Positions 1 to 64,000 of a stretch of DNA of 64,000 bases are shown in pieces. A program made the translations under genes and the position numbers. Under the pieces are notes generated by a model. It ran no database searches. It worked only from the letters and a program-made list of their open reading frames with translations, and was not told where the DNA came from. The DNA lies in assembly GCF_002929845.1 (NCBI RefSeq), contig NZ_PJJS01000039.1, forward strand, positions 1 to 64,000. The letters run 5' to 3'. The stretch is from Cryobacterium sp. M96 (lineage in GTDB: Bacteria; Actinomycetota; Actinomycetes; Actinomycetales; Microbacteriaceae). The stretch's first letter is position 1. Each line of letters begins with the position of its first letter.

Positions 1-80
1 GCTACAATCACCACAGACCCCATACCGGCATCGGCGGCAAATCACCCATCAACCGTGCTCACAACGTCAGTGGGAACAAC
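1..80 (+). pseudogene. C-terminal tail of an IS481-type transposase (runs off the left edge)
   Basis: Read from base 3, the plus strand encodes YNHHRPHTGIGGKSPINRAH, the conserved C-terminal end of IS481-family integrase-type transposases. After NVSGNN the frame runs into a palindrome instead of the expected stop, so the tail is rearranged. A second copy of the same tail lies on the minus strand at about 6266-6490, so the two tails face each other across 6 kb. Only the end of the gene is in the window; the upstream part may be intact or not. Confidence 0.75.
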
Positions 81-108
81 AAATGTTGGTCCCACCGACG
101 TTGTGAGC
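57..108. repeat. Near-perfect palindrome at the junction of two IS481 tails
   Basis: Bases 57-80 and 85-108 form 24-bp inverted arms (22 of 24 match) around the loop AAAT. The left arm encodes the ...RAHNVSGNN end of the IS481 tail on the plus strand. The right arm encodes ...DRAHNVGGTN on the minus strand. The structure is therefore two transposase tails joined tail to tail. As RNA it would fold into a strong hairpin and could stop transcription from either side, including from the minus-strand SDR gene at 154-981. Confidence 0.7.
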
Positions 109-153
109 GCGATCGGGGGGAACAACACCTAGCCCTCGGTAGGGGCTGGTCTA

Positions 154-981
154 CTAGATGCTGCGGTGGTCGCGTACCGCAAGTTCAAGGGCCTCGAGGC
201 CGGGCGCGAGGGCGGCATCCACCGCCATCGGATCGGTGATATTAAGTTGCTGCATCTCGCGACGACTCTCCGGTGCGGTGTTGATTTCATGTTCGCCAGC
301 CTCGAGCGCAGCGATGAGGTCGGTGATGACGTCCTCGAGCGGTCGACGTCCCCACCCGAGCTCGGCACCGGCGGTCTGTGAGGTCATCATCGCCGTGTCG
401 GTCGCGCCCGGATAGACGGTTGCCACATGCACACCCGTTCCGATCAACTCTCGGCGAAGCGACTCGCCAAACTGCGAAATACCCGATTTCGTTGCAGCAT
501 AGATCGAGTAGAACGGCATGCCGACGAGCGCAATCCCGCTTGAGATGTTCACAAGGATGCTGCCGCGTTCTTTCCCGCTGTGCCGAAGCGCGGGAAGCAG
601 GGTCTTGGTCAACAGAATCGGAGCAGTGAGATTCAGATCGATCATCGAGTGGACATCCGCATCGCTTGTCAATTCGAGCCTGCCCGCGCGCACATTTCCG
701 GCGTTATTGACGAGAAGATCAACGATGCTCCACGACGAGACCAAGTCTGCGATCCGCTCAACAGCGCCAGGCTGAGTTAAGTCTTCAACCAGGACCTCAG
801 TGGTTCCGCCTTTGGCGGCCACGAGCCGCGCAGTTTCTGCGAGAGTGTCCAACTGCCGACCGACGAGCAGCAGATGACCCCCACGGCGACCAAATTCGAG
901 GGCGAGTGCCCGACCAATGCCCTGCCCCGCGCCCGTGATGATTCCGTGCCTTTTGGTGAGGTCCAAATTACTGAGATCCAT
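154..981 (-). CDS. Short-chain dehydrogenase/reductase (classical SDR)
   Basis: A 275-residue protein with the classical SDR layout. The N-terminal Rossmann motif TGAGQGIG is at residues 16-23, NNAG at the end of beta-4, the catalytic Ser in NISSG, and the catalytic pair YAATK. It would be a cytosolic NAD(P)-dependent oxidoreductase; the substrate cannot be read from the sequence. The ATG start at 981 is preceded by a GGAAAG-type ribosome site. It lies between the IS481 tail palindrome and an IS30 element and has no obvious operon partner. The family call is firm; a specific function is not. Confidence 0.9.
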   Translation of the reverse strand: MDLSNLDLTKRHGIITGAGQGIGRALALEFGRRGGHLLLVGRQLDTLAETARLVAAKGGTTEVLVEDLTQPGAVERIADLVSSWSIVDLLVNNAGNVRAGRLELTSDADVHSMIDLNLTAPILLTKTLLPALRHSGKERGSILVNISSGIALVGMPFYSIYAATKSGISQFGESLRRELIGTGVHVATVYPGATDTAMMTSQTAGAELGWGRRPLEDVITDLIAALEAGEHEINTAPESRREMQQLNITDPMAVDAALAPGLEALELAVRDHRSI

Positions 982-1101
982 GGACTGGCTACTTTCCGTT
1001 GATTGTGACTGGCTGACGGCAGCGGGTATCTCCGACTACTCTCAGACGTACTTCCACCACAACCGGACACCACCGTCTTTTATTCACGATCCAGCGACCG
1101 C

Positions 1102-1278
1102 TTATCCCAATGTCACCGGGGCAACCTGCAGAGTCTCGTTGCTGATCTGACCGAGGCAACCGATAGACAGCCATTGCTCCGGCGGCCGCGTCTTTGGTTG
1201 GGGGTCTGACCAGTAATGGAACGGTACCGAGGCTACGTCCGCGATGCTCGGCCGCAGCCCCACCGTCTCATATCCCAT
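1102..1278 (-). pseudogene. Short hypothetical ORF cut by the IS30 left end
   Basis: The minus strand between the SDR gene and the IS30 element holds an open frame of 58 codons ending in TAA at 1102-1104. Its composition is protein-like (it contains PFHYWSDPQPKTRPPEQWLS). The same frame stays open upstream of the ATG at 1276-1278, right up to the IS30 left end near 1283, so this is probably the 3' end of a longer gene whose 5' part was removed by the insertion. I do not recognise the family. It could also be a chance open frame. Confidence 0.35.
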
Positions 1279-1282
1279 GGGT

Positions 1283-2531
1283 GGCGAGTTCAGGTGGTGA
1301 GAGCAACACCCTGAGTTCTGTGGGGTGTTGTCGATGGCTCGACCGTGGTCGCCTTTGAGCGTCCGTTTGTCGTTTTGGGATGGGCTGGACGCGGGGCTAT
1401 CGGTGGCCGTCGCGGCGCAGGCTGCTGGGGTGTCGCGACCGACTGGGTATCGTTGGTCAAGCCAGCATCAGAAGGTGCTGCCATCACCGGTTCAGGATTT
1501 CAGTGTTGCCCGTGCCGGACTCTTATCGTTGCGAGAGCGCGAAGAGATCGGATTCCAGCTCGCCCGCGGTCAAGGGGTGCGCCGCATCGCCGCGGCTCTG
1601 GGCCGGGCGCCATCAACGATCAGCCGGGAGGTGGCCAGAAACAAGGTCACTGGCCGCTACGTGCCGTCGCTCGCGCAGGAGCAAACCTGGGCGCGGGCTC
1701 GCCGGCCCAGAGCCCAGAAGCTGGACGGGTTAGCGTTACGGGAACAGGTCACCACGATGCTCACCGATCGGTTCAGCCCGGAACAAGTCGCGGGCCGACT
1801 GAAAGTCGAGCATCCGGAGAATCCGGAGATGCAGGTGTCACACGAGACGATCTACCAGGCCCTCTACGTGCAGGGCCGCGGATCGTTGCGCCTGGAAGTT
1901 GCCACCGCGTTGCGCTCAGGGCGCGTAACACGGCGGCCGCAGAGGCCGGAGGGTCCGCGGCCGCAGAGATTCCGGGAGATGGTGATGATCTCCGACCGCC
2001 CGCTGGAGATCGAGGACCGCGCCGTTCCTGGGCACTGGGAGGGCGACCTGATCATCGGCTCGACCTCGTCGAAGTCCGCGATCGGAACACTCGTCGAACG
2101 GACCACGGGATACGTGATGCTGCTGCATCTGCCCGGGGATCACACCGCTCGCACGGTGGCCGACGCGATGATCGTCGCGATGAACACTCTCCCGGAACAG
2201 CTGCGCCGTTCGACCACCTGGGATCAGGGAGCGGAGATGTCCCGACACCAGGAAATCACGATGGCGACCGGGATGCCGATCTATTTCTGCGATCCGCACT
2301 CGCCCTGGCAGCGTGGCAGCAACGAGAACACCAACGGGCTCCTGCGCGAGTACTTTCCGAAGGGTACCGACCTGTCCTTCCACGGGCCCGGGATACTGGA
2401 AAACGTTGCCGCGGAGCTCAACCGCCGGCCCCGCAAACGCCATGGCTACCGAACGCCCGCAGAAGTCCTCGCCACGCTAATCTCGAACCCAACAAATCAA
2501 ACCGGTGTTGCAGACACCACTTGAATCCGCC
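1283..2531 (+). mobile_element. IS30-family insertion sequence, copy 1
   Basis: The element is bounded by imperfect 28-bp inverted repeats at 1283-1310 and 2504-2531 (22 of 28 positions match; outer part GGCG..TTCA.GTGGTG, inner end GCAACACC). It contains one transposase gene that fills almost the whole element, and the right repeat overlaps its stop codon. Total length of about 1.25 kb is normal for IS30. I could not identify a target-site duplication with certainty, so the outer ends may be off by a few bases. Confidence 0.75.
1325..2524 (+). CDS. IS30-family transposase
   Basis: Up to 399 residues. The N-terminal part has helix-turn-helix segments (VAAQAAGVSRPTGYRW, and IAAALGRAPSTISREVARN at about 80-100). 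The C-terminal DDE catalytic core follows: first Asp in HWEGDLIIGS, second Asp in TTWDQGAEM, and Glu in WQRGSNENTNGLLREYFPKG. VSHETIYQALYVQ is also an IS30 hallmark. The start could be GTG 1325 or ATG 1334. The frame is intact, so the enzyme may be functional. It is related to, but clearly not a recent duplicate of, the transposase at 8603-9784. Confidence 0.93.
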   Translation: MLSMARPWSPLSVRLSFWDGLDAGLSVAVAAQAAGVSRPTGYRWSSQHQKVLPSPVQDFSVARAGLLSLREREEIGFQLARGQGVRRIAAALGRAPSTISREVARNKVTGRYVPSLAQEQTWARARRPRAQKLDGLALREQVTTMLTDRFSPEQVAGRLKVEHPENPEMQVSHETIYQALYVQGRGSLRLEVATALRSGRVTRRPQRPEGPRPQRFREMVMISDRPLEIEDRAVPGHWEGDLIIGSTSSKSAIGTLVERTTGYVMLLHLPGDHTARTVADAMIVAMNTLPEQLRRSTTWDQGAEMSRHQEITMATGMPIYFCDPHSPWQRGSNENTNGLLREYFPKGTDLSFHGPGILENVAAELNRRPRKRHGYRTPAEVLATLISNPTNQTGVADTT

Positions 2532-2717
2532 GGTTTTGAGGCGCGTAGGTTACGAGACACTTCGCCTATAGACCGGATCGCTATGAGGGAGGGCTCCGCG
2601 TCCAATTCTCAGAGTCCCGCAAGAGGAACCCGCTACAGGAGGCATCACCGAGGCATGACGAATCGCTATGCCGTGCCGTCCTCAGTGGTGGAATTATCAT
2701 GTGGCAGGCTCTATGGA

Positions 2718-3227
2718 ATGACTGCTCATGAAATTCCCGCCGCTTCGCCCGACACCGAGGCAGGCGCGGCGTTGTGGGTTGCCTACGCCGCAGCTCGTCC
2801 TGATGCCGTGCGAACCTGCCCCGAGTACACCGTGGAGCACTTCGGCGACTCGGTGCGCTTGGCCGACGAACTGCTGCGGGATGTTACTCACGGAGCTAAG
2901 CGGGCCACTGCGGAGCTCGCCGCCGCGTTCGCCGCAGACGGCGACAAATTGCCCAGAATCGGCTCGCACTGGATCGCTTGTGACAGCACGGGAGCCCCGC
3001 GCATTATCGTGCGCAGCACCGAATTTCGCCTGGGCACGTTCAGCAGCGCCGACGAATCATTCGCATGGGATGAGGGCGAGGACGACCGCTCTCTGGCCAG
3101 CTGGCGGAGCCAGCACGCGAAATACTGGACTCGTACTTGCGCCGCGCGAGGCGCCGTCTGGAGCGAGGACGACGAGATCGTATACGAGCGATTCCGCGTT
3201 GTGTGGCCGCTCGCCTTGGCCGACTGA
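2718..3227 (+). CDS. ASCH domain-containing protein
   Basis: A 169-residue protein. After an N-terminal helix-rich part (about residues 1-60) comes the ASCH fold: KRATAELAA, then PRIGSHWIACDSTGAPRIIV, then the typical DESFAWDEGEDDRSLASW segment and WSEDDEIVYERFRVVWP at the end. ASCH proteins are PUA-like beta-barrel proteins believed to bind RNA, and some hydrolyse modified nucleosides; the substrate here is unknown. The frame is open upstream into the IS30 right end, but the ASCH protein itself begins at ATG 2718. It stands alone between IS30 and a decayed gene. Confidence 0.85.
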   Translation: MTAHEIPAASPDTEAGAALWVAYAAARPDAVRTCPEYTVEHFGDSVRLADELLRDVTHGAKRATAELAAAFAADGDKLPRIGSHWIACDSTGAPRIIVRSTEFRLGTFSSADESFAWDEGEDDRSLASWRSQHAKYWTRTCAARGAVWSEDDEIVYERFRVVWPLALAD

Positions 3228-3299
3228 AGTGTAAGACATGCCTTCACCTCAACGTGAGTGTGTCCCGCAAACGGTTCGCTCGGACGAGGTGGGAAGAAA

Positions 3300-3682
3300 C
3301 TACGCGGCGAGGCGTCAGCTGACTCGCTCTCTGGTACGTCTGAAGATTCACAAACGCCAGTCCTTCGCCCAACAATAGAACGATCGTGACCCCTTCAGGC
3401 GGCTTGGACGACGCCGCGTTAGCCGGAGGTCGCTCGAACCACAAGCTCGGCGCCTCCTCCCTGCCTGTAACACATCGAGGCGGCGCTGAGCGCCGCCCGG
3501 GCTTCGCACCCGTGCATGTCCAGGCAGTACGCGCATCCATTGATCTGCGACGCGTGAATTTTCACCAGCGCCGGCAGAGCTTCACCCAGGTTTCCCGCGT
3601 GGATGTATTTCTCTAGGGCGAACATCGGTTTCTAGGCCTCGGGATCGACATCACCGACGGAGAGGCGTTGCTCAAATGACAT
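3300..3682 (-). pseudogene. Carboxymuconolactone decarboxylase / AhpD-like gene, broken
   Basis: The gene would start at ATG 3682 after a GAAAGG ribosome site. It reads MSFEQRLSVGDVDPEA, then hits TAG at 3632-3634, where relatives have a Tyr (TAC/TAT), then continues in the same frame with KPMFALEKYIHAGNLGEALP. The family signature follows: ASQINGCAYCLDMHGCEARA, with the redox CxxC. About 45 bases later the similarity moves to another frame (RRLDVLQAGREEAP), so there is also a frameshift near 3490. It lies 50 bases downstream of the alpha/beta hydrolase on the same strand, a common pairing. The exact 3' end is uncertain. Confidence 0.8.
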
Positions 3683-3732
3683 TGTCGTTACCTTTCTGTC
3701 AGTGTTCATGGTGCTTGTACGTAGAGCGACCG

Positions 3733-4635
3733 CTATTGCGCATGTCGTCCGATGAAGTCATCGATCAGATGCGCAACGGTGTCCAGCTGCTCATCCAAGG
3801 CGAAGTGCCCGGTGTCAAGCAGGTGCAGCTCAGCAGCGGGAAGATCATCGAGGTATGCTCGTGCGCCTGCTTCAGAGAAGAACTGATCGTTGCGCCCCCA
3901 AGGCACAAGCATGGGGGGCTGATGTTCGCGCATCCACGCTTGCCACGCTGGATACAACACAACGTTGGACTGGTAGTCATAGAGCAGGTCGAGCATGATC
4001 TGGTCTCGCCCGGATTGATCGAGCCAGTGCTGATCCAAAGTCCATGAGTCAGGATCGACGAGCTCTGGGTGCGCGGTCCCTTCGAGATGCTGGGAGCGCG
4101 TCGCCGCAGCTGTTAGCGCTCCGCGGATAGCGGTCTCCACCCCCTCTTGATCTGCCCAGTACCGAACCACAGACTGCATATTCGGCCCCAGCCCCGCCTC
4201 GTAGGCGTTGCCATTTTGCGCGATGACCCCCTGTATCCAATCCGGATGTCGCGCCGCGATGCGATACCCGATAGGAGCGCCAAAGTCGAAAACGTACATG
4301 AAGAACGCGTCAATGTTAAGGGTCACCAGAAACGCTTCGACGACCTCGGCAATGTGATCAAAAGAGTAAACAAAGTCACCGCCGCCGGTGCTCGAGGCAG
4401 GAGCGCTGCTGTAACCGAACCCCGGATAATCCGGTGCGATGAGATGCACCCGGTCGCTGAGCCGATCCATCAGGCGCGCGTACTGGTGCGACGCAGCAGG
4501 GAACCCATGCAAAAGCACGAGCGTCGGCCCATCCACCGGACCCGCTTCCCGATAGAAGATCTCCAACCCATCGACTGTGACAGTGCGATGCCGCACCCCC
4601 GTGAGCTGATCAGTTTCCGTGGTGAATTCGGCCAT
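3733..4635 (-). CDS. Alpha/beta hydrolase with Asp nucleophile (epoxide hydrolase / haloalkane dehalogenase-like)
   Basis: A 300-residue single-domain alpha/beta hydrolase. The oxyanion motif HGFP is at residues 43-46. The nucleophile elbow reads VFDFGAPIG, which places Asp117 where esterases have Ser, as in epoxide hydrolases and haloalkane dehalogenases. Asp250 (GRNDQFF) and His277 (DTGHFALDE) complete the likely triad. No signal peptide is seen, so it should be cytosolic. The ATG at 4635 follows a GAGGA ribosome site. It probably formed an operon with the now broken carboxymuconolactone-decarboxylase-like gene. The substrate is unknown. Confidence 0.88.
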   Translation of the reverse strand: MAEFTTETDQLTGVRHRTVTVDGLEIFYREAGPVDGPTLVLLHGFPAASHQYARLMDRLSDRVHLIAPDYPGFGYSSAPASSTGGGDFVYSFDHIAEVVEAFLVTLNIDAFFMYVFDFGAPIGYRIAARHPDWIQGVIAQNGNAYEAGLGPNMQSVVRYWADQEGVETAIRGALTAAATRSQHLEGTAHPELVDPDSWTLDQHWLDQSGRDQIMLDLLYDYQSNVVLYPAWQAWMREHQPPMLVPWGRNDQFFSEAGARAYLDDLPAAELHLLDTGHFALDEQLDTVAHLIDDFIGRHAQ

Positions 4636-5253
4636 ACTGTCCTCGTTTCGCCTGCTTGTAACTACAATTCAGACTTTCACCCGCGGTACTTCATGTCAAC
4701 ACGCCCACAAAGTGGTGCCATTTCGCTCTCCCAGACGAGATAGAAGATGACCACGTTTACCCCCCAACTCACCTCTACCCGGACTGCGGCGTACACCGTA
4801 ATCGACCTCACAACTGACACGCGAGCCACCGACCTGATGTAATGTTCGGCTTCACTTCAGCGTCCATCGTCATCATCTGCGCCATGTCCGGGTCAGGATT
4901 ACTGACCCGACTGGATCGTCGAGCTAGCAGCAACAGTTCACTCGGACTGAGTCGGAGAACGCACCTATCTGACAAGGTCGTGGGGCTGGTCTCGACCTCT
5001 TGAGTGCGCACGGTCTTTAATATCTTTGACGTGAACGGTGACACCCAACTCGCGTATCGTCTGCCCATCGACCAAGCCGATCCACTACCACCGATGGCGT
5101 CCACTTTAACCCGTGTCTGCCCGTGCCAGGACGGCGGTGTCAGCCACCGTTCCCGCGAATGTCGCCATCTGATCCGTGGTCGTTTTCCAAGACTGCCGAC
5201 AATCACAGAGGTGCTCACGCTCGCCGTTTGTCTGCATTGGTGGTCACGAATGG
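4636..5253. other. 618-base stretch with no recognised gene
   Basis: A 136-codon minus-strand frame and shorter plus-strand frames exist here, but none resembles a known family, has a convincing ribosome site, or keeps protein-like composition along its length. Stops interrupt the alternative frames. It is most likely decayed DNA between the hydrolase and DUF2945/DUF488 genes, apart from the promoter of the hydrolase at its left end. Confidence 0.5.
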
Positions 5254-5463
5254 CTAGATTTTCGTCAGGGCCTCGCCCTTATGCATCGCCACGTGGTCGG
5301 TCGTGTCGCTCGTGATCTCGTACTGCGGATCATCGGGACTGCAGCGGTGAGTGTGCCCTTTGTATTCCACGTCTATCGTATGAATTTTCGCGATGGTGCC
5401 GTGCACATGGCCGGCCTCGGAGTTCCAGCGCACGTGATCGCCGACTGAGAATTTTTTTGTCAT
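5254..5463 (-). CDS. DUF2945 (TUDOR-like, HVA1-type) small protein
   Basis: A 69-residue protein starting MTKKFSVGDHVRWNSEAGHV. The pattern GDHVRWNSEAG...GTI, IHTIDVEYKGHTHRCSPDDPQYEI and a C-terminal DHVAMHKGEALTKI is typical of DUF2945. The family is annotated after a fungal hypervirulence-associated protein but has no established bacterial role. The start at 5463 was chosen because the domain begins there and GGAAGG lies about 8 bases upstream. It directly follows the DUF488 gene, with an 86-base gap, and the two are probably co-transcribed. Confidence 0.88.
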   Translation of the reverse strand: MTKKFSVGDHVRWNSEAGHVHGTIAKIHTIDVEYKGHTHRCSPDDPQYEITSDTTDHVAMHKGEALTKI

Positions 5464-5549
5464 TGGTATGCCTTCCACTGCCATAATCTTGCTGGATCTT
5501 TCGAGCGTATTCGCTGCACCATCTTGCTTCGAATTGGCACCCTCGGGTT

Positions 5550-6101
5550 TCACCCTTCCGGTGGATACCAGAGGCGGTTACCATCGACTTTCGCGAAGCT
5601 GGTGAGGGTGTGGGGCTTGGTCGAGGTCAGGCTCATGATGTCGGCAACCTGCAGACCGCGAGCCAGCAACGCGTCTCCGATCAGTGATCGGTGACAACGC
5701 CAGGGCACGGCCTCGGCACACATGATCGCCACCGTCTGCTTCTTCGTCAGCGCCACCAACTCGTCAACGCCGGCAACGAACTCGGGCGTTTGCATGTAGT
5801 CGGCGTAGTTGCGGAAGCTTCTGTTACGCCACGCTCCGTTGATAGATGCTTCTGCCGCCGGAGTATGCCGTAACCCGCCTAGCTCGGGAAGTCGCTGATA
5901 CTCAATACCTGCCTCCGGCATGCTTGTGTCGAGTTCGTGCTCCCCAAATTGTGGGTTGTGACGAGACCCGGGAACGGTGCGAACGTCGATGAGTCGTTCG
6001 ACACCATTTGCTTTCAACATTCCAACGAACTCATCAACGGGATGAGTGGAATGCCCGATCGTGCACACACAGATTCCAGCCATACTCCCATTGAACCGCA
6101 C
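5550..6101 (-). CDS. DUF488 domain protein
   Basis: 183 residues from the GTG at 6101, or 177 from the in-frame ATG at 6083; neither has a strong ribosome site. DUF488 features are present from end to end: CTIGHSTHPVDEFVGMLK at the N-terminus, LIDVRTVPGSRHNPQF, the LGGLRH segment, and the conserved IMCAEAVPWRCHRSLIGDAL near the C-terminus with its two Cys and the CHR motif. Its biochemical role is not established. It sits upstream of the DUF2945 gene on the same strand. Confidence 0.9.
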   Translation of the reverse strand: MRFNGSMAGICVCTIGHSTHPVDEFVGMLKANGVERLIDVRTVPGSRHNPQFGEHELDTSMPEAGIEYQRLPELGGLRHTPAAEASINGAWRNRSFRNYADYMQTPEFVAGVDELVALTKKQTVAIMCAEAVPWRCHRSLIGDALLARGLQVADIMSLTSTKPHTLTSFAKVDGNRLWYPPEG

Positions 6102-6265
6102 GTGCTGAAGCCCGCATCAGAAATGTCAGATTTATGCGCCCGACACTCGGCTCCGCGATAAAGGGCGCAGCCTCGTATGGTGGCATCGCTCTGTTGCCGT
6201 CCTGAAGCCATCGGTAACCTGATCAGTGACGAAGCTTCTTCGTTCCAGCCCGCCGGTTCACGCGG

Positions 6266-6490
6266 AAAAGGTGTTGTTCCCTTTGACGTTGTGAGCACGG
6301 TCGATGGGTGATTTGCCGCCGATGCCGGTATGCGGTCTGTGGTCTGTGGTCTGTGGTCTGTGGTCTGTGGTCTGTGGTCTGTGGTCTGTGGTCTGTGGTC
6401 TGTGGTCTGTGGTCTGTGGTGATTGTAGCTATGGATCCAGTCTTGGTAGGTGGGACAGATCGATGCCCGTAGTACTCGTTGAATCAGGGC
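6266..6490 (-). pseudogene. Remnant of IS481-type transposase C-terminus, interrupted by a 7-bp repeat array
   Basis: The minus strand reads TYQDWIHSYNHHRP, then a tandem repeat array, then IGGKSPIDRAHNVKGNNT after a frame change. This is the same transposase tail as at bases 1-80 but in the opposite orientation. Expansion of one 7-bp unit inside the HHRPHTG codons to 12 copies adds 77 bases, which is not a multiple of three, so the frame is destroyed. The fragment abuts the decayed transaldolase gene, which it appears to have truncated. Confidence 0.75.
6334..6417 (+). repeat. 7-bp tandem repeat, 12 perfect copies of GGTCTGT
   Basis: Twelve uninterrupted copies of GGTCTGT (ACAGACC on the other strand) occupy 84 bases. 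The other IS481 tail, at the left edge of the window, has a single unit at the same codons, so the array arose by expansion of one unit inside the transposase tail. Arrays of this type change length by slipped-strand mispairing. A 7-base unit shifts the reading frame with each copy gained or lost. Confidence 0.95.
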
Positions 6491-6519
6491 TCCACGCTCG
6501 GCATACAGTGTTTGTTAGC

Positions 6520-7130
6520 GCTCACTGATGACGAGCTTGGTGAAGCGGCATAGGCGGCGCCCTCGCTGGCGATGCCGACCTTCCCCCGCCGTCGACCAAC
6601 CGGTCCTCCACTCCGAACAGGTATGCATCGACCATGTTTTCGTGCACTTTTGTTGAGGGCAGCAGCGTGATGTTCACGCTGCTGCCCTGACCGATCAACC
6701 GCCGGATCGCCGGGATGCCCTCCGTGATCATCAGATTGGGCCGGTCGGCCGCGGCCCATAACCGCTGCGGTAAGTGCGCCCGTTCCCGCGGTGTTGTGGG
6801 CCAAGTCGGGTGCCACCTCCATCAGGTATCGTCGCCAGCATCCGTGCCTTCATACACGCCTCGTAGCAGGTCCGCCGCCTGCCGCAGATCGATGAGGACC
6901 AAAAATCTTGTACACGAATTGGGGAGCCAAGGCCGTAGCATCCGCTGACGACTCGGTGTGAGCCCGAGCCAGTGCGTGACTACAGTCGGTTGAGCCGACG
7001 ATCACCTTCTCGAAGATCGACGGGTTCGAGATGACCGTTCAATCCACCCTCACGCATCATCCGCTCGCACTTGCCGGAAATAAGCCAGCTTCATCGACTG
7101 TAGTCGAGCCAAATTACTCTGCCCTGAAGC
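6520..7130 (-). pseudogene. tal: Transaldolase, N-terminal half, decayed
   Basis: Going leftward on the minus strand, the pieces line up with the N-terminal half of transaldolase in the right order but in changing frames. They are IWLDYSR, RMMREGG, then VISNPSIFEKVIVGSTDCSHALARAH, then AADLLRGVYEGTDAGDD, APDLAHNTAGT, and finally EGIPAIRRLIGQGSSVNITLL...AYLFGVEDRL. Several frameshifts and an in-frame TGA separate them. The gene stops near 6520, where the IS481 remnant begins, so the C-terminal half is lost. It follows gap on the same strand, suggesting an old sugar-phosphate operon. Confidence 0.8.
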
Positions 7131-7196
7131 CCCAATATCGCTGATCGGGCTACGTACCCTGTGGAAGGTGATATCGAAACCTCAGTGTATTTCTCG

Positions 7197-8216
7197 TCAC
7201 GGAGAGGTTTCCCCGCTGGAAGGTAACCCGAGGGTGGCCCTAGCCTCGCGGATCATTTGGTGGGTGAAGCCCCACTCGTTGTCGTACCAGGCCATGATCT
7301 TAATCAGGGTGCCGTCCACCACCTGCGTCAGATCAAGGTTCACCACGGCGGCGCGTGAATCGCCGATGATGTCGGAGGAGACCATCGGGTCCGCCGAAAC
7401 GCCGAGGATGCCTTGATACCGGGGCGTCTTCGCCTCCTCGATGAACACAGCGTTGACCTCCTCTACGCTGGTTGGGCGGGAAGTGACAATGACAATGTCG
7501 GCAATGGAACCAACCTCGATCGGGGCGCGGATCGCAACCCCGGCGAAGAGCCCGGTCAACTCCGGCAATGCCCGGATTGTCGCCTGTGCAGCACCGGTAG
7601 GAGCGGGCACCAAGTTCGCTCCACCCGCCCGCCCACGTCGGAAATTGTCACTCGGAGAGTCGACCAGGCGCTGGGTCGCGGTGTATGCATGAATTGTGGT
7701 CATGATCGCACGCTCCACCCCCAGACGCCTTGTCGCGATCTCGATGACCGGTGTGATGCAGTTCGTCGTGCAACTGGCGCAGGAGATGATCTGCGGATGC
7801 CCATCCGGCCGGTTCACCCCGTGCACAACCGTCGGGACGGATTCGGACTTCGTCGGGGCAGACAAGATGACGAACGACGCGCCCGCCTGAATATGCTTGG
7901 TCAGGTCCTCCGCCCGAGTGAAAGCACCAGTGCACTCCAGCACTAGATCGACTCCGAGCTCCCGCCACGGCAGCGCCGCTGGGTCCCGTTCGGCAAGAAC
8001 AACCACCCGGTGGCCGTCGATGACAAGTGCATCAGCCTCCACAACAATCTGACGGTGGTACCGGCCGTAGACCGTGTCATACCGCAGCAGGTAGGCAAGA
8101 TTCTCAATTGACGCCACATCGTTGACCGCAACAAGTTCCAGATTCTCTGAATCGAGCAGAATTTTTAATGCAGCCCGCCCGATTCGACCCAACCCATTGA
8201 TCGCCACTTTCGGCAT
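7197..8216 (-). CDS. gap: Glyceraldehyde-3-phosphate dehydrogenase, type I
   Basis: 339 residues, full length for the family. The N-terminal NAD-binding motif is INGLGRIGR (residues 6-14), the catalytic Cys is Cys149 in SCASCTTNCITP, and the proton-relay His lies in TTIHAYT about 27 residues on. The C-terminal WYDNEWG is also present. It catalyses NAD(P)-dependent oxidative phosphorylation of glyceraldehyde 3-phosphate in the cytosol. The ATG at 8216 is fixed by a perfect AGGAGG seven bases upstream; the longer frame upstream is not needed. Because it lies in the accessory region next to a dead transaldolase gene, it is probably a second gap copy; the housekeeping one would be elsewhere. Confidence 0.95.
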   Translation of the reverse strand: MPKVAINGLGRIGRAALKILLDSENLELVAVNDVASIENLAYLLRYDTVYGRYHRQIVVEADALVIDGHRVVVLAERDPAALPWRELGVDLVLECTGAFTRAEDLTKHIQAGASFVILSAPTKSESVPTVVHGVNRPDGHPQIISCASCTTNCITPVIEIATRRLGVERAIMTTIHAYTATQRLVDSPSDNFRRGRAGGANLVPAPTGAAQATIRALPELTGLFAGVAIRAPIEVGSIADIVIVTSRPTSVEEVNAVFIEEAKTPRYQGILGVSADPMVSSDIIGDSRAAVVNLDLTQVVDGTLIKIMAWYDNEWGFTHQMIREARATLGLPSSGETSP

Positions 8217-8553
8217 CTGAGATCCTCCTGATTTCCAATCATTTTCACGTCGCAGGTTTTGCACGAAAAAATAGATTCCTATTTCATGCTGCGCCTCCCC
8301 AACAGCTTTCGTCAACAAGCGAGAGCACATCACCGGGATCACTTGTCGGTGCAGGTACCCGAGTGTTTGATGGAATCACGTCAGTCTCGCGGCTGTATGT
8401 GCTCACTCTTGGTGGCGGCTACGTTGGCCCGTACACCGCACGGGGTTGCCAAAGCACCTGTTCTCGGCACCAACGACAATCACCCGGTTACATCCCCGTG
8501 AGTGGTGTGGTTTCCGGCTTCTAAGTGTTGCTACGTCAACGTAAAGAGCCACC
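8217..8553. other. 337-base stretch upstream of gap, no recognised gene
   Basis: It contains the strong ribosome site of gap and presumably its promoter. Short minus-strand open pieces are present but belong to no family I recognise and are split by stops. Its right end carries the hairpin arm next to IS30 copy 2. Confidence 0.5.
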
Positions 8554-8581
8554 GGGGAGTTCCAAGGGGTCGTAGCAACAC
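8525..8581. repeat. Inverted repeat at the left end of IS30 copy 2
   Basis: GTGTTGCTACG at 8525-8535 is perfectly inverted at 8571-8581 (CGTAGCAACAC), which lies inside the left inverted repeat of IS30 copy 2. The outer arm lies 19 bases beyond the element's inferred left end. It may be a remnant of another IS30 end, an insertion hot spot that matches the IS end, or a hairpin that limits outside transcription into the transposase. Confidence 0.65.
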
Positions 8582-9792
8582 CGTTTGAAGGAGGTGCTGT
8601 TAGTGGCGTCGAGGTTGGTCATGAAGGTCCGCGAGAACTTGTTCTGGGATCGGGTTCGGGAAGGCATGTCGGCATCGGCCGCGCGTGAATCTATAGGAAT
8701 GGGTCGCAAACAGGGATATCGATGGATCAAAGCCGCTGGCGGACGGATACCCATTCCGACGGTTGCGTCTTCGGGACGTTTTCTAGGCCAAGAGGAACGT
8801 CTGCGCATCGCGGATCTGAGGTTGGGTGGTGCAGATGTCCGGGCAATCGCGCAGGATCTGGGTCGTGCCGCGTCGTCGATCAGTCGGGAGCTGCGCCGGA
8901 ACGCACACTCGGCAACGCGCAGCTATCGGTCCTGTGCCGCACAGAAACGATGTGAGATCAGAGCGTGCCGGCCCAAACCCGGCAGGCTCGATGTCCGGCA
9001 GCTTGCCGCTGTCGTTGAGGAACGCTTGCGGAAGAGCTGGAGTCCGCAGCAGATCAGCGACGACCTCGCAGCCGCGTTCGCCGGCCAGGACGAACTGCAG
9101 GTATCCCACGAGACGATCTATCAAAGCCTCTACGTGCAAAACCGCGGTTACGTCGGAGTCCGCCCGCACCGGCACCTACGACGAGGGCGATCAGCTCGAA
9201 AATCGCGAGCCGCACATCTCATTACCCCCGGTCGAATTCGCGACAAGGCGCTGTTGAGTGAACGGCCCGCTGAGGCCAACGACCGAGTGATTCCCGGGCA
9301 TTGGGAGGGCGATCTCATCGTTGGCTCGGCGTCAGGATCCGCGATCGCGACCCTCGTTGAACGCACGACCCGATTCGTCGTCTTGGTCCACCTGCCCAAC
9401 GGCCATAGCGCCGCGGCGCTCCATGACGCGCTCATCGGCGCCCTCAACCTCATGCCCGTGATGCTGCGGCGGTCATTGACCTGCGATCAGGAAAGCGAAC
9501 TGGCACGGCACGTTGAGATCACGAAAGGGACGGGCGTTCCCGTCTTCTTCCTCGATCCGCACTCGCCCTGGCAACGCGGCACGAACGAGAACACCAATGG
9601 CCTCCCGCGTCACTACTTCCCCAAAGGCACCGATTTGAACGCGCACAGCGCCCGACGACTCCTCGAAGTCGCCACCGAACTCAACGAACGGCCCCGCAAA
9701 ACCCTCAACCGAAGCACCCCAGCCGACCTGCTCAGCAGGCTAACCTCGAAGAAAGAAATAACTCCCGTTGCTTCCACTCCTTGAAACCGCCC
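8554..9792 (+). mobile_element. IS30-family insertion sequence, copy 2
   Basis: Imperfect inverted repeats of about 29 bp lie at 8554-8582 and 9764-9792 (about 20 of 29 match; shared pattern GGG..GTT.CAAGG.GT...AGCAAC). They enclose one intact transposase gene. As in copy 1, the right repeat overlaps the transposase stop codon. The two copies have related ends but different sequences, so they are separate members of the family and did not arise from each other recently. Confidence 0.7.
8603..9784 (+). CDS. IS30-family transposase
   Basis: 393 residues from GTG 8603. This start was chosen because AAGGAGG lies 8 bases upstream; an earlier TTG at 8585 would place the ribosome site inside the gene. 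The order of parts is N-terminal HTH (SAAARESIGMGRKQGYRW), second HTH (IAQDLGRAASSISRELRRN), VSHETIYQSLYVQNRG, then the DDE core: HWEGDLIVG, LTCDQESELARH, and WQRGTNENTNGLPRHYFPKGTD with the catalytic Glu. The frame is intact, so the element may still be mobile. Confidence 0.93.
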   Translation: MASRLVMKVRENLFWDRVREGMSASAARESIGMGRKQGYRWIKAAGGRIPIPTVASSGRFLGQEERLRIADLRLGGADVRAIAQDLGRAASSISRELRRNAHSATRSYRSCAAQKRCEIRACRPKPGRLDVRQLAAVVEERLRKSWSPQQISDDLAAAFAGQDELQVSHETIYQSLYVQNRGYVGVRPHRHLRRGRSARKSRAAHLITPGRIRDKALLSERPAEANDRVIPGHWEGDLIVGSASGSAIATLVERTTRFVVLVHLPNGHSAAALHDALIGALNLMPVMLRRSLTCDQESELARHVEITKGTGVPVFFLDPHSPWQRGTNENTNGLPRHYFPKGTDLNAHSARRLLEVATELNERPRKTLNRSTPADLLSRLTSKKEITPVASTP

Positions 9793-9963
9793 ATGAGTTG
9801 CGACACAAATAGGTTTCGAGATACGAAAGCGCAACGGGGTGCTCGGATGCCTCGACCTGTTGGCTCGGCATAAAACGCCGCATGCTCAACGAGCACCGTC
9901 GGTGCATCGAGGCTAAGCTCGAGGCGGTTCAGTTCACGGATGTCGTCGACGAGTGGGAGGCGA

Positions 9964-11742
9964 ATGAGCTCTCAACGCCGGGATGGCTATACGGACTTAC
10001 GCTCGTATGCTGCGATCGGTGACGGACGCACGGTGGCGTTGGTCGCACTGGATGGCGGCATCGATTGGCTTCCCATATCGGCACTCAACTCTACCCCTGT
10101 GTTCGCGCGGCTGCTGGACGCACGAGAGGGCGGCAGCATTGAGCTCGCGCCCGCGGGGACCTACACCGTCACGCGCCGGTATGTCCCCGGAACCAATGTG
10201 CTGGAGACCACCTTCACAACGGATGCGGGTGTCGCCCGAGTCACGGATGCTCTCGTTAACGGATTCGCCGGCCGGCTTCCGTGGGTGGAGCTGGCGAGGC
10301 GTGTCGATGGCATCCGTGGTGCCGTGCGTTTCCGATGGCGCGTTACTCCCGGTACGTGCCTTTCGACTGCATCGCCATGGGTCGACACGACGATTCACGG
10401 AAAGGTCATCCGCGTTGGAAGCGTGACGATTGCGGTGCGCGGACTGGCGCATGGACCGCGCGGGGGTGGCAGCCGCGCACTGGCCGGAAGCTTTACGACG
10501 GCGGCGAAGTCCCGCCACCTCATCACGGTTGCGGGTACCGCGAACGAACCGGTTCATGTGCCGGTGCCCGAGTTGACTGACGAGAGTGTGAACCGCACGA
10601 TCGCGAGCTGGCAATTGTGGTCGCGTGACTTCAACTACGACGGGCCATGGGCGGACGCTGTCCAGCGCAGTGCTCTGGCTCTCAAACTACTGATCTACAG
10701 CCCGACGGGAGCGATTGCGGCGGCGCCGACGACATCGCTTCCCGAGAACCTCCGTGGCGGTAAGAACTGGGACTACCGCTTCGCGTGGGTGCGGGATACG
10801 GCGTATACGGTGCGTTCTCTCGTTCGTTTCGGCCTTCGTGAGGAGACCCACGCGGCGGTCGCATGGCTGCTTCGCACGATCAGGGAGTGCGGCCCGGAGT
10901 TGCACATTCTTTACACACTGGACGGCGCTGTTCCCGGTGATGTTGTAACCCTTGACGTGCCGGGGTGGCGCGGAATTGGGCCGGTCACCATTGGTAATCG
11001 CGCAGCCAACCAGCTGCAGCTCGGGGTATACGGTGACCTGTTCAATGTCATGCGTGTGTACGTCGAGGCCGGAAATGTGCTCGATGTGGATACGGGCTTA
11101 CTGCTGGCTTCACTCGCCAACCACGTGGCGGACATCTGGCGACAGTCGGACTCCGGGATATGGGAACTCACCGAGCAGCGCCACTACACCTCGTCGAAGA
11201 TGGGATGCTGGCAGGCCCTCACCGACGCGACGCGCCTCTGCGAGATGGGCCAGATCCCGGGAGACCCCACACACTGGCGATCCGAATCCGAACTCATCGC
11301 AGCGTGGGTACGCGAGAACTGCTGGTCCGAAGCGCAAAAGAGCTTCACGGCCTGGGCGGGCGGCGACGATCTGGATGCATCCGTACTCCTCCACGCGGCC
11401 AGCGGGTTCGACCGAAGTTCGCGGATGTCGTCGACGATAGACGCAATTCGTACGGAACTTGGCGATGGTCCACTCACGTATCGCTACACCGGGGCCGCCC
11501 ACGAGGAGGGAGCATTTGTTGCCTGCTCGTTCTGGTTGGCATCCGCACTCGCATGCGTCGGTCGCAATGACGAGTCCGTTGTGCTCATGGACGAGCTCAT
11601 TGATTTGGCGAACGATGTGGGTCTCTACTCGGAGATAATCGATCCGAGCGACAACGCCTTTCTAGGTAACCTGCCACAAGGGCTGAGTCACCTCGCACTC
11701 CTCAATGCCGCAATCACAATCGAGGAACTCACCCGCGACTGA
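9964..11742 (+). CDS. Glycoside hydrolase family 15 protein (trehalase/glucoamylase-like)
   Basis: 592 residues. The N-terminal beta-sandwich domain (YTDLRSYAAIGDGRTVALVALDGGIDWLPI onward) is followed by the (alpha/alpha)6 barrel beginning NLRGGKNWDYRFAWVRDTAYT. The general acid Glu is in IWELTEQRHYTSSKMGCW and the general base Glu in YSEIIDPSDNAFLGNLPQGLSH. Actinobacterial relatives include trehalases and glucan-degrading enzymes, so an alpha-glucosidic substrate is likely. There is no signal peptide, so it acts in the cytosol. ATG 9964 is chosen for the GGGAGG a few bases upstream. The end overlaps the convergent SMP-30 gene by 14 bases. Confidence 0.93.
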   Translation: MSSQRRDGYTDLRSYAAIGDGRTVALVALDGGIDWLPISALNSTPVFARLLDAREGGSIELAPAGTYTVTRRYVPGTNVLETTFTTDAGVARVTDALVNGFAGRLPWVELARRVDGIRGAVRFRWRVTPGTCLSTASPWVDTTIHGKVIRVGSVTIAVRGLAHGPRGGGSRALAGSFTTAAKSRHLITVAGTANEPVHVPVPELTDESVNRTIASWQLWSRDFNYDGPWADAVQRSALALKLLIYSPTGAIAAAPTTSLPENLRGGKNWDYRFAWVRDTAYTVRSLVRFGLREETHAAVAWLLRTIRECGPELHILYTLDGAVPGDVVTLDVPGWRGIGPVTIGNRAANQLQLGVYGDLFNVMRVYVEAGNVLDVDTGLLLASLANHVADIWRQSDSGIWELTEQRHYTSSKMGCWQALTDATRLCEMGQIPGDPTHWRSESELIAAWVRENCWSEAQKSFTAWAGGDDLDASVLLHAASGFDRSSRMSSTIDAIRTELGDGPLTYRYTGAAHEEGAFVACSFWLASALACVGRNDESVVLMDELIDLANDVGLYSEIIDPSDNAFLGNLPQGLSHLALLNAAITIEELTRD

Positions 11743-12631
11743 AGAACGGAGTGGGTTGGCGTCCTTGAGTGTCCGTTTGAATCGCAAATACGCTACCGGA
11801 CAGCGGATACGCCTCTAACTGTGCTTGCGTCAGGTTTTCGCGCGCGCTTGCAACATACAGCATGGAGAGGTCGGCGCCACCAAATGCAACAGAGGTGAGG
11901 TTCAGTGCCGGTATATCGATGGCGAAGACCTCAGCGCCATTCGAGTTGTAGTGCACGACCTTGCCGCCCCCGTACAGCGCGCCCCAGAAATTTCCGTCCG
12001 TATCGATCGTGAGGCCGTCGTGCGGTGCGCCGCGGGTGAACACATTCACATCCGTGATGTCGCCGTTCGCGCTGTACGCGCCCGTGTAGATCGTGCCGAC
12101 ACTCGTGTCTGTAAAGAAGATGCGACGACCGTCCAGGGACCATTCCAGCCCGTTCGCGACACCGATACCGCCCCGGAGCAGACGCACGTCCCCATCACCG
12201 GAAACCGAGTAGAACGCGCCGACCGGATCGTCATTGAAAAGGTTCATCGACCCAGTGATCCACCGGCCCGCTGGATCAACCTTTCCTTCATTGAGCCGGA
12301 GACCAAGGCGACTGTGATGGATCTCTGCGACTGTTCGGATCAAGTGACCCGAGGAATCCGTCACGACGATTCGATCTGCGAGCGACACGATGAAACCCGG
12401 GCGTCCTCCTATTTCTGCAACGGAAAATGAGGCCACAGGTGGGGGCAGCGTGATCGTGTCGTCAGCCGAGCCGTCCGCGGACATGCACAGCGGACTTCGG
12501 TGGATGAGCCCCGCAGTGATGTCGCACCAGAGCATTGCGGGATGGTCCCCGCGAGCATCCCAGATCAGGCTTTCCCCCAGGATCGCGCCGGTGCTCCTGA
12601 ATACCTCCGGGTCTCCAACGGCATTGCCCAC
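11729..12631 (-). CDS. SMP-30/gluconolactonase/LRE family protein
   Basis: About 300 residues forming a six-bladed beta-propeller of the SMP-30 type. The start ILGESLIWD carries the metal-binding Glu, followed by GLRLNEGKVDPAGRWITGSM, GVANGLEWSLDGRRIFFTDT (metal/catalytic Asn and Asp) and PHDGLTIDTDGNFWGALYGGGKV. The family hydrolyses sugar lactones or related esters. The frame is open to 12781, but that would overlap the divergent SDR gene, so GTG 12631 is preferred. TTGACA lies about 30 bases upstream, so the mRNA may be leaderless. Pairing with an upstream SDR is common in sugar oxidation (dehydrogenase makes the lactone, SMP-30 opens it). Confidence 0.85.
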   Translation of the reverse strand: MGNAVGDPEVFRSTGAILGESLIWDARGDHPAMLWCDITAGLIHRSPLCMSADGSADDTITLPPPVASFSVAEIGGRPGFIVSLADRIVVTDSSGHLIRTVAEIHHSRLGLRLNEGKVDPAGRWITGSMNLFNDDPVGAFYSVSGDGDVRLLRGGIGVANGLEWSLDGRRIFFTDTSVGTIYTGAYSANGDITDVNVFTRGAPHDGLTIDTDGNFWGALYGGGKVVHYNSNGAEVFAIDIPALNLTSVAFGGADLSMLYVASARENLTQAQLEAYPLSGSVFAIQTDTQGRQPTPFFSRG

Positions 12632-12706
12632 TTGATCACCACAGCATTGTTGAACGGCGATGTCAAGGAATAGAAAATTGTTGAGTGCGCGGCGTACGGT
12701 GAAATC
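12632..12706. promoter_or_regulatory. Divergent promoter region between SMP-30 and SDR genes
   Basis: Seventy-five bases separate the two divergent starts. The minus strand has TTGACA followed after 17 bases by TGTGGT, close to the GTG start. The plus strand has TTGAAC followed after 17 bases by a weak GAAAAT/TAGAAA-like box. The two genes could be controlled together. The assignment is by pattern only. Confidence 0.4.
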
Positions 12707-13507
12707 ATGGATCTTGGTATCAAGGGAAAAATAGCGCTCGTCTCCGGCGGCGACTCGGGGATCGGCTGGCACACCGCTCACCGACTACTTGCCGAAGGCG
12801 TCACGGTAGTCATCACCGATCAGTACCAGGACAAACTGGATGCGGCGGCCGAGCAGCTGAACGCGAAACCGAATCAGCTGTACGCATTCACTGCCGATAT
12901 CACCAGTGTCGACTCGATCGCGTCCCTTCGAGACAGGGTGCTTGACGCGGTCGGCGACATCGATATCTTGGTGCAGTCAGCAGGTATTACCGGCGCCCAA
13001 GGCCTCTTCCATGAGCTGACGGACGAGGGCTGGATGGAAACGCTCCTCGTCGACCTGATGGGCCCGGTGCGGCTCGTCAGCGCCTTCCTGCCGTCACTTC
13101 GCAAGGGCGGCTGGGGCCGGCTCGTGTTTCTGGCGTCCGAGGACGGGGTGCAACCATACGACGACGAACTGCCGTACTGCTCGGCGAAAGCCGGCGTCCT
13201 CGCGCTTGCCAAAGGCTTGTCTCGCAGCTACGCCATGGAAGGGTTGCTGGTCAACTGTGTGTCACCGGCGTTCATCCATACCCCGATGACGGACGCGATG
13301 ATGAAGAAGCGGGCACACAAGCTTGGCATTTCGATTCCGGATGCGATCACCACCTTCCTCGATGAAAAGCGCCCATCCATAGAGCTAAAGCGCCGCGGCA
13401 CACCGGACGAAGTGGCCAGCGTGGTCGCGTTCCTTTGCTCAGATCTCGCTAGCTTCGTCAACGGAGCGAACTACCGCGTCGACTCCGGCTCTGTAGCCAC
13501 GATCTAA
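12707..13507 (+). CDS. Short-chain dehydrogenase/reductase
   Basis: 266 residues. SGGDSGIGWHTA at the N-terminus is the dinucleotide-binding motif. The usual NNAG is replaced by QSAG (VQSAGITGAQG), and the catalytic segment is SEDGV...LPYCSAKAG with Tyr and Lys. The C-terminus SFVNGANYRVDSGSVATI is the standard SDR tail. It is a cytosolic NAD(P)-dependent oxidoreductase with unknown substrate. It is divergent from the SMP-30 gene and 25 bases upstream of another SDR, so it is probably in an operon with the latter and may supply lactone to the SMP-30 enzyme. Confidence 0.9.
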   Translation: MDLGIKGKIALVSGGDSGIGWHTAHRLLAEGVTVVITDQYQDKLDAAAEQLNAKPNQLYAFTADITSVDSIASLRDRVLDAVGDIDILVQSAGITGAQGLFHELTDEGWMETLLVDLMGPVRLVSAFLPSLRKGGWGRLVFLASEDGVQPYDDELPYCSAKAGVLALAKGLSRSYAMEGLLVNCVSPAFIHTPMTDAMMKKRAHKLGISIPDAITTFLDEKRPSIELKRRGTPDEVASVVAFLCSDLASFVNGANYRVDSGSVATI

Positions 13508-13532
13508 AGCCCCGCCCCACGAAAGGAACATC

Positions 13533-14429
13533 ATGGCGACCGACCAATACTCCCTCATGGATCCGCGCACACGTTACCCCTCCATTTCTCCACCCATCCA
13601 GCAACAGCCAGAGCCGGGCATCCAAGCGAACATGGACCCGGTGCCAGACCTCGGAGAGACAAGTTACCGCGGCTCTGGGCGGCTTACCGGACGCAAGGCG
13701 CTCATCACTGGTGGAGACTCCGGAATCGGCGGTGCAGTCGCCATCGCATTCGCCCGGGAGGGCGCCGATGTTGCAATCTCCTATCTGCCGGAAGAGGAAG
13801 AGGATGCTCGCCACATCGTCGGCCTGATCAAAGAGGCCGGCCGTACTGCTGTCGCATTCCCTGGTGACCTAAAAGACAAAAATTACTGCCGGGAACTGGT
13901 CGAAGCTGCCGTCACCGGGCTGGGCGGCCTGGACATCGTCGTGAGCAACGCCGGAAAACAGGTCTTCGTCGAAAAACTGGAAGACATCAGTGACGAGCAA
14001 TTCGAGGACACCATGCGCACGAATGTGTTCGCGATGTTCTGGATCATCAAGGCAGCCGTACCGCATCTGAAGCCCGGCTCGACCATCATCGCCACGGCAT
14101 CCTTGGAGGCCTACCACCAGCTACCGTTCCTTCTCGACTATGCGACCACGAAAGGCGCCATCAACAACTTTTCAAAGGCGCTCGCGCAGCAACTCGCGCC
14201 CCGCGGCATCCGCGTCAACGCAGTGGCTCCCGGCCCCACCTGGACGGCGTTACAAGTGACGCAGGGGTATCCGCCCGAGAAACTGCCCGAGTACGGCAAG
14301 GACAACCCACTCGGCCGCTCCGGACAACCAGCCGAACTCGCGCCCGCCTATGTATTCCTCGCCTCCGGAGAGTCCAGTTTCGTCATCGGAGAAACACTCA
14401 ACGTCAACGGAGGAATGCCGACACCCTAG
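13533..14429 (+). CDS. SDR family oxidoreductase with N-terminal extension (YghA/YhdG type)
   Basis: 298 residues. A Pro- and Gln-rich extension of about 45 residues (MATDQYSLMDPRTRYPSISP onward) precedes the Rossmann motif ITGGDSGIGGAVA. VSNAGKQ, catalytic Ser in TASLEAYH, and YATTKGA follow, with the tail SFVIGETLNVNGGMP. The extended form is typical of the stress-induced SDRs of the YghA type, often annotated as glucose or ribitol dehydrogenase homologues. AAAGGAA lies just before ATG 13533. It follows the previous SDR by 25 bases and is probably co-transcribed. Confidence 0.92.
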   Translation: MATDQYSLMDPRTRYPSISPPIQQQPEPGIQANMDPVPDLGETSYRGSGRLTGRKALITGGDSGIGGAVAIAFAREGADVAISYLPEEEEDARHIVGLIKEAGRTAVAFPGDLKDKNYCRELVEAAVTGLGGLDIVVSNAGKQVFVEKLEDISDEQFEDTMRTNVFAMFWIIKAAVPHLKPGSTIIATASLEAYHQLPFLLDYATTKGAINNFSKALAQQLAPRGIRVNAVAPGPTWTALQVTQGYPPEKLPEYGKDNPLGRSGQPAELAPAYVFLASGESSFVIGETLNVNGGMPTP

Positions 14430-14791
14430 AAAGTATCGGGCGCAGCGGTTCAATCGGGGATAGATCAACTAATCGGCCACGTATCTACGTCAGCTTCGGC
14501 TCTCGAAAACGGGACCCACGACTGATGGGCGTTCAGATCCTGCGAGGAACACCCTGCTATTAGAGGTCAGACGCGGGTCTCCCACAGATCCGATGTTCTG
14601 GCAACGGCAGCTTTTCAGTGAGGTTCGACTAGGACCGTTGCATAACGTTCCCCAGCATCCGACGGCGGTTTCAAATGGTGGAAGCAACAGGGATCTTCCC
14701 CATCAGCACCGCCATAAAAATCCGACAGCCCCAACCGTCGGCTCTGGCTGCTTGACCATCATCATGGACGCCATATCATTTTCTACTGCCG
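14430..14791. other. 362-base stretch with no recognised gene, leading into an IS3 remnant
   Basis: No frame here resembles a known protein. The last bases (about 14760-14791) may be a heavily decayed continuation of the IS3 OrfB fragment, as CATCATCATGGACGC resembles the codons for the HHSDRG motif of that family, but the match is too weak to call. Confidence 0.4.
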
Positions 14792-15045
14792 GATACGTCG
14801 GCCGAGTTTCGGGCCCTGGTGACCAGTCTTGGCATGCGCTCCTCGATGGGTCGCACGGGCGTGTGCTGGGACAACAGCATGGCCAAGAGTTTTTTCTCGA
14901 CGCTCAAGAACGAGCGCGTCTACCGCACCGCATACGCGACGAAATCACAAGCTCGAAGCTCCGTTATCCGGTATATTGCAGGCTTTTACAACAGCCGACT
15001 CCGCTACTCCGCGCTGGGATATCGCCGGCCTTATAACGTCCTCGA
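14792..15045 (+). pseudogene. IS3-family transposase OrfB, C-terminal fragment
   Basis: The plus strand encodes TSAEFRALVTSLGM, RSSMGRTGVCWDNSMAKSFF, STLKNERVYRTAYATKSQAR and FYNSRLRYSALGYRRPYNVL. This is the C-terminal part of IS3-type OrfB with the catalytic Glu region, with SFF and STLKNE conserved. The N-terminal part with the first two catalytic Asp residues is missing. The frame then runs into a host gene on the other strand, which this fragment truncates. Confidence 0.85.
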
Positions 15046-15479
15046 TAAATCTGCTCACATTGGGCGAGCAGAAGAGCCGCTCGGTCAAGGTCGACTTCGC
15101 CCGCGACGCTCTCGAGGATCTGCACGGCCACGTCGAACGCCTCAGTTAGAATCTGCGCCCGGTGACAGCCGTTCTCGACGTCACCCTTGTGCAGCGACAG
15201 CTCAGCGATGCCAAGGGCTGCCGCCGAGTCGTGAGCATCGAATCCACCGAGCGCGATGCGTACACGGAAGTCAACGGCTGTTCCCGCCCGCGCGACATCC
15301 ACTCCGGGAAGGGGCGGCAGGATCACGCTACTCGCCGCGAGCTCGATAAGGCCCAGCGCGTCGGACACTGCACGCGCCCCGTCAGCTCCGATCTTGAGAG
15401 CTAACAGGATAGGCGAGATCCCGTCGATGTACGCGCGGACGGGCGAGCCGGAATCCCCCAGGTGCTCCGTGAGGCTCAT
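14964..15479 (-). pseudogene. Hypothetical protein gene, 3' end replaced by an IS3 fragment
   Basis: From ATG 15479 the frame gives MSLTEHLGDSGSPVRAYIDG, then a hydrophobic helical stretch, then GTAVDFRVRIALGGFDAHDSAAALGIAEL and ENGCHRAQILTEAFDVAVQILE. Composition and amphipathic helices are those of a real actinobacterial cytosolic protein, and I have the impression of a conserved uncharacterised family, but I cannot name it. The authentic sequence ends at about 15045, where the IS3 fragment begins; the last residues before the stop at 14964 are the antisense of the transposase. The frame is also open upstream to 15590. Confidence 0.5.
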
Positions 15480-15590
15480 GCGTCGTGCCGCGGAGACAGT
15501 GGCCACTCGGGAACGCTCAGCCGACGCCACGATAGGCGCAGGTCCTGGGGCGGCGTCGAAACAGCCATGTACCAAAGCTACCGTCCGCAC

Positions 15591-16078
15591 CCCGAAGGCG
15601 AGGGCGTGGAGGGGTTGAGGCCGGGAGTAACCAGAACGTGCGCAGGTATCGGTAGTAGAACAACGCCCCTGCTGGGTGCCCGGCCGTGTTGAAGGAACCG
15701 ACCTCCAGGCCGCTCTCCAGGCAACTGCGAGTCACTTACGGTGCCGACATCAGGGACCTGCGGTGGGCAGCAGTCGCCGGATAGCTCGCCCGTGAAGACT
15801 GCTGGACCATCTCCACCAACTTGATCAGCCTCCACTGGCCGATGACCCTGTGGTCAATCGGTATCACTGATCCATAGCTTCGTCGGCAGTCTTATTGGCC
15901 GACCCTAAGCCTCGGAGACACTGGACGTCCATTGCGTATCCAAAACGACGGGACGCGCAACCGAGTTTTGCGCGGAGCTCAAACCTAGACCGGAGTCTAG
16001 AGCGGAGGCGGGTGTAACTCGACAAGGCGAAAGACCTTTGCAATATCAATAAAATACTGATCAGCGGTTATTTTAAAG
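15591..16078. other. About 490 bases with no recognised gene next to the tRNA
   Basis: The minus strand contains open pieces (for example around 15517-15735) that do not match any family I know and are broken by stops. The last 60 bases before the tRNA are notably AT-rich (CAATATCAATAAAATAC...TTATTTTAAAGTA). I see no copy of the tRNA 3' end within this stretch. Confidence 0.45.
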
Positions 16079-16152
16079 TAGGGCGGCTGGGACTTGAACC
16101 CAGGACCGACGGATTATGAGTCCGCTGCTCTAACCAGCTGAGCTACCGCCCC
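16079..16152 (-). tRNA. tRNA with CAT anticodon (elongator Met or Ile2)
   Basis: Seventy-four bases fold as a standard tRNA: acceptor stem GGGGCGG/CCGCCCT with a G-U first pair, D-arm GCTC...GAGC, anticodon stem GCGGA/TCCGT with loop CTCATAA, T-arm CTGGG/CCCAG with TTCAAGT, and discriminator A. The anticodon CAT could read AUG, or AUA after lysidine modification. The sequence alone does not let me decide between tRNA-Met and tRNA-Ile2. It is not an initiator, as the three G-C pairs typical of that arm are absent. Confidence 0.9.
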
Positions 16153-16251
16153 AATCGACGCAACTGCTCTGACGAGTGTGCGACCGATTCTGTGGTGATC
16201 GGGTGGTTCACCGGGTTCAACGATACAGGCTCGAAAGGCGGGCTCGCCCGC

Positions 16252-17559
16252 CTACTCCGCGCCGCGGGCGGCCGCGTCGGAAGTGACCGCGTCGATAACC
16301 GGTTCCCCGCGATACAGGCACTCAAACGTGTTCAGGGTGCGGTTGATGTCGTGCACACCGATGAGCCGGAGGGAACTGTTTTTGAGCGCGTTCAGGTCGT
16401 CGGGTGCGGCCGTCAGAACTGTCGTGAGCTTGTCGGCGAGGTCCTGAGCGTTTCCGGGCTCGAACAGGTAGCCGTTCTGGCCATCGTGCACGAGGTGTGG
16501 GAGCGCCATGGCGTTGGCGGCCACGATCGGCAATCCAGACGCCATCGCCTCCATAGTCGCGATGCTCTGCAACTCCGCGATCGACGGCATCGCGAACACC
16601 GTCGAGCGGGTGTAGGCGGTCGCCAGTTCGGCATCCGTCACATAACCCGTGAACGTGACCCGACCACTGAGTCCGAGCGCCTGCGACAGATGTTCAAGGT
16701 TGCGCTTCTGGTCGCCGCCACCGACGATCTCCACCTTCACATTGAGGTCGGGCGAGAGCAGGACCACGGCCTGCAGCAGCACGTCGATCTGTTTCTCGCC
16801 GGTCACGCGGCCAACGAAAAGGATGCGGTTCTCGGTGCGTGGCGCGAAAGTCGGCGAGTAGTTGTGGGCGTCGATGCCACATGAGATCGCCAGCACGCCC
16901 TCGAGGCCGGTGTAGCGCTCCAGGAACTGGGCGGCTCGCAGGGTCGGTGTGGTGACCGCTTCCGCCCGGCCGTAGGTACGCCTCGCAGCCCGCCAGGCGG
17001 CCTTGATGAGGCGATCGTGCAGGCCCTTTGGGACAAGGGTGAATTCCAGCATGTTCTCTGGCATGAAGTGGTTCGTGCCGATGATGCGGATGCCGCGCTT
17101 CGCTGCCTCGATCGTGACGGCACGACCCACGTTGATGTGGGACTGGAAATGGACGACATCCGGCTTGACCGTATCAAGGATTTTCCGGGTCTCTCGCGGA
17201 ATGAACCACGGCAGGGCGTACCGCAGCCAATCGTGCGGGTACCAGCGCCAGCTCTGCAGACGGTGCACGACCATCGGCTGGCCTTCATGCACCTCGGTCC
17301 ACGTGCCGAACTTGCGTGACGCGGCTGGAGCCATGATGTGCACTTCGTGCCCGCGGCCCACCATCCCGGCGGCAAGACGCTCGGCGAACCGGGCCGCGCC
17401 GTTCACGTCGGGGGCAAAGGTGTCCGCCGCGATCAGGATGCGGAGAGGCTTCTTCGCCGGCTCGCGGGGGCACGACTCGCTCGGCAAATCGGTCAAATCT
17501 GACAAAAGACAATGTCCCAACGTAAGTGAGCCGGAGTTCGTCATCCGGCGAGAAATCAT
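16252..17559 (-). CDS. GT4-family glycosyltransferase (mannosyltransferase-like)
   Basis: 435 residues with a GT-B fold. The N-terminal acceptor domain begins RILIAADTFAPDVNGAARFAERLAAGM. The C-terminal donor domain has ILFVGRVTGEKQ, the E-x7-E-like region SIAELQSIATMEAMASGLPIV, and GYLFEPGNAQDLADKL. This pattern matches actinobacterial GDP-mannose-dependent glycolipid or phosphatidylinositol mannosyltransferases (PimB/MgtA-like), working on the inner face of the membrane. It is transcribed away from the DMT transporter and towards the tRNA. Confidence 0.88.
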   Translation of the reverse strand: MISRRMTNSGSLTLGHCLLSDLTDLPSESCPREPAKKPLRILIAADTFAPDVNGAARFAERLAAGMVGRGHEVHIMAPAASRKFGTWTEVHEGQPMVVHRLQSWRWYPHDWLRYALPWFIPRETRKILDTVKPDVVHFQSHINVGRAVTIEAAKRGIRIIGTNHFMPENMLEFTLVPKGLHDRLIKAAWRAARRTYGRAEAVTTPTLRAAQFLERYTGLEGVLAISCGIDAHNYSPTFAPRTENRILFVGRVTGEKQIDVLLQAVVLLSPDLNVKVEIVGGGDQKRNLEHLSQALGLSGRVTFTGYVTDAELATAYTRSTVFAMPSIAELQSIATMEAMASGLPIVAANAMALPHLVHDGQNGYLFEPGNAQDLADKLTTVLTAAPDDLNALKNSSLRLIGVHDINRTLNTFECLYRGEPVIDAVTSDAAARGAE

Positions 17560-17679
17560 GTTTTCGACGGCGCGTACGCTGACGAAGTCTTCTAGAACCC
17601 TATTCTAATCCGGTGCTGCAACAGCCATACCGGGGGCGGCGCGCCCACGCGGACGCCCAACGGAGTGCTTGGAGCGCCG

Positions 17680-18594
17680 TCAGTCGTCGGCGAGAGGGTG
17701 ATACCGGGCCAACAGGAAGACCCCGACGATGGCGACGACACCCGCGACGAGGAAGGCGACAGCCGCCCACGGCGGAGCCTGTTCGATCTCGCCCAGAACG
17801 ACGATGCCGATGCCGACGGCGATCAGCGGATCGATCACGGTGAGTCCGGCGATGACCAGGTCCGGCGGGCCGGACGCGTAAGCGTTTTGCACGAAGTAGG
17901 CGCCGAGCACCGCCGCCAGCAAAAGCCCGATGACGCAGGTCAGGGTCAGCCACTCGAAGTTGCCGTTCTGGGTTCGGTTGATGACGACCTTGGCCAGCGT
18001 CGCGACGAACCCGTAGAGCACCCCGGCGCCGACAATGTAGAACATCGCCTTGAACTGGGTACGCAGCTTGAGGAACGCGACGCCGAAGAGGGACAACACG
18101 ACGCCGAGCACGATCAGGATCGTGATCAGGTTGCCGTCGGTGACTGGTTTGTCCACGGCGGTGAACGCGGCCACTGTGACGAAAAGGGCCACGCCGCCGA
18201 CGCACATCGCGATCGCGATCTTCGACGCGCGGTTTACGGGGACCCGGGTGATGCGGGAGTTCAGGATGGACGTGATCACGAGGGCGACAGCGCCGAGCGG
18301 TTGAACCATGATGATGGGGGCGAAGGCCAGACTGGAGAGCTGGAAAACGATCGCCAGCCCGAGCATTATCGTGCCGAAGACCCAGGAAGGCCGACCGAGC
18401 AGCAGCATCAACTGGCGCGGGTTGAGTCCCCCGGTGACCTCAGCCGTTTTGGCCTCGACCTTCGTGACGCCGCGATGCTGGAATTGAGCTCCCAGCGACA
18501 GGAATACGGCACCCACCAGAGCGAGTGGAATCCCTATTGCCTGACGTGGATTGATTGCGATTTCCGCAGCCAGGTCGGTCAGGTCGGGGTTCAC
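17680..18594 (-). CDS. DMT-superfamily integral membrane protein
   Basis: 304 residues with about nine or ten hydrophobic segments, starting with IGIPLALVGAVFLSLGAQFQHRGV and ending WAAVAFLVAGVVAIVGVFLLARY. The two-halves layout, with IIMVQPLGAVALVITSILNSR in the first half and VIAGLTVIDPLIAVGIGIVVLGE in the second, is typical of the drug/metabolite transporter (EamA-like or NIPA-like) proteins common in actinobacteria. The substrate is unknown. It is divergent from peptide deformylase, 41 bases away. Confidence 0.85.
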   Translation of the reverse strand: MNPDLTDLAAEIAINPRQAIGIPLALVGAVFLSLGAQFQHRGVTKVEAKTAEVTGGLNPRQLMLLLGRPSWVFGTIMLGLAIVFQLSSLAFAPIIMVQPLGAVALVITSILNSRITRVPVNRASKIAIAMCVGGVALFVTVAAFTAVDKPVTDGNLITILIVLGVVLSLFGVAFLKLRTQFKAMFYIVGAGVLYGFVATLAKVVINRTQNGNFEWLTLTCVIGLLLAAVLGAYFVQNAYASGPPDLVIAGLTVIDPLIAVGIGIVVLGEIEQAPPWAAVAFLVAGVVAIVGVFLLARYHPLADD

Positions 18595-18635
18595 TCAAAC
18601 GAGCCTATCGAGAACCAGCCCGTTATCCTTGAAGA

Positions 18636-19202
18636 ATGGCCGTTCGTTCGATAGCAATTTCAGGAGATCCCGTTCTCCACTTCCCCGCCCTTCCCGTCAC
18701 TGATTTCGACGATGATCTGCATGAACTCGTGCGGGACATGTTCGAGACAATGGATGCCGCGCCCGGCGTCGGTCTGGCGGCGCCGCAGGTGGGAGTGCCG
18801 CTCCGGCTCTTCACCTACAACTACCTCGATGACGACGGCCACCTGTGGCGTGGCGCGGCCATCAACCCGGAACTGTGGATCACCCCGGTTCCCTCGGGCG
18901 AGGCCGACGAGAACGAGGACGTCGAGGGCTGCCTGTCTTATCCGGGCGAACGCTTCCCGCTGCTACGCTCCCCCTCCGCCAGCCTGCGCGCGGTGGACCT
19001 TGAGCAGAAGCCCTTCGAGATTCACGCCGAAGACTGGCTGGCCCGCATCTTCCAGCACGAGTACGACCACCTCGACGGCACCCTGTACGTGGATCGCCTC
19101 GAGCACTTCTACGCCAAGATCGCCTTCAAGGTGACCCGCAAGCGTGGCTGGGGCACGCCCGGGCTCAGCTGGATGCCCGGCGTCGACAACCTTGAAGATT
19201 GA
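18636..19202 (+). CDS. def: Peptide deformylase
   Basis: 188 residues. The three family motifs are all present: GVGLAAPQ at 44-51, EGCLS at 97-101 with metal-binding Cys99, and HEYDH at 141-145 with two metal-binding His and the catalytic Glu. It removes the formyl group from nascent proteins in the cytosol. The C-terminus is extended (KVTRKRGWGTPGLSWMPGVDN), which is seen in actinobacterial homologues. ATG 18636 is the only start that keeps the whole N-terminal helix. Confidence 0.96.
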   Translation: MAVRSIAISGDPVLHFPALPVTDFDDDLHELVRDMFETMDAAPGVGLAAPQVGVPLRLFTYNYLDDDGHLWRGAAINPELWITPVPSGEADENEDVEGCLSYPGERFPLLRSPSASLRAVDLEQKPFEIHAEDWLARIFQHEYDHLDGTLYVDRLEHFYAKIAFKVTRKRGWGTPGLSWMPGVDNLED

Positions 19203-19242
19203 CCAGGTAGGCCCGGCCTGATCCGCTGGCCCGGCGAAAGAA

Positions 19243-20121
19243 TCAGCTGCGGTCGAGGTCCACTCCGTGGATGCCGTTGTGGAAGCGCAATGACGGGAAG
19301 ATGGCCGTGACCGTGAACCCGACGCCGGGCACGGTCCCGGCGTTGAAGATGCCACCGAACATCGCGGTGCGCTCGCGCATCTGGGTGATGCCTGCCCCGG
19401 CTACGTTCGCACTCAGCGCCTTGAGGTCGTCGTCGATCGTGTACTTCGTGCGCGCGGCGAAGTCGGCGGCGTCGGCACTGTCCCGGCGAGCCACCGCACG
19501 GATGCCGTCATCCGCGACCAGCAGCTGCAGCCCGTCCTGAGTCCACGAGATCGTGACCCGAGCCTCCGTGCCTCGTCCTCCATGAGTGAGGGTGTTGGCC
19601 AGCGCGCTCTGCAGGATACGGATGACGGCCAGCTCGGCGCCCGGCTTGAGCGGGAACCGCTCGCCTGACTCGGTGAAGACCACGGTGACGCCCGCGTCAC
19701 GCATGACTCGGAACAGGTCCTTCGCCGACTGCAGGCCCGGCTGGGCGGCGGAGACAGATTCACCCTCGCGCACGATCGTCAGCACGCGGCGCATGTCGGC
19801 CAGCGCCACCCGGCCATCGTCGACCAATGCCGTCGCCACCCGCACGGCGCTGGACGGGTCGCTCTCGGCCGTGTAGCGGGCACCTTCGGCACGGGTGATC
19901 AGCCGCGCGACGGACAGCACGGCCACGTCCTGAAGATCCCGGATGATGCCGAGCCGGCCCTGTTGTTCGGCAAGAGACAGTTGCAGGTCAATGCGTAGCC
20001 GTTCGGCCGCCGTGCGGTCGAAGACCACGCGCCGGGCCCGGACAAGGGTGACCAGCCAGAGGGCGAGCAGCCCGACGACGAGCACGGCCAGAACGGTGCT
20101 CACGGTGAGCCAGGACTCCAC
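19243..20121 (-). CDS. Histidine-kinase-like membrane protein lacking the phospho-acceptor His
   Basis: 292 residues from GTG 20121, chosen because AAAAGGCGG precedes it; the longer frame would start inside the tRNA-Asn terminator. One membrane segment (about 5-25) is followed by a HisKA_3-like helix pair and an HATPase_c domain (RILQSALANTLTHG, VADDG, GAGITQMRERTAMFGGIF). In NarL-type kinases the dimerisation helix reads RELHDV, but here it is RDLQDV, with Gln64 in place of the phosphorylated His. The N-box Glu is also changed (QSALAN instead of QEALTN). No response regulator gene is adjacent. It is probably a pseudokinase or an ATP-binding sensor. Confidence 0.8.
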   Translation of the reverse strand: MESWLTVSTVLAVLVVGLLALWLVTLVRARRVVFDRTAAERLRIDLQLSLAEQQGRLGIIRDLQDVAVLSVARLITRAEGARYTAESDPSSAVRVATALVDDGRVALADMRRVLTIVREGESVSAAQPGLQSAKDLFRVMRDAGVTVVFTESGERFPLKPGAELAVIRILQSALANTLTHGGRGTEARVTISWTQDGLQLLVADDGIRAVARRDSADAADFAARTKYTIDDDLKALSANVAGAGITQMRERTAMFGGIFNAGTVPGVGFTVTAIFPSLRFHNGIHGVDLDRS

Positions 20122-20168
20122 GGATGCCGCCTTTTCTGCGACCGCGTCGCACGGAAGTGAACGGGATA

Positions 20169-20206
20169 CAAAAAAGGCCACCAGGGGTGGAGCCCTTGGT
20201 GGCCTT
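20169..20206 (-). terminator. Rho-independent terminator of tRNA-Asn
   Basis: On the minus strand, immediately downstream of the tRNA, GAAAGGCCACCAAGGG pairs with CCCCTGGTGGCC around a 5-base loop and is followed by TTTTTT. Confidence 0.9.
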
Positions 20207-20209
20207 TCG

Positions 20210-20282
20210 CTCCCCGACTTGGACTCGAACCAAGAACCTGCGCATTAACAGTGCGCTGCTCTGCCAATTGAGCTATCGAGGA
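20210..20282 (-). tRNA. tRNA-Asn (anticodon GTT)
   Basis: Seventy-three bases: acceptor TCCTCGA/TCGGGGA, D-arm GCTC...GAGC, anticodon stem GCGCA/TGCGC with loop CTGTTAA, and T-arm CTTGG/CCAAG with TTCGAGT. The CCA end is not encoded. A strong terminator follows. Confidence 0.97.
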
Positions 20283-20346
20283 ATGTCGCTTGAACAGCTC
20301 TATTACTTTATCAAAAGTTGGTGATCTGCCAAATCGGCGTCAACCG

Positions 20347-21354
20347 TCAGTAGCCGATTTGAGGGTCAACGACCCCGACGTACCGCCCATCCGCAAGGAA
20401 GGCACCCACATTCAGGCGAATCCGCTCGGCCAGGAGCGGGGCGGTCATCTCGGGCGTGTCGGCCGAATGCGGCGTGATCAAGCACCGCGCCTCGGCCCAG
20501 AGCGGATGCCCCTGCGGCAACGGCTCCGGATCCGTCACGTCGAGGGCCGCGCCGGCGATGGTTCCTGCGGCCAGCGCTGCCACCAGAGCGTCCGTGTCGA
20601 CGAGCGGGCCGCGGGCGATGTTGACGAGCACGGTCTCGGGCCGCATCAGCTCGAGTTCGGCCCGGCCGATCAGGTGGCGGGTGCCGCCCGTGAGCGCAGC
20701 CGCCACGACGACGACGTCGCTGGTCTGGAGAACGCCGGAGAGGGCGTCCGTCACCACCGTCTGAGCCGCACCGGGCACCGGCTCGGTGCTGCGGCGCACC
20801 ACTGTGACGTGGGTGCCGAACGGCGCGAGCAGGCGGATCAGCTCACGGGCGATCCCACCAGCGCCGATGATGGTCACGTTGAGGCCGTAGAGCGAGCGCC
20901 CCTCGGACAGCGTGCTCCAGCCCTCGGCCCGAGCGCGCTTCGGCAGCACCCGCAACAGCGCCAGGGTGAGAGCCAGGGCGTGTTCGGCGACGGGCTGCGC
21001 GTACGCGCCCTTCGCGCTGGTCCAGAGAAGGTCCGGGCGGTCCAGGCCGGCAAGCACCCCACTGAAGGCGTCGACGCCCGCCCAGGGGAGCTGCACCCAC
21101 CCGATGCCGGGATACGCGTGCAGGGTGGCGCGCAGCTCGTCGGCCCGGCCGTAGTCCAGCCAGATCAGTCCGCGGGTCTCGCCGGAGAGCTCCGTCACGG
21201 TTCCCCCGGCAGCCTCGACCGCCCGGGAGAAGGCCGGTTCCGGCCGCGGCAGGATGGTGATCGGACCGGGGGCCGGTCGTCGGTGCGCCGGAAGGGGCGT
21301 GACCTCGTCGGTGAGAACGGCCTGGTGTTGCACGGATTCAGTTTTCGATGACAT
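20347..21354 (-). CDS. D-isomer-specific 2-hydroxyacid dehydrogenase
   Basis: 335 residues from the ATG at 21354; an ATG at 21369 is also possible. The NAD-binding motif is VTIIGAGGIARELIRLL. Catalytic Arg lies in NIARGPLVDTDALVAAL, Glu in LDVTDPEPLP, and His in LITPHSADTPEM, which gives the complete catalytic set of this family. It reduces 2-keto acids or the reverse, with unknown substrate. The start overlaps the end of the upstream ABC ATPase gene by 17 bases, so it is the last gene of the peptide-type ABC operon. A role in processing an imported acid is possible but not shown. Confidence 0.9.
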   Translation of the reverse strand: MSSKTESVQHQAVLTDEVTPLPAHRRPAPGPITILPRPEPAFSRAVEAAGGTVTELSGETRGLIWLDYGRADELRATLHAYPGIGWVQLPWAGVDAFSGVLAGLDRPDLLWTSAKGAYAQPVAEHALALTLALLRVLPKRARAEGWSTLSEGRSLYGLNVTIIGAGGIARELIRLLAPFGTHVTVVRRSTEPVPGAAQTVVTDALSGVLQTSDVVVVAAALTGGTRHLIGRAELELMRPETVLVNIARGPLVDTDALVAALAAGTIAGAALDVTDPEPLPQGHPLWAEARCLITPHSADTPEMTAPLLAERIRLNVGAFLADGRYVGVVDPQIGY

Positions 21355-22258
21355 GTTCGTCGGATTCACTCTCGTAATCGTAGTTGTCGTCGTCGTTCTC
21401 CTCGTCCGGCGCCTCCCCCATCAGAGCCGCAGCCAGGCCGGCGACATACGGATGCCACGGGTCGTCGAACACCTCGTCGATCGTGCCCAGCCCCACCAGC
21501 ACGCCCTGGTGCAGCACGGCGATTCGGTCTGCGACCCGGCGAAGCACGCTGAGATCGGAACTGATCACCAGCGCCGAGAAGGCCCGCTCGCGCTGCAGCT
21601 CGCCGATCAGGTCGACCACGGCGTCCCGGACGGTGGCATCGACGCCGGCCGTCGGCTCGTCCGCGATCAGGACCGACGGCCCGAATACCAGCGCCCGGGC
21701 CAGCGCCACCCGCTGACGCTGACCATTGCTCAGCTCGTAGGGGAATTTGGTGAGCACCGACAACGGAAGCCGCACCGCGTCGACCATGGTCGCCACTTGC
21801 TCGTCGAGGATGTGCCGGTCGTAGCGCCGGTCTCGGTCGAGCACGGGCACGGCCACGATCTCCGCCACCGTCAGAGTCGAGGGCAGCGTGTCGGCGGCAT
21901 CCTGGGCGAGGTGCCCCACCCCGAAGGTGAGCCGGGCCAGCTTGCGCCGACGGATGCCGCGGAGCCGGTACCCGAGCACCGTCGCCTCTCCCCCGGTGAT
22001 CTCTGGTCGAACGTCGCCGGTGCCTCCGCCGCCGTGGCTGAACGCGGCGCCCGACAGAACCCGGGCCAGCGTGCTCTTGCCCGAACCGCTCTGCCCGAGA
22101 AGTCCGAGCACCTCGCCGACCCCGACCTGCAGGGTAAGGCCACGCACGGCCGTGAATGCGCCGCTGGCACCGTGCGGCGGGTACTCGACCGTCAGGTCAC
22201 TGGTGGAGATCGGACTTGTCGGACTTGTCGGACTTGTCGGTGCGGCGCCGCGGATCAT
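21338..22258 (-). CDS. ABC transporter ATPase with altered signature and H-loop
   Basis: 306 residues from ATG 22258 (AGGCAGG upstream, 4 bases after the previous stop). The N-terminus has three TSP repeats. Walker A GQSGSGKS is at 55-62 and Walker B VLIADE near 196-201. The signature reads LSNGQ (176-180) instead of LSGGQ, and the H-loop reads ISSDL with Ser234 in place of the His that triggers hydrolysis. Such changes are expected to cripple ATP turnover, as in the degenerate half of asymmetric ABC transporters. It comes after a fused double ATPase, so the operon has three nucleotide-binding domains for two permeases. Confidence 0.85.
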   Translation of the reverse strand: MIRGAAPTSPTSPTSPISTSDLTVEYPPHGASGAFTAVRGLTLQVGVGEVLGLLGQSGSGKSTLARVLSGAAFSHGGGGTGDVRPEITGGEATVLGYRLRGIRRRKLARLTFGVGHLAQDAADTLPSTLTVAEIVAVPVLDRDRRYDRHILDEQVATMVDAVRLPLSVLTKFPYELSNGQRQRVALARALVFGPSVLIADEPTAGVDATVRDAVVDLIGELQRERAFSALVISSDLSVLRRVADRIAVLHQGVLVGLGTIDEVFDDPWHPYVAGLAAALMGEAPDEENDDDNYDYESESDEHVIEN

Positions 22259-22262
22259 GTGT

Positions 22263-23951
22263 CTATCCTGCCTCACGCAGTCGGCGCAGTCCCTCCCGGC
22301 GCAGGGCCTGCTCGGCCGGGTCCGGCACGGGCAGGGAGGCCAGGAGCCGCTGGGTGTAGGGATCCTTGGGTGCACCGAGAACCTCGGCGCTGGTGCCCTC
22401 CTCGACAAGTTTTCCTCGGTACAGCACCGCGATCCGGTCCGCGACGAGGTCGACGACAGCCAGGTCATGACTGATGAACAGCGCGGCAAAGCCGAACTCC
22501 CGCTGGAGTTCGGCGAACAGCTCCAGCACCCGCGCCTGCACGGAGACGTCGAGAGCGCTGGTGGGCTCGTCGGCGATCAGCAGGGGCGGCTCCAGGGCGA
22601 GCGCCCGCGCCAGGCTCGCGCGCTGGCGCTGGCCGCCGCTCAGCTCGTGCGGGTAACGGTCGCCGTAGGCACGCGGCAGCTGCACGGCCTCGAGGAGCTC
22701 GTTGACCCGCGGGCGAGCATGGGCGGCGTTCTTCGCCCGACCGTGCACCACCAGCGGTTCAGCGACGCAGTCGGCGATGGTCAGCAGCGGGTTGAAACTC
22801 GACGCCGGGTCTTGGAAGACGAACCCGATGTCGCTGCGGAACTTCCGGAACGCACGCTCCTTGAACCCGTTCATCTCGTGGCCCATCACGGTCAGAGAGC
22901 CACCGGTCACCCGGGTCAGGCCGGCGATGGCCCGCCCGATCGTGGTCTTGCCAGAACCGCTCTCCCCCACCAGACCGAGAACCTCACCGGGCCGGATCAG
23001 GAAGCTCACGCCGTCGACGGCGGTGAAACCGGACCGGCCGAGCCGGCCGGGGTATTCGATTCGGAGCTGGTCGGCGACGACGACCGGCGCCTGCTGCTCC
23101 CAGCCGGCCGCGCGGGCCGTGGCACGGGCGGCGGCGTGCACGACCCCCTGGCCCACGTGAGGCACGGCGGCGAGCAGCTTCTTCGTGTAGTCGTTCTGCG
23201 GCGAGCGGAAGAGGGTTTGAGCATCCGCCTCTTCGACGACCTTGCCCTGGTACATCACCGCAACCCGGTCGGCGAGGTCTGCGACCACGCCCATGTTGTG
23301 GGTGATGAGCACGATCGCCGTGCCGAATTCATCGCGGCAGCGGCGCAGTAAGTCCAGGATCTCGGCCTGCACGGTCACGTCGAGCGCCGTGGTCGGCTCG
23401 TCGGCGACGATCAGGCCGGGGTCGAGCACCAGGGCCATGGCGATCACGACGCGCTGCTTCTGGCCGCCGGAGAACTGGTGCGGGTAGTAGTCGACGCGGG
23501 TTTCCGCGTCGGGGATACCGACCCGCCCGAGGATCTCGATGGCCTTCTTACGGGCTTCCTTGCGACTGAACTGGCCGTGCGCGCGGATGCCCTCCATGAT
23601 TTGCCAACCCACCGTGAAGACGGGGTTCAGCGCGGTCGAGGGTTCTTGGAACACCATGGAGACGTCGGTGCCGCGAACCTGCCGCAGCTGGGCTGTGCTG
23701 AGCGCGATGACGTTGCTCTCGCTCGAGCCGTCCTTGCTGCTGAGGATGACGGCCCCGGAGGCGGTCGCCGTCTCCGGCAGCAGCCCGAGGATGGTCTTGG
23801 CGGTGACGGTCTTGCCGCTCCCGCTCTCGCCGACGATGGCCAGGACCTCGCCGGGAGCGACCCGCAGGGTGACGCCGTCAACGGCCCGAACGGCTCCGGC
23901 GTCGGTCGCGAACGAAATGCCCAGATCGGTGATGGTGAGCACGTCGGTCAT
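22263..23951 (-). CDS. Fused double ATPase of an oligopeptide-type ABC transporter
   Basis: 562 residues carrying two complete ATPase domains of DppD and DppF type in one chain. Domain 1 has GESGSGKT at 41-48, FSGGQKQR, LIVADEPTTALD and LITHNMGVV. Domain 2 has GESGSGKT after about residue 300, LSGGQRQR, LLIADEPTSALD and FISHDLAVV. Both therefore look catalytically competent. The start at 23951 overlaps the stop of the upstream permease in an ATGA, so the genes are translationally coupled. The chain would power the permeases encoded at 23948-26114. Confidence 0.95.
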   Translation of the reverse strand: MTDVLTITDLGISFATDAGAVRAVDGVTLRVAPGEVLAIVGESGSGKTVTAKTILGLLPETATASGAVILSSKDGSSESNVIALSTAQLRQVRGTDVSMVFQEPSTALNPVFTVGWQIMEGIRAHGQFSRKEARKKAIEILGRVGIPDAETRVDYYPHQFSGGQKQRVVIAMALVLDPGLIVADEPTTALDVTVQAEILDLLRRCRDEFGTAIVLITHNMGVVADLADRVAVMYQGKVVEEADAQTLFRSPQNDYTKKLLAAVPHVGQGVVHAAARATARAAGWEQQAPVVVADQLRIEYPGRLGRSGFTAVDGVSFLIRPGEVLGLVGESGSGKTTIGRAIAGLTRVTGGSLTVMGHEMNGFKERAFRKFRSDIGFVFQDPASSFNPLLTIADCVAEPLVVHGRAKNAAHARPRVNELLEAVQLPRAYGDRYPHELSGGQRQRASLARALALEPPLLIADEPTSALDVSVQARVLELFAELQREFGFAALFISHDLAVVDLVADRIAVLYRGKLVEEGTSAEVLGAPKDPYTQRLLASLPVPDPAEQALRREGLRRLREAG

Positions 23952-25024
23952 GGTCGGTCCTCGAGTCCTTCGGTGGGATGGGTTGCGGTGCCTTCCAGTC
24001 CGCCGAGCCCGCCGGGGCCGGCGACGAGGGTGCCACCGGGAACGACCGAGGTCTGCGCGACGATCCCGGCCGACTGGCCGACTGCGCGGCGTCCGCGCAG
24101 GCGGGGATCGGCCAGGTCGTTGAGGCTTTCGCCGACCAGCGTAATGCCGAGCACGACGAGCACGATGGCCAGGCCGGGGAACAGTGACGTCCACCAGATG
24201 CCGCTGGTGACGTCCGAGAGGGCCTTGTTGAGGTCGTAGCCCCACTCGGAGGCGGCCGTCGGTTCAATGCCGAACCCGAGAAAGCCGAGGCCCGCGAGGG
24301 TCAGGATGGCCTCCGACGAGTTCAGGGTGAAGATCAGCGGAAGGGTGCGGGTGGCATTGCGGAACACGTGCCGGAACATGATCCGGCCGCTGCCGGCACC
24401 CAGCACGCGTGCGGATTCCACGTAGGCCTCCGCCTTGATCCGCACCGTTTCGGCGCGGATCACTCGGAAGTACTGCGGGATGAAGACCACGGTGATCGAG
24501 ATCGCCGCCGCCAGCACACCGCCGATCAGGTTGGACTTGCCCCCGGAGATGACGATCGACATCACGATGGCGAGAAGCAGCGATGGGAACGCGTAGACGG
24601 CGTCGGAGACGACCACCAGGATCCGGTCGAGCCAGCCGCCGAAATAGCCCGACACCAGTCCGAGGAACACCCCGGCGAAGATCGACAGCAGGACGGCCAC
24701 AATGATCACGAACAGGGCGGTCTGGGCACCCCACAGCACTCGGGAGAGCACGTCGTAGCCGCTGACGGTGGTGCCCAGCGGATGCGCGCCCCCGGGCGGC
24801 TGCTGGGCTCCGAAGGCGCCGTCGGCGTCGCGCAGTTGGCTGAAGCCGTAGGGCGCGAGCACGGGGGCGAAAATGGCGGTCAGCACAAAGAGAGTGGTGA
24901 TCACCAGGCCGGCGACCAGCATCCCGCGCTGGAGTCCGATGCTCTGCCTGAGCTGGTGCACGACGGGGAGGCGGGACCAGACGCTGCGCTTCTGCCGGGC
25001 GGAGATCACGGTGGCGTCACTCAT
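23948..25024 (-). CDS. ABC transporter permease, DppC/OppC type
   Basis: 358 residues. The N-terminal OppC-type segment (LVITTLFVLTAIFAPVLAPYGF) precedes the five-helix BPD_transp_1 domain. The coupling loop EAYVESARVLGAGSGRIMFRHVFRNA contains the EAA-like motif that contacts the ATPase. An extension of about 60 residues with low complexity follows LVGESLNDLADPRLRGRR, which is the normal end of the family. It forms the inner-membrane channel with the DppB-type partner encoded one base upstream. Confidence 0.93.
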   Translation of the reverse strand: MSDATVISARQKRSVWSRLPVVHQLRQSIGLQRGMLVAGLVITTLFVLTAIFAPVLAPYGFSQLRDADGAFGAQQPPGGAHPLGTTVSGYDVLSRVLWGAQTALFVIIVAVLLSIFAGVFLGLVSGYFGGWLDRILVVVSDAVYAFPSLLLAIVMSIVISGGKSNLIGGVLAAAISITVVFIPQYFRVIRAETVRIKAEAYVESARVLGAGSGRIMFRHVFRNATRTLPLIFTLNSSEAILTLAGLGFLGFGIEPTAASEWGYDLNKALSDVTSGIWWTSLFPGLAIVLVVLGITLVGESLNDLADPRLRGRRAVGQSAGIVAQTSVVPGGTLVAGPGGLGGLEGTATHPTEGLEDRP

Positions 25025-25025
25025 C

Positions 25026-26114
25026 TCAGTACCTCACTCTCGGGTCGATCAGTGCGGCGATGATATCGACGACGAAGTTGGAGAGGGCGACGATCACGGC
25101 GAGCAGGGCGACGATCCCCTGCACGGCCACGAAGTCCCGGGCCTTGAGGAACTCGGAGAGCATGAAGCCCAGGCCCTTCCATTCGAAGGTGGTCTCGGTC
25201 AGCACGGCGCCGCCGAGCAGCAGGGCGATCTGGAGGCCGATCACGGTGATGATCGGGATCAGGGCCGGCCGGTAGGCGTGCTTCCGCACCAGGCGGAACT
25301 CGCTCACCCCACGCGAGCGAGCGGCGTCGACGTAATCGGTGCCGAGGGTTCCGATCACGTTGGTGCGCACGAGGCGGAGGAAGACCCCCGCAGTGAGCAG
25401 CCCGAGCGTCAGCGCGGGGAGCACGGCATGCTCGAGAACGTCCCCGAGCACGGTCGGGTCCCCGGTCAGGATGGCGTCGATCGTGTACAGGCCGGTCTGG
25501 TTCGGCAACAGCTGCATCTGCAGCTCGGAACCGGTCGAGGCCCGCCCGGAGACGGGAAGCACGTCGAGGTAGACGGCGAAGACGAGTTTGAACAACAGCC
25601 CGGAGAAGAACACCGGCGTGGCGTAGCAGAGGATCGCGAAAACCCGGAGGAAGGCGTCCGCGGATTTGTCCCGCCAATAGGCGGCGACCATGCCCAGGGG
25701 AATCCCGACGATGAACGCGACGACGAGGGCGTAGAACACGAGCTCGAACGTGGCCAGCCCATAGGTGACCAGGATTTCGGAGACGGGACGGTTGGTGCTG
25801 ATGGTCGTGCCGAAGTTGCCGGTGAACACCTGGCCCAGGTACTCGATGTACTGCACGAAGATGGGCCGGTCGTAGCCGGCGGCCTGGATGCGCTCGGCCA
25901 GCTGTTCGGGCCCGAGACGCCCGCCGAGAGCGGCCGTGATCGGGTCACCGGTCGTGCGCATCAGCCAGAAGACCATGGACACGAGGATGAAGATGGTGGG
26001 AAAGATCAGCAGAAAACGGATCAGGATGTACCGGCCGATCCCGCCGTCAGTTGCGGGACGTTTCTTGCGTCCCGTCGCGCGGGGCGACGGGGGGCGCGTG
26101 GTCACAGTGGTCAT
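25026..26114 (-). CDS. ABC transporter permease, DppB/OppB type
   Basis: 362 residues. The start is rather basic (RPPSPRATGRKKRPATDGG), then the first membrane helix (YILIRFLLIFPTIFILVSMVFWLMR) and the typical GDPITAALG loop region. The EAA motif is in YVDAARSRGVSEFRLVRKHAYRPALIPII. It heads the permease part of the operon and is separated from the binding-protein gene by about 110 bases that contain a hairpin. Confidence 0.93.
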   Translation of the reverse strand: MTTVTTRPPSPRATGRKKRPATDGGIGRYILIRFLLIFPTIFILVSMVFWLMRTTGDPITAALGGRLGPEQLAERIQAAGYDRPIFVQYIEYLGQVFTGNFGTTISTNRPVSEILVTYGLATFELVFYALVVAFIVGIPLGMVAAYWRDKSADAFLRVFAILCYATPVFFSGLLFKLVFAVYLDVLPVSGRASTGSELQMQLLPNQTGLYTIDAILTGDPTVLGDVLEHAVLPALTLGLLTAGVFLRLVRTNVIGTLGTDYVDAARSRGVSEFRLVRKHAYRPALIPIITVIGLQIALLLGGAVLTETTFEWKGLGFMLSEFLKARDFVAVQGIVALLAVIVALSNFVVDIIAALIDPRVRY

Positions 26115-26152
26115 TCCTGCCTAACGATAGGACTGTGCGATTAGAACGTGAC

Positions 26153-26187
26153 GGGGGCACCCAGCGCGCAAGCGGCTGGATGCCCCC
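26153..26187. promoter_or_regulatory. Intergenic hairpin between binding-protein and permease genes
   Basis: GGGGGCACCCAGC and GCTGGATGCCCCC form a 13-bp stem with one mismatch around a 9-base loop, with no T-run after it on the minus strand. In binding-protein operons, such a stem after the first gene usually protects the upstream mRNA or partly attenuates transcription, so that the binding protein is made in excess. That role is inferred here. Confidence 0.7.
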
Positions 26188-26223
26188 GGGTTTCAAATTA
26201 GAAAATGCTAACCGGTTGACGAA

Positions 26224-27861
26224 CTAACCTTTGACCAGTGCCGCGTAACGGAACTTGAACGACGCGTCGAGCGTGTCGCTGGTTCCGGTCACATCGGGGC
26301 CGGTGACGGCAACCTGGGCGCCCTGGAGCAGCGGCACGGTCGACAGCTGCGCGGCGACCTTGTCCTGGATCTCCTCGATCAGCTTCGTGCGCTCGGCGGG
26401 ATCGGCGGTGACGGCCTGCTTCAGGATCAGGGCGTCGACCACCGTGTCGCTGTAGTGGTTCTTGAGGAAGCCGCCTTCGAGGAAGAACGGGGTCAGGTAG
26501 TTGTCGGCGTCAGAGTAGTCCGGGAACCAACCGAGCTGGTAGATGGGGTAGACATCCGTCGTGCGGTCCTTCGAGTACTGAACCCACTCGGTGGTCTGCA
26601 GGTCGACGGTGAAGAGGCCCGAGGCTTCCAGCTGGTCTTTGACCAGGGCGTACTCGTCGCCGGACGACGGGCCGTAGTGGTCGTTACTGTACTGGAGGTT
26701 GAGCTTTACCGGACCGGTCACGCCGGCGGACTTGAGGGTTGCCGCGGCCTTGTCGACGTCGGGGGCACCCTCACCGTCGCCGTAGAGGCCCTTGAGGGAC
26801 TCGGTGGCACCGGTCAGTCCGGCGGGAACGTAGGAGTACACCGGGGTGTACGTGCCCTTGTAGACCTGCTCGGCGATTTCGTCGCGGTCGACCAGGTCGG
26901 CCACGGCCTGGCGCACGGCAAGGGCCTTGGCCGGGTCGGCCTCGGCGGTCTTGGCGCCGAACGGCTGGGTGTCGAAGTTGAAGACGATGTAGCGGAGTTC
27001 GCCGCCGGGTCCGTCGACGACCTTGACCTTGTCGTTGCCGCGCAGGTCCTCGATGTCGGTGGCCGACAGGCTACGGAACGCCACGTCGATATCACCCTGC
27101 TGCACTTCGAGCTTCAGATTGGAGGCGTCGGCGTAGTACTTCACGTTGACGACGTCGGTCTTGGCCGCGCCCAGGAGACCCTCGTAGTCCGAGTTGGCCT
27201 TGTAGCCGACCAGGTTGTTGAAGTCGTAGCTGGTGATGACGTACTGGCCGGCGAACGCGTTGGCGTCGACGATGTCCTGGTCCGGCGTGAGCTTCGTGGC
27301 CGAGAAGGTGTCCTCGTCGACGATGGGGCCAGCCGGGCTGGACAGGATCTGCGGGAAGATCTGGTCGTCCGCCTGCTTGAGGGTGAAGACAACCGTGGTG
27401 TCATCGGGGGCCGCGACGCTGTCCAGGTTGTAGAGCAGCGAGGAGGGGCCGTTGTCGTCCGCGATCGCCAGCTGGCGGTCGAAGGTGAACTTGACGTCGG
27501 AGGAGGTGAGTTCGTTGCCGTTGGCCCACTTCAGACCGGGCTTGAGGGTGACCGTGTACTCGTTGGGGCTGGTGAACGCGGCGGCCGTGGCGATGTCGGG
27601 CTCGACGTCCGGACTGCCGTAGGGCGTGTTCATCAAGAATGGGAAGACCTGGTTCTGCACCGCGAACGAGCCGTTGTCGTAGGAACCGGCCGGGTCGAGC
27701 GACGTGATCTTGTCGGTCGTGCCGATCGTGATGGCTTCGCCACCCGAGCTGGTCTCGTCGTCGGTTCCGCCGGCGGAGCAGCCCGCCAGGGTCAACGCGG
27801 CGACCGCGACAACCGCGGCGGCACTGAGCCCTCTCGCGCGTGAAGTGGATGAGAATGCCAT
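26224..27861 (-). CDS. ABC transporter substrate-binding lipoprotein (SBP family 5, peptide type)
   Basis: 545 residues. A signal peptide (AAAVVAVAALTLAGC) ends in the lipobox LAGC, so the mature protein is a lipid-anchored extracellular receptor. It has the SBP_bac_5 pattern: ITSLDPAGSYDNGSFAVQNQVFPFL, LKPGLKWANGNELTSSDVKFTFDR, AVRQAVADLVDRDEIAEQVYKGTY and WFPDYSDADNYLTPFF. Ligands are probably oligopeptides; some relatives bind other solutes. It is the first gene of the operon that runs leftward to 20347. Confidence 0.94.
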   Translation of the reverse strand: MAFSSTSRARGLSAAAVVAVAALTLAGCSAGGTDDETSSGGEAITIGTTDKITSLDPAGSYDNGSFAVQNQVFPFLMNTPYGSPDVEPDIATAAAFTSPNEYTVTLKPGLKWANGNELTSSDVKFTFDRQLAIADDNGPSSLLYNLDSVAAPDDTTVVFTLKQADDQIFPQILSSPAGPIVDEDTFSATKLTPDQDIVDANAFAGQYVITSYDFNNLVGYKANSDYEGLLGAAKTDVVNVKYYADASNLKLEVQQGDIDVAFRSLSATDIEDLRGNDKVKVVDGPGGELRYIVFNFDTQPFGAKTAEADPAKALAVRQAVADLVDRDEIAEQVYKGTYTPVYSYVPAGLTGATESLKGLYGDGEGAPDVDKAAATLKSAGVTGPVKLNLQYSNDHYGPSSGDEYALVKDQLEASGLFTVDLQTTEWVQYSKDRTTDVYPIYQLGWFPDYSDADNYLTPFFLEGGFLKNHYSDTVVDALILKQAVTADPAERTKLIEEIQDKVAAQLSTVPLLQGAQVAVTGPDVTGTSDTLDASFKFRYAALVKG

Positions 27862-28027
27862 AGCCGTGAGCCTCTTCCTCTAGAAAACCGATGCCGGGCG
27901 CAGGAATCGTGCACGGCCAGCATTGCTGTAGGAAAAGAAATAGCACAGAATGCGCGGTGTCCCGGCGCAATACGATGCATCTTTATCGAGCTGCAACCAA
28001 GGAGGAGCCGGGCGAGACGAGCCCGGT

Positions 28028-29890
28028 CTAATCCTCCCGGAGGTTGCGGCGCTCGGCCTCGACTCGCACCAGCTCCCGCTGGAGTGCCACATAGACGTCG
28101 CGATTGGTCGCATCCGCGCGCTGGAGCCGACCGAGCAGTTCGGCTTTCTGGCGAAGCAGGTCCCGGTCGATCAGGGCCACGGTGATGTCGCGCACGTAGC
28201 GGCCGATTTCGCGTTCGGACCGTTCGGGCAGGGAAGCCATCGCCAACTCCTTGACCAGGTTTTCCAGCGTGGCCGGGACCTCGGCGACGATGCGGTCGAG
28301 CCAGTCGACGGCGTCGTGGTGGGGCGCGGTGGCCGCGATGGCGTCGCGCACCACTGCCAGGGAGGTGTTCACGAAGTTCGTGGCCGCGGCGCGCTGGATC
28401 AGATCCACCCCGACGACGGTAGGGCGCTGCAGCATGGCCATCAGGCCGTCGCGTTCCAGCCGGGTGACGGGGTCGGTCGCCAGCTCGATCATGGAGAACG
28501 GCTGCTCCCGGGGCACCGGCTCGTTCTCCCCCGGCCGAGCTCCCGGAGTGGCCGTACCGATGCTCCGGGAGCGCGACAGGGCGGCGGAGACGGCCTTGCC
28601 GACCTCGCCGAGCTCCATGCCGAGCATGCGCGCCAGCTCGTGCGTGTAACCGGGTCGCAGGGTCGGGTCACGGATGTCGCCGACGATCGGCGCCGCGGCG
28701 CGAAGCGCGGCGACGCGACCCTCCACCGTGTCGAGGTTGTATTGGCCGAGCAACTGCCGGATCATGAATTCGAACATGGGCTTTTTCGAGTCGATCAGTC
28801 GGCGCACGGCGTCATCGCCGCGGTGCAGTCGCAGGTCGCACGGGTCCAGTCCCTCGGGCGCGACGGCCACGTACGTCTGGGCGGAGAAACGCTGCTCCTC
28901 GCTGAATGCGCGCACGGCGGCCTTCTGGCCGGCGGCATCCGGATCGAACGTGAACACGACCTCGCCGACCCCGCTGTCGTCGCCGAGCACGCGACGCAGC
29001 ACCTTGATGTGATCGACCCCGAAGGATGTGCCGCAGGTGGCGACCGCGGTCGTCACCCCGGCAAGGTGGCAGGCCATGACGTCGGTGTAGCCCTCCACGA
29101 CGACGACCTGGTGGCCTCGGGAAATGTCGCGTTTGGCGAGGTCAAGCCCGTAGAGCACCTGGGACTTGTGGTAGATCGGCGTTTCGGGGGTATTCAGATA
29201 TTTGGGTCCCTTGTCGTCGTCGAGGAGCCGACGCGCCCCGAAGCCGATGGTCTGCCCGGTGATGTCCCGGATCGGCCAGACCAGGCGGCCGCGGAACCGG
29301 TCGTACACGCCGCGGTCGCCGCTGGAAACGAGACCGGACAGCGTGAGTTCCTCGGTGGAGAACCCCCTGGCGCGCAGGTGGTTGGTGAGCTCGTCCCAGC
29401 TTTTCGGGGCGAAGCCGACCCCGAACCGGGCGGCCGCGAGGGAGTCGAAGCCGCGTTCGCCGAGGAAAGTACGCCCGACCAGGGCGCCGGGGCTGCCGAG
29501 GCGTTCCACGAAGAAGTCGGCCGCGGCCTGGTTGGCGGCGTACAGGCGGGCCCGATTGGTGTGGTCGGGAGCCTCGCCGGCGCCGCCCTCGTAGTGCAAC
29601 TCGATACCGACCCGGCCGGCGAGCCGTTCGACGGCCTCACTGAAACTGACGTGGTCCATTTTCTGCAGAAAGGAGTAGACGTCGCCGCTCTCGCCGCAAC
29701 CGAAGCAGTGGTAGAAACCGACCTGTGGGCGCACGTGGAAGCTTGGGCTGCGCTCGTCGTGAAAGGGGCACAGCCCCTTCATCGATCCCACGCCGGCGGA
29801 CTTGAGACTCACGTAGTCGCCGACGATGTCGGCGATGTTGGTGCGGGCCTTGACCTCTTCGATGTCGTTTTGTCGAATCAGGCCTGCCAT
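28028..29890 (-). CDS. dnaG: DNA primase
   Basis: 620 residues. The CHC2 zinc finger is CPFHDERSPSFHV...YHCFGCGESGD at about 40-65. The TOPRIM catalytic domain follows, with VVVVEGYTDVMACHLAG (Glu) and VFTFDPDAAGQKAAVRAF (DxD). The helical C-terminal domain for DnaB binding begins after about residue 450. It makes RNA primers for replication. ATG 29890 is the family start (MAGLIRQNDIEEVKARTNI). It is downstream of dgt on the same strand, as in many actinobacteria. Confidence 0.97.
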   Translation of the reverse strand: MAGLIRQNDIEEVKARTNIADIVGDYVSLKSAGVGSMKGLCPFHDERSPSFHVRPQVGFYHCFGCGESGDVYSFLQKMDHVSFSEAVERLAGRVGIELHYEGGAGEAPDHTNRARLYAANQAAADFFVERLGSPGALVGRTFLGERGFDSLAAARFGVGFAPKSWDELTNHLRARGFSTEELTLSGLVSSGDRGVYDRFRGRLVWPIRDITGQTIGFGARRLLDDDKGPKYLNTPETPIYHKSQVLYGLDLAKRDISRGHQVVVVEGYTDVMACHLAGVTTAVATCGTSFGVDHIKVLRRVLGDDSGVGEVVFTFDPDAAGQKAAVRAFSEEQRFSAQTYVAVAPEGLDPCDLRLHRGDDAVRRLIDSKKPMFEFMIRQLLGQYNLDTVEGRVAALRAAAPIVGDIRDPTLRPGYTHELARMLGMELGEVGKAVSAALSRSRSIGTATPGARPGENEPVPREQPFSMIELATDPVTRLERDGLMAMLQRPTVVGVDLIQRAAATNFVNTSLAVVRDAIAATAPHHDAVDWLDRIVAEVPATLENLVKELAMASLPERSEREIGRYVRDITVALIDRDLLRQKAELLGRLQRADATNRDVYVALQRELVRVEAERRNLRED

Positions 29891-29984
29891 AGCTGAATGT
29901 TAGTCCTGCCCGTGTCGGTGTTCGGTGTGGTGTCGTCGTTCTGTGCGGTGCTGCCCGTGCTGTCCGTGCTGTTGTTCGCGCGGG

Positions 29985-31235
29985 TCAGTGCTTTACCAGG
30001 CGTTCGTACCAGGCCAGCGCGGACTGGTCGGTAAGGCTGGCGACCTGGTCGACGACGACGCGTTTGCGGGCTGCGGCGTCGGCGGCTGCGTGCCAGTCCT
30101 CCCGGTATCCCGCGTCGAGGTGTTCGTCCCCCGTCGCGTGCAGCGTGCGCGCCAACAGGGTGAGCACCTGCCTCTGCTCCACATAGATGGGCTTGCGGGT
30201 CTGTCGCGTCATCACGAAGGTCGCCACGATGCCCTTGAGCACGGCGATCTCCGCCTCGACCTCCCGCGGCACGACCACGTGTGCGCCGAACCGAATCAGG
30301 TCGCCCCCCGGGTTGGCGTCGCGGGTGGCGCGCACGGCGGCACCGCTGAAGCGGCCGATCAGCTGGCTGGTCAAGTTCTTCAGCAGGCCTTGGTCGCGGC
30401 GGCTGCCCGACCAGGTCTCAAGCCAGGCGTTGAGCGAGTCCAGCCGGTCGAAGGCGTCGGCCAGGTCCTCCTCGGAGAGACCATCGCCGGTCCACTCGGT
30501 CATCGTGGCCAGAAGCGACTCGTGGTTGGTCCGGCTGCCGAGCTGGCCGACGTCGATGTAGCCGTTGACGACGGCGTCCTCGAAATCGTGCACGGAATAC
30601 GCGATGTCGTCGGAGAGGTCCATCACCTGCGCCTCGATGCAGCGCCGGCGCTCCGCGGCGCCGGAGCGCATCCACTCGAAGGCCTCCCTGTCGTCCGGGT
30701 AGAAGCCGTACTTGGCGCGGCCGCTCGGATCGGCGACCGACGAGTCGGCCGGCCAGGGGTATTTGCAGCTCGCGTCGAGGCTCGCCCGGGTGAGATTGAG
30801 CCCATAGCTGCGGCCGTGACGGCCGAAGACCTTGGGTTCGAGTCGGGTGAGCAGGCGGAGCGTCTGCGCGTTACCCTCGAAGCCGCCGATGTCTGCGGAC
30901 CAGGTGTTGAGGGCCTTCTCGCCGTTGTGGCCGAAGGGCGGATGGCCGATGTCGTGCGCCAGGCAGGCGGTGTCGACGATGTCCGGGTCGAGGCCCAGCC
31001 GCAGAGCGAGTTCGCGCCCGACCTGGGCGACCTCGAGAGAATGGGTGAGTCGGTTGCGCGCGAAATCGAGACCGGCGGCCGGGCTCAGCACCTGGGTCTT
31101 CGCGGCCAACCGGCGCAGAGCGCTCGAGTGCAAAAGCCGGGCCCGGTCGCGAGCGAAATCGCTGCGCCTGGAGCCGTGCTCCTCAGGCAGCCAGCGTTCC
31201 TCGTCGTGCCTGCTGTATCCGGTCTCATTAGCCAC
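29985..31235 (-). CDS. dgt: Deoxyguanosinetriphosphate triphosphohydrolase
   Basis: 416 residues from GTG 31235, preferred because AAGGGG lies 8 bases upstream; GTG 31253 is possible but too far from the domain. The HD metal site reads ACLAHDIGHPPFGHNGEKALN, with ARNRLTHSLEVAQVGRELA before it and DLSDDIAYSVHDFEDAV after it. It cleaves dGTP (or other dNTPs) to the nucleoside and triphosphate. The start overlaps the end of dusB by 8 bases, so the two genes are coupled. Confidence 0.93.
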   Translation of the reverse strand: MANETGYSRHDEERWLPEEHGSRRSDFARDRARLLHSSALRRLAAKTQVLSPAAGLDFARNRLTHSLEVAQVGRELALRLGLDPDIVDTACLAHDIGHPPFGHNGEKALNTWSADIGGFEGNAQTLRLLTRLEPKVFGRHGRSYGLNLTRASLDASCKYPWPADSSVADPSGRAKYGFYPDDREAFEWMRSGAAERRRCIEAQVMDLSDDIAYSVHDFEDAVVNGYIDVGQLGSRTNHESLLATMTEWTGDGLSEEDLADAFDRLDSLNAWLETWSGSRRDQGLLKNLTSQLIGRFSGAAVRATRDANPGGDLIRFGAHVVVPREVEAEIAVLKGIVATFVMTRQTRKPIYVEQRQVLTLLARTLHATGDEHLDAGYREDWHAAADAAARKRVVVDQVASLTDQSALAWYERLVKH

Positions 31236-32400
31236 CGCTTGTGTCCCCTTCACCTTCGGTCAGATTGGCGCGTTCCGCCGACACCAGCTCCTGGGAGTCG
31301 AGCCAGTGTTCAGGAAGTGAGGTTTTCTTCGGGCTGCCGGCCCGACCCCGGGGCCCCTCGGCGCCCTCGCCGGGGTAGTCCTGATCGCCGTCGAGGGTGC
31401 CCAGCAGATCGTCGAGCTGCGCGAGCGAGACGACCGAGGCCAGGCTCGCCCGCAGGTCGCCGCCGACCGGGTAGCCCTTGAAATACCAGGCCACATGCTT
31501 GCGGATGTCCCGGCAGGCTCGCTCCTCGCTCTCGAAGAATTCGGTCAAGAGCACCGCGTGGCGGCGGAAGGCGTCGGCGACCTGGCCCAGGTTGGGCTGG
31601 ATCCTGGCAGCCGCCGCGCCGAACTCGCCGCCGCGGAAAGCCGCGGCGAGGTCACCAAACAGCCAGGGGCGGCCCAGGCAGCCACGCCCGACGACGACGC
31701 CGTCACAGCCGGTCTCCGCGACCATGCGCAGGGCGTCCTCGGCGGACCAGATGTCACCGTTGCCGAGCACGGGCACGCTGGTGACGGTTTTCTTGAGGGT
31801 CGCGATGGCGGACCAGTCGGCCTGGCCGGAGTAGTACTCGGCGGCCGTGCGGGCATGCAGGGCGATGGCCGCGACACCGGCGCCCTCGGCCGCCTTGCCG
31901 GCCTCCAGATAGGTCAGATGATCGGAGTCGATGCCCTTGCGCATCTTGACGGTGACCGGCACGTCACCGGCCGCGGTGACGGCACCCTCGACGATCTGAC
32001 GGAAGAGCCCGAGCTTCCAGGGCAGGGCGGCGCCGCCGCCCTTGCGGGTGACCTTGGGAACCGGGCAGCCGAAGTTGAGGTCGATGTGGTCGGCCCGGTC
32101 CTCGGCCACAAGCAGGGTGACCGCCTCGGCGACGGTCTTCGGGTCCACGCCGTACAGCTGGATTGAGCGGGTCTTTTCGCTCTCGTGATGGTTGATCAGT
32201 CGCATCGACTCCGGCGTGCGTTCGACCAGCGCACGGGAGGTTATCATCTCGCTGACATAGAGGCCTGCGCCGTATTCACGGCACAGACGACGAAACGCCG
32301 TGTTGGTAATCCCTGCCATGGGCGCGAGAACGACGGGCACGTCGAGCGTGAGCGGGCCGATCGTGAGGTTCGCCGGGCTGGTCTGGGTTACGGAAGTCAT
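31228..32400 (-). CDS. dusB: tRNA-dihydrouridine synthase, DusB type
   Basis: 390 residues. The FMN-binding TIM barrel starts VVLAPMAGITNTAFRRLCREYGAGLYVSEMI. The catalytic Cys lies in HIDLNFGCPVPKVTRKGGGAALP, with VTVKMRKGID and ALHARTAAEYYSG further on. The C-terminal helical tRNA-binding domain is followed by a charged extension (EGAEGPRGRAGSPKK). It reduces specific uridines in the D-loop of tRNA. It lies between a 41-residue Cys-rich ORF and dgt on the same strand. Confidence 0.94.
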   Translation of the reverse strand: MTSVTQTSPANLTIGPLTLDVPVVLAPMAGITNTAFRRLCREYGAGLYVSEMITSRALVERTPESMRLINHHESEKTRSIQLYGVDPKTVAEAVTLLVAEDRADHIDLNFGCPVPKVTRKGGGAALPWKLGLFRQIVEGAVTAAGDVPVTVKMRKGIDSDHLTYLEAGKAAEGAGVAAIALHARTAAEYYSGQADWSAIATLKKTVTSVPVLGNGDIWSAEDALRMVAETGCDGVVVGRGCLGRPWLFGDLAAAFRGGEFGAAAARIQPNLGQVADAFRRHAVLLTEFFESEERACRDIRKHVAWYFKGYPVGGDLRASLASVVSLAQLDDLLGTLDGDQDYPGEGAEGPRGRAGSPKKTSLPEHWLDSQELVSAERANLTEGEGDTSGG

Positions 32401-32445
32401 CCGTTCAATTCTCCCCCACGCCGGGACGCCTACCTGACGACCCGG

Positions 32446-32571
32446 CTAGACGCCGCAGGAGCCGCCGCCGCAGCATCCGCCGGCCGCGGCTTGGCCGAGA
32501 AGTTCGATCGTGGGAACGGACGCGGCCTCGGCGGGGGCGACCGGGGCGGTGGTGTCTGGTGCGTCGCTCAT
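32446..32571 (-). CDS. 41-residue Cys-rich mini-protein (CCGGGSC tail), coupled to DsbA-like gene
   Basis: The ATG at 32571-32569 overlaps the stop codon of the DsbA-like gene as ATGA. The peptide begins MSDAPDTTAPVAPAEAASVP, continues TIELLGQAAAGG and ends CCGGGSCGV before TAG at 32446. The N-terminal half is Ala/Pro-rich and probably disordered; all three Cys sit in the last eight residues. This tail resembles metal-binding or thiol-exchange motifs, but I know of no characterised family. Its coupling to an oxidoreductase with a CPWC site suggests a redox or metal-related role. It is shorter than most ORF cut-offs. Confidence 0.75.
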   Translation of the reverse strand: MSDAPDTTAPVAPAEAASVPTIELLGQAAAGGCCGGGSCGV

Positions 32572-33227
32572 TTGTTCTTCTCCTCGGATTTTTCGGTGTG
32601 CGCCTGGCGGAGGGCCTGGGCGAAGGTGTCGGGGTCCTGGGCGCCGGAGATCCCGTATTTGCCGTCGATGACGAAGAAGGGCACCCCCTGGATGCCGTAG
32701 GCGCTGGCCTGAGCGACGTCGGCCTTGACATCCGCGAGGAAGTCGTGGGCGGTCAGGGCGCGGATGACGTCGTCACGGTCCAGGCCGATTTCGGCGGCGA
32801 GGTCTGCGAGGTCGGCGATCCGGCCGACGTGGCGGCCGTCGACGAAGTAGGCCTTAAGCAGTCGTTCTTTCATGTCGAGCTGGCGGCCGTGCGCCTTCGC
32901 GTAGTGCAGCAGCTCGTGCGAGATGACAGTGTTGGTCTGATGCACGGAGTCGTAGTCGTAGTGCAGCCCGACGCTCTCGGCAATGCCGGTGACGTGCTCG
33001 AGCATCTGCTCGACCTCGGCGACCGGCAGGCCCTTGCGCTGACTGAGGTAGTCGACGGGGCTGCCATCGAAGTCGACCGGGGTATCCGGGGCGAGTTCAA
33101 AGCTGTGATACTCAACCTCGACGTTCCCGTCGAACAGGGCCGCCCCGGCCTCGAACTTGCGCTTTCCGATGTAGCACCAGGGGCACTGAACGTCGGACCA
33201 GATGTCTACTTTAATGGCTTCACTCAC
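32568..33227 (-). CDS. DsbA-family oxidoreductase (FrnE-like)
   Basis: 219 residues from GTG 33227, where the thioredoxin fold begins (KVDIWSDVQCPWCYIGKRKFEAG). The active site is CPWC, near residue 17. The helical insertion and the C-terminal GVPFFVIDGKYGISGAQ with cis-Pro are those of the FrnE subfamily. There is no signal peptide, so it works in the cytosol as a thiol isomerase or oxidoreductase. The frame extends upstream into uppS, but that part has no domain similarity. It is translationally coupled to the Cys-rich mini-protein. Confidence 0.92.
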   Translation of the reverse strand: MSEAIKVDIWSDVQCPWCYIGKRKFEAGAALFDGNVEVEYHSFELAPDTPVDFDGSPVDYLSQRKGLPVAEVEQMLEHVTGIAESVGLHYDYDSVHQTNTVISHELLHYAKAHGRQLDMKERLLKAYFVDGRHVGRIADLADLAAEIGLDRDDVIRALTAHDFLADVKADVAQASAYGIQGVPFFVIDGKYGISGAQDPDTFAQALRQAHTEKSEEKNK

Positions 33228-33267
33228 TGTGAGGTCAACCGATGGAGCCCCACGTTGTATTCCCGGC

Positions 33268-34098
33268 CTAGACGGTCGGCGCGTCCACGGCGCCGCCGTA
33301 GCGGCGGTTACGGGCCGCGTAGAGCTCGATCGCCCGCCACAGGTCCCCACGGCCGAAGTCCGGCCAGAGGGTGTCCAAAAACACCATCTCCGCGTAGGCG
33401 CTCTGCCAGAGCAGAAAGTTGCTGGTGCGCTGCTCCCCCGAACTGCGCAGGAACAGGTCCACGTCGGGGAGGTCCGCGGTGTACAGGTACCGCTGGATCG
33501 ACTTCTCGGTGATCCCGGCGGGCTTCAGCCTGCCTGCGGCCACGTCCTCAGCCAAGGCGCGCACGGCATCCGCGATCTCGGTGCGCCCGCCGTAGTTCAC
33601 GCACATGGTGAGGGTGAGCACGTCGTTCCCGGTGGTCAGCCGTTCGGCGAACTGCAGTTCCTTGATGACGGATGCCCACAGCCGGGGCTTGCGTCCGGCC
33701 CACCGCACGCGCACCCCCCATTCGTTGAGCTGATCGCGCCGGCGGTGCAGGACGTCCCGGTTGAATCCCATCAGGAAGCGAACCTCGTCGGGTGACCGCT
33801 TCCAGTTCTCGGTGGAGAACGCGTAGACGCTCAGGTGTTTGACGCCGATCTGGATGGCCCCGGCGACGACGTCGAGAAGCGCAGCCTCCCCCGCCTTGTG
33901 GCCTTCCACCCGAGGCAGCCCGCGCGCGTTCGCCCACCGGCCGTTGCCGTCCATCACGACCGCCACGTGCTCGGGAACGGCCTGCTTCGGCAGGGCGGGC
34001 GGGTACAGGCCCGTCCAGTCCAAGGGTTTGAACGGCACCGCATCCTTGTGGGTCAGGGGCTTCTGGCCGAAGGGATTGAGGAAGGGCGCAGGGGTCAT
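33268..34098 (-). CDS. uppS: Cis-prenyl transferase (undecaprenyl or decaprenyl diphosphate synthase)
   Basis: 276 residues. Family regions are complete: [24 protein letters not shown] with the catalytic Asp, [29 protein letters not shown], and the C-terminal [24 protein letters not shown] with the Mg-binding EM/F region. It makes the polyprenyl carrier for cell-wall synthesis. ATG 34098 overlaps the recO stop as ATGA, which fixes the start. Confidence 0.95.
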
Positions 34099-34817
34099 CG
34101 ACTCACGTGTTCCAACGATCGAAGGCCGCGCCCGAGGTGCCACTGCGTGTAGGCGGCGACAACCCCGGTGGCCTGGGCTCTGGTCTGGGGAGGGGTGGAT
34201 TTGGTGTGCTCCCAGTCGCCGGTCAGGAGGGAGCCGAGCAGGGTGATGGTGGCCGGATCGAGCCTCGGCGAACCAGGGGCTGCGCAATCGTCGCAGACGA
34301 TCCCGCCAGCCTGCACAACCATCGCTGAGTGGGCTCCCCGGGCTCCGCACCGTGCGCAGTCCTGGAAACTGGGTGCCCAGCCGGCCATCGACAGTGCTCG
34401 GAGCAGATAGGAGTCGAGGGTAAGGCCGGCGCCGTGCTCACGGCGGGAGAGCGACCGGAGGGCACCCACGAGCAGCAGGTACTGCTGCAGCGAACCCTCC
34501 GCCTCGGTGAGCTTGTCGGCGGTTTCGACCATGGCGCTGGCCGCCGTGTAGCTCGGGTAGTCGGCCGTGATCAGGGCTCCGTAAGAAGCGATGGACTCCG
34601 CCTGCGTGATGACGTCGAGGCTCCGCCCCTCCCAAAGCTGCACGTCGGCGACCATGAACGGTTCGAGCCGGGCCCCGAATTTCGACGCGGTGCGGCGCAC
34701 ACCCTTGGCTACCGCGCGCACCTTCCCGTGCTGGCGCGTGAGCATGGTGACGATGCGGTCGGCTTCGCCCAGTTTCTGGGTGCGCAGCACGACGACATCA
34801 TCACGGTAGACAGGCAC
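34095..34817 (-). CDS. recO: DNA repair protein RecO
   Basis: 240 residues. An N-terminal OB-fold domain ([39 protein letters not shown]) is followed by a helical domain and a zinc site [25 protein letters not shown] at about 155-180. It works with RecF and RecR in recombinational repair, helping RecA load onto SSB-coated DNA. It is coupled to uppS downstream and is divergent from the TRIC-like gene. Confidence 0.95.
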
Positions 34818-34880
34818 CCCTGAATTCTCCCACCTGGCGGGAGCGCGGGGTCGTCAAGCGCGCCGATACCCACCGTTTCA

Positions 34881-35594
34881 GTGGTTTCATTAGGGGTGCC
34901 CTCCACCTCATTCTTCATCCCGCTCTGGCTCGACCTCACGGCCGTGGCCATCGGAGCCGTGCAGGGCGCCATGTTCGCCGGTCGCTTCACCGACCGCCGC
35001 TTCGACCTGCTCGGCATCGCGCTGATCGGCGTCACCGTGGGGCTCGGCGGCGGTTTGCTCCGCGATATCCTGCTGGGCGGCGTGCCGGCCGCGCTGCAGA
35101 GTAACTGGTACCTGCCGGTGTGCGCGGGGGCGGCTCTGCTCGGCATGCTGCTGCAGAGCCTGTTCAACCGGCTCGGCCCGTTCATCATCGCCCTCGACGC
35201 CGTGACCATCGGGCTGTTCGGCGCCCTCGGCACGAGCAAGGCACTCGCCGTCGGCCTGCCGGAGATCCCCGCCCTGTTCGTCGGGGTCGTCACGGCGGTG
35301 GGTGGGTCGGCCCTGCGGGACATGATGCTGAACGTGCCGATCGCCGTGATGCACGTCGGCTCGTTCTACGCCGTCGCGGCCGGGGTCGGCAGCGGCCTGC
35401 TCGTGGTGCTCTTCATGCTGCAGGTGCCCATCACCATCGCCGGGATCGCCTGCGTCGTGGTGACGACGGTCATCCGGATCCTCGCCGCGCGATACGGCTG
35501 GAGCCTGCCGCAGCAGCGCGCGATCGGCAGTTGGCCCCGGTGGCGGCGCGACAATATCGTCGCCTTCCGGCGGCGCAGGAACCGCGGCGCCTGA
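34881..35594 (+). CDS. TRIC-type (UPF0126) membrane protein
   Basis: 237 residues from GTG 34881; GTG 34896 is also possible. Seven hydrophobic segments are arranged as two repeats, each with the family motif GGG-x-LRD: VGLGGGLLRDILLGG in the first and AVGGSALRDMMLNVP in the second. Bacterial TRIC homologues form trimeric cation channels. The C-terminus is short and basic (RRRRNRGA). It is divergent from recO. Confidence 0.9.
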   Translation: MVSLGVPSTSFFIPLWLDLTAVAIGAVQGAMFAGRFTDRRFDLLGIALIGVTVGLGGGLLRDILLGGVPAALQSNWYLPVCAGAALLGMLLQSLFNRLGPFIIALDAVTIGLFGALGTSKALAVGLPEIPALFVGVVTAVGGSALRDMMLNVPIAVMHVGSFYAVAAGVGSGLLVVLFMLQVPITIAGIACVVVTTVIRILAARYGWSLPQQRAIGSWPRWRRDNIVAFRRRRNRGA

Positions 35595-35704
35595 GGCCCC
35601 GAACGGGCCCGAAACTGGTCCACAAACGACGGATTCCGCTCTCGCCTTTCATTGCGTCCCGGGTCAGACTGGTAAGAAGATCTCACGTCGTTTGGAGGAA
35701 CCTC

Positions 35705-36445
35705 ATGAACATGATGAAGGGCAACGTGCCCGATTCGATGCCGGATTTGATGCCGGTCCTGTCCCGAGGCAAGCACAGAAACCCACGTTCCGGCGCCTGT
35801 TTCATGGAGTTCGCCTCCTATCTCGCCGGAGTGGCCTGGAGTGACCACCCTGCCTGCACTCATCCGTTACTCGCCTCCGTCGCTCGGATGGTGAACGACT
35901 GCACGTCGGACACCGCCCGGGCCCGGCTGGTCCCGCTGATCCCGTCGGTGATCGGTCTGCGCGGGGACAACGCACGGGTGCGCTTGCTGATCGCTCTGCG
36001 GGCGGCCACATCCGCGCTCCCGGTCACGAGTGCAGACCACCAACGGGCCCTTGCCGTGGGGATCCTCAACTGCGAACGGTACCTGACCGAGGCCAACGGC
36101 ACCATTCCCGACGACGTCGCCCTGCGCATCCGCAATTCGTTTGACGCGGCACCGGCGACCGAACGGTGGGCGCGAGACTTCATCGCCTCGATGGGATCCT
36201 GGTCTCGGAGCAAGTTCACGGACCGCACGGCGGAGACCATCATCCGGGTGTCCGTGCAGGGCATCGCGGAAGCGTGCGTTCCCGACCCGGACGGCCAGCT
36301 CTACGACCTGCTCGCCGGCGCGATCGACGACTGCACGATGGTGCTGACCCCTGCGCCCAAGGCACGACCGGCCAGGGCGACTGCCGACCCGACTCACGTG
36401 GCTCCGACGCACCGGGCGAAGACGAAGGACACGGCGCGGGTCTAG
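35705..36445 (+). CDS. Hypothetical protein, conserved-looking, 246 residues
   Basis: The ATG at 35705 follows GGAGG by 5 bases. The first 30 residues are Met-rich with MPDSMPDLMPVLSRGKHRNP-like content. A helical region GACFMEFASYLAGVAWSDHPACTHPLLASVARMVND follows, and then PLIPSVIGLRGDNARVRLLIALRAATSALPV. The C-terminal 30 residues are basic and low-complexity. It contains a possible metal or redox set, with Cys and His in WSDHPACTHP. I think relatives occur in Microbacteriaceae but cannot name a family. It is followed by a bidirectional terminator. Confidence 0.8.
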   Translation: MNMMKGNVPDSMPDLMPVLSRGKHRNPRSGACFMEFASYLAGVAWSDHPACTHPLLASVARMVNDCTSDTARARLVPLIPSVIGLRGDNARVRLLIALRAATSALPVTSADHQRALAVGILNCERYLTEANGTIPDDVALRIRNSFDAAPATERWARDFIASMGSWSRSKFTDRTAETIIRVSVQGIAEACVPDPDGQLYDLLAGAIDDCTMVLTPAPKARPARATADPTHVAPTHRAKTKDTARV

Positions 36446-36481
36446 AGCCGGACTGACAGCACGCAGCCGAGAACCATCGCT

Positions 36482-36519
36482 CCGGCCGAGCGCCTCCCCC
36501 GGGGAAGGCACTCGGCCGG
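36482..36519. terminator. Likely bidirectional terminator between convergent genes
   Basis: CCGGCCGAG at the left pairs with CTCGGCCGG at the right around an inner stem (GCC...GGC, TCCCC/GGGGA), giving a long GC-rich hairpin. It is followed by ATTTT on the plus strand. It lies between the hypothetical gene and leuA, which converge. Confidence 0.7.
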
Positions 36520-36546
36520 GCTGACGATTTTCTGCTCACGCGCCGA

Positions 36547-36597
36547 CTGAGTTCACGTGCCGGCTGAGTTCACGTGCCGGCTGAGTTCACGTGCCGG
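36547..36597. repeat. 17-bp tandem repeat, three copies
   Basis: Three perfect, uninterrupted copies of CTGAGTTCACGTGCCGG lie just downstream of leuA on its minus strand. Each copy contains the palindrome CACGTG. A fourth copy is partial at both edges. Confidence 0.9.
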
Positions 36598-36613
36598 CTG
36601 AGGCTACCCGGGG

Positions 36614-38452
<1,839 letters not shown>

Positions 38453-38467
<15 letters not shown>

Positions 38468-38497
38468 GCAGCGAAGAAGCAGCTCACCGAAAAACAT
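38453..38497 (-). CDS. leuA leader peptide (14 residues, three consecutive Leu)
   Basis: The minus strand upstream of leuA encodes MFFGELLLRCRDES followed by TAA at 38453-38455. Three Leu codons in a row (CTG CTT CTT) in a 14-residue ORF, upstream of a leucine biosynthesis gene and overlapping a stable stem, are the signature of an attenuation leader. The ribosome site is weak. It is too short for ordinary gene finders. Confidence 0.7.
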
Positions 38498-38573
38498 AAG
38501 TGCAGGCTACCACCCTCGGCAGCACCCTCGGCAGCGGATCGGGTCACGCCACCCGATCGCATCCGGCGTTGCA

Positions 38574-38653
38574 CGAATTCGACGGAGAATTTCGGGAAAT
38601 GGCAGGTTTCCGGCTGTCCGTGGCCGATACAGGCAAAATCTCCGTCGAATTCG
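38574..38653. repeat. Dispersed palindromic repeat, copy A
   Basis: Perfect 15-bp terminal inverted repeats CGAATTCGACGGAGA at 38574-38588 and their complement at 38639-38653 enclose about 50 bases. The element lies in the era-leuA intergenic region, with no ORF. A second copy with the same ends and length lies at 61359-61446. The core shares GGCAAAATCTCCGTC and the layout but is otherwise diverged. Confidence 0.9.
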
Positions 38654-38693
38654 TTCGGGGTGCTGGCGGTTCGGGGTGCTGGCGGAGTGCCGG

Positions 38694-39596
38694 CTAGAAA
38701 CCGAGGCGGCCCAGCTGTTTCGGGTCGCGCTGCCACTCCTTGGCGACCTTGACCCGGAGCGAGAGGAAGACCCGCTTTCCCACCAGCGGTTCGATCTGTT
38801 TGCGGGCGCGCACACCAACATCCTTCAACCGGCTGCCGGATTTGCCGATGATGATGCCCTTCTGGCTGTCGCGCTCGACGAACAGGTTCGCGTAGATCTC
38901 GACCAGTTCCTGGTCGTCGCGTTCGATGATGTCGTCAATCGTCACGGCGATCGAGTGCGGCAGCTCGTCGGTGACGCCCTCGAGCGCCGCCTCCCGGATG
39001 TACTCCGAGATGCGAGACTCGAGGCTCTCGTCGGTGACCGCGTCGGCCGGGTAGAGCGGGGCATCCGACAAGGGCAGCAGGCGCAGCAGCTCTGCGCTGA
39101 GGATATCGAGCTGGATGCGGCTGGTCGCCGAGATCGGCACGATCGCCTCCCAGTCACGCAGCTGTGACACGGCGAGGAGCTGGTTGGCGACACTGGTTTT
39201 GGAGGACATGTCGATCTTGGTCACGATGGCCACCTTGCGGGCCCGCGGAAAGTTGTCCAGCTGCTCGTTGATGAACCGGTCGCCCGGGCCGATCGGCTCG
39301 TTGGCCGGAATGCAGAGGCCCACCACGTCCACGCCGGACAGCGTCGACTGCACGAGGCTGTTCAGTCGTTCGCCCAGCAGGGTGCGCGGCTTGTGGATAC
39401 CCGGGGTGTCGACCAGAATCAGCTGACCGTTCTTCTGGTGCACGATGCCGCGGATGGCGCGCCGGGTGGTCTGCGGCTTCGACGACGTGATCGCGACCTT
39501 CTCCCCGACCAGCGCGTTCGTCAGCGTGGATTTGCCCACGTTGGGGCGTCCCACGAACGACACGAACCCCGCTCGGAATCCTTCTACTTCAGTCAT
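38694..39596 (-). CDS. era: GTPase Era
   Basis: 300 residues. GTPase motifs are G1 GRPNVGKST, G3 DTPGIHKP and G4 TKID. The C-terminal KH domain carries VERDSQKGIIIGKSGSRLKDVGVRARKQIE. It binds 16S rRNA 3' ends and helps 30S subunit assembly. It is the last gene of the hrcA-to-era operon and overlaps the upstream CNNM gene by 8 bases. Confidence 0.96.
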   Translation of the reverse strand: MTEVEGFRAGFVSFVGRPNVGKSTLTNALVGEKVAITSSKPQTTRRAIRGIVHQKNGQLILVDTPGIHKPRTLLGERLNSLVQSTLSGVDVVGLCIPANEPIGPGDRFINEQLDNFPRARKVAIVTKIDMSSKTSVANQLLAVSQLRDWEAIVPISATSRIQLDILSAELLRLLPLSDAPLYPADAVTDESLESRISEYIREAALEGVTDELPHSIAVTIDDIIERDDQELVEIYANLFVERDSQKGIIIGKSGSRLKDVGVRARKQIEPLVGKRVFLSLRVKVAKEWQRDPKQLGRLGF

Positions 39597-40905
39597 GACC
39601 GTTCACTCTCTCATCGTCCGACACTCCGAGGAATGCGTTCTGCGCGTCTATCAGCGCTTGGTCTCGTTCAACCAGCACGGTGCTGATTCGTTTGCGGCGG
39701 CCTTCGGTGCGTTCGGCGGTGAGGACCAACCCGCTCGCCCTGGCGACCGAGCCCGCCACCGGCAAGCGCCCGAGGGCCTTGGCCAGCAGGCCACCCACCG
39801 AATCAACCTCGTCGTCGTCCAGTTCCAGGTCGAACAGTTCACCGAGCTCGTCGACCGGAAGCCGCGCGCTCACCCGGAAGCGACCGTCGCCGAGTACCTC
39901 GACCTCCACAACGTCGCGGTCGTACTCGTCGGAGATGTCTCCCACGAGTTCCTCGATCAGGTCTTCAAGGGTAACCAGTCCGGCGATGCCACCATACTCG
40001 TCGACCACCATCGCGAGGTGGTTTGACTCGAGCTGCATCTGGCGGAGCAGCGCGTCGGCTTTCTTCGACTCGGGCACGAAGACGGCCGGTCGCTCGAGCT
40101 CCCGCACCGTGAGGCTCTCCGCGTTCGGCGGCCGCTCGTAGACGAGCCGGGCCACATCGCGCAGGTACAGGATGCCCGTGACGTCATCCACTTCGCCGTC
40201 GATGACCGGCACCCGGGAGAAGCCCTTACTCAGGAACAGGCCCATCGCCGCGCCCATCGATGAGTCCGCTTCGATGGTGACCATGTCGGTGCGCGGAATC
40301 ATCACCTCGCGCACGACGGTCTCGTTGAACTCGAAGATCGAGTGGATCAGTTCCCGGTCGTCCTCCTCGAGTACATCGAGCTCGGTGGCCTCGTCGACCA
40401 TGCTGAGCAGCTGGTCCTCCGACGTGAACGTGGCCAGCCGGGTGCGCCCGGGGGTGACCCGGTTGCCGAGGGCGACAAGCGCGTTGGCGATGGGGCCGAG
40501 GAGCACCCGGAGGAAGTGCACCAGCGGGGCGGTCGCGGAGAGCAACTCCACGGGGTGGGCCCGGCCCACGCTGCGCGGGCTGGCGCCGACGAGCACGAAG
40601 GAGACCGCGGTCATCAGCAGGGAGGACAGTAGCAGTGCCAGCCACAGCTCCTCGATCGTGGTCGCGAAGACGAGGGTCACCAGCACGGCCGCCGTGGTCT
40701 CGGCGATGATCCGTACAAAATTGATCGTGTTCAGGTGCGCCCCGGTGTCGGCGGCGATCGCCGTCAGGGAGCGCTTGGCACGGGACTTCTCGGCCAGGTC
40801 AAGAATGTCGGCCCGGGATTGGCTCGTGACGGCGGAGTCCACCGCGGCCATCAGGCCGCCGAAGGCGACCAACAGGATGGCCGCCGTGAGAAACCACCCG
40901 ATCAT
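39589..40905 (-). CDS. CNNM/CorC (hemolysin C-like) membrane protein
   Basis: 438 residues. An N-terminal CNNM membrane domain with about four helices ([19 protein letters not shown] first) precedes two CBS domains ([19 protein letters not shown] and later [35 protein letters not shown]). A CorC/HlyC C-terminal domain follows. The family is linked to magnesium or cobalt efflux, not to haemolysis. It overlaps era and ybeY at either side (TGA/ATG), so it is in the same operon. Confidence 0.93.
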
Positions 40906-41369
40906 CGGTCGCGGAGGCGTTCCTGCAGGGCGAAGCCGATCAGGATGTCTCGCTGGATGCCGAACATTTCCTTCTCCTCGGCGGGTTCCACGTGGTCGAA
41001 TCCGAGCAGGTGCAGCACGCCGTGCGTGGTGAGCAGCAGGAGTTCCTCGAGGGCGCTGTGCCCGGCTGTCTCGGCCTGGCCCTGGGCCACCTGCGGGCAG
41101 AGCACGATATCGCCGAGCAGCCCCGGCGGGGTCTCGGCGTCTTCGGTGCCCGGGCGCAATTCGTCCATCGGGAAGCTGAGCACGTCGGTGGGGCCCGGCT
41201 CATCCATCCATTGCACGTGCAGCTGCTCCATCGCACCCTCGTCGACGAGGACGATCGCCAGTTCGGCGTCAGAGTGCACGTGCATGGAGTCCAGAGCGTA
41301 GGCGGCCAGACGCAGGATGGCGGCCTCATCGACCGGGATAGTCGATTCGTTGTTGATTTCGATGCTCAA
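40902..41369 (-). CDS. ybeY: Endoribonuclease YbeY (rRNA maturation factor)
   Basis: 155 residues. The zinc-binding family motif [11 protein letters not shown] lies at about 120-130. [33 protein letters not shown] is the conserved central part. It takes part in 16S rRNA 3'-end maturation and 70S quality control. The start overlaps the phoH end in ATGA-like fashion. Confidence 0.95.
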
Positions 41370-42445
41370 GAGGATCTCCGTTTCGGAAGGCGGTCGCGGG
41401 GAGTGTTGGGGCGGCCGGGTCCGCGACCTGCGAATTCCCGCGCCTGATCGCTTTCGTAGCGCTCGGCCTGCTTCTGCGCGTCGTATGCGGTCCAGGCGTC
41501 GACGATCCGGCCGACCAGGGAGTGCCGCACGACGTCGGCACTGCTCAGACGCACGAAACGGATGTCGTCGACCCCGTCGAGCACCCGGCTCACCAAGCGC
41601 AGCCCGCTCGAGCCCGCCGGAAGGTCAATCTGAGTGATGTCCCCGGTCACGACCATTTTCGAGCCGAACCCCAACCGGGTGAGGAACATCTTCATCTGTT
41701 CGGCAGTGGTGTTCTGCGCCTCATCGAGCACGACAAAGGAGGAGTTGAGCGTGCGGCCGCGCATATAGGCGAGCGGGGCCACCTCGATGGTTCCGGCTGC
41801 GAGCAGTTTGGGCACGAGTTCCGGGTCCATCATCTCGTTCAGGGCGTCGTACAGGGGGCGCAGGTACGGGTCGATCTTCTCGGTGAGGCTGCCCGGCAGG
41901 AAGCCGAGTCGTTCCCCGGCCTCGACGGCCGGGCGGGTGAGGATGATCCGTTCGACCTCCTTGCGCTGCAGCGCCTGCACGGCCTTGGCCATTGCCAGGT
42001 AGGTCTTGCCGGTTCCGGCCGGCCCGATCCCGAACACGATGGTGTCGGTGTCGATGGCGTCCACGTATTCCTTCTGCCCGATGGTCTTGGGGCGGATGCT
42101 CTTGCCGCGGGAGCTGAGGATGGCCGGGCCCAGACGTTCGGAAGGGCTCGTGGAGCTGTCCGTGTCGAGCATCCGTGAGGAGGTGCTCACCTCGGACTCG
42201 GCGAGGTCACGCCCGCCGCGCACCATGAGCAGGAGCTCCTCGATCAGGCGACGCGCCGCCTCGACGTGCTCGGTCTCACCGATCAGGGTGACCTCGTTGC
42301 CGCGCACGTGCACGCTGACGCCGGGGTGTTCCTTCTCGACGGCGGCGAGCAGACGGTCGTCGGCGCCGAGCAGGCGCACCATGGCAATGCCGTCGACCGT
42401 GATGTGCACCTCGGCCTGGCCCGGCCCGGGCTCACCGGAAACCAA
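41366..42445 (-). CDS. phoH: PhoH-family ATPase
   Basis: 359 residues from TTG 42445, chosen because GGGGAGGGA lies just upstream and the longer frame would overlap almost the whole end of the HIT gene in another frame. Walker A is [13 protein letters not shown] and Walker [12 protein letters not shown], with [17 protein letters not shown] as sensor. The N-terminal part has a KH-like region ([22 protein letters not shown]). It is an RNA-related ATPase, often helicase-like, whose exact role is unclear. It overlaps the HIT gene by 14 bases. Confidence 0.9.
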
Positions 42446-42809
42446 GCGTTCCCTCCCCGAGGGTTCCGCCGGCGGCCTGCGGAGCGAGCAGGTGAGCGTG
42501 GACGTGGAAAACGGTCTGCCCGACGCTGGCGCCGGTATTGAACACGAGCCGAAACTGGCCGTTGGACAGCCGGGCCGCCACAGCATCCGCCACCTCGATG
42601 AGTTCGGTCAGCAGCCCGGGGTCGCCGGCCGCGAGCTCGACCACGTTGCTGTACTCGGATGTTTTCGGCGTGATGACGACATGCACGGGCGCCTGCGGGG
42701 CGATATCGGTGAAGGCGATGATCCGTTCGGTTTCGGCGACGATGGTCGCCGGGACCTCGCGCGCGGCGATGCGAGTGAAGATGGACGGTTCTTGGCCGGT
42801 GGAAGACAT
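42432..42809 (-). CDS. HIT (histidine triad) family protein
   Basis: 125 residues. The triad is VFHVHAHLLAP near residue 103, after IIAFTDIAPQAPVHVVITPK. This is the HINT/Fhit-type layout of a purine-nucleotide phosphoramidase or hydrolase. It sits between rsmE and phoH, its usual place in actinobacteria. Confidence 0.95.
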   Translation of the reverse strand: MSSTGQEPSIFTRIAAREVPATIVAETERIIAFTDIAPQAPVHVVITPKTSEYSNVVELAAGDPGLLTELIEVADAVAARLSNGQFRLVFNTGASVGQTVFHVHAHLLAPQAAGGTLGEGTLGFR

Positions 42810-42831
42810 GTCTCTATCTTAAGCTCACGCG

Positions 42832-43572
42832 CTACCAGCGGCCGAGCGTCACGTTCAGGATGGAGAGGGCGGCCGGGCCGGCGGTGGAGGTGCGCAGCAC
42901 ATTGTCGCCCAGGCGCACCCGGGTGGCGCCTGCCTGCTCGAGCAGGGTCAGCTCGGCCGGGGAGATGCCGCCCTCGGGTCCGACGACGAGCAGGATATCC
43001 CGGTCGTCGGTCGGCGCCGCCTGCGAGGTCAGCCGTTCGCTCGCGGTGGGCTCCAGCAGCAGCATCCGGGTAGTGCCGGCCAGCTCGGCCAGCATTTTGG
43101 TGCTCGCCGGTTCCCCGACCGTGGGCAGCCACGCGCGAATCGACTGTTTCGAGGCCTCGCGCACGATGCTGGACCAGCGATCCCGGCCCTTCTTGATTTT
43201 GGCTCCCTCCCAGCGCGTCACGGAGCGGGATGCGGCCCACGGGATCACCCCGTCGATGCCGAGCTCCGTGGCCGCCTGCACAGCCAATTCGTCCCGGTCT
43301 CCCTTGGCGAGAGCCTGGACCAGACGGATGCGCGGCGTCAGCAGCGCGGTCACGGTCACCGTCTCAACGCGCAGGGTCAGCAGCCTCGCATCTGCGTCAA
43401 CGACGGTGGCGGCGAGCATGAGCCCGGCCCCGTTCCCGATCTGCAGGCGCTCGCCCGGGCGCACCCGGCTGACGGTGACCGCGTGCCGGGCCTCGGCGCC
43501 GCCGATGCCGATGACCGCCCCCGGCACGCAATCGGCGGCGTGGAGCGCCTCATCGATGAAGAAGTGTGCCAT
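42832..43572 (-). CDS. rsmE: 16S rRNA (uracil1498-N3)-methyltransferase
   Basis: 246 residues of the SPOUT class. N-terminal PUA-like domain (HAVTVSRVRPGERLQIGNG) and C-terminal knotted domain with LLVVGPEGGISPAELTLLEQAGATRVRLGDNVLRTSTAGPAALSIL, which is the SAM-binding knot. It methylates U1498 of 16S rRNA. It follows dnaJ by 6 bases. Confidence 0.95.
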   Translation of the reverse strand: MAHFFIDEALHAADCVPGAVIGIGGAEARHAVTVSRVRPGERLQIGNGAGLMLAATVVDADARLLTLRVETVTVTALLTPRIRLVQALAKGDRDELAVQAATELGIDGVIPWAASRSVTRWEGAKIKKGRDRWSSIVREASKQSIRAWLPTVGEPASTKMLAELAGTTRMLLLEPTASERLTSQAAPTDDRDILLVVGPEGGISPAELTLLEQAGATRVRLGDNVLRTSTAGPAALSILNVTLGRW

Positions 43573-43578
43573 CGACGC

Positions 43579-44697
43579 CTAGCCGCGAAACCGATCGCGC
43601 AGCTTGGCGAAAAGTCCCTGCTGAAAGGCGCTGAGGGCAGGAACCGGCGCCTTGTGGCGGGCCGCAAAGGCCTCGATCAGCTCCCGCTCCTTGTGGTCGA
43701 GACGGGTCGGCGTGACCACGTGCACGCCGACCTTCAGGTCGCCGCGTCCGTTCCCGCGCAGACGGGTTACGCCGCGGTCCTTGACCGTGATGATCTCGGC
43801 GCTCTGCGTGCCCGGCCTGAGCTCGACCTCGATGTCGCCGTCGAGCGCCTTGACGGTCGCGGATCTGCCGAGGATGGCATCCGTCATCGGCACCTCGAGG
43901 GTGCAGAGCAGGTCGTCGCCGTCACGGCTGAACACGTCGTGGTGGCGCACCTTCATCTCAAGGTAGAGGTCGCCGTTGGGACCGCCGGCCGGACCAGCCT
44001 CGCCGCTGCCGGGCATCTGCAGGCGCAGGCCCGTGTCGACCCCCGCCGGGATGTCGACGGGGACCGTGCGACGCGCTCGCACGCGGCCCTGGCCCTGGCA
44101 GGTGACGCAGGGAGTGGCGATGATCGTGCCGTAGCCGCGGCAGGAACCGCAGGGGCTGCTCGTCATGACATTGCCGAGCAGCGACCGCACGGCGCGCTGG
44201 ATGGTGCCGGTGCCGTGGCAGATGTCGCAGGTGACGGGCGCGGTGCCCGGCTGGCAGCACGTGCCGCTGCAGGTCGCGCACATGATGGCCGTGTCGACCT
44301 CGAGCTCCCGGTGCGTGCCGAAGATGATCTCATCGAGGTCGAGGTCGACCCGGATCAGGGCATCCTGGCCGCGCTCTCGGCGCGACCGAGGCCCGCGGCT
44401 GGATCCCCCGCCGCCGAAGAAGGTCTCGAAAATGTCGCCGAAGTTGCCGAAGTTGCCGTCGAAACCGGCGCCTCCGCCGCCGCCCGAGCGGCCGTTGCCG
44501 CCACGGTCGTAGTTGTCGCGTTGCTTGACGTCGCTGAGCACGTCGTAGGCGTGCGTGACGGATTTGAAGCGCTCGGATGCATCCGCGCCCGGGTTCACGT
44601 CGGGGTGCAGCTGCCGGGCCAGCCTGCGGTAGGCCTTCTTGATCTCGTCGGTCGAGGCGTCGCGGGCAACGCCGAGTACTTCGTAATGGTCAGCCAA
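43579..44697 (-). CDS. dnaJ: Chaperone DnaJ (DnaJ2 type)
   Basis: 372 residues. The J domain has HPD in [10 protein letters not shown]. The Gly/Phe-rich linker is [23 protein letters not shown]. The zinc region has four repeats, the first degenerate: CATCSGTC, then [16 protein letters not shown], and CVTCQGQG. The C-terminal substrate-binding domain starts about residue 200. It lies directly downstream of hrcA, so it is under CIRCE control. Confidence 0.95.
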
Positions 44698-44763
44698 AGC
44701 TGGCTCTCCTAGGTCTGTTCTGAAATGTGGTGTTCCGCCGGCTTCTGGGCCGAGGGGAACTGG

Positions 44764-45801
44764 TCAATTCTCGCCGAGAAGGCGTGAAAGGTAGCGGGCG
44801 ACCGCACGGACGGCCGCCATGTTGTTCGAGTAGTCCATCCGAGTGGGGCCGAGTACGCCGAGGCGCGCCAGATTGCCGCCCTGCGAGGAGTAGCCGCTGG
44901 TGAGCACGGATGTCTCGGCCAGACCGAACGGGGCATTCTCCCGGCCGATACTGACGGACACGCCGTGCTGGTCAGAGGCCATCTCGCCGAACAGCCGCAG
45001 AAGCACGACCTGTTCCTCGATGGCCTCGAGCACCGGGAAAATGCTGCCGGTGAAGTCTTCCTCAGTGCGCACGAGGTTGGCGGCGCCGGCCATCACGAGC
45101 CGGTCCTGCCTGTTCGCGCCGACCTGGTCCCGCAGGGTGCCGGTGATCAGATCCACCGCCTCCTGCTGCTCGATCGGGCCGAGGCCGGAGCCGGCGGTGA
45201 GAGAGCTGCCGGTAAGGGTGCTGGCGGCCTCGCTCATGCCGAGCCCGACCAGGGCAGAATTCAACCGGGTGCGCAGTTCGATCAGAACGGGTTCAGCCAG
45301 GGGCCGGGGCAGGTCGACGACGCGTTGCTCGACCCGTCCGGCATCCGTGATCAGAACCGACAGGAGGCGAGTCTCGGACAGGGGCACCAGTTCGATGTGG
45401 CGCACCTTCGCGCGGGACAGCGACGGATACTGCACCAGGGCGACCTGATGGGTGAGCTGCGAGAGCAGCCGCACGCTGCGGGCCAGCACCTCGTCAAGGT
45501 CGGCCGACTGACCGAGGAACGTCTCGATGGCTTGGCGCTGCGCCGCCGAGAGCGGGCGCAGATCGGCGAGATGGTCGACGAACAGGCGGTAGCCCTTATC
45601 GGTGGGGATGCGGCCCGACGAGGTGTGCGGAGCCGCGATCAACTCTTCCTCTTCGAGCAAGGCCATGTCGTTGCGGATCGTGGCCGCCGAGACCCCGAAG
45701 GAATGCCGGTCGACGATAGATTTGGAACCGACGGGTTCGCGGGAGGCTACATAGTCCTGAACGATCACACGCAGGACTTCGAGACTGCGATCGGACACCA
45801 T
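44764..45801 (-). CDS. hrcA: Heat-inducible transcription repressor HrcA
   Basis: 345 residues from ATG 45801. The N-terminal winged helix reads RSLEVLRVIVQDYVASREPVGSKSIVDRHSFGVSAATIRNDMALLEEE. The GAF-like central domain and the C-terminal inserted domain follow. It represses class I heat-shock genes by binding CIRCE. The operator lies 40 bases upstream of its own start, so it regulates itself and dnaJ. The longer frame to 45867 would run into the operator and is not used. Confidence 0.95.
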   Translation of the reverse strand: MVSDRSLEVLRVIVQDYVASREPVGSKSIVDRHSFGVSAATIRNDMALLEEEELIAAPHTSSGRIPTDKGYRLFVDHLADLRPLSAAQRQAIETFLGQSADLDEVLARSVRLLSQLTHQVALVQYPSLSRAKVRHIELVPLSETRLLSVLITDAGRVEQRVVDLPRPLAEPVLIELRTRLNSALVGLGMSEAASTLTGSSLTAGSGLGPIEQQEAVDLITGTLRDQVGANRQDRLVMAGAANLVRTEEDFTGSIFPVLEAIEEQVVLLRLFGEMASDQHGVSVSIGRENAPFGLAETSVLTSGYSSQGGNLARLGVLGPTRMDYSNNMAAVRAVARYLSRLLGEN

Positions 45802-45840
45802 AGCGCTCGCCTCCTCCCAGCGTCGCGAGTGCAGCATCGA

Positions 45841-45867
45841 TTGGCACTCGCGGTATGTGACTGCCAA
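45841..45867. promoter_or_regulatory. CIRCE operator (HrcA binding site)
   Basis: TTGGCACTC, a 9-base spacer, then GACTGCCAA. This matches the CIRCE layout TTAGCACTC-N9-GAGTGCTAA with two changes in each arm, and the two arms are complementary except at one position. It lies 40 bases upstream of hrcA, the normal place for it. Confidence 0.85.
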
Positions 45868-45962
45868 TCATACCGCGACCGGCTGGGCTTACCCATTGCT
45901 CCCCAATGTTGGGGCGCAGTAACTTAGGCATGTAGCACCTCTTCCCCGGTGCACTGAAAGGC

Positions 45963-46415
45963 ATGATCATGAGTAATTTCACTGGTCCCGGACCCGATGA
46001 TCCGTACCAGGGCCAACGGCCGCCGCAACCGCCCTACCAGCCTGCCGCCCCGGGACCGTCGGCACCCCTGACGGAGGCGGATGACCGCCAATGGGCGTCC
46101 CTCGCACATCTGGGCGGGATCCTCATGTTCGTGCCGTCCCTGGTGCTGTGGCTGCTCTTCAAGGACCGCGGACCTCTGACCAACGTCGAGGCGAAGGAAG
46201 CGCTCAACTTTCAGATCACGCTTCTGATCGGCTACTTCGCGATCAACTTTATTGCGACGGTCATCGGCTTTCTCACATTCGGCATCGGCGGCGTCATCGG
46301 CGGTCTCGCCGGGGTGCTGTACATCCTCGGTGTTGTCTTCTCGGTGCTCGGCTACCTCCAGGCGAAGGACGGCAACCACTACCGGTACCCGTTCGCCCTG
46401 CGCCTGATCAAGTAG
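45963..46415 (+). CDS. DUF4870 membrane protein
   Basis: 150 residues. A Pro/Gln-rich cytosolic N-terminus of about 45 residues precedes two or three membrane segments: HLGGILMFVPSLVLWLLFKD, then LNFQITLLIGYFAINFIATVIGFLTF and GGLAGVLYILGVVFSVLGYL. This is DUF4870, a small membrane protein family with unknown role. It is divergent from hrcA and just upstream of a second copy, so the pair arose by duplication. ATG 45969 is an alternative start. Confidence 0.88.
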   Translation: MIMSNFTGPGPDDPYQGQRPPQPPYQPAAPGPSAPLTEADDRQWASLAHLGGILMFVPSLVLWLLFKDRGPLTNVEAKEALNFQITLLIGYFAINFIATVIGFLTFGIGGVIGGLAGVLYILGVVFSVLGYLQAKDGNHYRYPFALRLIK

Positions 46416-46451
46416 CCCGGCGCACTCGGTTTTTCTTCAGAAGGAGCACCA

Positions 46452-46829
46452 ATGACCAATTCCACCCCACCACCGCCGCCCAACCCGAACCAGGCTCCCA
46501 CCCCGATGAACCCGGCCGACGAGAAACTGTGGGCCACCCTCGTGCACGTCGGCGGCATTCTGTTCTATTTCGTGCCGGCCCTGATCGGCTACATCGTGCT
46601 CAAGGACCGCGGCCCGTTCATCCGGGCACACACCGCGACCGCACTGAACTTCCAGCTCACGCTCCTGATCGCCTACGCGGTCGGCGGCGTCCTGACGATC
46701 ATCCTCGTCGGCTACCTCGTTCTCCTGGCTGCCTCCGTTCTGATGGTCGTGTTCGGCATCTTGGCCGCCTTGGCCGCAAACCGGGGCGAGTACTACACGT
46801 ATCCGCTGTCGATCAAGTTCGTGAACTGA
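46452..46829 (+). CDS. DUF4870 membrane protein, second copy
   Basis: 125 residues. The same layout as the preceding gene: Pro-rich N-terminus, LVHVGGILFYFVPALIGYIVLKDRGPFI, then ALNFQLTLLIAYAVGGVLTIILVGYLVLL and a third hydrophobic segment. AGAAGGAG stands about 8 bases before the ATG. It is 36 bases after the first copy and convergent with hemW. Confidence 0.88.
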   Translation: MTNSTPPPPPNPNQAPTPMNPADEKLWATLVHVGGILFYFVPALIGYIVLKDRGPFIRAHTATALNFQLTLLIAYAVGGVLTIILVGYLVLLAASVLMVVFGILAALAANRGEYYTYPLSIKFVN

Positions 46830-46831
46830 GT

Positions 46832-48058
46832 TCAGTCGGCGAGCAGGCGGCGCACGACGGCATCCGCCAGGAGGCGTCCTCTGAGGGTCAGTTCGATCGA
46901 GCCGAAGAGGGCTGCTTTCGCGTCGATGAGTTCGTCGGCGATGAGTCCCGCCACCTCGTGGCGCCTGAGCGGGCTGAGCGAGTCGATGGGGATACCCTCG
47001 CGGATTCGGGTGAGCAAGAGCACCCGCTCCACCTCCTGAGTGGCCGCATCGAGGGTCTCCCGCCCGGCGGCCGGTGAGTCGCCGGCGCGAATCCGATCGC
47101 CGTAGGCCGACGGATGCTTGACGTTCCACCAGCGCACCCCACCGATGTGGCTGTGGGCTCCGGGCCCCACACCCCACCAGTCCTGGCTGCGCCAGTAGGC
47201 GAGGTTGTGGCGCGAGCGGTGCGCGTCATCCGTCGCCCAGTTGCTGACCTCATACCAGCCGTAGCCTGCCGAGGACAGTAGGTCGTCGGCCAGCTCATAG
47301 AACTCGGCCTGAACGTCGTCATCGACAGGGGCCAGTTCGCCGCGCTTGATCTGGCGGGCCAGCTTGGTGCCCTCCTCGACGATAAGCGAGTAGGCGCTGA
47401 CGTGGGTGGGAGCCTGCCGGATGGCGTGCTCGAGGCTGGTGCGCCAATCGACGAGGGTCTCCCCCGGTGTGCCGTAGATCAGGTCGAGGGACACGTCGAG
47501 GCCGGCCTCGCGCGCCCACTGCACCACAAGCGGCACCCGCTCGGGGTCGTGGGTGCGCTCGAGGGTGGCCAGCACGCTCGGTACCGCGGACTGCATGCCG
47601 AAGGATACCCGGGTGAAGCCGGACTCGGCGAGGCGGCCGAGGTAGGCGGCGTCGACGGAGTCGGGGTTCGCCTCGGTGGTCACCTCGGCGCCGGGTGCGA
47701 TCCCCCAGGTGGAGCGCACGGCCTCCAGCATCCGCACCAGGTCGTCGGCCGGGAGCAGGGTGGGGGTGCCGCCGCCGAAGAAGACGGTCGCCGCCTGGCG
47801 GGCCGGCACGCCCGACTGAGTCAGGATCCGGCCGGCCGACTGGACCTCGGTGATCGCCTGGCCGGCATAGTCATGCTGGTTTGCGCCGCGCAACTCGGTG
47901 GCGGTATAGGTGTTGAAGTCGCAGTAGCCGCAGCGGACCCGGCAGAACGGCACGTGCAGGTAGACGCCGAAATCGCGCTGGGCTGCTCCCACGGCGGCCG
48001 AGGCCGGCAGCAGTCCGTCGCTGGGTGCGGAGTCGCCGAGGGGAAGGGCACTGCCCAT
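46832..48058 (-). CDS. hemW: Radical SAM heme chaperone HemW (coproporphyrinogen III oxidase-like)
   Basis: 408 residues. The radical SAM cluster motif is CRVRCGYCDF (CxxxCxxC) at about 38-46. GGGTPTLLPADDLVRML and TTEANPDSVDAAYLGRLAESGFTRVSFGMQS follow in the SAM domain, and the HemN C-terminal domain ends in RRLLAD. In actinobacteria this gene is now regarded as a heme chaperone, not an oxidase. It is 4 bases downstream of the DUF1990 gene. Confidence 0.93.
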   Translation of the reverse strand: MGSALPLGDSAPSDGLLPASAAVGAAQRDFGVYLHVPFCRVRCGYCDFNTYTATELRGANQHDYAGQAITEVQSAGRILTQSGVPARQAATVFFGGGTPTLLPADDLVRMLEAVRSTWGIAPGAEVTTEANPDSVDAAYLGRLAESGFTRVSFGMQSAVPSVLATLERTHDPERVPLVVQWAREAGLDVSLDLIYGTPGETLVDWRTSLEHAIRQAPTHVSAYSLIVEEGTKLARQIKRGELAPVDDDVQAEFYELADDLLSSAGYGWYEVSNWATDDAHRSRHNLAYWRSQDWWGVGPGAHSHIGGVRWWNVKHPSAYGDRIRAGDSPAAGRETLDAATQEVERVLLLTRIREGIPIDSLSPLRRHEVAGLIADELIDAKAALFGSIELTLRGRLLADAVVRRLLAD

Positions 48059-48062
48059 GCGG

Positions 48063-48710
48063 TTAGACCGCGCCGATCGGATGCAGCGCGCGTAGGTACC
48101 GAGCGGTGATTTTGGCCTGTTGCCGCCGCACGAACGGCCAGCCCAGCCGGTAGAACCAGTTGCCGGGGCGGGAGAAGGCGCGGATGGTCAGCCAGACCGA
48201 GTCGTCCTCGCGTCTGTCGACGATGAACGATTCCTCGCCGCTGGCCGGGTGCCCGGCCATGGTGCCGTATGCGAAGCCGAGGCGGTCGGGTTCATCGATC
48301 ACGTAGACCACGCGCACGGGGGCGTCGATGGTGAAGGGGCCTAACTTGCTCGTGAGGTGCGCGGACATGCCGTTGACGATGTAGGGCGTGCCGTCCTCGG
48401 CGAAGACGGCCTCGTCCGGCTCGGGCTTCTGGTCGCGGGCGGCCTGGCCGTCGGCGTCGAAGACGAGTCCCGTGTACTGCTGGCCGGTGCCGTCCAGCAG
48501 GTCGGTGACGGTCATTCCGCTCCCCCGCTGCACGCCCCAGGTCATCAGCGACTTCGAGGCCAGCTGGAAGCGCTCCTCACCGCTGCCAAGGCGCACGGTG
48601 CGCTCGAGGGGCCGGTAGCCCTTGGGTGGGAACCGGAGCAAGTCCGGGGCGAGGGTGCCGCCGATGGACGCGTAGGTGACGGCGGTATCGGTGAAGGTGG
48701 CGCGGCGCAT
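48063..48710 (-). CDS. DUF1990 family protein
   Basis: 215 residues from ATG 48710, just after the lepA stop. Family traits are TYASIGGTLAPDLLRFPPKGYRPLERTVRLGSGEERFQLASKSLMTWGVQRGSGM at the N-terminus and DEPDRLGFAYGTMAGHPASGEESFIV in the middle. The C-terminal half is rich in basic and aromatic residues. DUF1990 has a START-like (SRPBCC) fold, with no known ligand. It lies in a tight operon between lepA and hemW. Confidence 0.88.
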   Translation of the reverse strand: MRRATFTDTAVTYASIGGTLAPDLLRFPPKGYRPLERTVRLGSGEERFQLASKSLMTWGVQRGSGMTVTDLLDGTGQQYTGLVFDADGQAARDQKPEPDEAVFAEDGTPYIVNGMSAHLTSKLGPFTIDAPVRVVYVIDEPDRLGFAYGTMAGHPASGEESFIVDRREDDSVWLTIRAFSRPGNWFYRLGWPFVRRQQAKITARYLRALHPIGAV

Positions 48711-48714
48711 CCGT

Positions 48715-50562
48715 CTACTTCTTCTTCGGGGGCTCGTCACCGGACAGGGCGGCGATGAACGCCTCCTGGGGAACCTCGACCCGGCCGACCATCTTCATGC
48801 GCTTCTTGCCCTCCTTCTGCTTCTCCAGCAGCTTGCGCTTGCGGGAGATGTCGCCGCCGTAGCACTTGGCGAGAACATCCTTGCGGATGGCACTGATGGA
48901 CTCGCGGGCGATGATGCGGGCGCCGATCGCGGCCTGGATGGGCACGTCGAACTGCTGGCGCGGGATGAGCTTGCGCAGCCTTCCCGTCATCAGCACGCCG
49001 TAGTCGTAGGCCTTGTCGCGGTGCACAATCGCGCTGAACGCGTCGACCTGTTCGCCCTGCAGCAGGATGTCGACCTTGACCAGGTCGGCCTCCTGAGAGC
49101 CGATGGGTTCGTAGTCGAGCGAGCCGTAGCCGGCGGTGCGGCTCTTGAGATTGTCGAAGAAGTCGAACACGATCTCACCGAGCGGCATCGTGTAGCGGAT
49201 CTCGACCCGGTCCTCGCCGAGGTAGTCCATGCCGAGCAGGGTGCCGCGGCGGCTCTGGCAGAGCTCCATGATCACGCCGACGTAGTCCTTGGGTGCGAGG
49301 ATGGCCGCCTTCACGATCGGCTCCTCGACCTTGGCGATCTTCCCGTTCGGGAACTCGCTCGGGTTGGTGACCGTGACAGACTTCTTGTCGTCGGTGGTGA
49401 CCTCGTAGATCACACTGGGCGCCGTGGTGATCAGGTCGAGGCCGAACTCCCGGTCGAGCCGCTCGGTGATGATTTCCAGGTGCAGCAGCCCGAGGAAACC
49501 ACAGCGGAAACCGAAACCGAGGGCGACGGATGTCTCGGGCTCGTACACGAGGGACGCGTCGGAGAGTTTGAGCTTGTCGAGGGCCTCCCGGAGGGCCGGG
49601 TAGTCGCTGCCGTCGATCGGGTAGAGGCCCGAGAAGACCATGGGCTTCGGCTCGGTGTAGCCCGGAAGGGCGACGGTGGCGGGGCGGAGCGCGGTGGTCA
49701 CCGTGTCGCCGACCTTCGACTGGCGCACATCCTTCACGCCCGTGATCAGGTAGCCGACCTCGCCGACGCCGAGGCCCTTGCTGGTGGTGGGCTCGGGCGA
49801 GGTGACGCCGATCTCGAGGATCTCGTGCGTGGCACGGGTCGACATCATCTGGATCTTCTCGCGCGGGCCCAGCTTGCCGTCGATCATGCGCACATAGGTG
49901 ACGACGCCACGGTAGCTGTCGTAGACCGAGTCGAAGATCATCGCGCGGGCCGGGGCGGCCGGGTCGCCGACCGGGGCCGGGATGAGGCGGGTGGCGCGGT
50001 CGAGGAGTTCGGCGACACCGACACCGGTCTTGCCGGAAACCCGGAGCACGTCGTCGGGACTGCCACCGATCAGGCTGGCGAGCTCCTTCGCGTATTTGTC
50101 GGGGTCGGCAGCCGGCAGGTCGATCTTGTTCAGCACCGGGATGATGGTGAGGTCGTTCTCCAGCGCCAGGTAGAGGTTGGCGAGGGTCTGCGCCTCGATC
50201 CCCTGGGCGGCGTCGACGAGGAGGATTGCTCCCTCGCACGCGGCCAGGCTGCGAGACACCTCGTAGGTGAAGTCCACGTGGCCGGGGGTGTCGATCATGT
50301 TCAGGGCGTAGGTCTGCCCGTCGAGTTCCCACGGCATACGAACGGCCTGGCTTTTGATGGTGATGCCGCGCTCGCGCTCGATGTCCATCCGGTCAAGGTA
50401 TTGGGCGCGCATCGAACGGTCATCGACGACGCCGGTGATCTGCAGCATCCGGTCGGCCAACGTGGACTTGCCGTGGTCGATGTGGGCGATGATGCAGAAA
50501 TTGCGGATGAACTCGGGCGGGGTGGCGGCCGGTTCAAGCGCCGTGAGGGGTCTCGGTGACAT
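48715..50562 (-). CDS. lepA: Elongation factor 4 (LepA)
   Basis: 615 residues from ATG 50562 ([11 protein letters not shown]); the frame to 50697 lies in a repeat region and is not coding. G1 is [10 protein letters not shown]2/G3 [12 protein letters not shown], and G4 [11 protein letters not shown]. The C-terminal domain unique to LepA ends with [16 protein letters not shown]. It is a ribosome-associated translational GTPase at the membrane, thought to act on stalled ribosomes. Confidence 0.96.
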
Positions 50563-50664
50563 GGTCTTGCAATTCTCCCATAGGTGGCTGGGTCCCGGTT
50601 TCGCCGTTGCCGCGCATCGTTCCAGGCTTGCGCGCGGGAACGGCCGCGCCCGGCGGCTCGCAGC

Positions 50665-50703
50665 GAACCACTGCCGTGAACCACTGCCGTGAACCACTGC
50701 CGT
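50665..50703. repeat. 13-bp tandem repeat, three copies
   Basis: Three perfect copies of GAACCACTGCCGT lie upstream of lepA. They are followed after about 20 bases by the inverted-repeat element at 50722-50829. Confidence 0.9.
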
Positions 50704-50721
50704 GGCTCTTCGGCGGGTAGT

Positions 50722-50829
50722 GTGGCCAATTCAGGAGATCCGACCGGGCGAGGCCGGACATCCGCACCGGTTCCGCACTGGTCCGCGGTGGCCCGGCCAC
50801 CCGTGCGACGGATGTCCTGAGTTGGCCAC
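50722..50829. repeat. 108-bp element with 21-bp inverted ends
   Basis: GTGGCCAATTCAGGAGATCC... at 50722-50742 is inverted at 50809-50829 with two mismatches. The core is about 66 bases and GC-rich, without an ORF. It lies in the intergenic region between lepA and the alpha/beta hydrolase. It resembles a MITE or a palindromic repeat. Its ends differ from those of the element at 38574/61359. Confidence 0.8.
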
Positions 50830-50985
50830 AGACGCAGCGCCCGGCCGAGCACTCACCCACGGAAGAGCCAGAAGTGATTGACGCGAACCGGGTGCTGTCA
50901 CTGCTGATCTGGTGCGGCTACTCCCTGATGTCTATCATCGGTATCGTCGTCACCCTCTCGTGCGGCTGCTCACCAGGAGGAATGA

Positions 50986-51732
50986 ATGACACCCGCCGTC
51001 CCGGTTCTTTTCGTGCACGGGATCCGCACGTCGGGCACCATGTGGCGACGACAGCTGTCCATGCTGGGCGAGGCCGGGCATCCGGCACTCGCGATCGATC
51101 TGCCGGGGCACGGCGCCCGCATGGACGAAACGTTCACCGTGGCGGGCGCCCTGGCCGCCATCGACGAGGGCGTCGCTGCTCTGGGCGGCCGGGTGCTGCT
51201 GGTCGGCCTCTCCCTCGGCGGCTACTACGCCATCGAGTACGCCGCGCGCCACCCGCAGAAGGTGGCCGGGCTGGTCGCCGCGGGAAGCTGCGCGCTCCCG
51301 GCCGGCTGGCTGCTGGACGCCTACCGGGGCCTGGCCCGGCTGATCCGCCGACTGCCCGACCAGGGACTGTGGCTCCACACCACACTCGTGCGGGTGCTCC
51401 TCCCATCGGCAGGGGCCGCCGACACGCTCGCCGGCGGTGTGCCGCTGACGGTGATGGATGCCGGGCTCGGCGCCACCGGCAGCCTCCGCCCGCTGGACAG
51501 CCTGGCTCGCTATCCCGGCCCGGTGTGGCTGGTCAACGGTTCTCTGGATCAGTTCCGGCTGCATGAGCGCCGCTTCCTCGCCGCCTGCCGGGACGGGCGC
51601 CTCGTGATCGTCCCCCGGGCGTCGCACCTCGTCAGCCTGGCCCAACCGGAACGCTTCGCCGCGGTGCTGAGCGGCATCCTCACGGAGGTTGCGATCGACT
51701 GGCCCGGGCCGATTGTCGACCTGAACGAATAA
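50986..51732 (+). CDS. Alpha/beta hydrolase
   Basis: 248 residues. HGIRTSGTMWRRQ is the oxyanion segment. The nucleophile elbow is GLSLGGYYA with Ser96-like position, and the acid and His are in NGSLDQF and ASHLVSLAQ. AGGAGG lies five bases before the ATG at 50986. No signal peptide. It is upstream of rpsT on the plus strand, with a gap of 118 bases. The substrate is unknown. Confidence 0.88.
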   Translation: MTPAVPVLFVHGIRTSGTMWRRQLSMLGEAGHPALAIDLPGHGARMDETFTVAGALAAIDEGVAALGGRVLLVGLSLGGYYAIEYAARHPQKVAGLVAAGSCALPAGWLLDAYRGLARLIRRLPDQGLWLHTTLVRVLLPSAGAADTLAGGVPLTVMDAGLGATGSLRPLDSLARYPGPVWLVNGSLDQFRLHERRFLAACRDGRLVIVPRASHLVSLAQPERFAAVLSGILTEVAIDWPGPIVDLNE

Positions 51733-51850
51733 CTGGTATCGTTGCCTGTTGGCTTGCGTGTTGGGTCCCACCCCACACGATAATTGCCGTACGGCGCCCT
51801 CTACCGCCAAGCGGCCCATCCGAAAAAGAATCTAACGAAAGCGTATAAAC

Positions 51851-52114
51851 GTGGCAAACATCAAGTCGCAGATCAAGCGTATCGGCACCAACAAAAAGGC
51901 CCAGGAGCGCAACAAGTCGGTCAAGAGCGAGTTCAAGCGCGCTGTCCGCGCGACGCGCCTGGCGATCGCCTCGGGCGACAAGGACAAGGCTGTTGCCAGC
52001 CTCGCCGTTGCCTCGAAAAAGCTCGACAAGGCCGTCAGCAAGGGCGTCATCCACCAGAACCAGGCCGCGAACAAGAAGTCCGCGATCGCGAAGTCGGTCA
52101 ACGCCCTCGTCTAG
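51851..52114 (+). CDS. rpsT: Small ribosomal subunit protein bS20
   Basis: 87 residues. [27 protein letters not shown] is the conserved N-terminus and [19 protein letters not shown] the end. It binds 16S rRNA. The GTG start at 51851 has only a weak GAAAG-type ribosome site, which fits autoregulation of S20 translation, known in other bacteria. A terminator follows 55 bases after the stop. Confidence 0.97.
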
Positions 52115-52168
52115 TCTGCGCCCGACCGGGATCAGGATCGTTCACCGGCCCTGACCGGCGTACACAAC

Positions 52169-52193
52169 AGCCCCTGCCATCTCGGCGGGGGCT
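52169..52193 (+). terminator. Terminator of rpsT
   Basis: AGCCCCTGCC and GGCGGGGGCT form a 10-bp stem (one G-U pair) around ATCTC, followed by TTCGTGT. Confidence 0.75.
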
Positions 52194-52199
52194 TTCGTG

Positions 52200-52470
52200 T
52201 ATCCGGGCAGAGGCTCGAACCGTCGGGGACCGGTCACCTGAAATTCATCACGGCCGGGCCCGGTCAGGCGCAGCAGCATCGCCCTGACGGCGGTCCTGGC
52301 AGCCGTCGCCTATCTGCCGCTCGCCGCGCTGATCGTGTCGTGCGCGCCGAGTCCGCCCAGGCCCACACCTCTCAGTTCGGGCATCAGTCGGCGCGCACCA
52401 CAGTGAGCGACCCCTCCCTGGCGCGGAGCTCACCGTCGAGGGTAAAGAGGCGCGCGAAAGCCGGGTCTGG
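52200..52470. other. Stretch between rpsT and holA without a recognised gene
   Basis: A hydrophobic open piece on the plus strand at about 52266-52330 (SIALTAVLAAVAYLPLAALIVSC) has no start and no family. I see no RNA gene. It may be a decayed secreted or membrane protein. Confidence 0.4.
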
Positions 52471-53550
52471 TCAGCTCTCACCGCGGCGGGCGATCACACC
52501 GATGAGCCGCTCGAGAGCGAAGACGGGGTCGCGCTCGGCACCCTTCACTGCGGCATCCGTTTCGGCCAGCGCCACGACGCAGCGGGCGAGACCCTCGTCG
52601 GACCAGCTGCGCAGGTCACGTTGGGCCCGCTCGACCTGCCAGGGGGCGAGGCCGAACTGGGAGGCAAGCTGGGCCGAGCCGCCGCGCACCCCGCAGAGCT
52701 TCGCCATGGTGCGGATCTTCATGGCGAACGCGGCCACCACCGGGACCGGGTCGGCGCCGGAGGACAGGGCGTGGCGCAGGATGACGAGCGCCTCCCCCTG
52801 ATGCCCGGCGATGGCGGCATCGGCTACCTTGAACGCGTTGGCCTCGACCCTACCGCCGTAGTAGCGGTCCACGGTCGTCTCGGTCACTTCGGTGCCGACA
52901 TCGGCGATGAGCTGCTGGCAGGCCGCGGAGAGTTCGGCCAGATCGCCGGAGAACGCGGCGACCAGGGACCGCAGCGCGCTGGGAGTGACCCGCTTGCCGG
53001 CCGTCTTGAATTCCGCGGAGGCGAAGTCGTGCCGGTCGGAGTCTTTCTTCAGCTCGGTGCAGACGACCTCGATGGCGCCGCCGACGCCCGAACGGATGGT
53101 GTCGAGCAGCTTCTTGCCGCGCACGCCGCCGCCGTGCCGGAGCACGACGTAGGTGTCCTCGGCCGGGTTCTGCAGGTAGTCCAGGGCCTCCGCGAGGAAC
53201 GTGTCGCTGCACTTCTCGACGGAGCTGACGCGGATCAGCCGCGGTTCGCCGAAGAGGGACGGGCTGGCCATGGTGAGCAGTTCGCCGGGCGCATAGCTGT
53301 CGGCCTGCACGTCGCTGATCTCCAGGCTGGGGTCTTCGAGTTTGAGGAAGTCCCGCAGCTGGCGGATCGCGCGTTCGGCCAGGAACACTTCGGTTCCGGA
53401 GACCAGGATGATCGGCGCCGGCCGCACCTGGTGCCAGGCCAGCTGCGGGATGGCGGCCGACTTCGGCACAGCGCGGGGCGCGGTCCGGCCGGATGAAGCT
53501 GTGCGTGCGGCCACTCGGGGTTCCTTCGATTGAGGCTGTGCGGAATCCAT
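52471..53550 (-). CDS. holA: DNA polymerase III subunit delta
   Basis: 359 residues. ILVSGTEVFLAERAIRQLRDFL is the start of the clamp-loader core, VVLRHGGGVRGKKLLDTIRSGV follows, then the helical domain (KVADAAIAGHQGEALVILRHALSSGADPVPVVAAFAMKI). It opens the beta clamp together with delta prime. It is 5 bases downstream of comEC. The first 35 residues are low-complexity and basic, so the true start might be a few codons later. Confidence 0.92.
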   Translation of the reverse strand: MDSAQPQSKEPRVAARTASSGRTAPRAVPKSAAIPQLAWHQVRPAPIILVSGTEVFLAERAIRQLRDFLKLEDPSLEISDVQADSYAPGELLTMASPSLFGEPRLIRVSSVEKCSDTFLAEALDYLQNPAEDTYVVLRHGGGVRGKKLLDTIRSGVGGAIEVVCTELKKDSDRHDFASAEFKTAGKRVTPSALRSLVAAFSGDLAELSAACQQLIADVGTEVTETTVDRYYGGRVEANAFKVADAAIAGHQGEALVILRHALSSGADPVPVVAAFAMKIRTMAKLCGVRGGSAQLASQFGLAPWQVERAQRDLRSWSDEGLARCVVALAETDAAVKGAERDPVFALERLIGVIARRGES

Positions 53551-53555
53551 TAAGA

Positions 53556-56027
53556 CTATCCGGGGTCGGTGTCCGGCACGGTCTCGTTCCGCACGGTCTC
53601 GCTCCAGACCGTCAGCGCACCACCACCTGGCCCCGGAGCGATCACCAGCAGTCCCTGCTGATCGGTGCGGAGGGGCAGTGTGCCCGCGGCCGCAAGAATG
53701 TCCAGGACCGTGTCGGTGGGATGGCCGTAGCCGTTCTCCCTGCCTACCGAAATCAGCCCCACCGTTGCCCGAAGATCGGCATAGAGCTCCGGGCTTTGGT
53801 CTGCCGACCCGTGGTGGGCGACCTTGACGACATCCACCTCGCCCGGGCTGGAGCTGCGCCTGAGCGCGTCCTGGGATTCCTCGCCGAGATCCCCGAGGAA
53901 CAGGGAACGGATGCCGCGACCGTCGAATCCGATCGTCACGCTCCCCTCGTTTCCGGTCTGCATCACCGCTGAGCCCCGCACCGGCCAGAGGATCTCCCAG
54001 CGCAGCTCCCCGAGGGTGCCCGTGTCGCCGCGGGCAGCGCCCCGCAGTTCGGCACCGCCCGCGGCGAGGGCATCGTGCAGTCGCTCATCGTCGGCGTTCT
54101 CCGGGATGCCGACCAGCGCCGTGTCGACGCGGCCGATCACGGCGGCGACCCCGCCGATGTGGTCCAGGTCGTAGTGGGTCAGCACGAGGATGTCGATTCG
54201 GTCGATCCCCAGCGTGTCGAGGCAGTCGGCGAGCAGGGCCGGGTCGGGCCCCACGTCGACGAGCGCGTACCGGTCGCGGTCGCGCACGACGACCGCATCA
54301 CCCTGCCCGATGTCGCAGGCCGCGATCTGCCAGTCCGCGGGGAAGGCCACGGCCCGGCCGACGCCTGCCCCGATCAGGCTGCCCGCGTAGCTTCCGGCGG
54401 CGAGAACCAGCACCGCGATCGCCGCGATCGGCCAGCGCGCCCGAACCTGCCCCCGGCCCCGCATCACCAGCGCCACCGCGGCCACCGTCAGTAGAACGGT
54501 CACGAGAACACCGAGCGGGCCGCCCAGCCAGGGTAGGCGGCTGCCGGGCAGCTCTGCGGATGTTCGGGCGATCGACGCGATCCAGGCGGCCGGCAGCCAG
54601 GCCAGGTAGAGCACTCCCCCGGCGACACCGGGCAGCCAGGGCAAGAGCAGGCACGCGATCAGACCGATGACGGTGGCGGCCGGGGCTGCCGGACCGGCCA
54701 GCAGATTCGCGGGCACCCCGTAGAGCGGGAGGGTGGGAGTGAGCAGAACGAGCACCGGCTGACAGGCCAACTGCGCGGCCAGCGGGATGGCGATCACGGC
54801 GGCGAGCCAGGTGGGCAGCCACCGATGCAGCATTCGGGTCAGCGGCCCGGCCAGCACGAGTAGGCCGGCCGTGGCCAGAACCGACAAAGCGAACCCGTAA
54901 CTGCGGGCCAGCCATGGGTCGGCCGCCAGCAGTAGGATCACGACGAGTGCGAGCAACGGCACACCTCGGCCCGGCCGACCGGAGGCAATCCCGAGCAGCA
55001 GGATCGTCGCCATCAGAGCGGCACGCAGCACACTGGGTTCGGGCGTCACGAGCACCACGAACCCGAGCAGGGTGAGGAGCGAGATCGCGATCCGGATGCC
55101 GCGGCGCAGTCCCAGAAACCCGGTCAGCAGCATGACGCCCGCGATCACCACGGCGCAGTTCGCTCCAGACACGGCCGTGAGGTGGCTGAGCGAACTCGTC
55201 TTCATGGCCGCGTCGAGGTCTGCCTCAACCGAGCTCGTGTCACCAATGGCCAGGCCGGGCAGCAGGTCACCGCCGTCGCCGGGCAGATCGCCCGCGGCGG
55301 TCGTGAACAGGGTGCGCAGTTCCCCGGCCCAGCCGAGCCACCAGGGTGGTGTCACGAGGAGCTCGGGCGGACCACGCCCAAACACCAGGGCGGATGCCGC
55401 ATCCCCGGCCGCCGTGAGCCGAAGGGTGGCGTCCAGCCGCACGACACTGCCGATCTGAAGCGCGGTCGTCTGTCCGCTCGCAGTCTCCGCGAACACGACC
55501 ACCGGAACCGACAGACCCCGCCCAGCACCCTTCCGGGCGACCTCGCCCTGGTCGATCCCGGTCAGGGTGCCGCGGAAGCGCACCCGGGCGGACGCTCCGG
55601 AGTCAGAGCCAGCCGGGCCGAAGAGTGCGGGAGCACCGAACGACTGGGTCTGCACCGGGATTGACGCCACCGTGAGGAGCACGGTCACTGACTCCTGCCG
55701 GGCGGCGCTCTCCCGCACGGTTTCCGGCAGCCGCCCGGGCGCAGCGACCGTGACCGCGGATGCCATCAGCGCGGCCGCAGCGCAACAGACCAGGCCGACA
55801 CCCCAGGCCGACACCCCCCGGGCGCGGAGCAGTCGACGCGCCACAACCAGACCCACGCCCAGTGCGGCGGCCCATAACGCGGCCTGAGCGCCGGGTGCCC
55901 ACCCGGGGAAGGCGATGAGCAACCAGGCCGCCAGCCAGGCGGTCGCCGCGGGGAAAACCAAGCGCAGGTCGAGCCCGGTCATGCCGTGATCCGGGCGGCG
56001 AGCTACGATGTCGCGCGTAAAATCCAT
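53556..56027 (-). CDS. comEC: Competence DNA channel ComEC/Rec2
   Basis: 823 residues. N-terminal membrane segments and an OB-fold region are followed by the Competence domain (LTAVSGANCAVVIAGVMLLTGFLGL) with about eight helices. The C-terminal beta-lactamase-like domain reads ACDIGQGDAVVV, LTHYDLDHIGGV and KVAHHGSADQSPEL. It is the channel for single-stranded DNA in natural transformation, and the C-terminal domain may be the nuclease. It follows comEA, forming the usual late-competence pair. Confidence 0.95.
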   Translation of the reverse strand: MDFTRDIVARRPDHGMTGLDLRLVFPAATAWLAAWLLIAFPGWAPGAQAALWAAALGVGLVVARRLLRARGVSAWGVGLVCCAAAALMASAVTVAAPGRLPETVRESAARQESVTVLLTVASIPVQTQSFGAPALFGPAGSDSGASARVRFRGTLTGIDQGEVARKGAGRGLSVPVVVFAETASGQTTALQIGSVVRLDATLRLTAAGDAASALVFGRGPPELLVTPPWWLGWAGELRTLFTTAAGDLPGDGGDLLPGLAIGDTSSVEADLDAAMKTSSLSHLTAVSGANCAVVIAGVMLLTGFLGLRRGIRIAISLLTLLGFVVLVTPEPSVLRAALMATILLLGIASGRPGRGVPLLALVVILLLAADPWLARSYGFALSVLATAGLLVLAGPLTRMLHRWLPTWLAAVIAIPLAAQLACQPVLVLLTPTLPLYGVPANLLAGPAAPAATVIGLIACLLLPWLPGVAGGVLYLAWLPAAWIASIARTSAELPGSRLPWLGGPLGVLVTVLLTVAAVALVMRGRGQVRARWPIAAIAVLVLAAGSYAGSLIGAGVGRAVAFPADWQIAACDIGQGDAVVVRDRDRYALVDVGPDPALLADCLDTLGIDRIDILVLTHYDLDHIGGVAAVIGRVDTALVGIPENADDERLHDALAAGGAELRGAARGDTGTLGELRWEILWPVRGSAVMQTGNEGSVTIGFDGRGIRSLFLGDLGEESQDALRRSSSPGEVDVVKVAHHGSADQSPELYADLRATVGLISVGRENGYGHPTDTVLDILAAAGTLPLRTDQQGLLVIAPGPGGGALTVWSETVRNETVPDTDPG

Positions 56028-56294
56028 ACCGGGAGGCTAGGTGCGCCCGCGGCTCCCCCCGGTGGCCACCGGAATCTGTGCCCGGTTGACGCGGGACCGG
56101 GGGTGTGGAGGCGTGCCCGGTGACCTCGCCACCGGTCCGCGGCGACGGAGCGGCTCGTGAAAAACGACACGCTTCAGCCCGCGAGCAGGCCGCCGACAGC
56201 GCCCATTGCCGCCAGTCGGTCAGTTTTCAAGCACCGGATACGCTCGCCGCACCGATGCGTCAGGACTTCAGGCACCCTCCGTTCACGGCCACTC

Positions 56295-57014
56295 TCACAC
56301 GGTGATCAGGGCTTTGAGCCCCTCGAACGTCTTCTCACCGATACCGGTGACATTGCGCAGGTCCTCGACGGCCGCGAACGGCCCGTTGGCGTCGCGGAAG
56401 TCCAGAATGCGCTGGGCCATGGCCGGGCCGATGCGCGGCAGGGTGTCGAGGTCGGCCAGGCTGGCCGTGTTGAGGTTGACCAGGACCGCCGGGCCGCCGC
56501 CACCTGGGTCGGATGCGCCGCCGAGGGATGCACCGCTGCCCGGCGGCGGTCCCTCGGGGACTTCGCCGAGCTGGGGCAGGTAGAGCTGCTCGCCGTCGCT
56601 GACCTTGCGAGCGAGATTGGTGCCGGCCGGATCGGCGGTCTCGGTCAGCCCGCCGGCGGCGGCCACGGCATCCATCACCCGGGCGCCGGTGGAGAGTTCG
56701 AAGAGACCGGGACGCCGCACGGCGCCGAGCACATGAACGAAGATGAGGGCACCGGATGCCGAGGCTGCCCCCGAGGAACTCGGGTCCGGGCCGCTGTCGG
56801 CTCCACCGGAACCCGAACCCGCGGTCGGGTGCGCCGGGGACACCACCTGGTGCCCGGCCTGCTGACCGAGCGCGGACACGATTACCGCGGTGGCCAACGC
56901 CAATATCAACAGCACGACGGCTGCGCCCACCCCGATGCGCACGCGCGCAGGGGCGCGCCCCTGCGCGCTCGGGGCCAGGCGGTCGAGTGCCGCGATTACC
57001 GGGTCAGGCTCCAT
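56295..57014 (-). CDS. comEA: Competence DNA-binding protein ComEA
   Basis: 239 residues. One N-terminal membrane segment (GVGAAVVLLILALATAVIVSALG), a Ser/Gly-rich linker, an SLBB-like domain (ALIFVHVLGAVRRPGLFELSTGARVMDAVAAAGGLTETAD), and a helix-hairpin-helix domain at the C-terminus (VNLNTASLADLDTLPRIGPAMAQRILDFRDANG, TGIGEKTFEGLK). It binds incoming double-stranded DNA outside the membrane and passes it to ComEC. A 267-base gap without a gene separates it from comEC. Confidence 0.94.
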   Translation of the reverse strand: MEPDPVIAALDRLAPSAQGRAPARVRIGVGAAVVLLILALATAVIVSALGQQAGHQVVSPAHPTAGSGSGGADSGPDPSSSGAASASGALIFVHVLGAVRRPGLFELSTGARVMDAVAAAGGLTETADPAGTNLARKVSDGEQLYLPQLGEVPEGPPPGSGASLGGASDPGGGGPAVLVNLNTASLADLDTLPRIGPAMAQRILDFRDANGPFAAVEDLRNVTGIGEKTFEGLKALITV

Positions 57015-57114
57015 CCCCGCAGGCTAAGCCGACGGGTGCCGGTCCCCCAGCGGACGGCCGTACACTGTGGGCGGCGCCGCGAGGTGCCGCCCTGGGGAGG
57101 CGAGGCAGGCGGTG

Positions 57115-59697
57115 CTACTGGCCGCGGGTGACGATGCTGACGAGTTTCGGCGCGCGCACGATCACGTTCATGATCTCGCGGTCACCGATCCGGCGGATGA
57201 CCTCGGCCGAGGTACGTGCGAGGCGTTCCAGCTCGTCGCCGGAGATCTTCGGGGACACCTCGATGCGGTCGCGCACCTTGCCGTCGACCTGCACGACGGC
57301 CGTGACCGACTCCTCCACGAGCAGGGTTCGGTCGGCCTTGCGCCACTGCACGAGGGCGACACACGGCTCATGGCCGAGGAGCTGCCACATATCCTCGGCC
57401 GCGTACGGAGCAAACAGGTTGAGCACCATGGCGGTGACCTCCGCGGCCTCGCGCACCGCGGCATCCGCGGGGCCGACGCCGGTGTCGATCACCTTGCGGG
57501 TGGCGTTGACGAGTTCCATCAGTCGGGCGACGACCACGTTGAACTTGAACGATTCGACCAGGCCGGGCGCATCGGCCAGGAAGCGGTGGGTGACCCGGCG
57601 GAGACCGGCGTCGCCGGACCTCCAATCGATGTCGGGCGTACTCGTGACGTCGCGGGCGACGCGCCAGGCGCGGGCCAGAAACTTGGCGGAGCCGACCGGC
57701 GAGACATCCGCCCAGTCGATATCGTCTTCCGGCGGTCCGGCGAAAGCCATGGTGAGCCGTACCGCGTCGACGCCGAACTGGTCGACCTCCTCGGTGAAGT
57801 AGACCAGGTTGCCCTTGCTCTTGGACATCTTGGCCCCGTCAAGGATGACCATTCCCTGGTTCAGCAGAGCCGTGAACGGCTCGGTGAAGCTGACATAGCC
57901 GAGGTCGAAAAGCACCTTGGTCATGAAGCGCGCGTAGAGCAGGTGCAGGATGGCGTGCTCGACGCCACCGACATACTGGTCGACGGGCGCCCACTTCTCG
58001 GCTTCCTTCGGGTCGAACGCCTTCGTGTCGTCGGTGGGGTTCAGGAAGCGCAGGAAGTACCAGGAGCTGTCGACGAAGGTGTCCATGGTGTCCGCGTCGC
58101 GGCGTGCGGGGGTGCCGTCGATCGGGTTGGGCACGTTGACCCAGTCGGCCGCGCCGCCCAGCGGCGACGTGCCCTTGGGCTTGAGGTCGAGGCCGTCGGT
58201 GGGCGGTAGCAACACGGGAAGCTGGTCTTCCGGCACGGGGATCTCGGCGCCGTCCTGGCCGTGGATGATCGGAATCGGCGTGCCCCAGTAGCGTTGACGG
58301 GAGATGAGCCAGTCACGCAGACGGTAGTTCTTGGCGGCGCGGCCGGTACCGTCGGCGGCCAACTGCTCGATCATGCGCTTGATCGCGGTGTTCTTGCTAA
58401 GGCCGTTGAGCGCGCCCGAGTTGATCAGGCGGCCTTCCCCGGTCAGTGCGATGCCAGTGCGAGCCGGGTCGAGGGAGGTGAGCTCCTCGGTGCCGTCGAT
58501 CATGTCCTGCGTGATCACGGGGATCATGCCGGTGACCGCGGCGGTCGTGTCGACGACCACGACCACGGGCAGGTCGAAACGGCGGGCGAAGTCGAGGTCG
58601 CGCTGGTCGTGGGCCGGCACCGCCATCACGGCACCGTGGCCGTAGTCGGCGAGCACGTAGTCCGCGGCCCAGATCGGCAGGCGTTCGCCGTTGGCCGGGT
58701 TGACCGCGTAGCGCTCGAGAAACACGCCGGTCTTCTCTCGGTCGGTTGCCTGACGCTCGATCTCGGTGCTGTTCTGAACCTGTACCAGGTATTCCTGGAA
58801 CCGTTCCTTGACGGTGGGCGAGGCATCCGCGACCAGCTCGACGGCGAGGTCCGCGTCGGGGGCGACGACCATGAAGGTCGCGCCGTAGAGGGTGTCGGGG
58901 CGGGTCGTGAAGACGCTGATGCGCTCCTCTCGGCCTTCGATCACGAAGTCCACGTCGGCGCCGATGGAGCGGCCGATCCAGTTGCGCTGCATGTTGAGCA
59001 CCTTCGCTGGCCAGGTGCCCTCGAGCTGGTTCAGGTCGTCAAGCAGGCGGTCCGCATAGTCGGTGATCTTGAAGTACCACTGGGTGAGCTTCTTCTTGAC
59101 CACCACGGCGCCGCTGCGCTCCGAGGTGCCGTCGGCGAGCACCTGCTCGTTGGCGAGGACGGTCTGGTCTACCGGGTCCCAGTTCACCCAGCTGTCCTTG
59201 CGGTAGGCGAGGCCCTTCTTGTACAGCTGCAGGAACAGCCACTGGTTCCACTTGTAGTATTCAGGGTCGCTGGTGTGCAGCTCGCGGGACCAGTCGAAGG
59301 ATGCCGCGTAGAGCTTCATGCTTTTCTTCTGCTGCGCAATGTTGTCGTAGGTCCAGCCGCGCGGGTCGATGCCGCGCTTGATCGCGGCGTTCTCCGCGGG
59401 CAGCCCGAAGGAGTCCCAGCCGATGGGGTGTAGCACGTTGAAGCCCTGCTGACGCCAGTACCGGGCGACGATGTCGCCGAGCGCGTAGACCTCGGCGTGG
59501 CCCATGTGCAGGTCGCCGGAGGGATACGGGAACATGTCGAGCACGTACTTGCGCGGACGAACGTCGTCGGGATCGTTCGTGCGGAAGGGGTCGAGCTCTT
59601 CCCAGATCGGCTGCCACTTCGCCTGGATGGCGGCGAAATCGTAAACTTTTTCTTCGCTGTCCTGGCCGGTGCGGGTGTGGTCGTACTCGTGTGCCAC
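57115..59697 (-). CDS. leuS: Leucyl-tRNA synthetase
   Basis: 860 residues from GTG 59697 (GAAGAGAG upstream; [17 protein letters not shown]). The HIGH motif is in [18 protein letters not shown] in [16 protein letters not shown], and the CP1 editing domain lies in between ([18 protein letters not shown]). It is the usual long bacterial LeuRS. It charges tRNA-Leu. It is followed by comEA downstream. Confidence 0.96.
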
Positions 59698-59775
59698 GTG
59701 ACTCTCTTCGTTGCAGTGGGGATTGCGCCAGCAGGCACAGGGCCGCGCGGAGGCGGCGTCCAAGCTCTTAGGTTA

Positions 59776-61272
59776 CTAAACCTGGCCCTGGCCCGTGGCG
59801 GCTCCGGATCGAGGAACGCCGAGGACGGCCAGGAGCGCCGCCGCTTTCAGTCGGGTTTCCTCGATCTCCTCCAGCGGATCGGACAGCGCCGTGATGCCGC
59901 CGCCCGTGCCGATGGAGGCCCCGTCCGGACTGAGCACGATGCTGCGGATGACCATGGCCAGGTCGACCGCGCCGTTTCGCCCCAGATAGCCGAAGGCCCC
60001 GGCGTAGAGCCCGCGCGGTCCGCACTCGAGGGCGTCGAGGATGGTCATCGCACTGATCTTGGGTGCCCCGGTCATGGACCCGGCGGGGAAGCAGGACGCA
60101 ACGGCATCCACGCCGGTCAGCCCCGCGGCCAGGCGCGCCTCGACCGTGCTGACCAGCTGGTGCACGTGCGCGTAACTCTCCACGGCGAGCAGGTTCGTGA
60201 CCTGCACGCTGCCGAGCTCGGCGATCCGGCCGAGGTCGTTGCGCATCAGGTCGACGATCATCAGGTTCTCGGCGCGCTCTTTGTCGCTGCCCTCGAGCTC
60301 GTCGCGGAGCTCGCGGTCCCGGTCGGCCATCCGGGAGCGCGCCCGAGTGCCCTTGATCGGCTTCGTGGTGATCAGGCCGCCCGGGGTCACGGTCAGGAAC
60401 TGTTCCGGGGAGGCGCTGAGCAGGGCGGTGTCCCCGAAACGCAGCAGCCCGCCGTGGTGGCTGGGGCTGCCGGCGCGCAACGCCAGGTAGGCGTCGACCG
60501 GATGCGGCCGCACGTCGACCAGGATCTCGTTGGTGAGGCAGAGCTGGTAGGCGTCACCGGCCCGGATGAACGCCTGGCATTCCTCGATCAGCTCGGTGTA
60601 GTGGTGCACGTCATGCCGCCACCGGGCTGCGCCGGCAGCGGCAACGGGGCCGGCAGCGGGGCCGACAGGCCACGTGACCGGCCGGGTCGCGGATGCTGCG
60701 GGCGGCGGCTCCGACGTGGCGAGAGCCTTGAGCACGGCATCGGCCCACACCTGCGGGGCATCCATCGCGTCGCCGGAAGCGCGGCGAGCGAGCGCCCTGA
60801 CCGTGCGTGCCGCGTGATCGAACACCAGCACTTGGTGCACCTCGAGCAGGGCGGCATCCGGGTAGTGGGAGTCGTGCACGGGCGTGCCGAGGGTCTGGGC
60901 GCCGAGTTCGTAACCGAGCCAGCCCACCCAGCCCAGCCGAAAGCCGCCGGTATCGTCGGTGCCGGTATCCTCGGTGGCATCGTCGGGGAAGCCGGCCGGC
61001 TCCGCTCGCAGGAACTCGAAGATCGTCCCGGGTGAGAGGTGGCCCGGCACGGACGGATCGCCGGCGACCGAGACCGTCACGGTCCCCTCCGGCACCGAGG
61101 CGGTGACGAACCGGGACTCGGGCGACGCAGACCCAAGATAGCTGAGGCCGGTTTCGGCGCCGTTGCCGGCATCCAACCAGAACGCGTACGGGCTGTTGCG
61201 GTAGAGGGTGTCGAAGACGCGGGCCGGATCCCACCACTCGGGCAGGAGGATGCTCTGAGTCGGCCCGGTCAC
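59776..61272 (-). CDS. pabB: Aminodeoxychorismate synthase component I
   Basis: 498 residues. The chorismate-binding domain carries YQLCLTNEILVDV, SPEQFLTVTPGGLITTKPIKGTRARS, ENLMIVDLMRNDLGRIA and CFPAGSMTGAPKISAM. PIKGT with a Lys is characteristic of PabB; anthranilate synthase has PIAGT. It makes 4-amino-4-deoxychorismate from chorismate, for folate synthesis. The adjacent glutaminase (PabA) is not in the window. Confidence 0.9.
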   Translation of the reverse strand: MTGPTQSILLPEWWDPARVFDTLYRNSPYAFWLDAGNGAETGLSYLGSASPESRFVTASVPEGTVTVSVAGDPSVPGHLSPGTIFEFLRAEPAGFPDDATEDTGTDDTGGFRLGWVGWLGYELGAQTLGTPVHDSHYPDAALLEVHQVLVFDHAARTVRALARRASGDAMDAPQVWADAVLKALATSEPPPAASATRPVTWPVGPAAGPVAAAGAARWRHDVHHYTELIEECQAFIRAGDAYQLCLTNEILVDVRPHPVDAYLALRAGSPSHHGGLLRFGDTALLSASPEQFLTVTPGGLITTKPIKGTRARSRMADRDRELRDELEGSDKERAENLMIVDLMRNDLGRIAELGSVQVTNLLAVESYAHVHQLVSTVEARLAAGLTGVDAVASCFPAGSMTGAPKISAMTILDALECGPRGLYAGAFGYLGRNGAVDLAMVIRSIVLSPDGASIGTGGGITALSDPLEEIEETRLKAAALLAVLGVPRSGAATGQGQV

Positions 61273-61358
61273 ACTCCCAGCCTAGGTGCCCTGATTCTCC
61301 CCGGAGTGCAGCGATCTGCCGCCCCGGCCGCACGCTTGCCGAACTCGGTGCCGTGTCT

Positions 61359-61446
61359 CGAACGAATTCGACGGAGATTCTCCGGAAAACGGCTTTTCCC
61401 GTGTGTCTGCGCCCGATCCGGGCAAAATCTCCGTCGAATTCGTTCG
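61359..61446. repeat. Dispersed palindromic repeat, copy B
   Basis: Terminal inverted repeats of about 20 bp (outer CGAACGAATTCGACGGAGAT) at about 61359-61379 and 61426-61446 enclose a 46-base core. The 15-bp CGAATTCGACGGAGA is identical to that of copy A at 38574-38653. It lies between pabB and the M28 peptidase gene. The ORF pieces that it contains on both strands are chance translations of the repeat. Confidence 0.9.
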
Positions 61447-61500
61447 GACCCACTCATCTGGGTGCCGGGACCGCACCCACGACCCCACCGGGGACGCAGT

Positions 61501-61528
61501 GGGGACGCCGCCCGCGGGCGGCGTCCCC
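61501..61528. terminator. 14-bp perfect palindrome, possible terminator
   Basis: GGGGACGCCGCCCG and its exact inverse form a 28-base hairpin with no loop, about 30 bases downstream of the M28 peptidase stop on the minus strand, and followed by ACCTTTCT on the plus strand. It probably ends the peptidase mRNA, without a T-run. Confidence 0.55.
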
Positions 61529-61557
61529 ACCTTTCTCCGTCAGGTGCTGCAGCGTGG

Positions 61558-63069
61558 CTACTTCACAGCGAGGCTGCCCTTGAACTGGAGCCCCGTCGAG
61601 CCGGAGCCGCCGCCCCTGGTCGTGCCGTTGACCGCGGAGGTGGTCTCGCCGAACGTCATCGTCGTGTGGGCGATGGCATCGGCCATCTGCTCCAGCACCT
61701 CCGCATTGATGTTCGTGATGTCGTCGCATGCGGCGTGGTAGCAGGCATCGTACGGTGCGCCGGCGACGCCACCGTAGGTGACCGCCTCAGCCTCCGTCAT
61801 CAGGTCTTCCGCACCGGTGAAGAGCCCGCCGGCGGGAATGCCGTTCTCGATGAACCCGAAGTAGTCGGACCGACCGTCGAACTCGGTGGGTTCTACGGCC
61901 AGCCCCTGCGAGGCGAAGTAGTCCAGGAAGACCTTCTCGACCAGCGCCGACCCGTTCGGGCCGGTGGTGCCGAAGGACGAGCCGTCACCGTCGTAGACGA
62001 AGCGCACAAAGTTCGGCGACGCGACCATGTCGAAGTTCAGGTTGACGGCATGCGCCTTGATCTGGCGTTTCGTCAGCTGTGACACGTAGTACTCGGAGCC
62101 GACCAGTCCATCCTCCTCACTGCCCCAAAACGCGAACCGCACCCGGTTGGTGGGTGCGTTGCCGGAGGCGGCGAGCTGGATGGCGGTTTCCAGGATGGCG
62201 GCGCTGCCGCTGCCGTTGTCGTTGATTCCCGCGCCCTCGGCGACGGAGTCGAGGTGCGCTCCGGCCACGACCGTACGGTCCGCGCGACCGGCCGAATCGG
62301 CCAGGATGTTGAAGGATTCAGTGACGGTGACCTCAGCATCCACGGCCAGCCGCACGGTCGGGGCAGGCTGCCCGGCCAGAGACGCGCCGAGCGCGAAGGT
62401 CGTTCCGATGACCGGAACGGCGGTCTGCGGGGCGTCCAGAGTGCCGTTGACGATACCGAGGCGGTCGTCGGCGTTGCCTTGGTTGAAGATGATCACGCCG
62501 GCGGCGCCGGCCGCGATCGCATTGTCGGCCTTGACCCGGAAGGTGCAGGTGCCGCGTTGGATCAGGGCGACGTTCCCGGCCGTGAAGCCCGCGAAGTCCG
62601 CGGCTTCACAGCCGCTGGTCGAGGCCCGGTCGCCGACCAGGTTGATGTCGACCGCCTGTACCGCCGCCGAGACCGTGCCGGAGCCGGAGTAGCTCATCGT
62701 GGCAAAGTCGGTGCCGGCAGCGTAGGTGGTGGGGGTGGGCGTGAACTGCGCGAACGACTCCGCGTTCAGCACGAACTGCTCATAGGAGTAGGCCTGACGG
62801 ATCGGCGTGTAGCCCGCGGCCTTGAGCCGCTCTTCGACGTAGACGGCGGATGCCTCGTACCCCGGCGTGCCGGACGCACGCGTGCCGCCGTTGGCGTCCG
62901 CGATCTCCTGGAACTTCTCCAGGTGGTCGATGATTCCGGCTGCCGTAACGGCTTCGCGCAGCGCGCCGGTGTCCGTTCCGTTATCGGCGTAGGCGGGCAG
63001 CCCGACGCTGACCGACAGGGCCACGGCCGTGCCGATGGCGGCGAGACGAATATTCCGATTCTGTTTCAT
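61558..63069 (-). CDS. Secreted M28-family aminopeptidase with PA domain
   Basis: 503 residues. A signal peptide (IRLAAIGTAVALSVSVGLPAYA) is followed by the catalytic domain with an inserted protease-associated (PA) domain at about 130-230. Zinc ligands appear in VVAGAHLDSVAEGAGINDNGSG (His, Asp), SEEDGLVGSEYYV (Glu pair), and the last His in YDACYHAACDDITN. It should cleave amino-terminal residues outside the cell. It might supply peptides to an oligopeptide importer, but that is inference. Confidence 0.93.
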   Translation of the reverse strand: MKQNRNIRLAAIGTAVALSVSVGLPAYADNGTDTGALREAVTAAGIIDHLEKFQEIADANGGTRASGTPGYEASAVYVEERLKAAGYTPIRQAYSYEQFVLNAESFAQFTPTPTTYAAGTDFATMSYSGSGTVSAAVQAVDINLVGDRASTSGCEAADFAGFTAGNVALIQRGTCTFRVKADNAIAAGAAGVIIFNQGNADDRLGIVNGTLDAPQTAVPVIGTTFALGASLAGQPAPTVRLAVDAEVTVTESFNILADSAGRADRTVVAGAHLDSVAEGAGINDNGSGSAAILETAIQLAASGNAPTNRVRFAFWGSEEDGLVGSEYYVSQLTKRQIKAHAVNLNFDMVASPNFVRFVYDGDGSSFGTTGPNGSALVEKVFLDYFASQGLAVEPTEFDGRSDYFGFIENGIPAGGLFTGAEDLMTEAEAVTYGGVAGAPYDACYHAACDDITNINAEVLEQMADAIAHTTMTFGETTSAVNGTTRGGGSGSTGLQFKGSLAVK

Positions 63070-63205
63070 GAGGGTCCCTCAGACTGGATCGAACGTGGGC
63101 CGGTCGTCCTTGAGCGGCCCTGCAGCGACGCTAGCGTATCCCCCAGTCGCGGGGCAAGGGCAGGTCCCCAGCCCCGCTGCGGGTGCACGGCTTAGGCTGT
63201 GGGTC

Positions 63206-63862
63206 GTGAACGATATCCTCAGCTGGATCCTGGATACGGTTTCCAGCGTGGATCCGGTGCTGCGCACCCTCCTGGCCGGACTCGGCATGCTGCTGGAGAC
63301 ATCCGTTCTCGTCGGCCTGGTCGTGCCGGGCGATTCCATCGTGATCGTGGCGAGCACCGCGGTGAGCAACACGGCCGAGTTCCTGGGGCTCGTCGCCGCG
63401 GTGATCGTCGGAGCCCTGATCGGCGAGAGCATCGGCTTCGCGCTCGGCCGCCACTTCGGGCCGTGGATCCGGATGAGCCGCCTCGGGCGCCGGCTCGGGG
63501 AACGCAACTGGGCCCGGGCCGAGATCTACCTGGCACGGCGCGGCGGCATCGCCGTGTTCCTGTCGCGGTTCCTGCCCGTGCTGCACTCGCTGATCCCGCT
63601 GACCGTGGGGATGAGCCCGATGCCCTACCGCACCTTCATGAAGTGGACCGTGCCGGCCTGCGTGATCTGGGCGGTGGCCTACGTGTCGATCGGTTCGGCC
63701 GCCGCCGAAGGCTACCGCGAGCTCTCCGACCGGCTCCACTTCGCCGGATACCTCTTCGTCGGCGCGATCGCGCTCTTCGTGCTGCTCGTGTTCCTGGTCA
63801 AACGCTGGCTGCACCGCCGCGAGGAGCGACACATGGAACAGCCGGAGCCTCCGGTCGTCTGA
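63206..63862 (+). CDS. DedA-family membrane protein
   Basis: 218 residues from GTG 63206 (MNDILSWIL). Family marks are VGLVVPGDSIVIVAST (the E/DxG-like first motif region), ALIGESIGFALGRHFG, and RFLPVLHSLIPLTVGMSPMPYRTFMKW with the typical Arg. DedA proteins are polytopic inner-membrane proteins now thought to flip lipids such as undecaprenyl phosphate. The promoter box is close to the GTG, so the mRNA may be leaderless. It is divergent from the M28 gene. Confidence 0.9.
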   Translation: MNDILSWILDTVSSVDPVLRTLLAGLGMLLETSVLVGLVVPGDSIVIVASTAVSNTAEFLGLVAAVIVGALIGESIGFALGRHFGPWIRMSRLGRRLGERNWARAEIYLARRGGIAVFLSRFLPVLHSLIPLTVGMSPMPYRTFMKWTVPACVIWAVAYVSIGSAAAEGYRELSDRLHFAGYLFVGAIALFVLLVFLVKRWLHRREERHMEQPEPPVV

Positions 63863-63903
63863 CCGCATGCTCGGTCGGGCGACCCCTCGTTCGGCTGTCA
63901 AGT

Positions 63904-64000
63904 TCAGCGGGCAGGTCCGGGCACGACGACCCTCGCGGTGATCAGGTCGTCCGGCACCGGCGTGTGTGAGATGAGCAGCACCGCACGGCCGTCCTCCGCC
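63904..64000 (-). CDS. C-terminal end of an ABC transporter ATPase (partial)
   Basis: The last 31 codons of a minus-strand gene read AEDGRAVLLISHTPVPDDLI...VVVPGPAR before TGA at 63904-63906. VLLISH followed by the end of the chain is the H-loop and C-terminal of an ABC ATPase. The rest of the gene lies outside the window. Confidence 0.5.
   Translation of the reverse strand, partial: AEDGRAVLLISHTPVPDDLITARVVVPGPAR

What the first reader, a model, noticed from the sequence alone, without database searches (positions are those of the whole stretch)
38574..38653. Palindromic repeat with conserved 15-bp ends, present twice 23 kb apart
Perfect inverted repeats CGAATTCGACGGAGA flank a ~50-base core here and at 61359-61446. 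The ends are identical between the copies, but the cores differ (TTTCGGGAAATGG... versus CTCCGGAAAACGG...). Both lie in intergenic spaces. Conserved ends with a drifting core are what a non-autonomous mobile element (MITE-like or REPIN-like) would show, and copy number across the genome could be high. No transposase with such ends is in the window.
Basis: partly seen in the sequence, partly recalled or inferred. Interest (0 to 1): 0.75.

Follow-up and report, generated by a model that had tools for sequence, protein, structure and literature searches.

The report
Helically phased palindromic repeats in Cryobacterium
A bacterium of a cold-loving genus carries over a hundred copies of an 81-letter DNA module whose two ends hardly ever change while its middle changes freely yet keeps a ten-letter rhythm expected to bend DNA, which points to an unknown protein that clamps and bends the gaps behind genes.

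Summary
The genome (3.30 Mb, Cryobacterium) holds 280 arm matches (15-mer, up to 1 mismatch; control 0), about 140 elements; 13 of 57 genomes of the genus, own included, have exact pairs. Of 106 distinct elements in fetched own stretches, 90 span 81 bp and 101 span 80-82. Arms are near-invariant. Cores differ widely but alternate A/T and G/C blocks every 10 bp (z=52); the phase score is positive in 203 of 203 81-bp elements. No hairpin covariation was found. Two other arm families show lengths in helical-turn steps. Elements sit behind genes (50 convergent, 36 codirectional, 5 divergent). RAYT (PF01797): 0 of 57 genomes. No autonomous copy was seen in fetched loci. In nine orthologous copies not chosen for exact arms, arms differ at 6 of 234 positions, cores by 20-39%. 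I read it as a DNA-level module: two protein sites on a pre-bent spacer whose length must fit the helix. The protein and the cellular role are not shown; in-place selection on the rhythm was tested and not shown. The MITE/REPIN idea is partly right in layout and copy number.

The parts
38574..38653 (.). family A element, copy 1 (80 bp): arms 38574-38588 and 38639-38653, phased core between
   Evidence: orthologous copy in C. breve (L161), absent in three relatives
61363..61442 (.). family A element, copy 2 (80 bp): arms 61363-61377 and 61428-61442; perfect inverted repeat extends to 61359-61446
50722..50829 (.). family E element (108 bp) with unrelated arms GTGGCYAACTCAGGA / TCCTGAGTTRGCCAC; same general layout, core not part of the 81-bp design
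   Evidence: (arms with 1 and 0 mismatches), sequence printed; lies after the ORF 48715-50697(-) start side and before 50874

Best explanation
A double-stranded DNA module. Each arm is a sequence-specific protein site; the core of about 40 bp is a pre-bent spacer with A/T blocks every 10 bp that lets the proteins on both arms meet on one face of the helix, as a tight clamp or mini-loop, so its length must fit the helical repeat. Copies lie behind genes and are kept by selection on the arms; they reached these gaps occasionally, in this lineage partly inside a longer repeat. SHOWN: copy number, fixed length, near-invariant arms, phased cores, position behind genes, further arm families with length steps of about one helical turn, low arm divergence in orthologs. 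INFERRED: that one protein (or pair) holds both arms, that the DNA is bent in the cell, and that the effect is a boundary between neighbouring transcription units (supercoiling or read-through).
For: Length: 90 of 106 own elements span 81, 101 span 80-82; three of the others (88, 89, 90 bp) carry what look like insertion-sequence scars, one relative element is 91. Rhythm: period-10 A/T power z=52, phase coherence 0.974 in 90 own elements; same profile in 113 elements of other species (r=0.98), phase score positive in 203 of 203; predicted net bend 49 vs 22 degrees after core shuffling (wedge values recalled). No RNA signal: mirror pairs 0.320 complementary vs 0.341 expected; fold z=-0.40 against A/T-G/C-preserving randomisation, 60 of 90 elements. 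Arms: 92 of 106 exact in both inner 13-mers, the other 14 with one one-sided mismatch; nine orthologs not chosen for exact arms: 6 of 234 arm positions differ, cores 20-39%, while core and flank diverge alike, both 24.3% in 76 pairs. Second family C, other arms, same 81-bp rhythm (10 elements, z=24) and a second length class: of 75 listed places 20 span 80-81, 54 span 91-94, 1 spans 89. Family E: 9 at 96-97, 26 at 106-108, 1 at 118, 4 longer. Context: 50 convergent, 36 codirectional, 5 divergent. Family C sits in the same slot in three other species.
Against: No binding protein identified. In-place selection on the rhythm not shown: 56 of 80 polarised state-changing substitutions weaken it, 80% expected if neutral, interval of the mean effect includes neutrality; the share of substitutions that keep the A/T-or-G/C state is lower in cores (0.291) than in flanks (0.376). 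A perfectly phased ancestor followed by drift is not strictly excluded. The 92-bp class of family C is only weakly periodic (z=3.7) and family E at 106-107 bp not at all. Copy number varies strongly between species, odd for a needed host site. The nine orthologs still had to be found, six of them with at most 3 mismatches per arm.
Confidence: 0.45

Rival explanations
1. Selfish miniature transposon: the arms are transposase ends; in so short an element the ends can pair only if the spacer bends and has the right helical phase, so only phased copies move, and cores drift after insertion.
For: Copy numbers differ between species; presence/absence at orthologous places; a longer module-carrying repeat has 15 places at E<0.001 here, none in five relatives; phase looks near-neutral in place. 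Precedent: Paramecium IES sizes show a 10-bp periodicity ascribed to helical phasing (PMC3408717, passage).
Against: No transposase partner: PF01797 0 of 57; no arm pair 500-4000 bp apart in fetched loci. No exact 81-bp insertion with target duplication. Arms intact in old orthologous copies. Very few near-identical pairs of copies: 17 of 4005 own pairs at 75% core identity or more.
Confidence: 0.3
2. RNA element: the arms pair in mRNA as a 3' hairpin that ends or stabilises transcripts.
For: Position behind genes, median 66 bp from 3' ends of flanking genes, own and other species pooled; in relatives lacking one element four carry a GC-rich inverted repeat in the same gap, in two others another hairpin replaces copy 1.
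Against: Arm mismatches are one-sided, not compensated; no covariation or extra folding in the core; an RNA does not explain a 10-bp rhythm; no Rfam match in the window besides two tRNAs. Terminator-substitution test uninformative.
Confidence: 0.12
3. A gyrase (topoisomerase) wrapping site, comparable to BIME-2.
For: The 130-bp gyrase motif has phased G/C content linked to wrapping (PMC12393610, passages); convergent gaps would need it.
Against: There the periodic parts flank a 36-bp centre, here the centre is periodic; near-invariant arms of unrelated sequence in different families suggest specific proteins.
Confidence: 0.08

Closest known systems
REPINs (REP doublets of Pseudomonas, moved by RAYT transposases)
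   Same: Two conserved inverted ends about 70-80 bp apart, less conserved spacer of constant length, intergenic, high copy (PMC3116915, passages).
   Different: No RAYT in 57 genomes; no compensatory changes in the core, which that paper reports as common; 10-bp rhythm; arms almost always paired.
Prokaryotic MITEs, e.g. Correia elements
   Same: Terminal inverted repeats, intergenic, under 500 bp; Correia elements can bind the bending protein IHF (PMC10969869, passages; PMC2649163, start of abstract in listing).
   Different: No target duplication or parent IS found; length rigid; core sequence not shared between copies.
Paramecium internal eliminated sequences
   Same: Short DNA segments whose sizes step by one helical turn, ascribed to helical phasing of ends (PMC3408717, passage).
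   Different: Eukaryotic, excised from the genome; here 3' gaps of a bacterium; comparison is of principle only.
BIME-2 / strong gyrase sites
   Same: Behind genes (recalled); phased G/C content (PMC12393610, passages).
   Different: Different layout of the periodic part; specific arms; no binding data.

Membership tests
REPIN | inverted conserved ends with constant-length, less conserved spacer | tested here: met
REPIN | RAYT (Y1_Tnp) gene in genome | tested here: not met
   PF01797: own genome none at E<=1 (control rang in 10 of 14); 0 of 57 at E<=0.001 (control 5 of 14)
REPIN | spacer forms hairpin with compensatory changes | tested here: not met
   mirror pairs 0.320 vs 0.341 expected; no helix in all-pairs scan
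MITE | terminal inverted repeats, short, non-coding, multicopy | tested here: met
MITE | target-site duplication at insertion | tested here: inconclusive
   no clean 81-bp empty site; own-only insert of about 240 bp at L256 flanked by a 5-bp repeat that chance can give
MITE | parent transposon with matching ends | tested here: inconclusive
   none among arms 500-4000 bp apart in fetched loci; whole genomes not scanned for this
Rfam RNA family | match at gathering score | tested here: not met
   window: only two tRNAs
gyrase site | gyrase binding or cleavage | not testable with these tools
   needs cleavage mapping

The most novel reading that the evidence does not exclude
Cryobacterium carries a class of interchangeable DNA-clamp modules: several arm families, each with its own DNA-binding protein, share one mechanical design (two sites a fitting number of helical turns apart on bendable DNA) and act as boundaries in the gaps behind genes, so that one family can replace another in the same gap.
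Probability: 0.3. Interest if true: 0.85.

Novelty: new variant of a known kind. Interest (0 to 1): 0.68.

Why it matters
Short interspersed palindromes are usually explained by RNA hairpins or RAYT transposases; neither fits here. The composition rhythm and the helical-turn length steps give a mechanical hypothesis that simple binding tests with 5-bp and 10-bp spacer changes can decide. If right, bacterial 3' gaps hold a selectable DNA-mechanics signal, and each such genome offers a natural library of a hundred or more short bent sequences.

Tried and rejected
REPIN/RAYT membership: rejected. RNA structure of the core: not supported. One search compared phase scores of orthologs in both directions; its 'observed change 0' is trivial by symmetry, so I discard that test; the polarised test did not show in-place selection on the rhythm; median core identity of own copies (0.439) equals independent draws from the base profile (0.439) but nearest neighbours are closer (0.671 vs 0.585), so some shared descent remains. 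Terminator substitution: gaps with and without elements had similar low hairpin rates (3 of 47 and 2 of 33 against 1 of 18 and 6 of 92), uninformative. Slot reuse: 11 of 20 'absent' intervals (gap 45-450 bp) hold another inverted repeat of arm 10 or more, against 55 of 349 control gaps; the 20 come from about nine distinct slots by my own grouping, 4 of 9 meeting the criterion, so this is suggestive only. Viral contigs: 0 for families A and C. G060 of another genus has 16+17 arm matches but 0 pairs at 40-70 bp spacing: unexplained. Family B-like elements were seen, not analysed; the loose B arm mostly caught family A elements.

Rows dropped: and one search use the 81-bp own elements with full 30-bp flanks (90; RNA folding the first 60); profiles 71 asymmetric and lists 16 symmetric, 3 of neither type left out; one search uses 76 of 133 present/present pairs (equal length, core divergence at most 0.42, flank pieces over 55% identical); one search uses 10 orthogroups and 117 singleton changes; one search counts 91 of 102 own elements (9 overlap a gene call, 2 lack a neighbour) and its background gaps include element gaps and 30 loci of other genera. 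The pattern allowed spans of 68-98 bp only, its listing stops in the 13th genome, and the 75 places are all those listed.

Literature: the searches listed no paper on such repeats in Cryobacterium; in PMC7381226 (passages) 'palindromic' refers to CRISPR. PMC12306157 and PMC3733652 (passages) do not name the genus; PMC1525189 (abstract) reports IS elements that target REPs. Most subscription journals are not held.

Full report
WHAT IS THERE. The two copies are as described: exact 15-bp inverted ends, 80 bp over all, identical ends, different cores, intergenic. In the genome (3,296,130 bases, 54 contigs) the arm occurs 145 times forward and 135 times reverse with up to one mismatch, control 0, and 18 pairs are exact on both sides. 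In the own stretches fetched I found 106 distinct paired elements: 90 of 81 bp, 6 of 80, 5 of 82, and one each of 83, 88, 89, 90 and 125; 92 have both inner 13-mers exact, 14 have one mismatch on one side. The 88-, 89- and 90-bp ones contain short pieces that resemble the ends of an insertion sequence. The record titles of relatives with exact pairs name Cryobacterium. Of 57 genomes of the genus, 13 including this one have exact pairs, 2 to 38 each; exact pairs undercount, as the 18 here show. In 398 genomes of the family the single arm is at 0-4 per strand outside the genus, except one genome with 16+17 that has no pairs at 40-70 bp spacing.

THE CORE HAS A RHYTHM. Aligned without gaps, the inner arm columns are 97-100% identical in 71 asymmetric elements, while core columns have weak base consensus but clear A/T columns near 26, 36, 46 and 56 with G/C columns between. 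A/T power at period 10 exceeds within-sequence shuffles by z=52, phase coherence 0.974, n=90. The profile is mirror-symmetric (r=0.88), matches that of 113 elements of other species (r=0.98), and the phase score is positive in 203 of 203 81-bp elements. Predicted net bend is 49 degrees against 22 for shuffled cores and 18 for window 53-mers (wedge values recalled). There is no sign of RNA structure in the core: mirror pairs are 0.320 complementary against 0.341 expected, an all-pairs scan shows no helix, and folding energy is z=-0.40 against sequences with the same A/T-G/C pattern (60 of 90).

OTHER FAMILIES. A different arm, GCATAACTCCTGCA (family C), forms exact pairs in 41 of 57 genomes, none in this one, although one own copy with two arm mismatches was seen (L009). 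Of the 75 places listed, 20 span 80-81, 54 span 91-94, one 89. Ten fetched 81-bp copies show the family A rhythm (z=24 at period 10); the 92-bp class is only weakly periodic (z=3.7, 18 copies) and carries a central CCGGAATTCCGG-like box. A third arm, GTGGCYAACTCAGGA (family E), gives 40 distinct elements in fetched loci, 17 of them own: 9 of 96-97 bp, 26 of 106-108, 1 of 118, 4 longer; the window copy is 50722-50829. Its 106- and 107-bp classes show no period-10 rhythm, the 108-bp class a weak one (z=4.6). So the 81-bp rhythm belongs to A and C81; length steps of about one turn appear in C and E.

WHERE THEY SIT. With a codon-usage gene caller, 91 own elements fall in 50 convergent, 36 codirectional and 5 divergent gaps; other species give 33, 53 and 6. 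Gaps of 100 bp or more in all fetched loci number 137, 351 and 129. The median distance to flanking 3' ends is 66 bp (own and other pooled). Asymmetric elements in codirectional gaps show no preferred orientation (13 same, 14 opposite).

EVOLUTION IN PLACE. Flanks identify 133 distinct orthologous pairs, 111 of equal length. In 76 usable pairs core and flank diverge alike (24.3% each). Arms there were mostly ascertained as exact. The fairer sample is nine orthologs, three found by synteny and six incidental (these with at most 3 mismatches per arm by the way they were scanned): 6 mismatches in 234 arm positions, cores 20-39% different. A profile scan of the fetched loci found no decayed full copy: of 35 full hits in relatives that are not exact pairs, 32 have 0-2 arm mismatches, one is truncated at a contig end and two are a diverged variant in L317. 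The rhythm, in contrast, is not shown to be under selection in place: 56 of 80 state-changing substitutions weaken it against 80% expected, and the mean effect (-0.21, interval -0.31 to -0.12) includes the neutral value -0.29; state-keeping substitutions are fewer in cores than in flanks (0.291 vs 0.376).

GAIN, LOSS, REPLACEMENT. In one 20-kb stretch with three own elements, the first is absent from four relatives, where about 240 own bases are missing (the fifth relative is not assembled across it); the second is shared with C. sinapicolor (arms intact, core 8 of 41 different); the third is shared with a metagenome-assembled genome, and four relatives have a GC-rich inverted repeat in that gap. 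Copy 1 of the window is shared with C. breve, absent in three relatives whose gap is about 150 bases shorter, and replaced by another hairpin in two. At one slot three species carry a family C element where this genome has family A, and at another C. breve carries a family B-like one. Some own copies lie in a longer repeat whose left block of about 105 bp has 15 places at E<0.001 here and none in five relatives; one place lacks the module (L336). This shows lineage-specific spread of a module-carrying repeat, not transposition of the 81-bp unit itself.

INTERPRETATION. Near-invariant arms with one-sided, uncompensated mismatches point to sequence-specific recognition of DNA. A spacer with free base identity but fixed length and phased composition points to a mechanical role. 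Together they suggest a protein that holds both arms and bends the spacer. Position behind genes and arm constraint in place favour a cellular boundary role (0.45); a selfish element whose short length forces helical phasing is the main rival (0.3), with Paramecium IESs as precedent (PMC3408717, passage). The nearest bacterial parallel is the REPIN (PMC3116915, passages), but its transposase and its compensated hairpin are missing. The names era and leuA for the genes beside copy 1 are my reading of the translations and come from no family search.

Noticed in passing
own loci L190, L192, L194, L245, L248, L264, L267, L276; L197:7593, L202:2475, L241:8025: Eight unpaired arms end within the element in a sequence starting GGCTC(T/C)CC near contig ends, and three intact elements of 88-90 bp hold short pieces like it: an insertion sequence (ISL3-like by recollection) seems to target the arm/core border and to leave scars.
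   Followed up: partly
L191:2554 and window 1-6429: A different insertion-sequence end (GTTGTTCCCACTGACGTTGTGAGCAC) interrupts one element; the window's first 6.4 kb is bounded by inverted copies of similar sequence.
   Followed up: no
window 50722-50829: A copy of the third palindromic family (E), 108 bp.
   Followed up: partly
L336 (G000:C33:155394): A copy of the long repeat without the 81-bp module; the left flank joins the right arm at a 7-bp CGTCGAA shared by both.
   Followed up: partly
L317:2778 and L317:2902: Two neighbouring 81-bp elements with altered outer arms, a diverged variant of family A.
   Followed up: no
genome G060 (another genus of the family): 16+17 single-arm matches with up to 1 mismatch but no pairs at 40-70 bp spacing.
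   Followed up: partly
L064:7779, L065:5702, L010:2436, L157:2141, L278:9750: Family B-like palindromes (GGAGATTTTCGCGACAC...), about 55-63 bp, picked up as weak profile hits.
   Followed up: no
window 6313-6441: Tandem 14-bp-stepped GGTCTGT repeats near an inverted copy of the window start.
   Followed up: no
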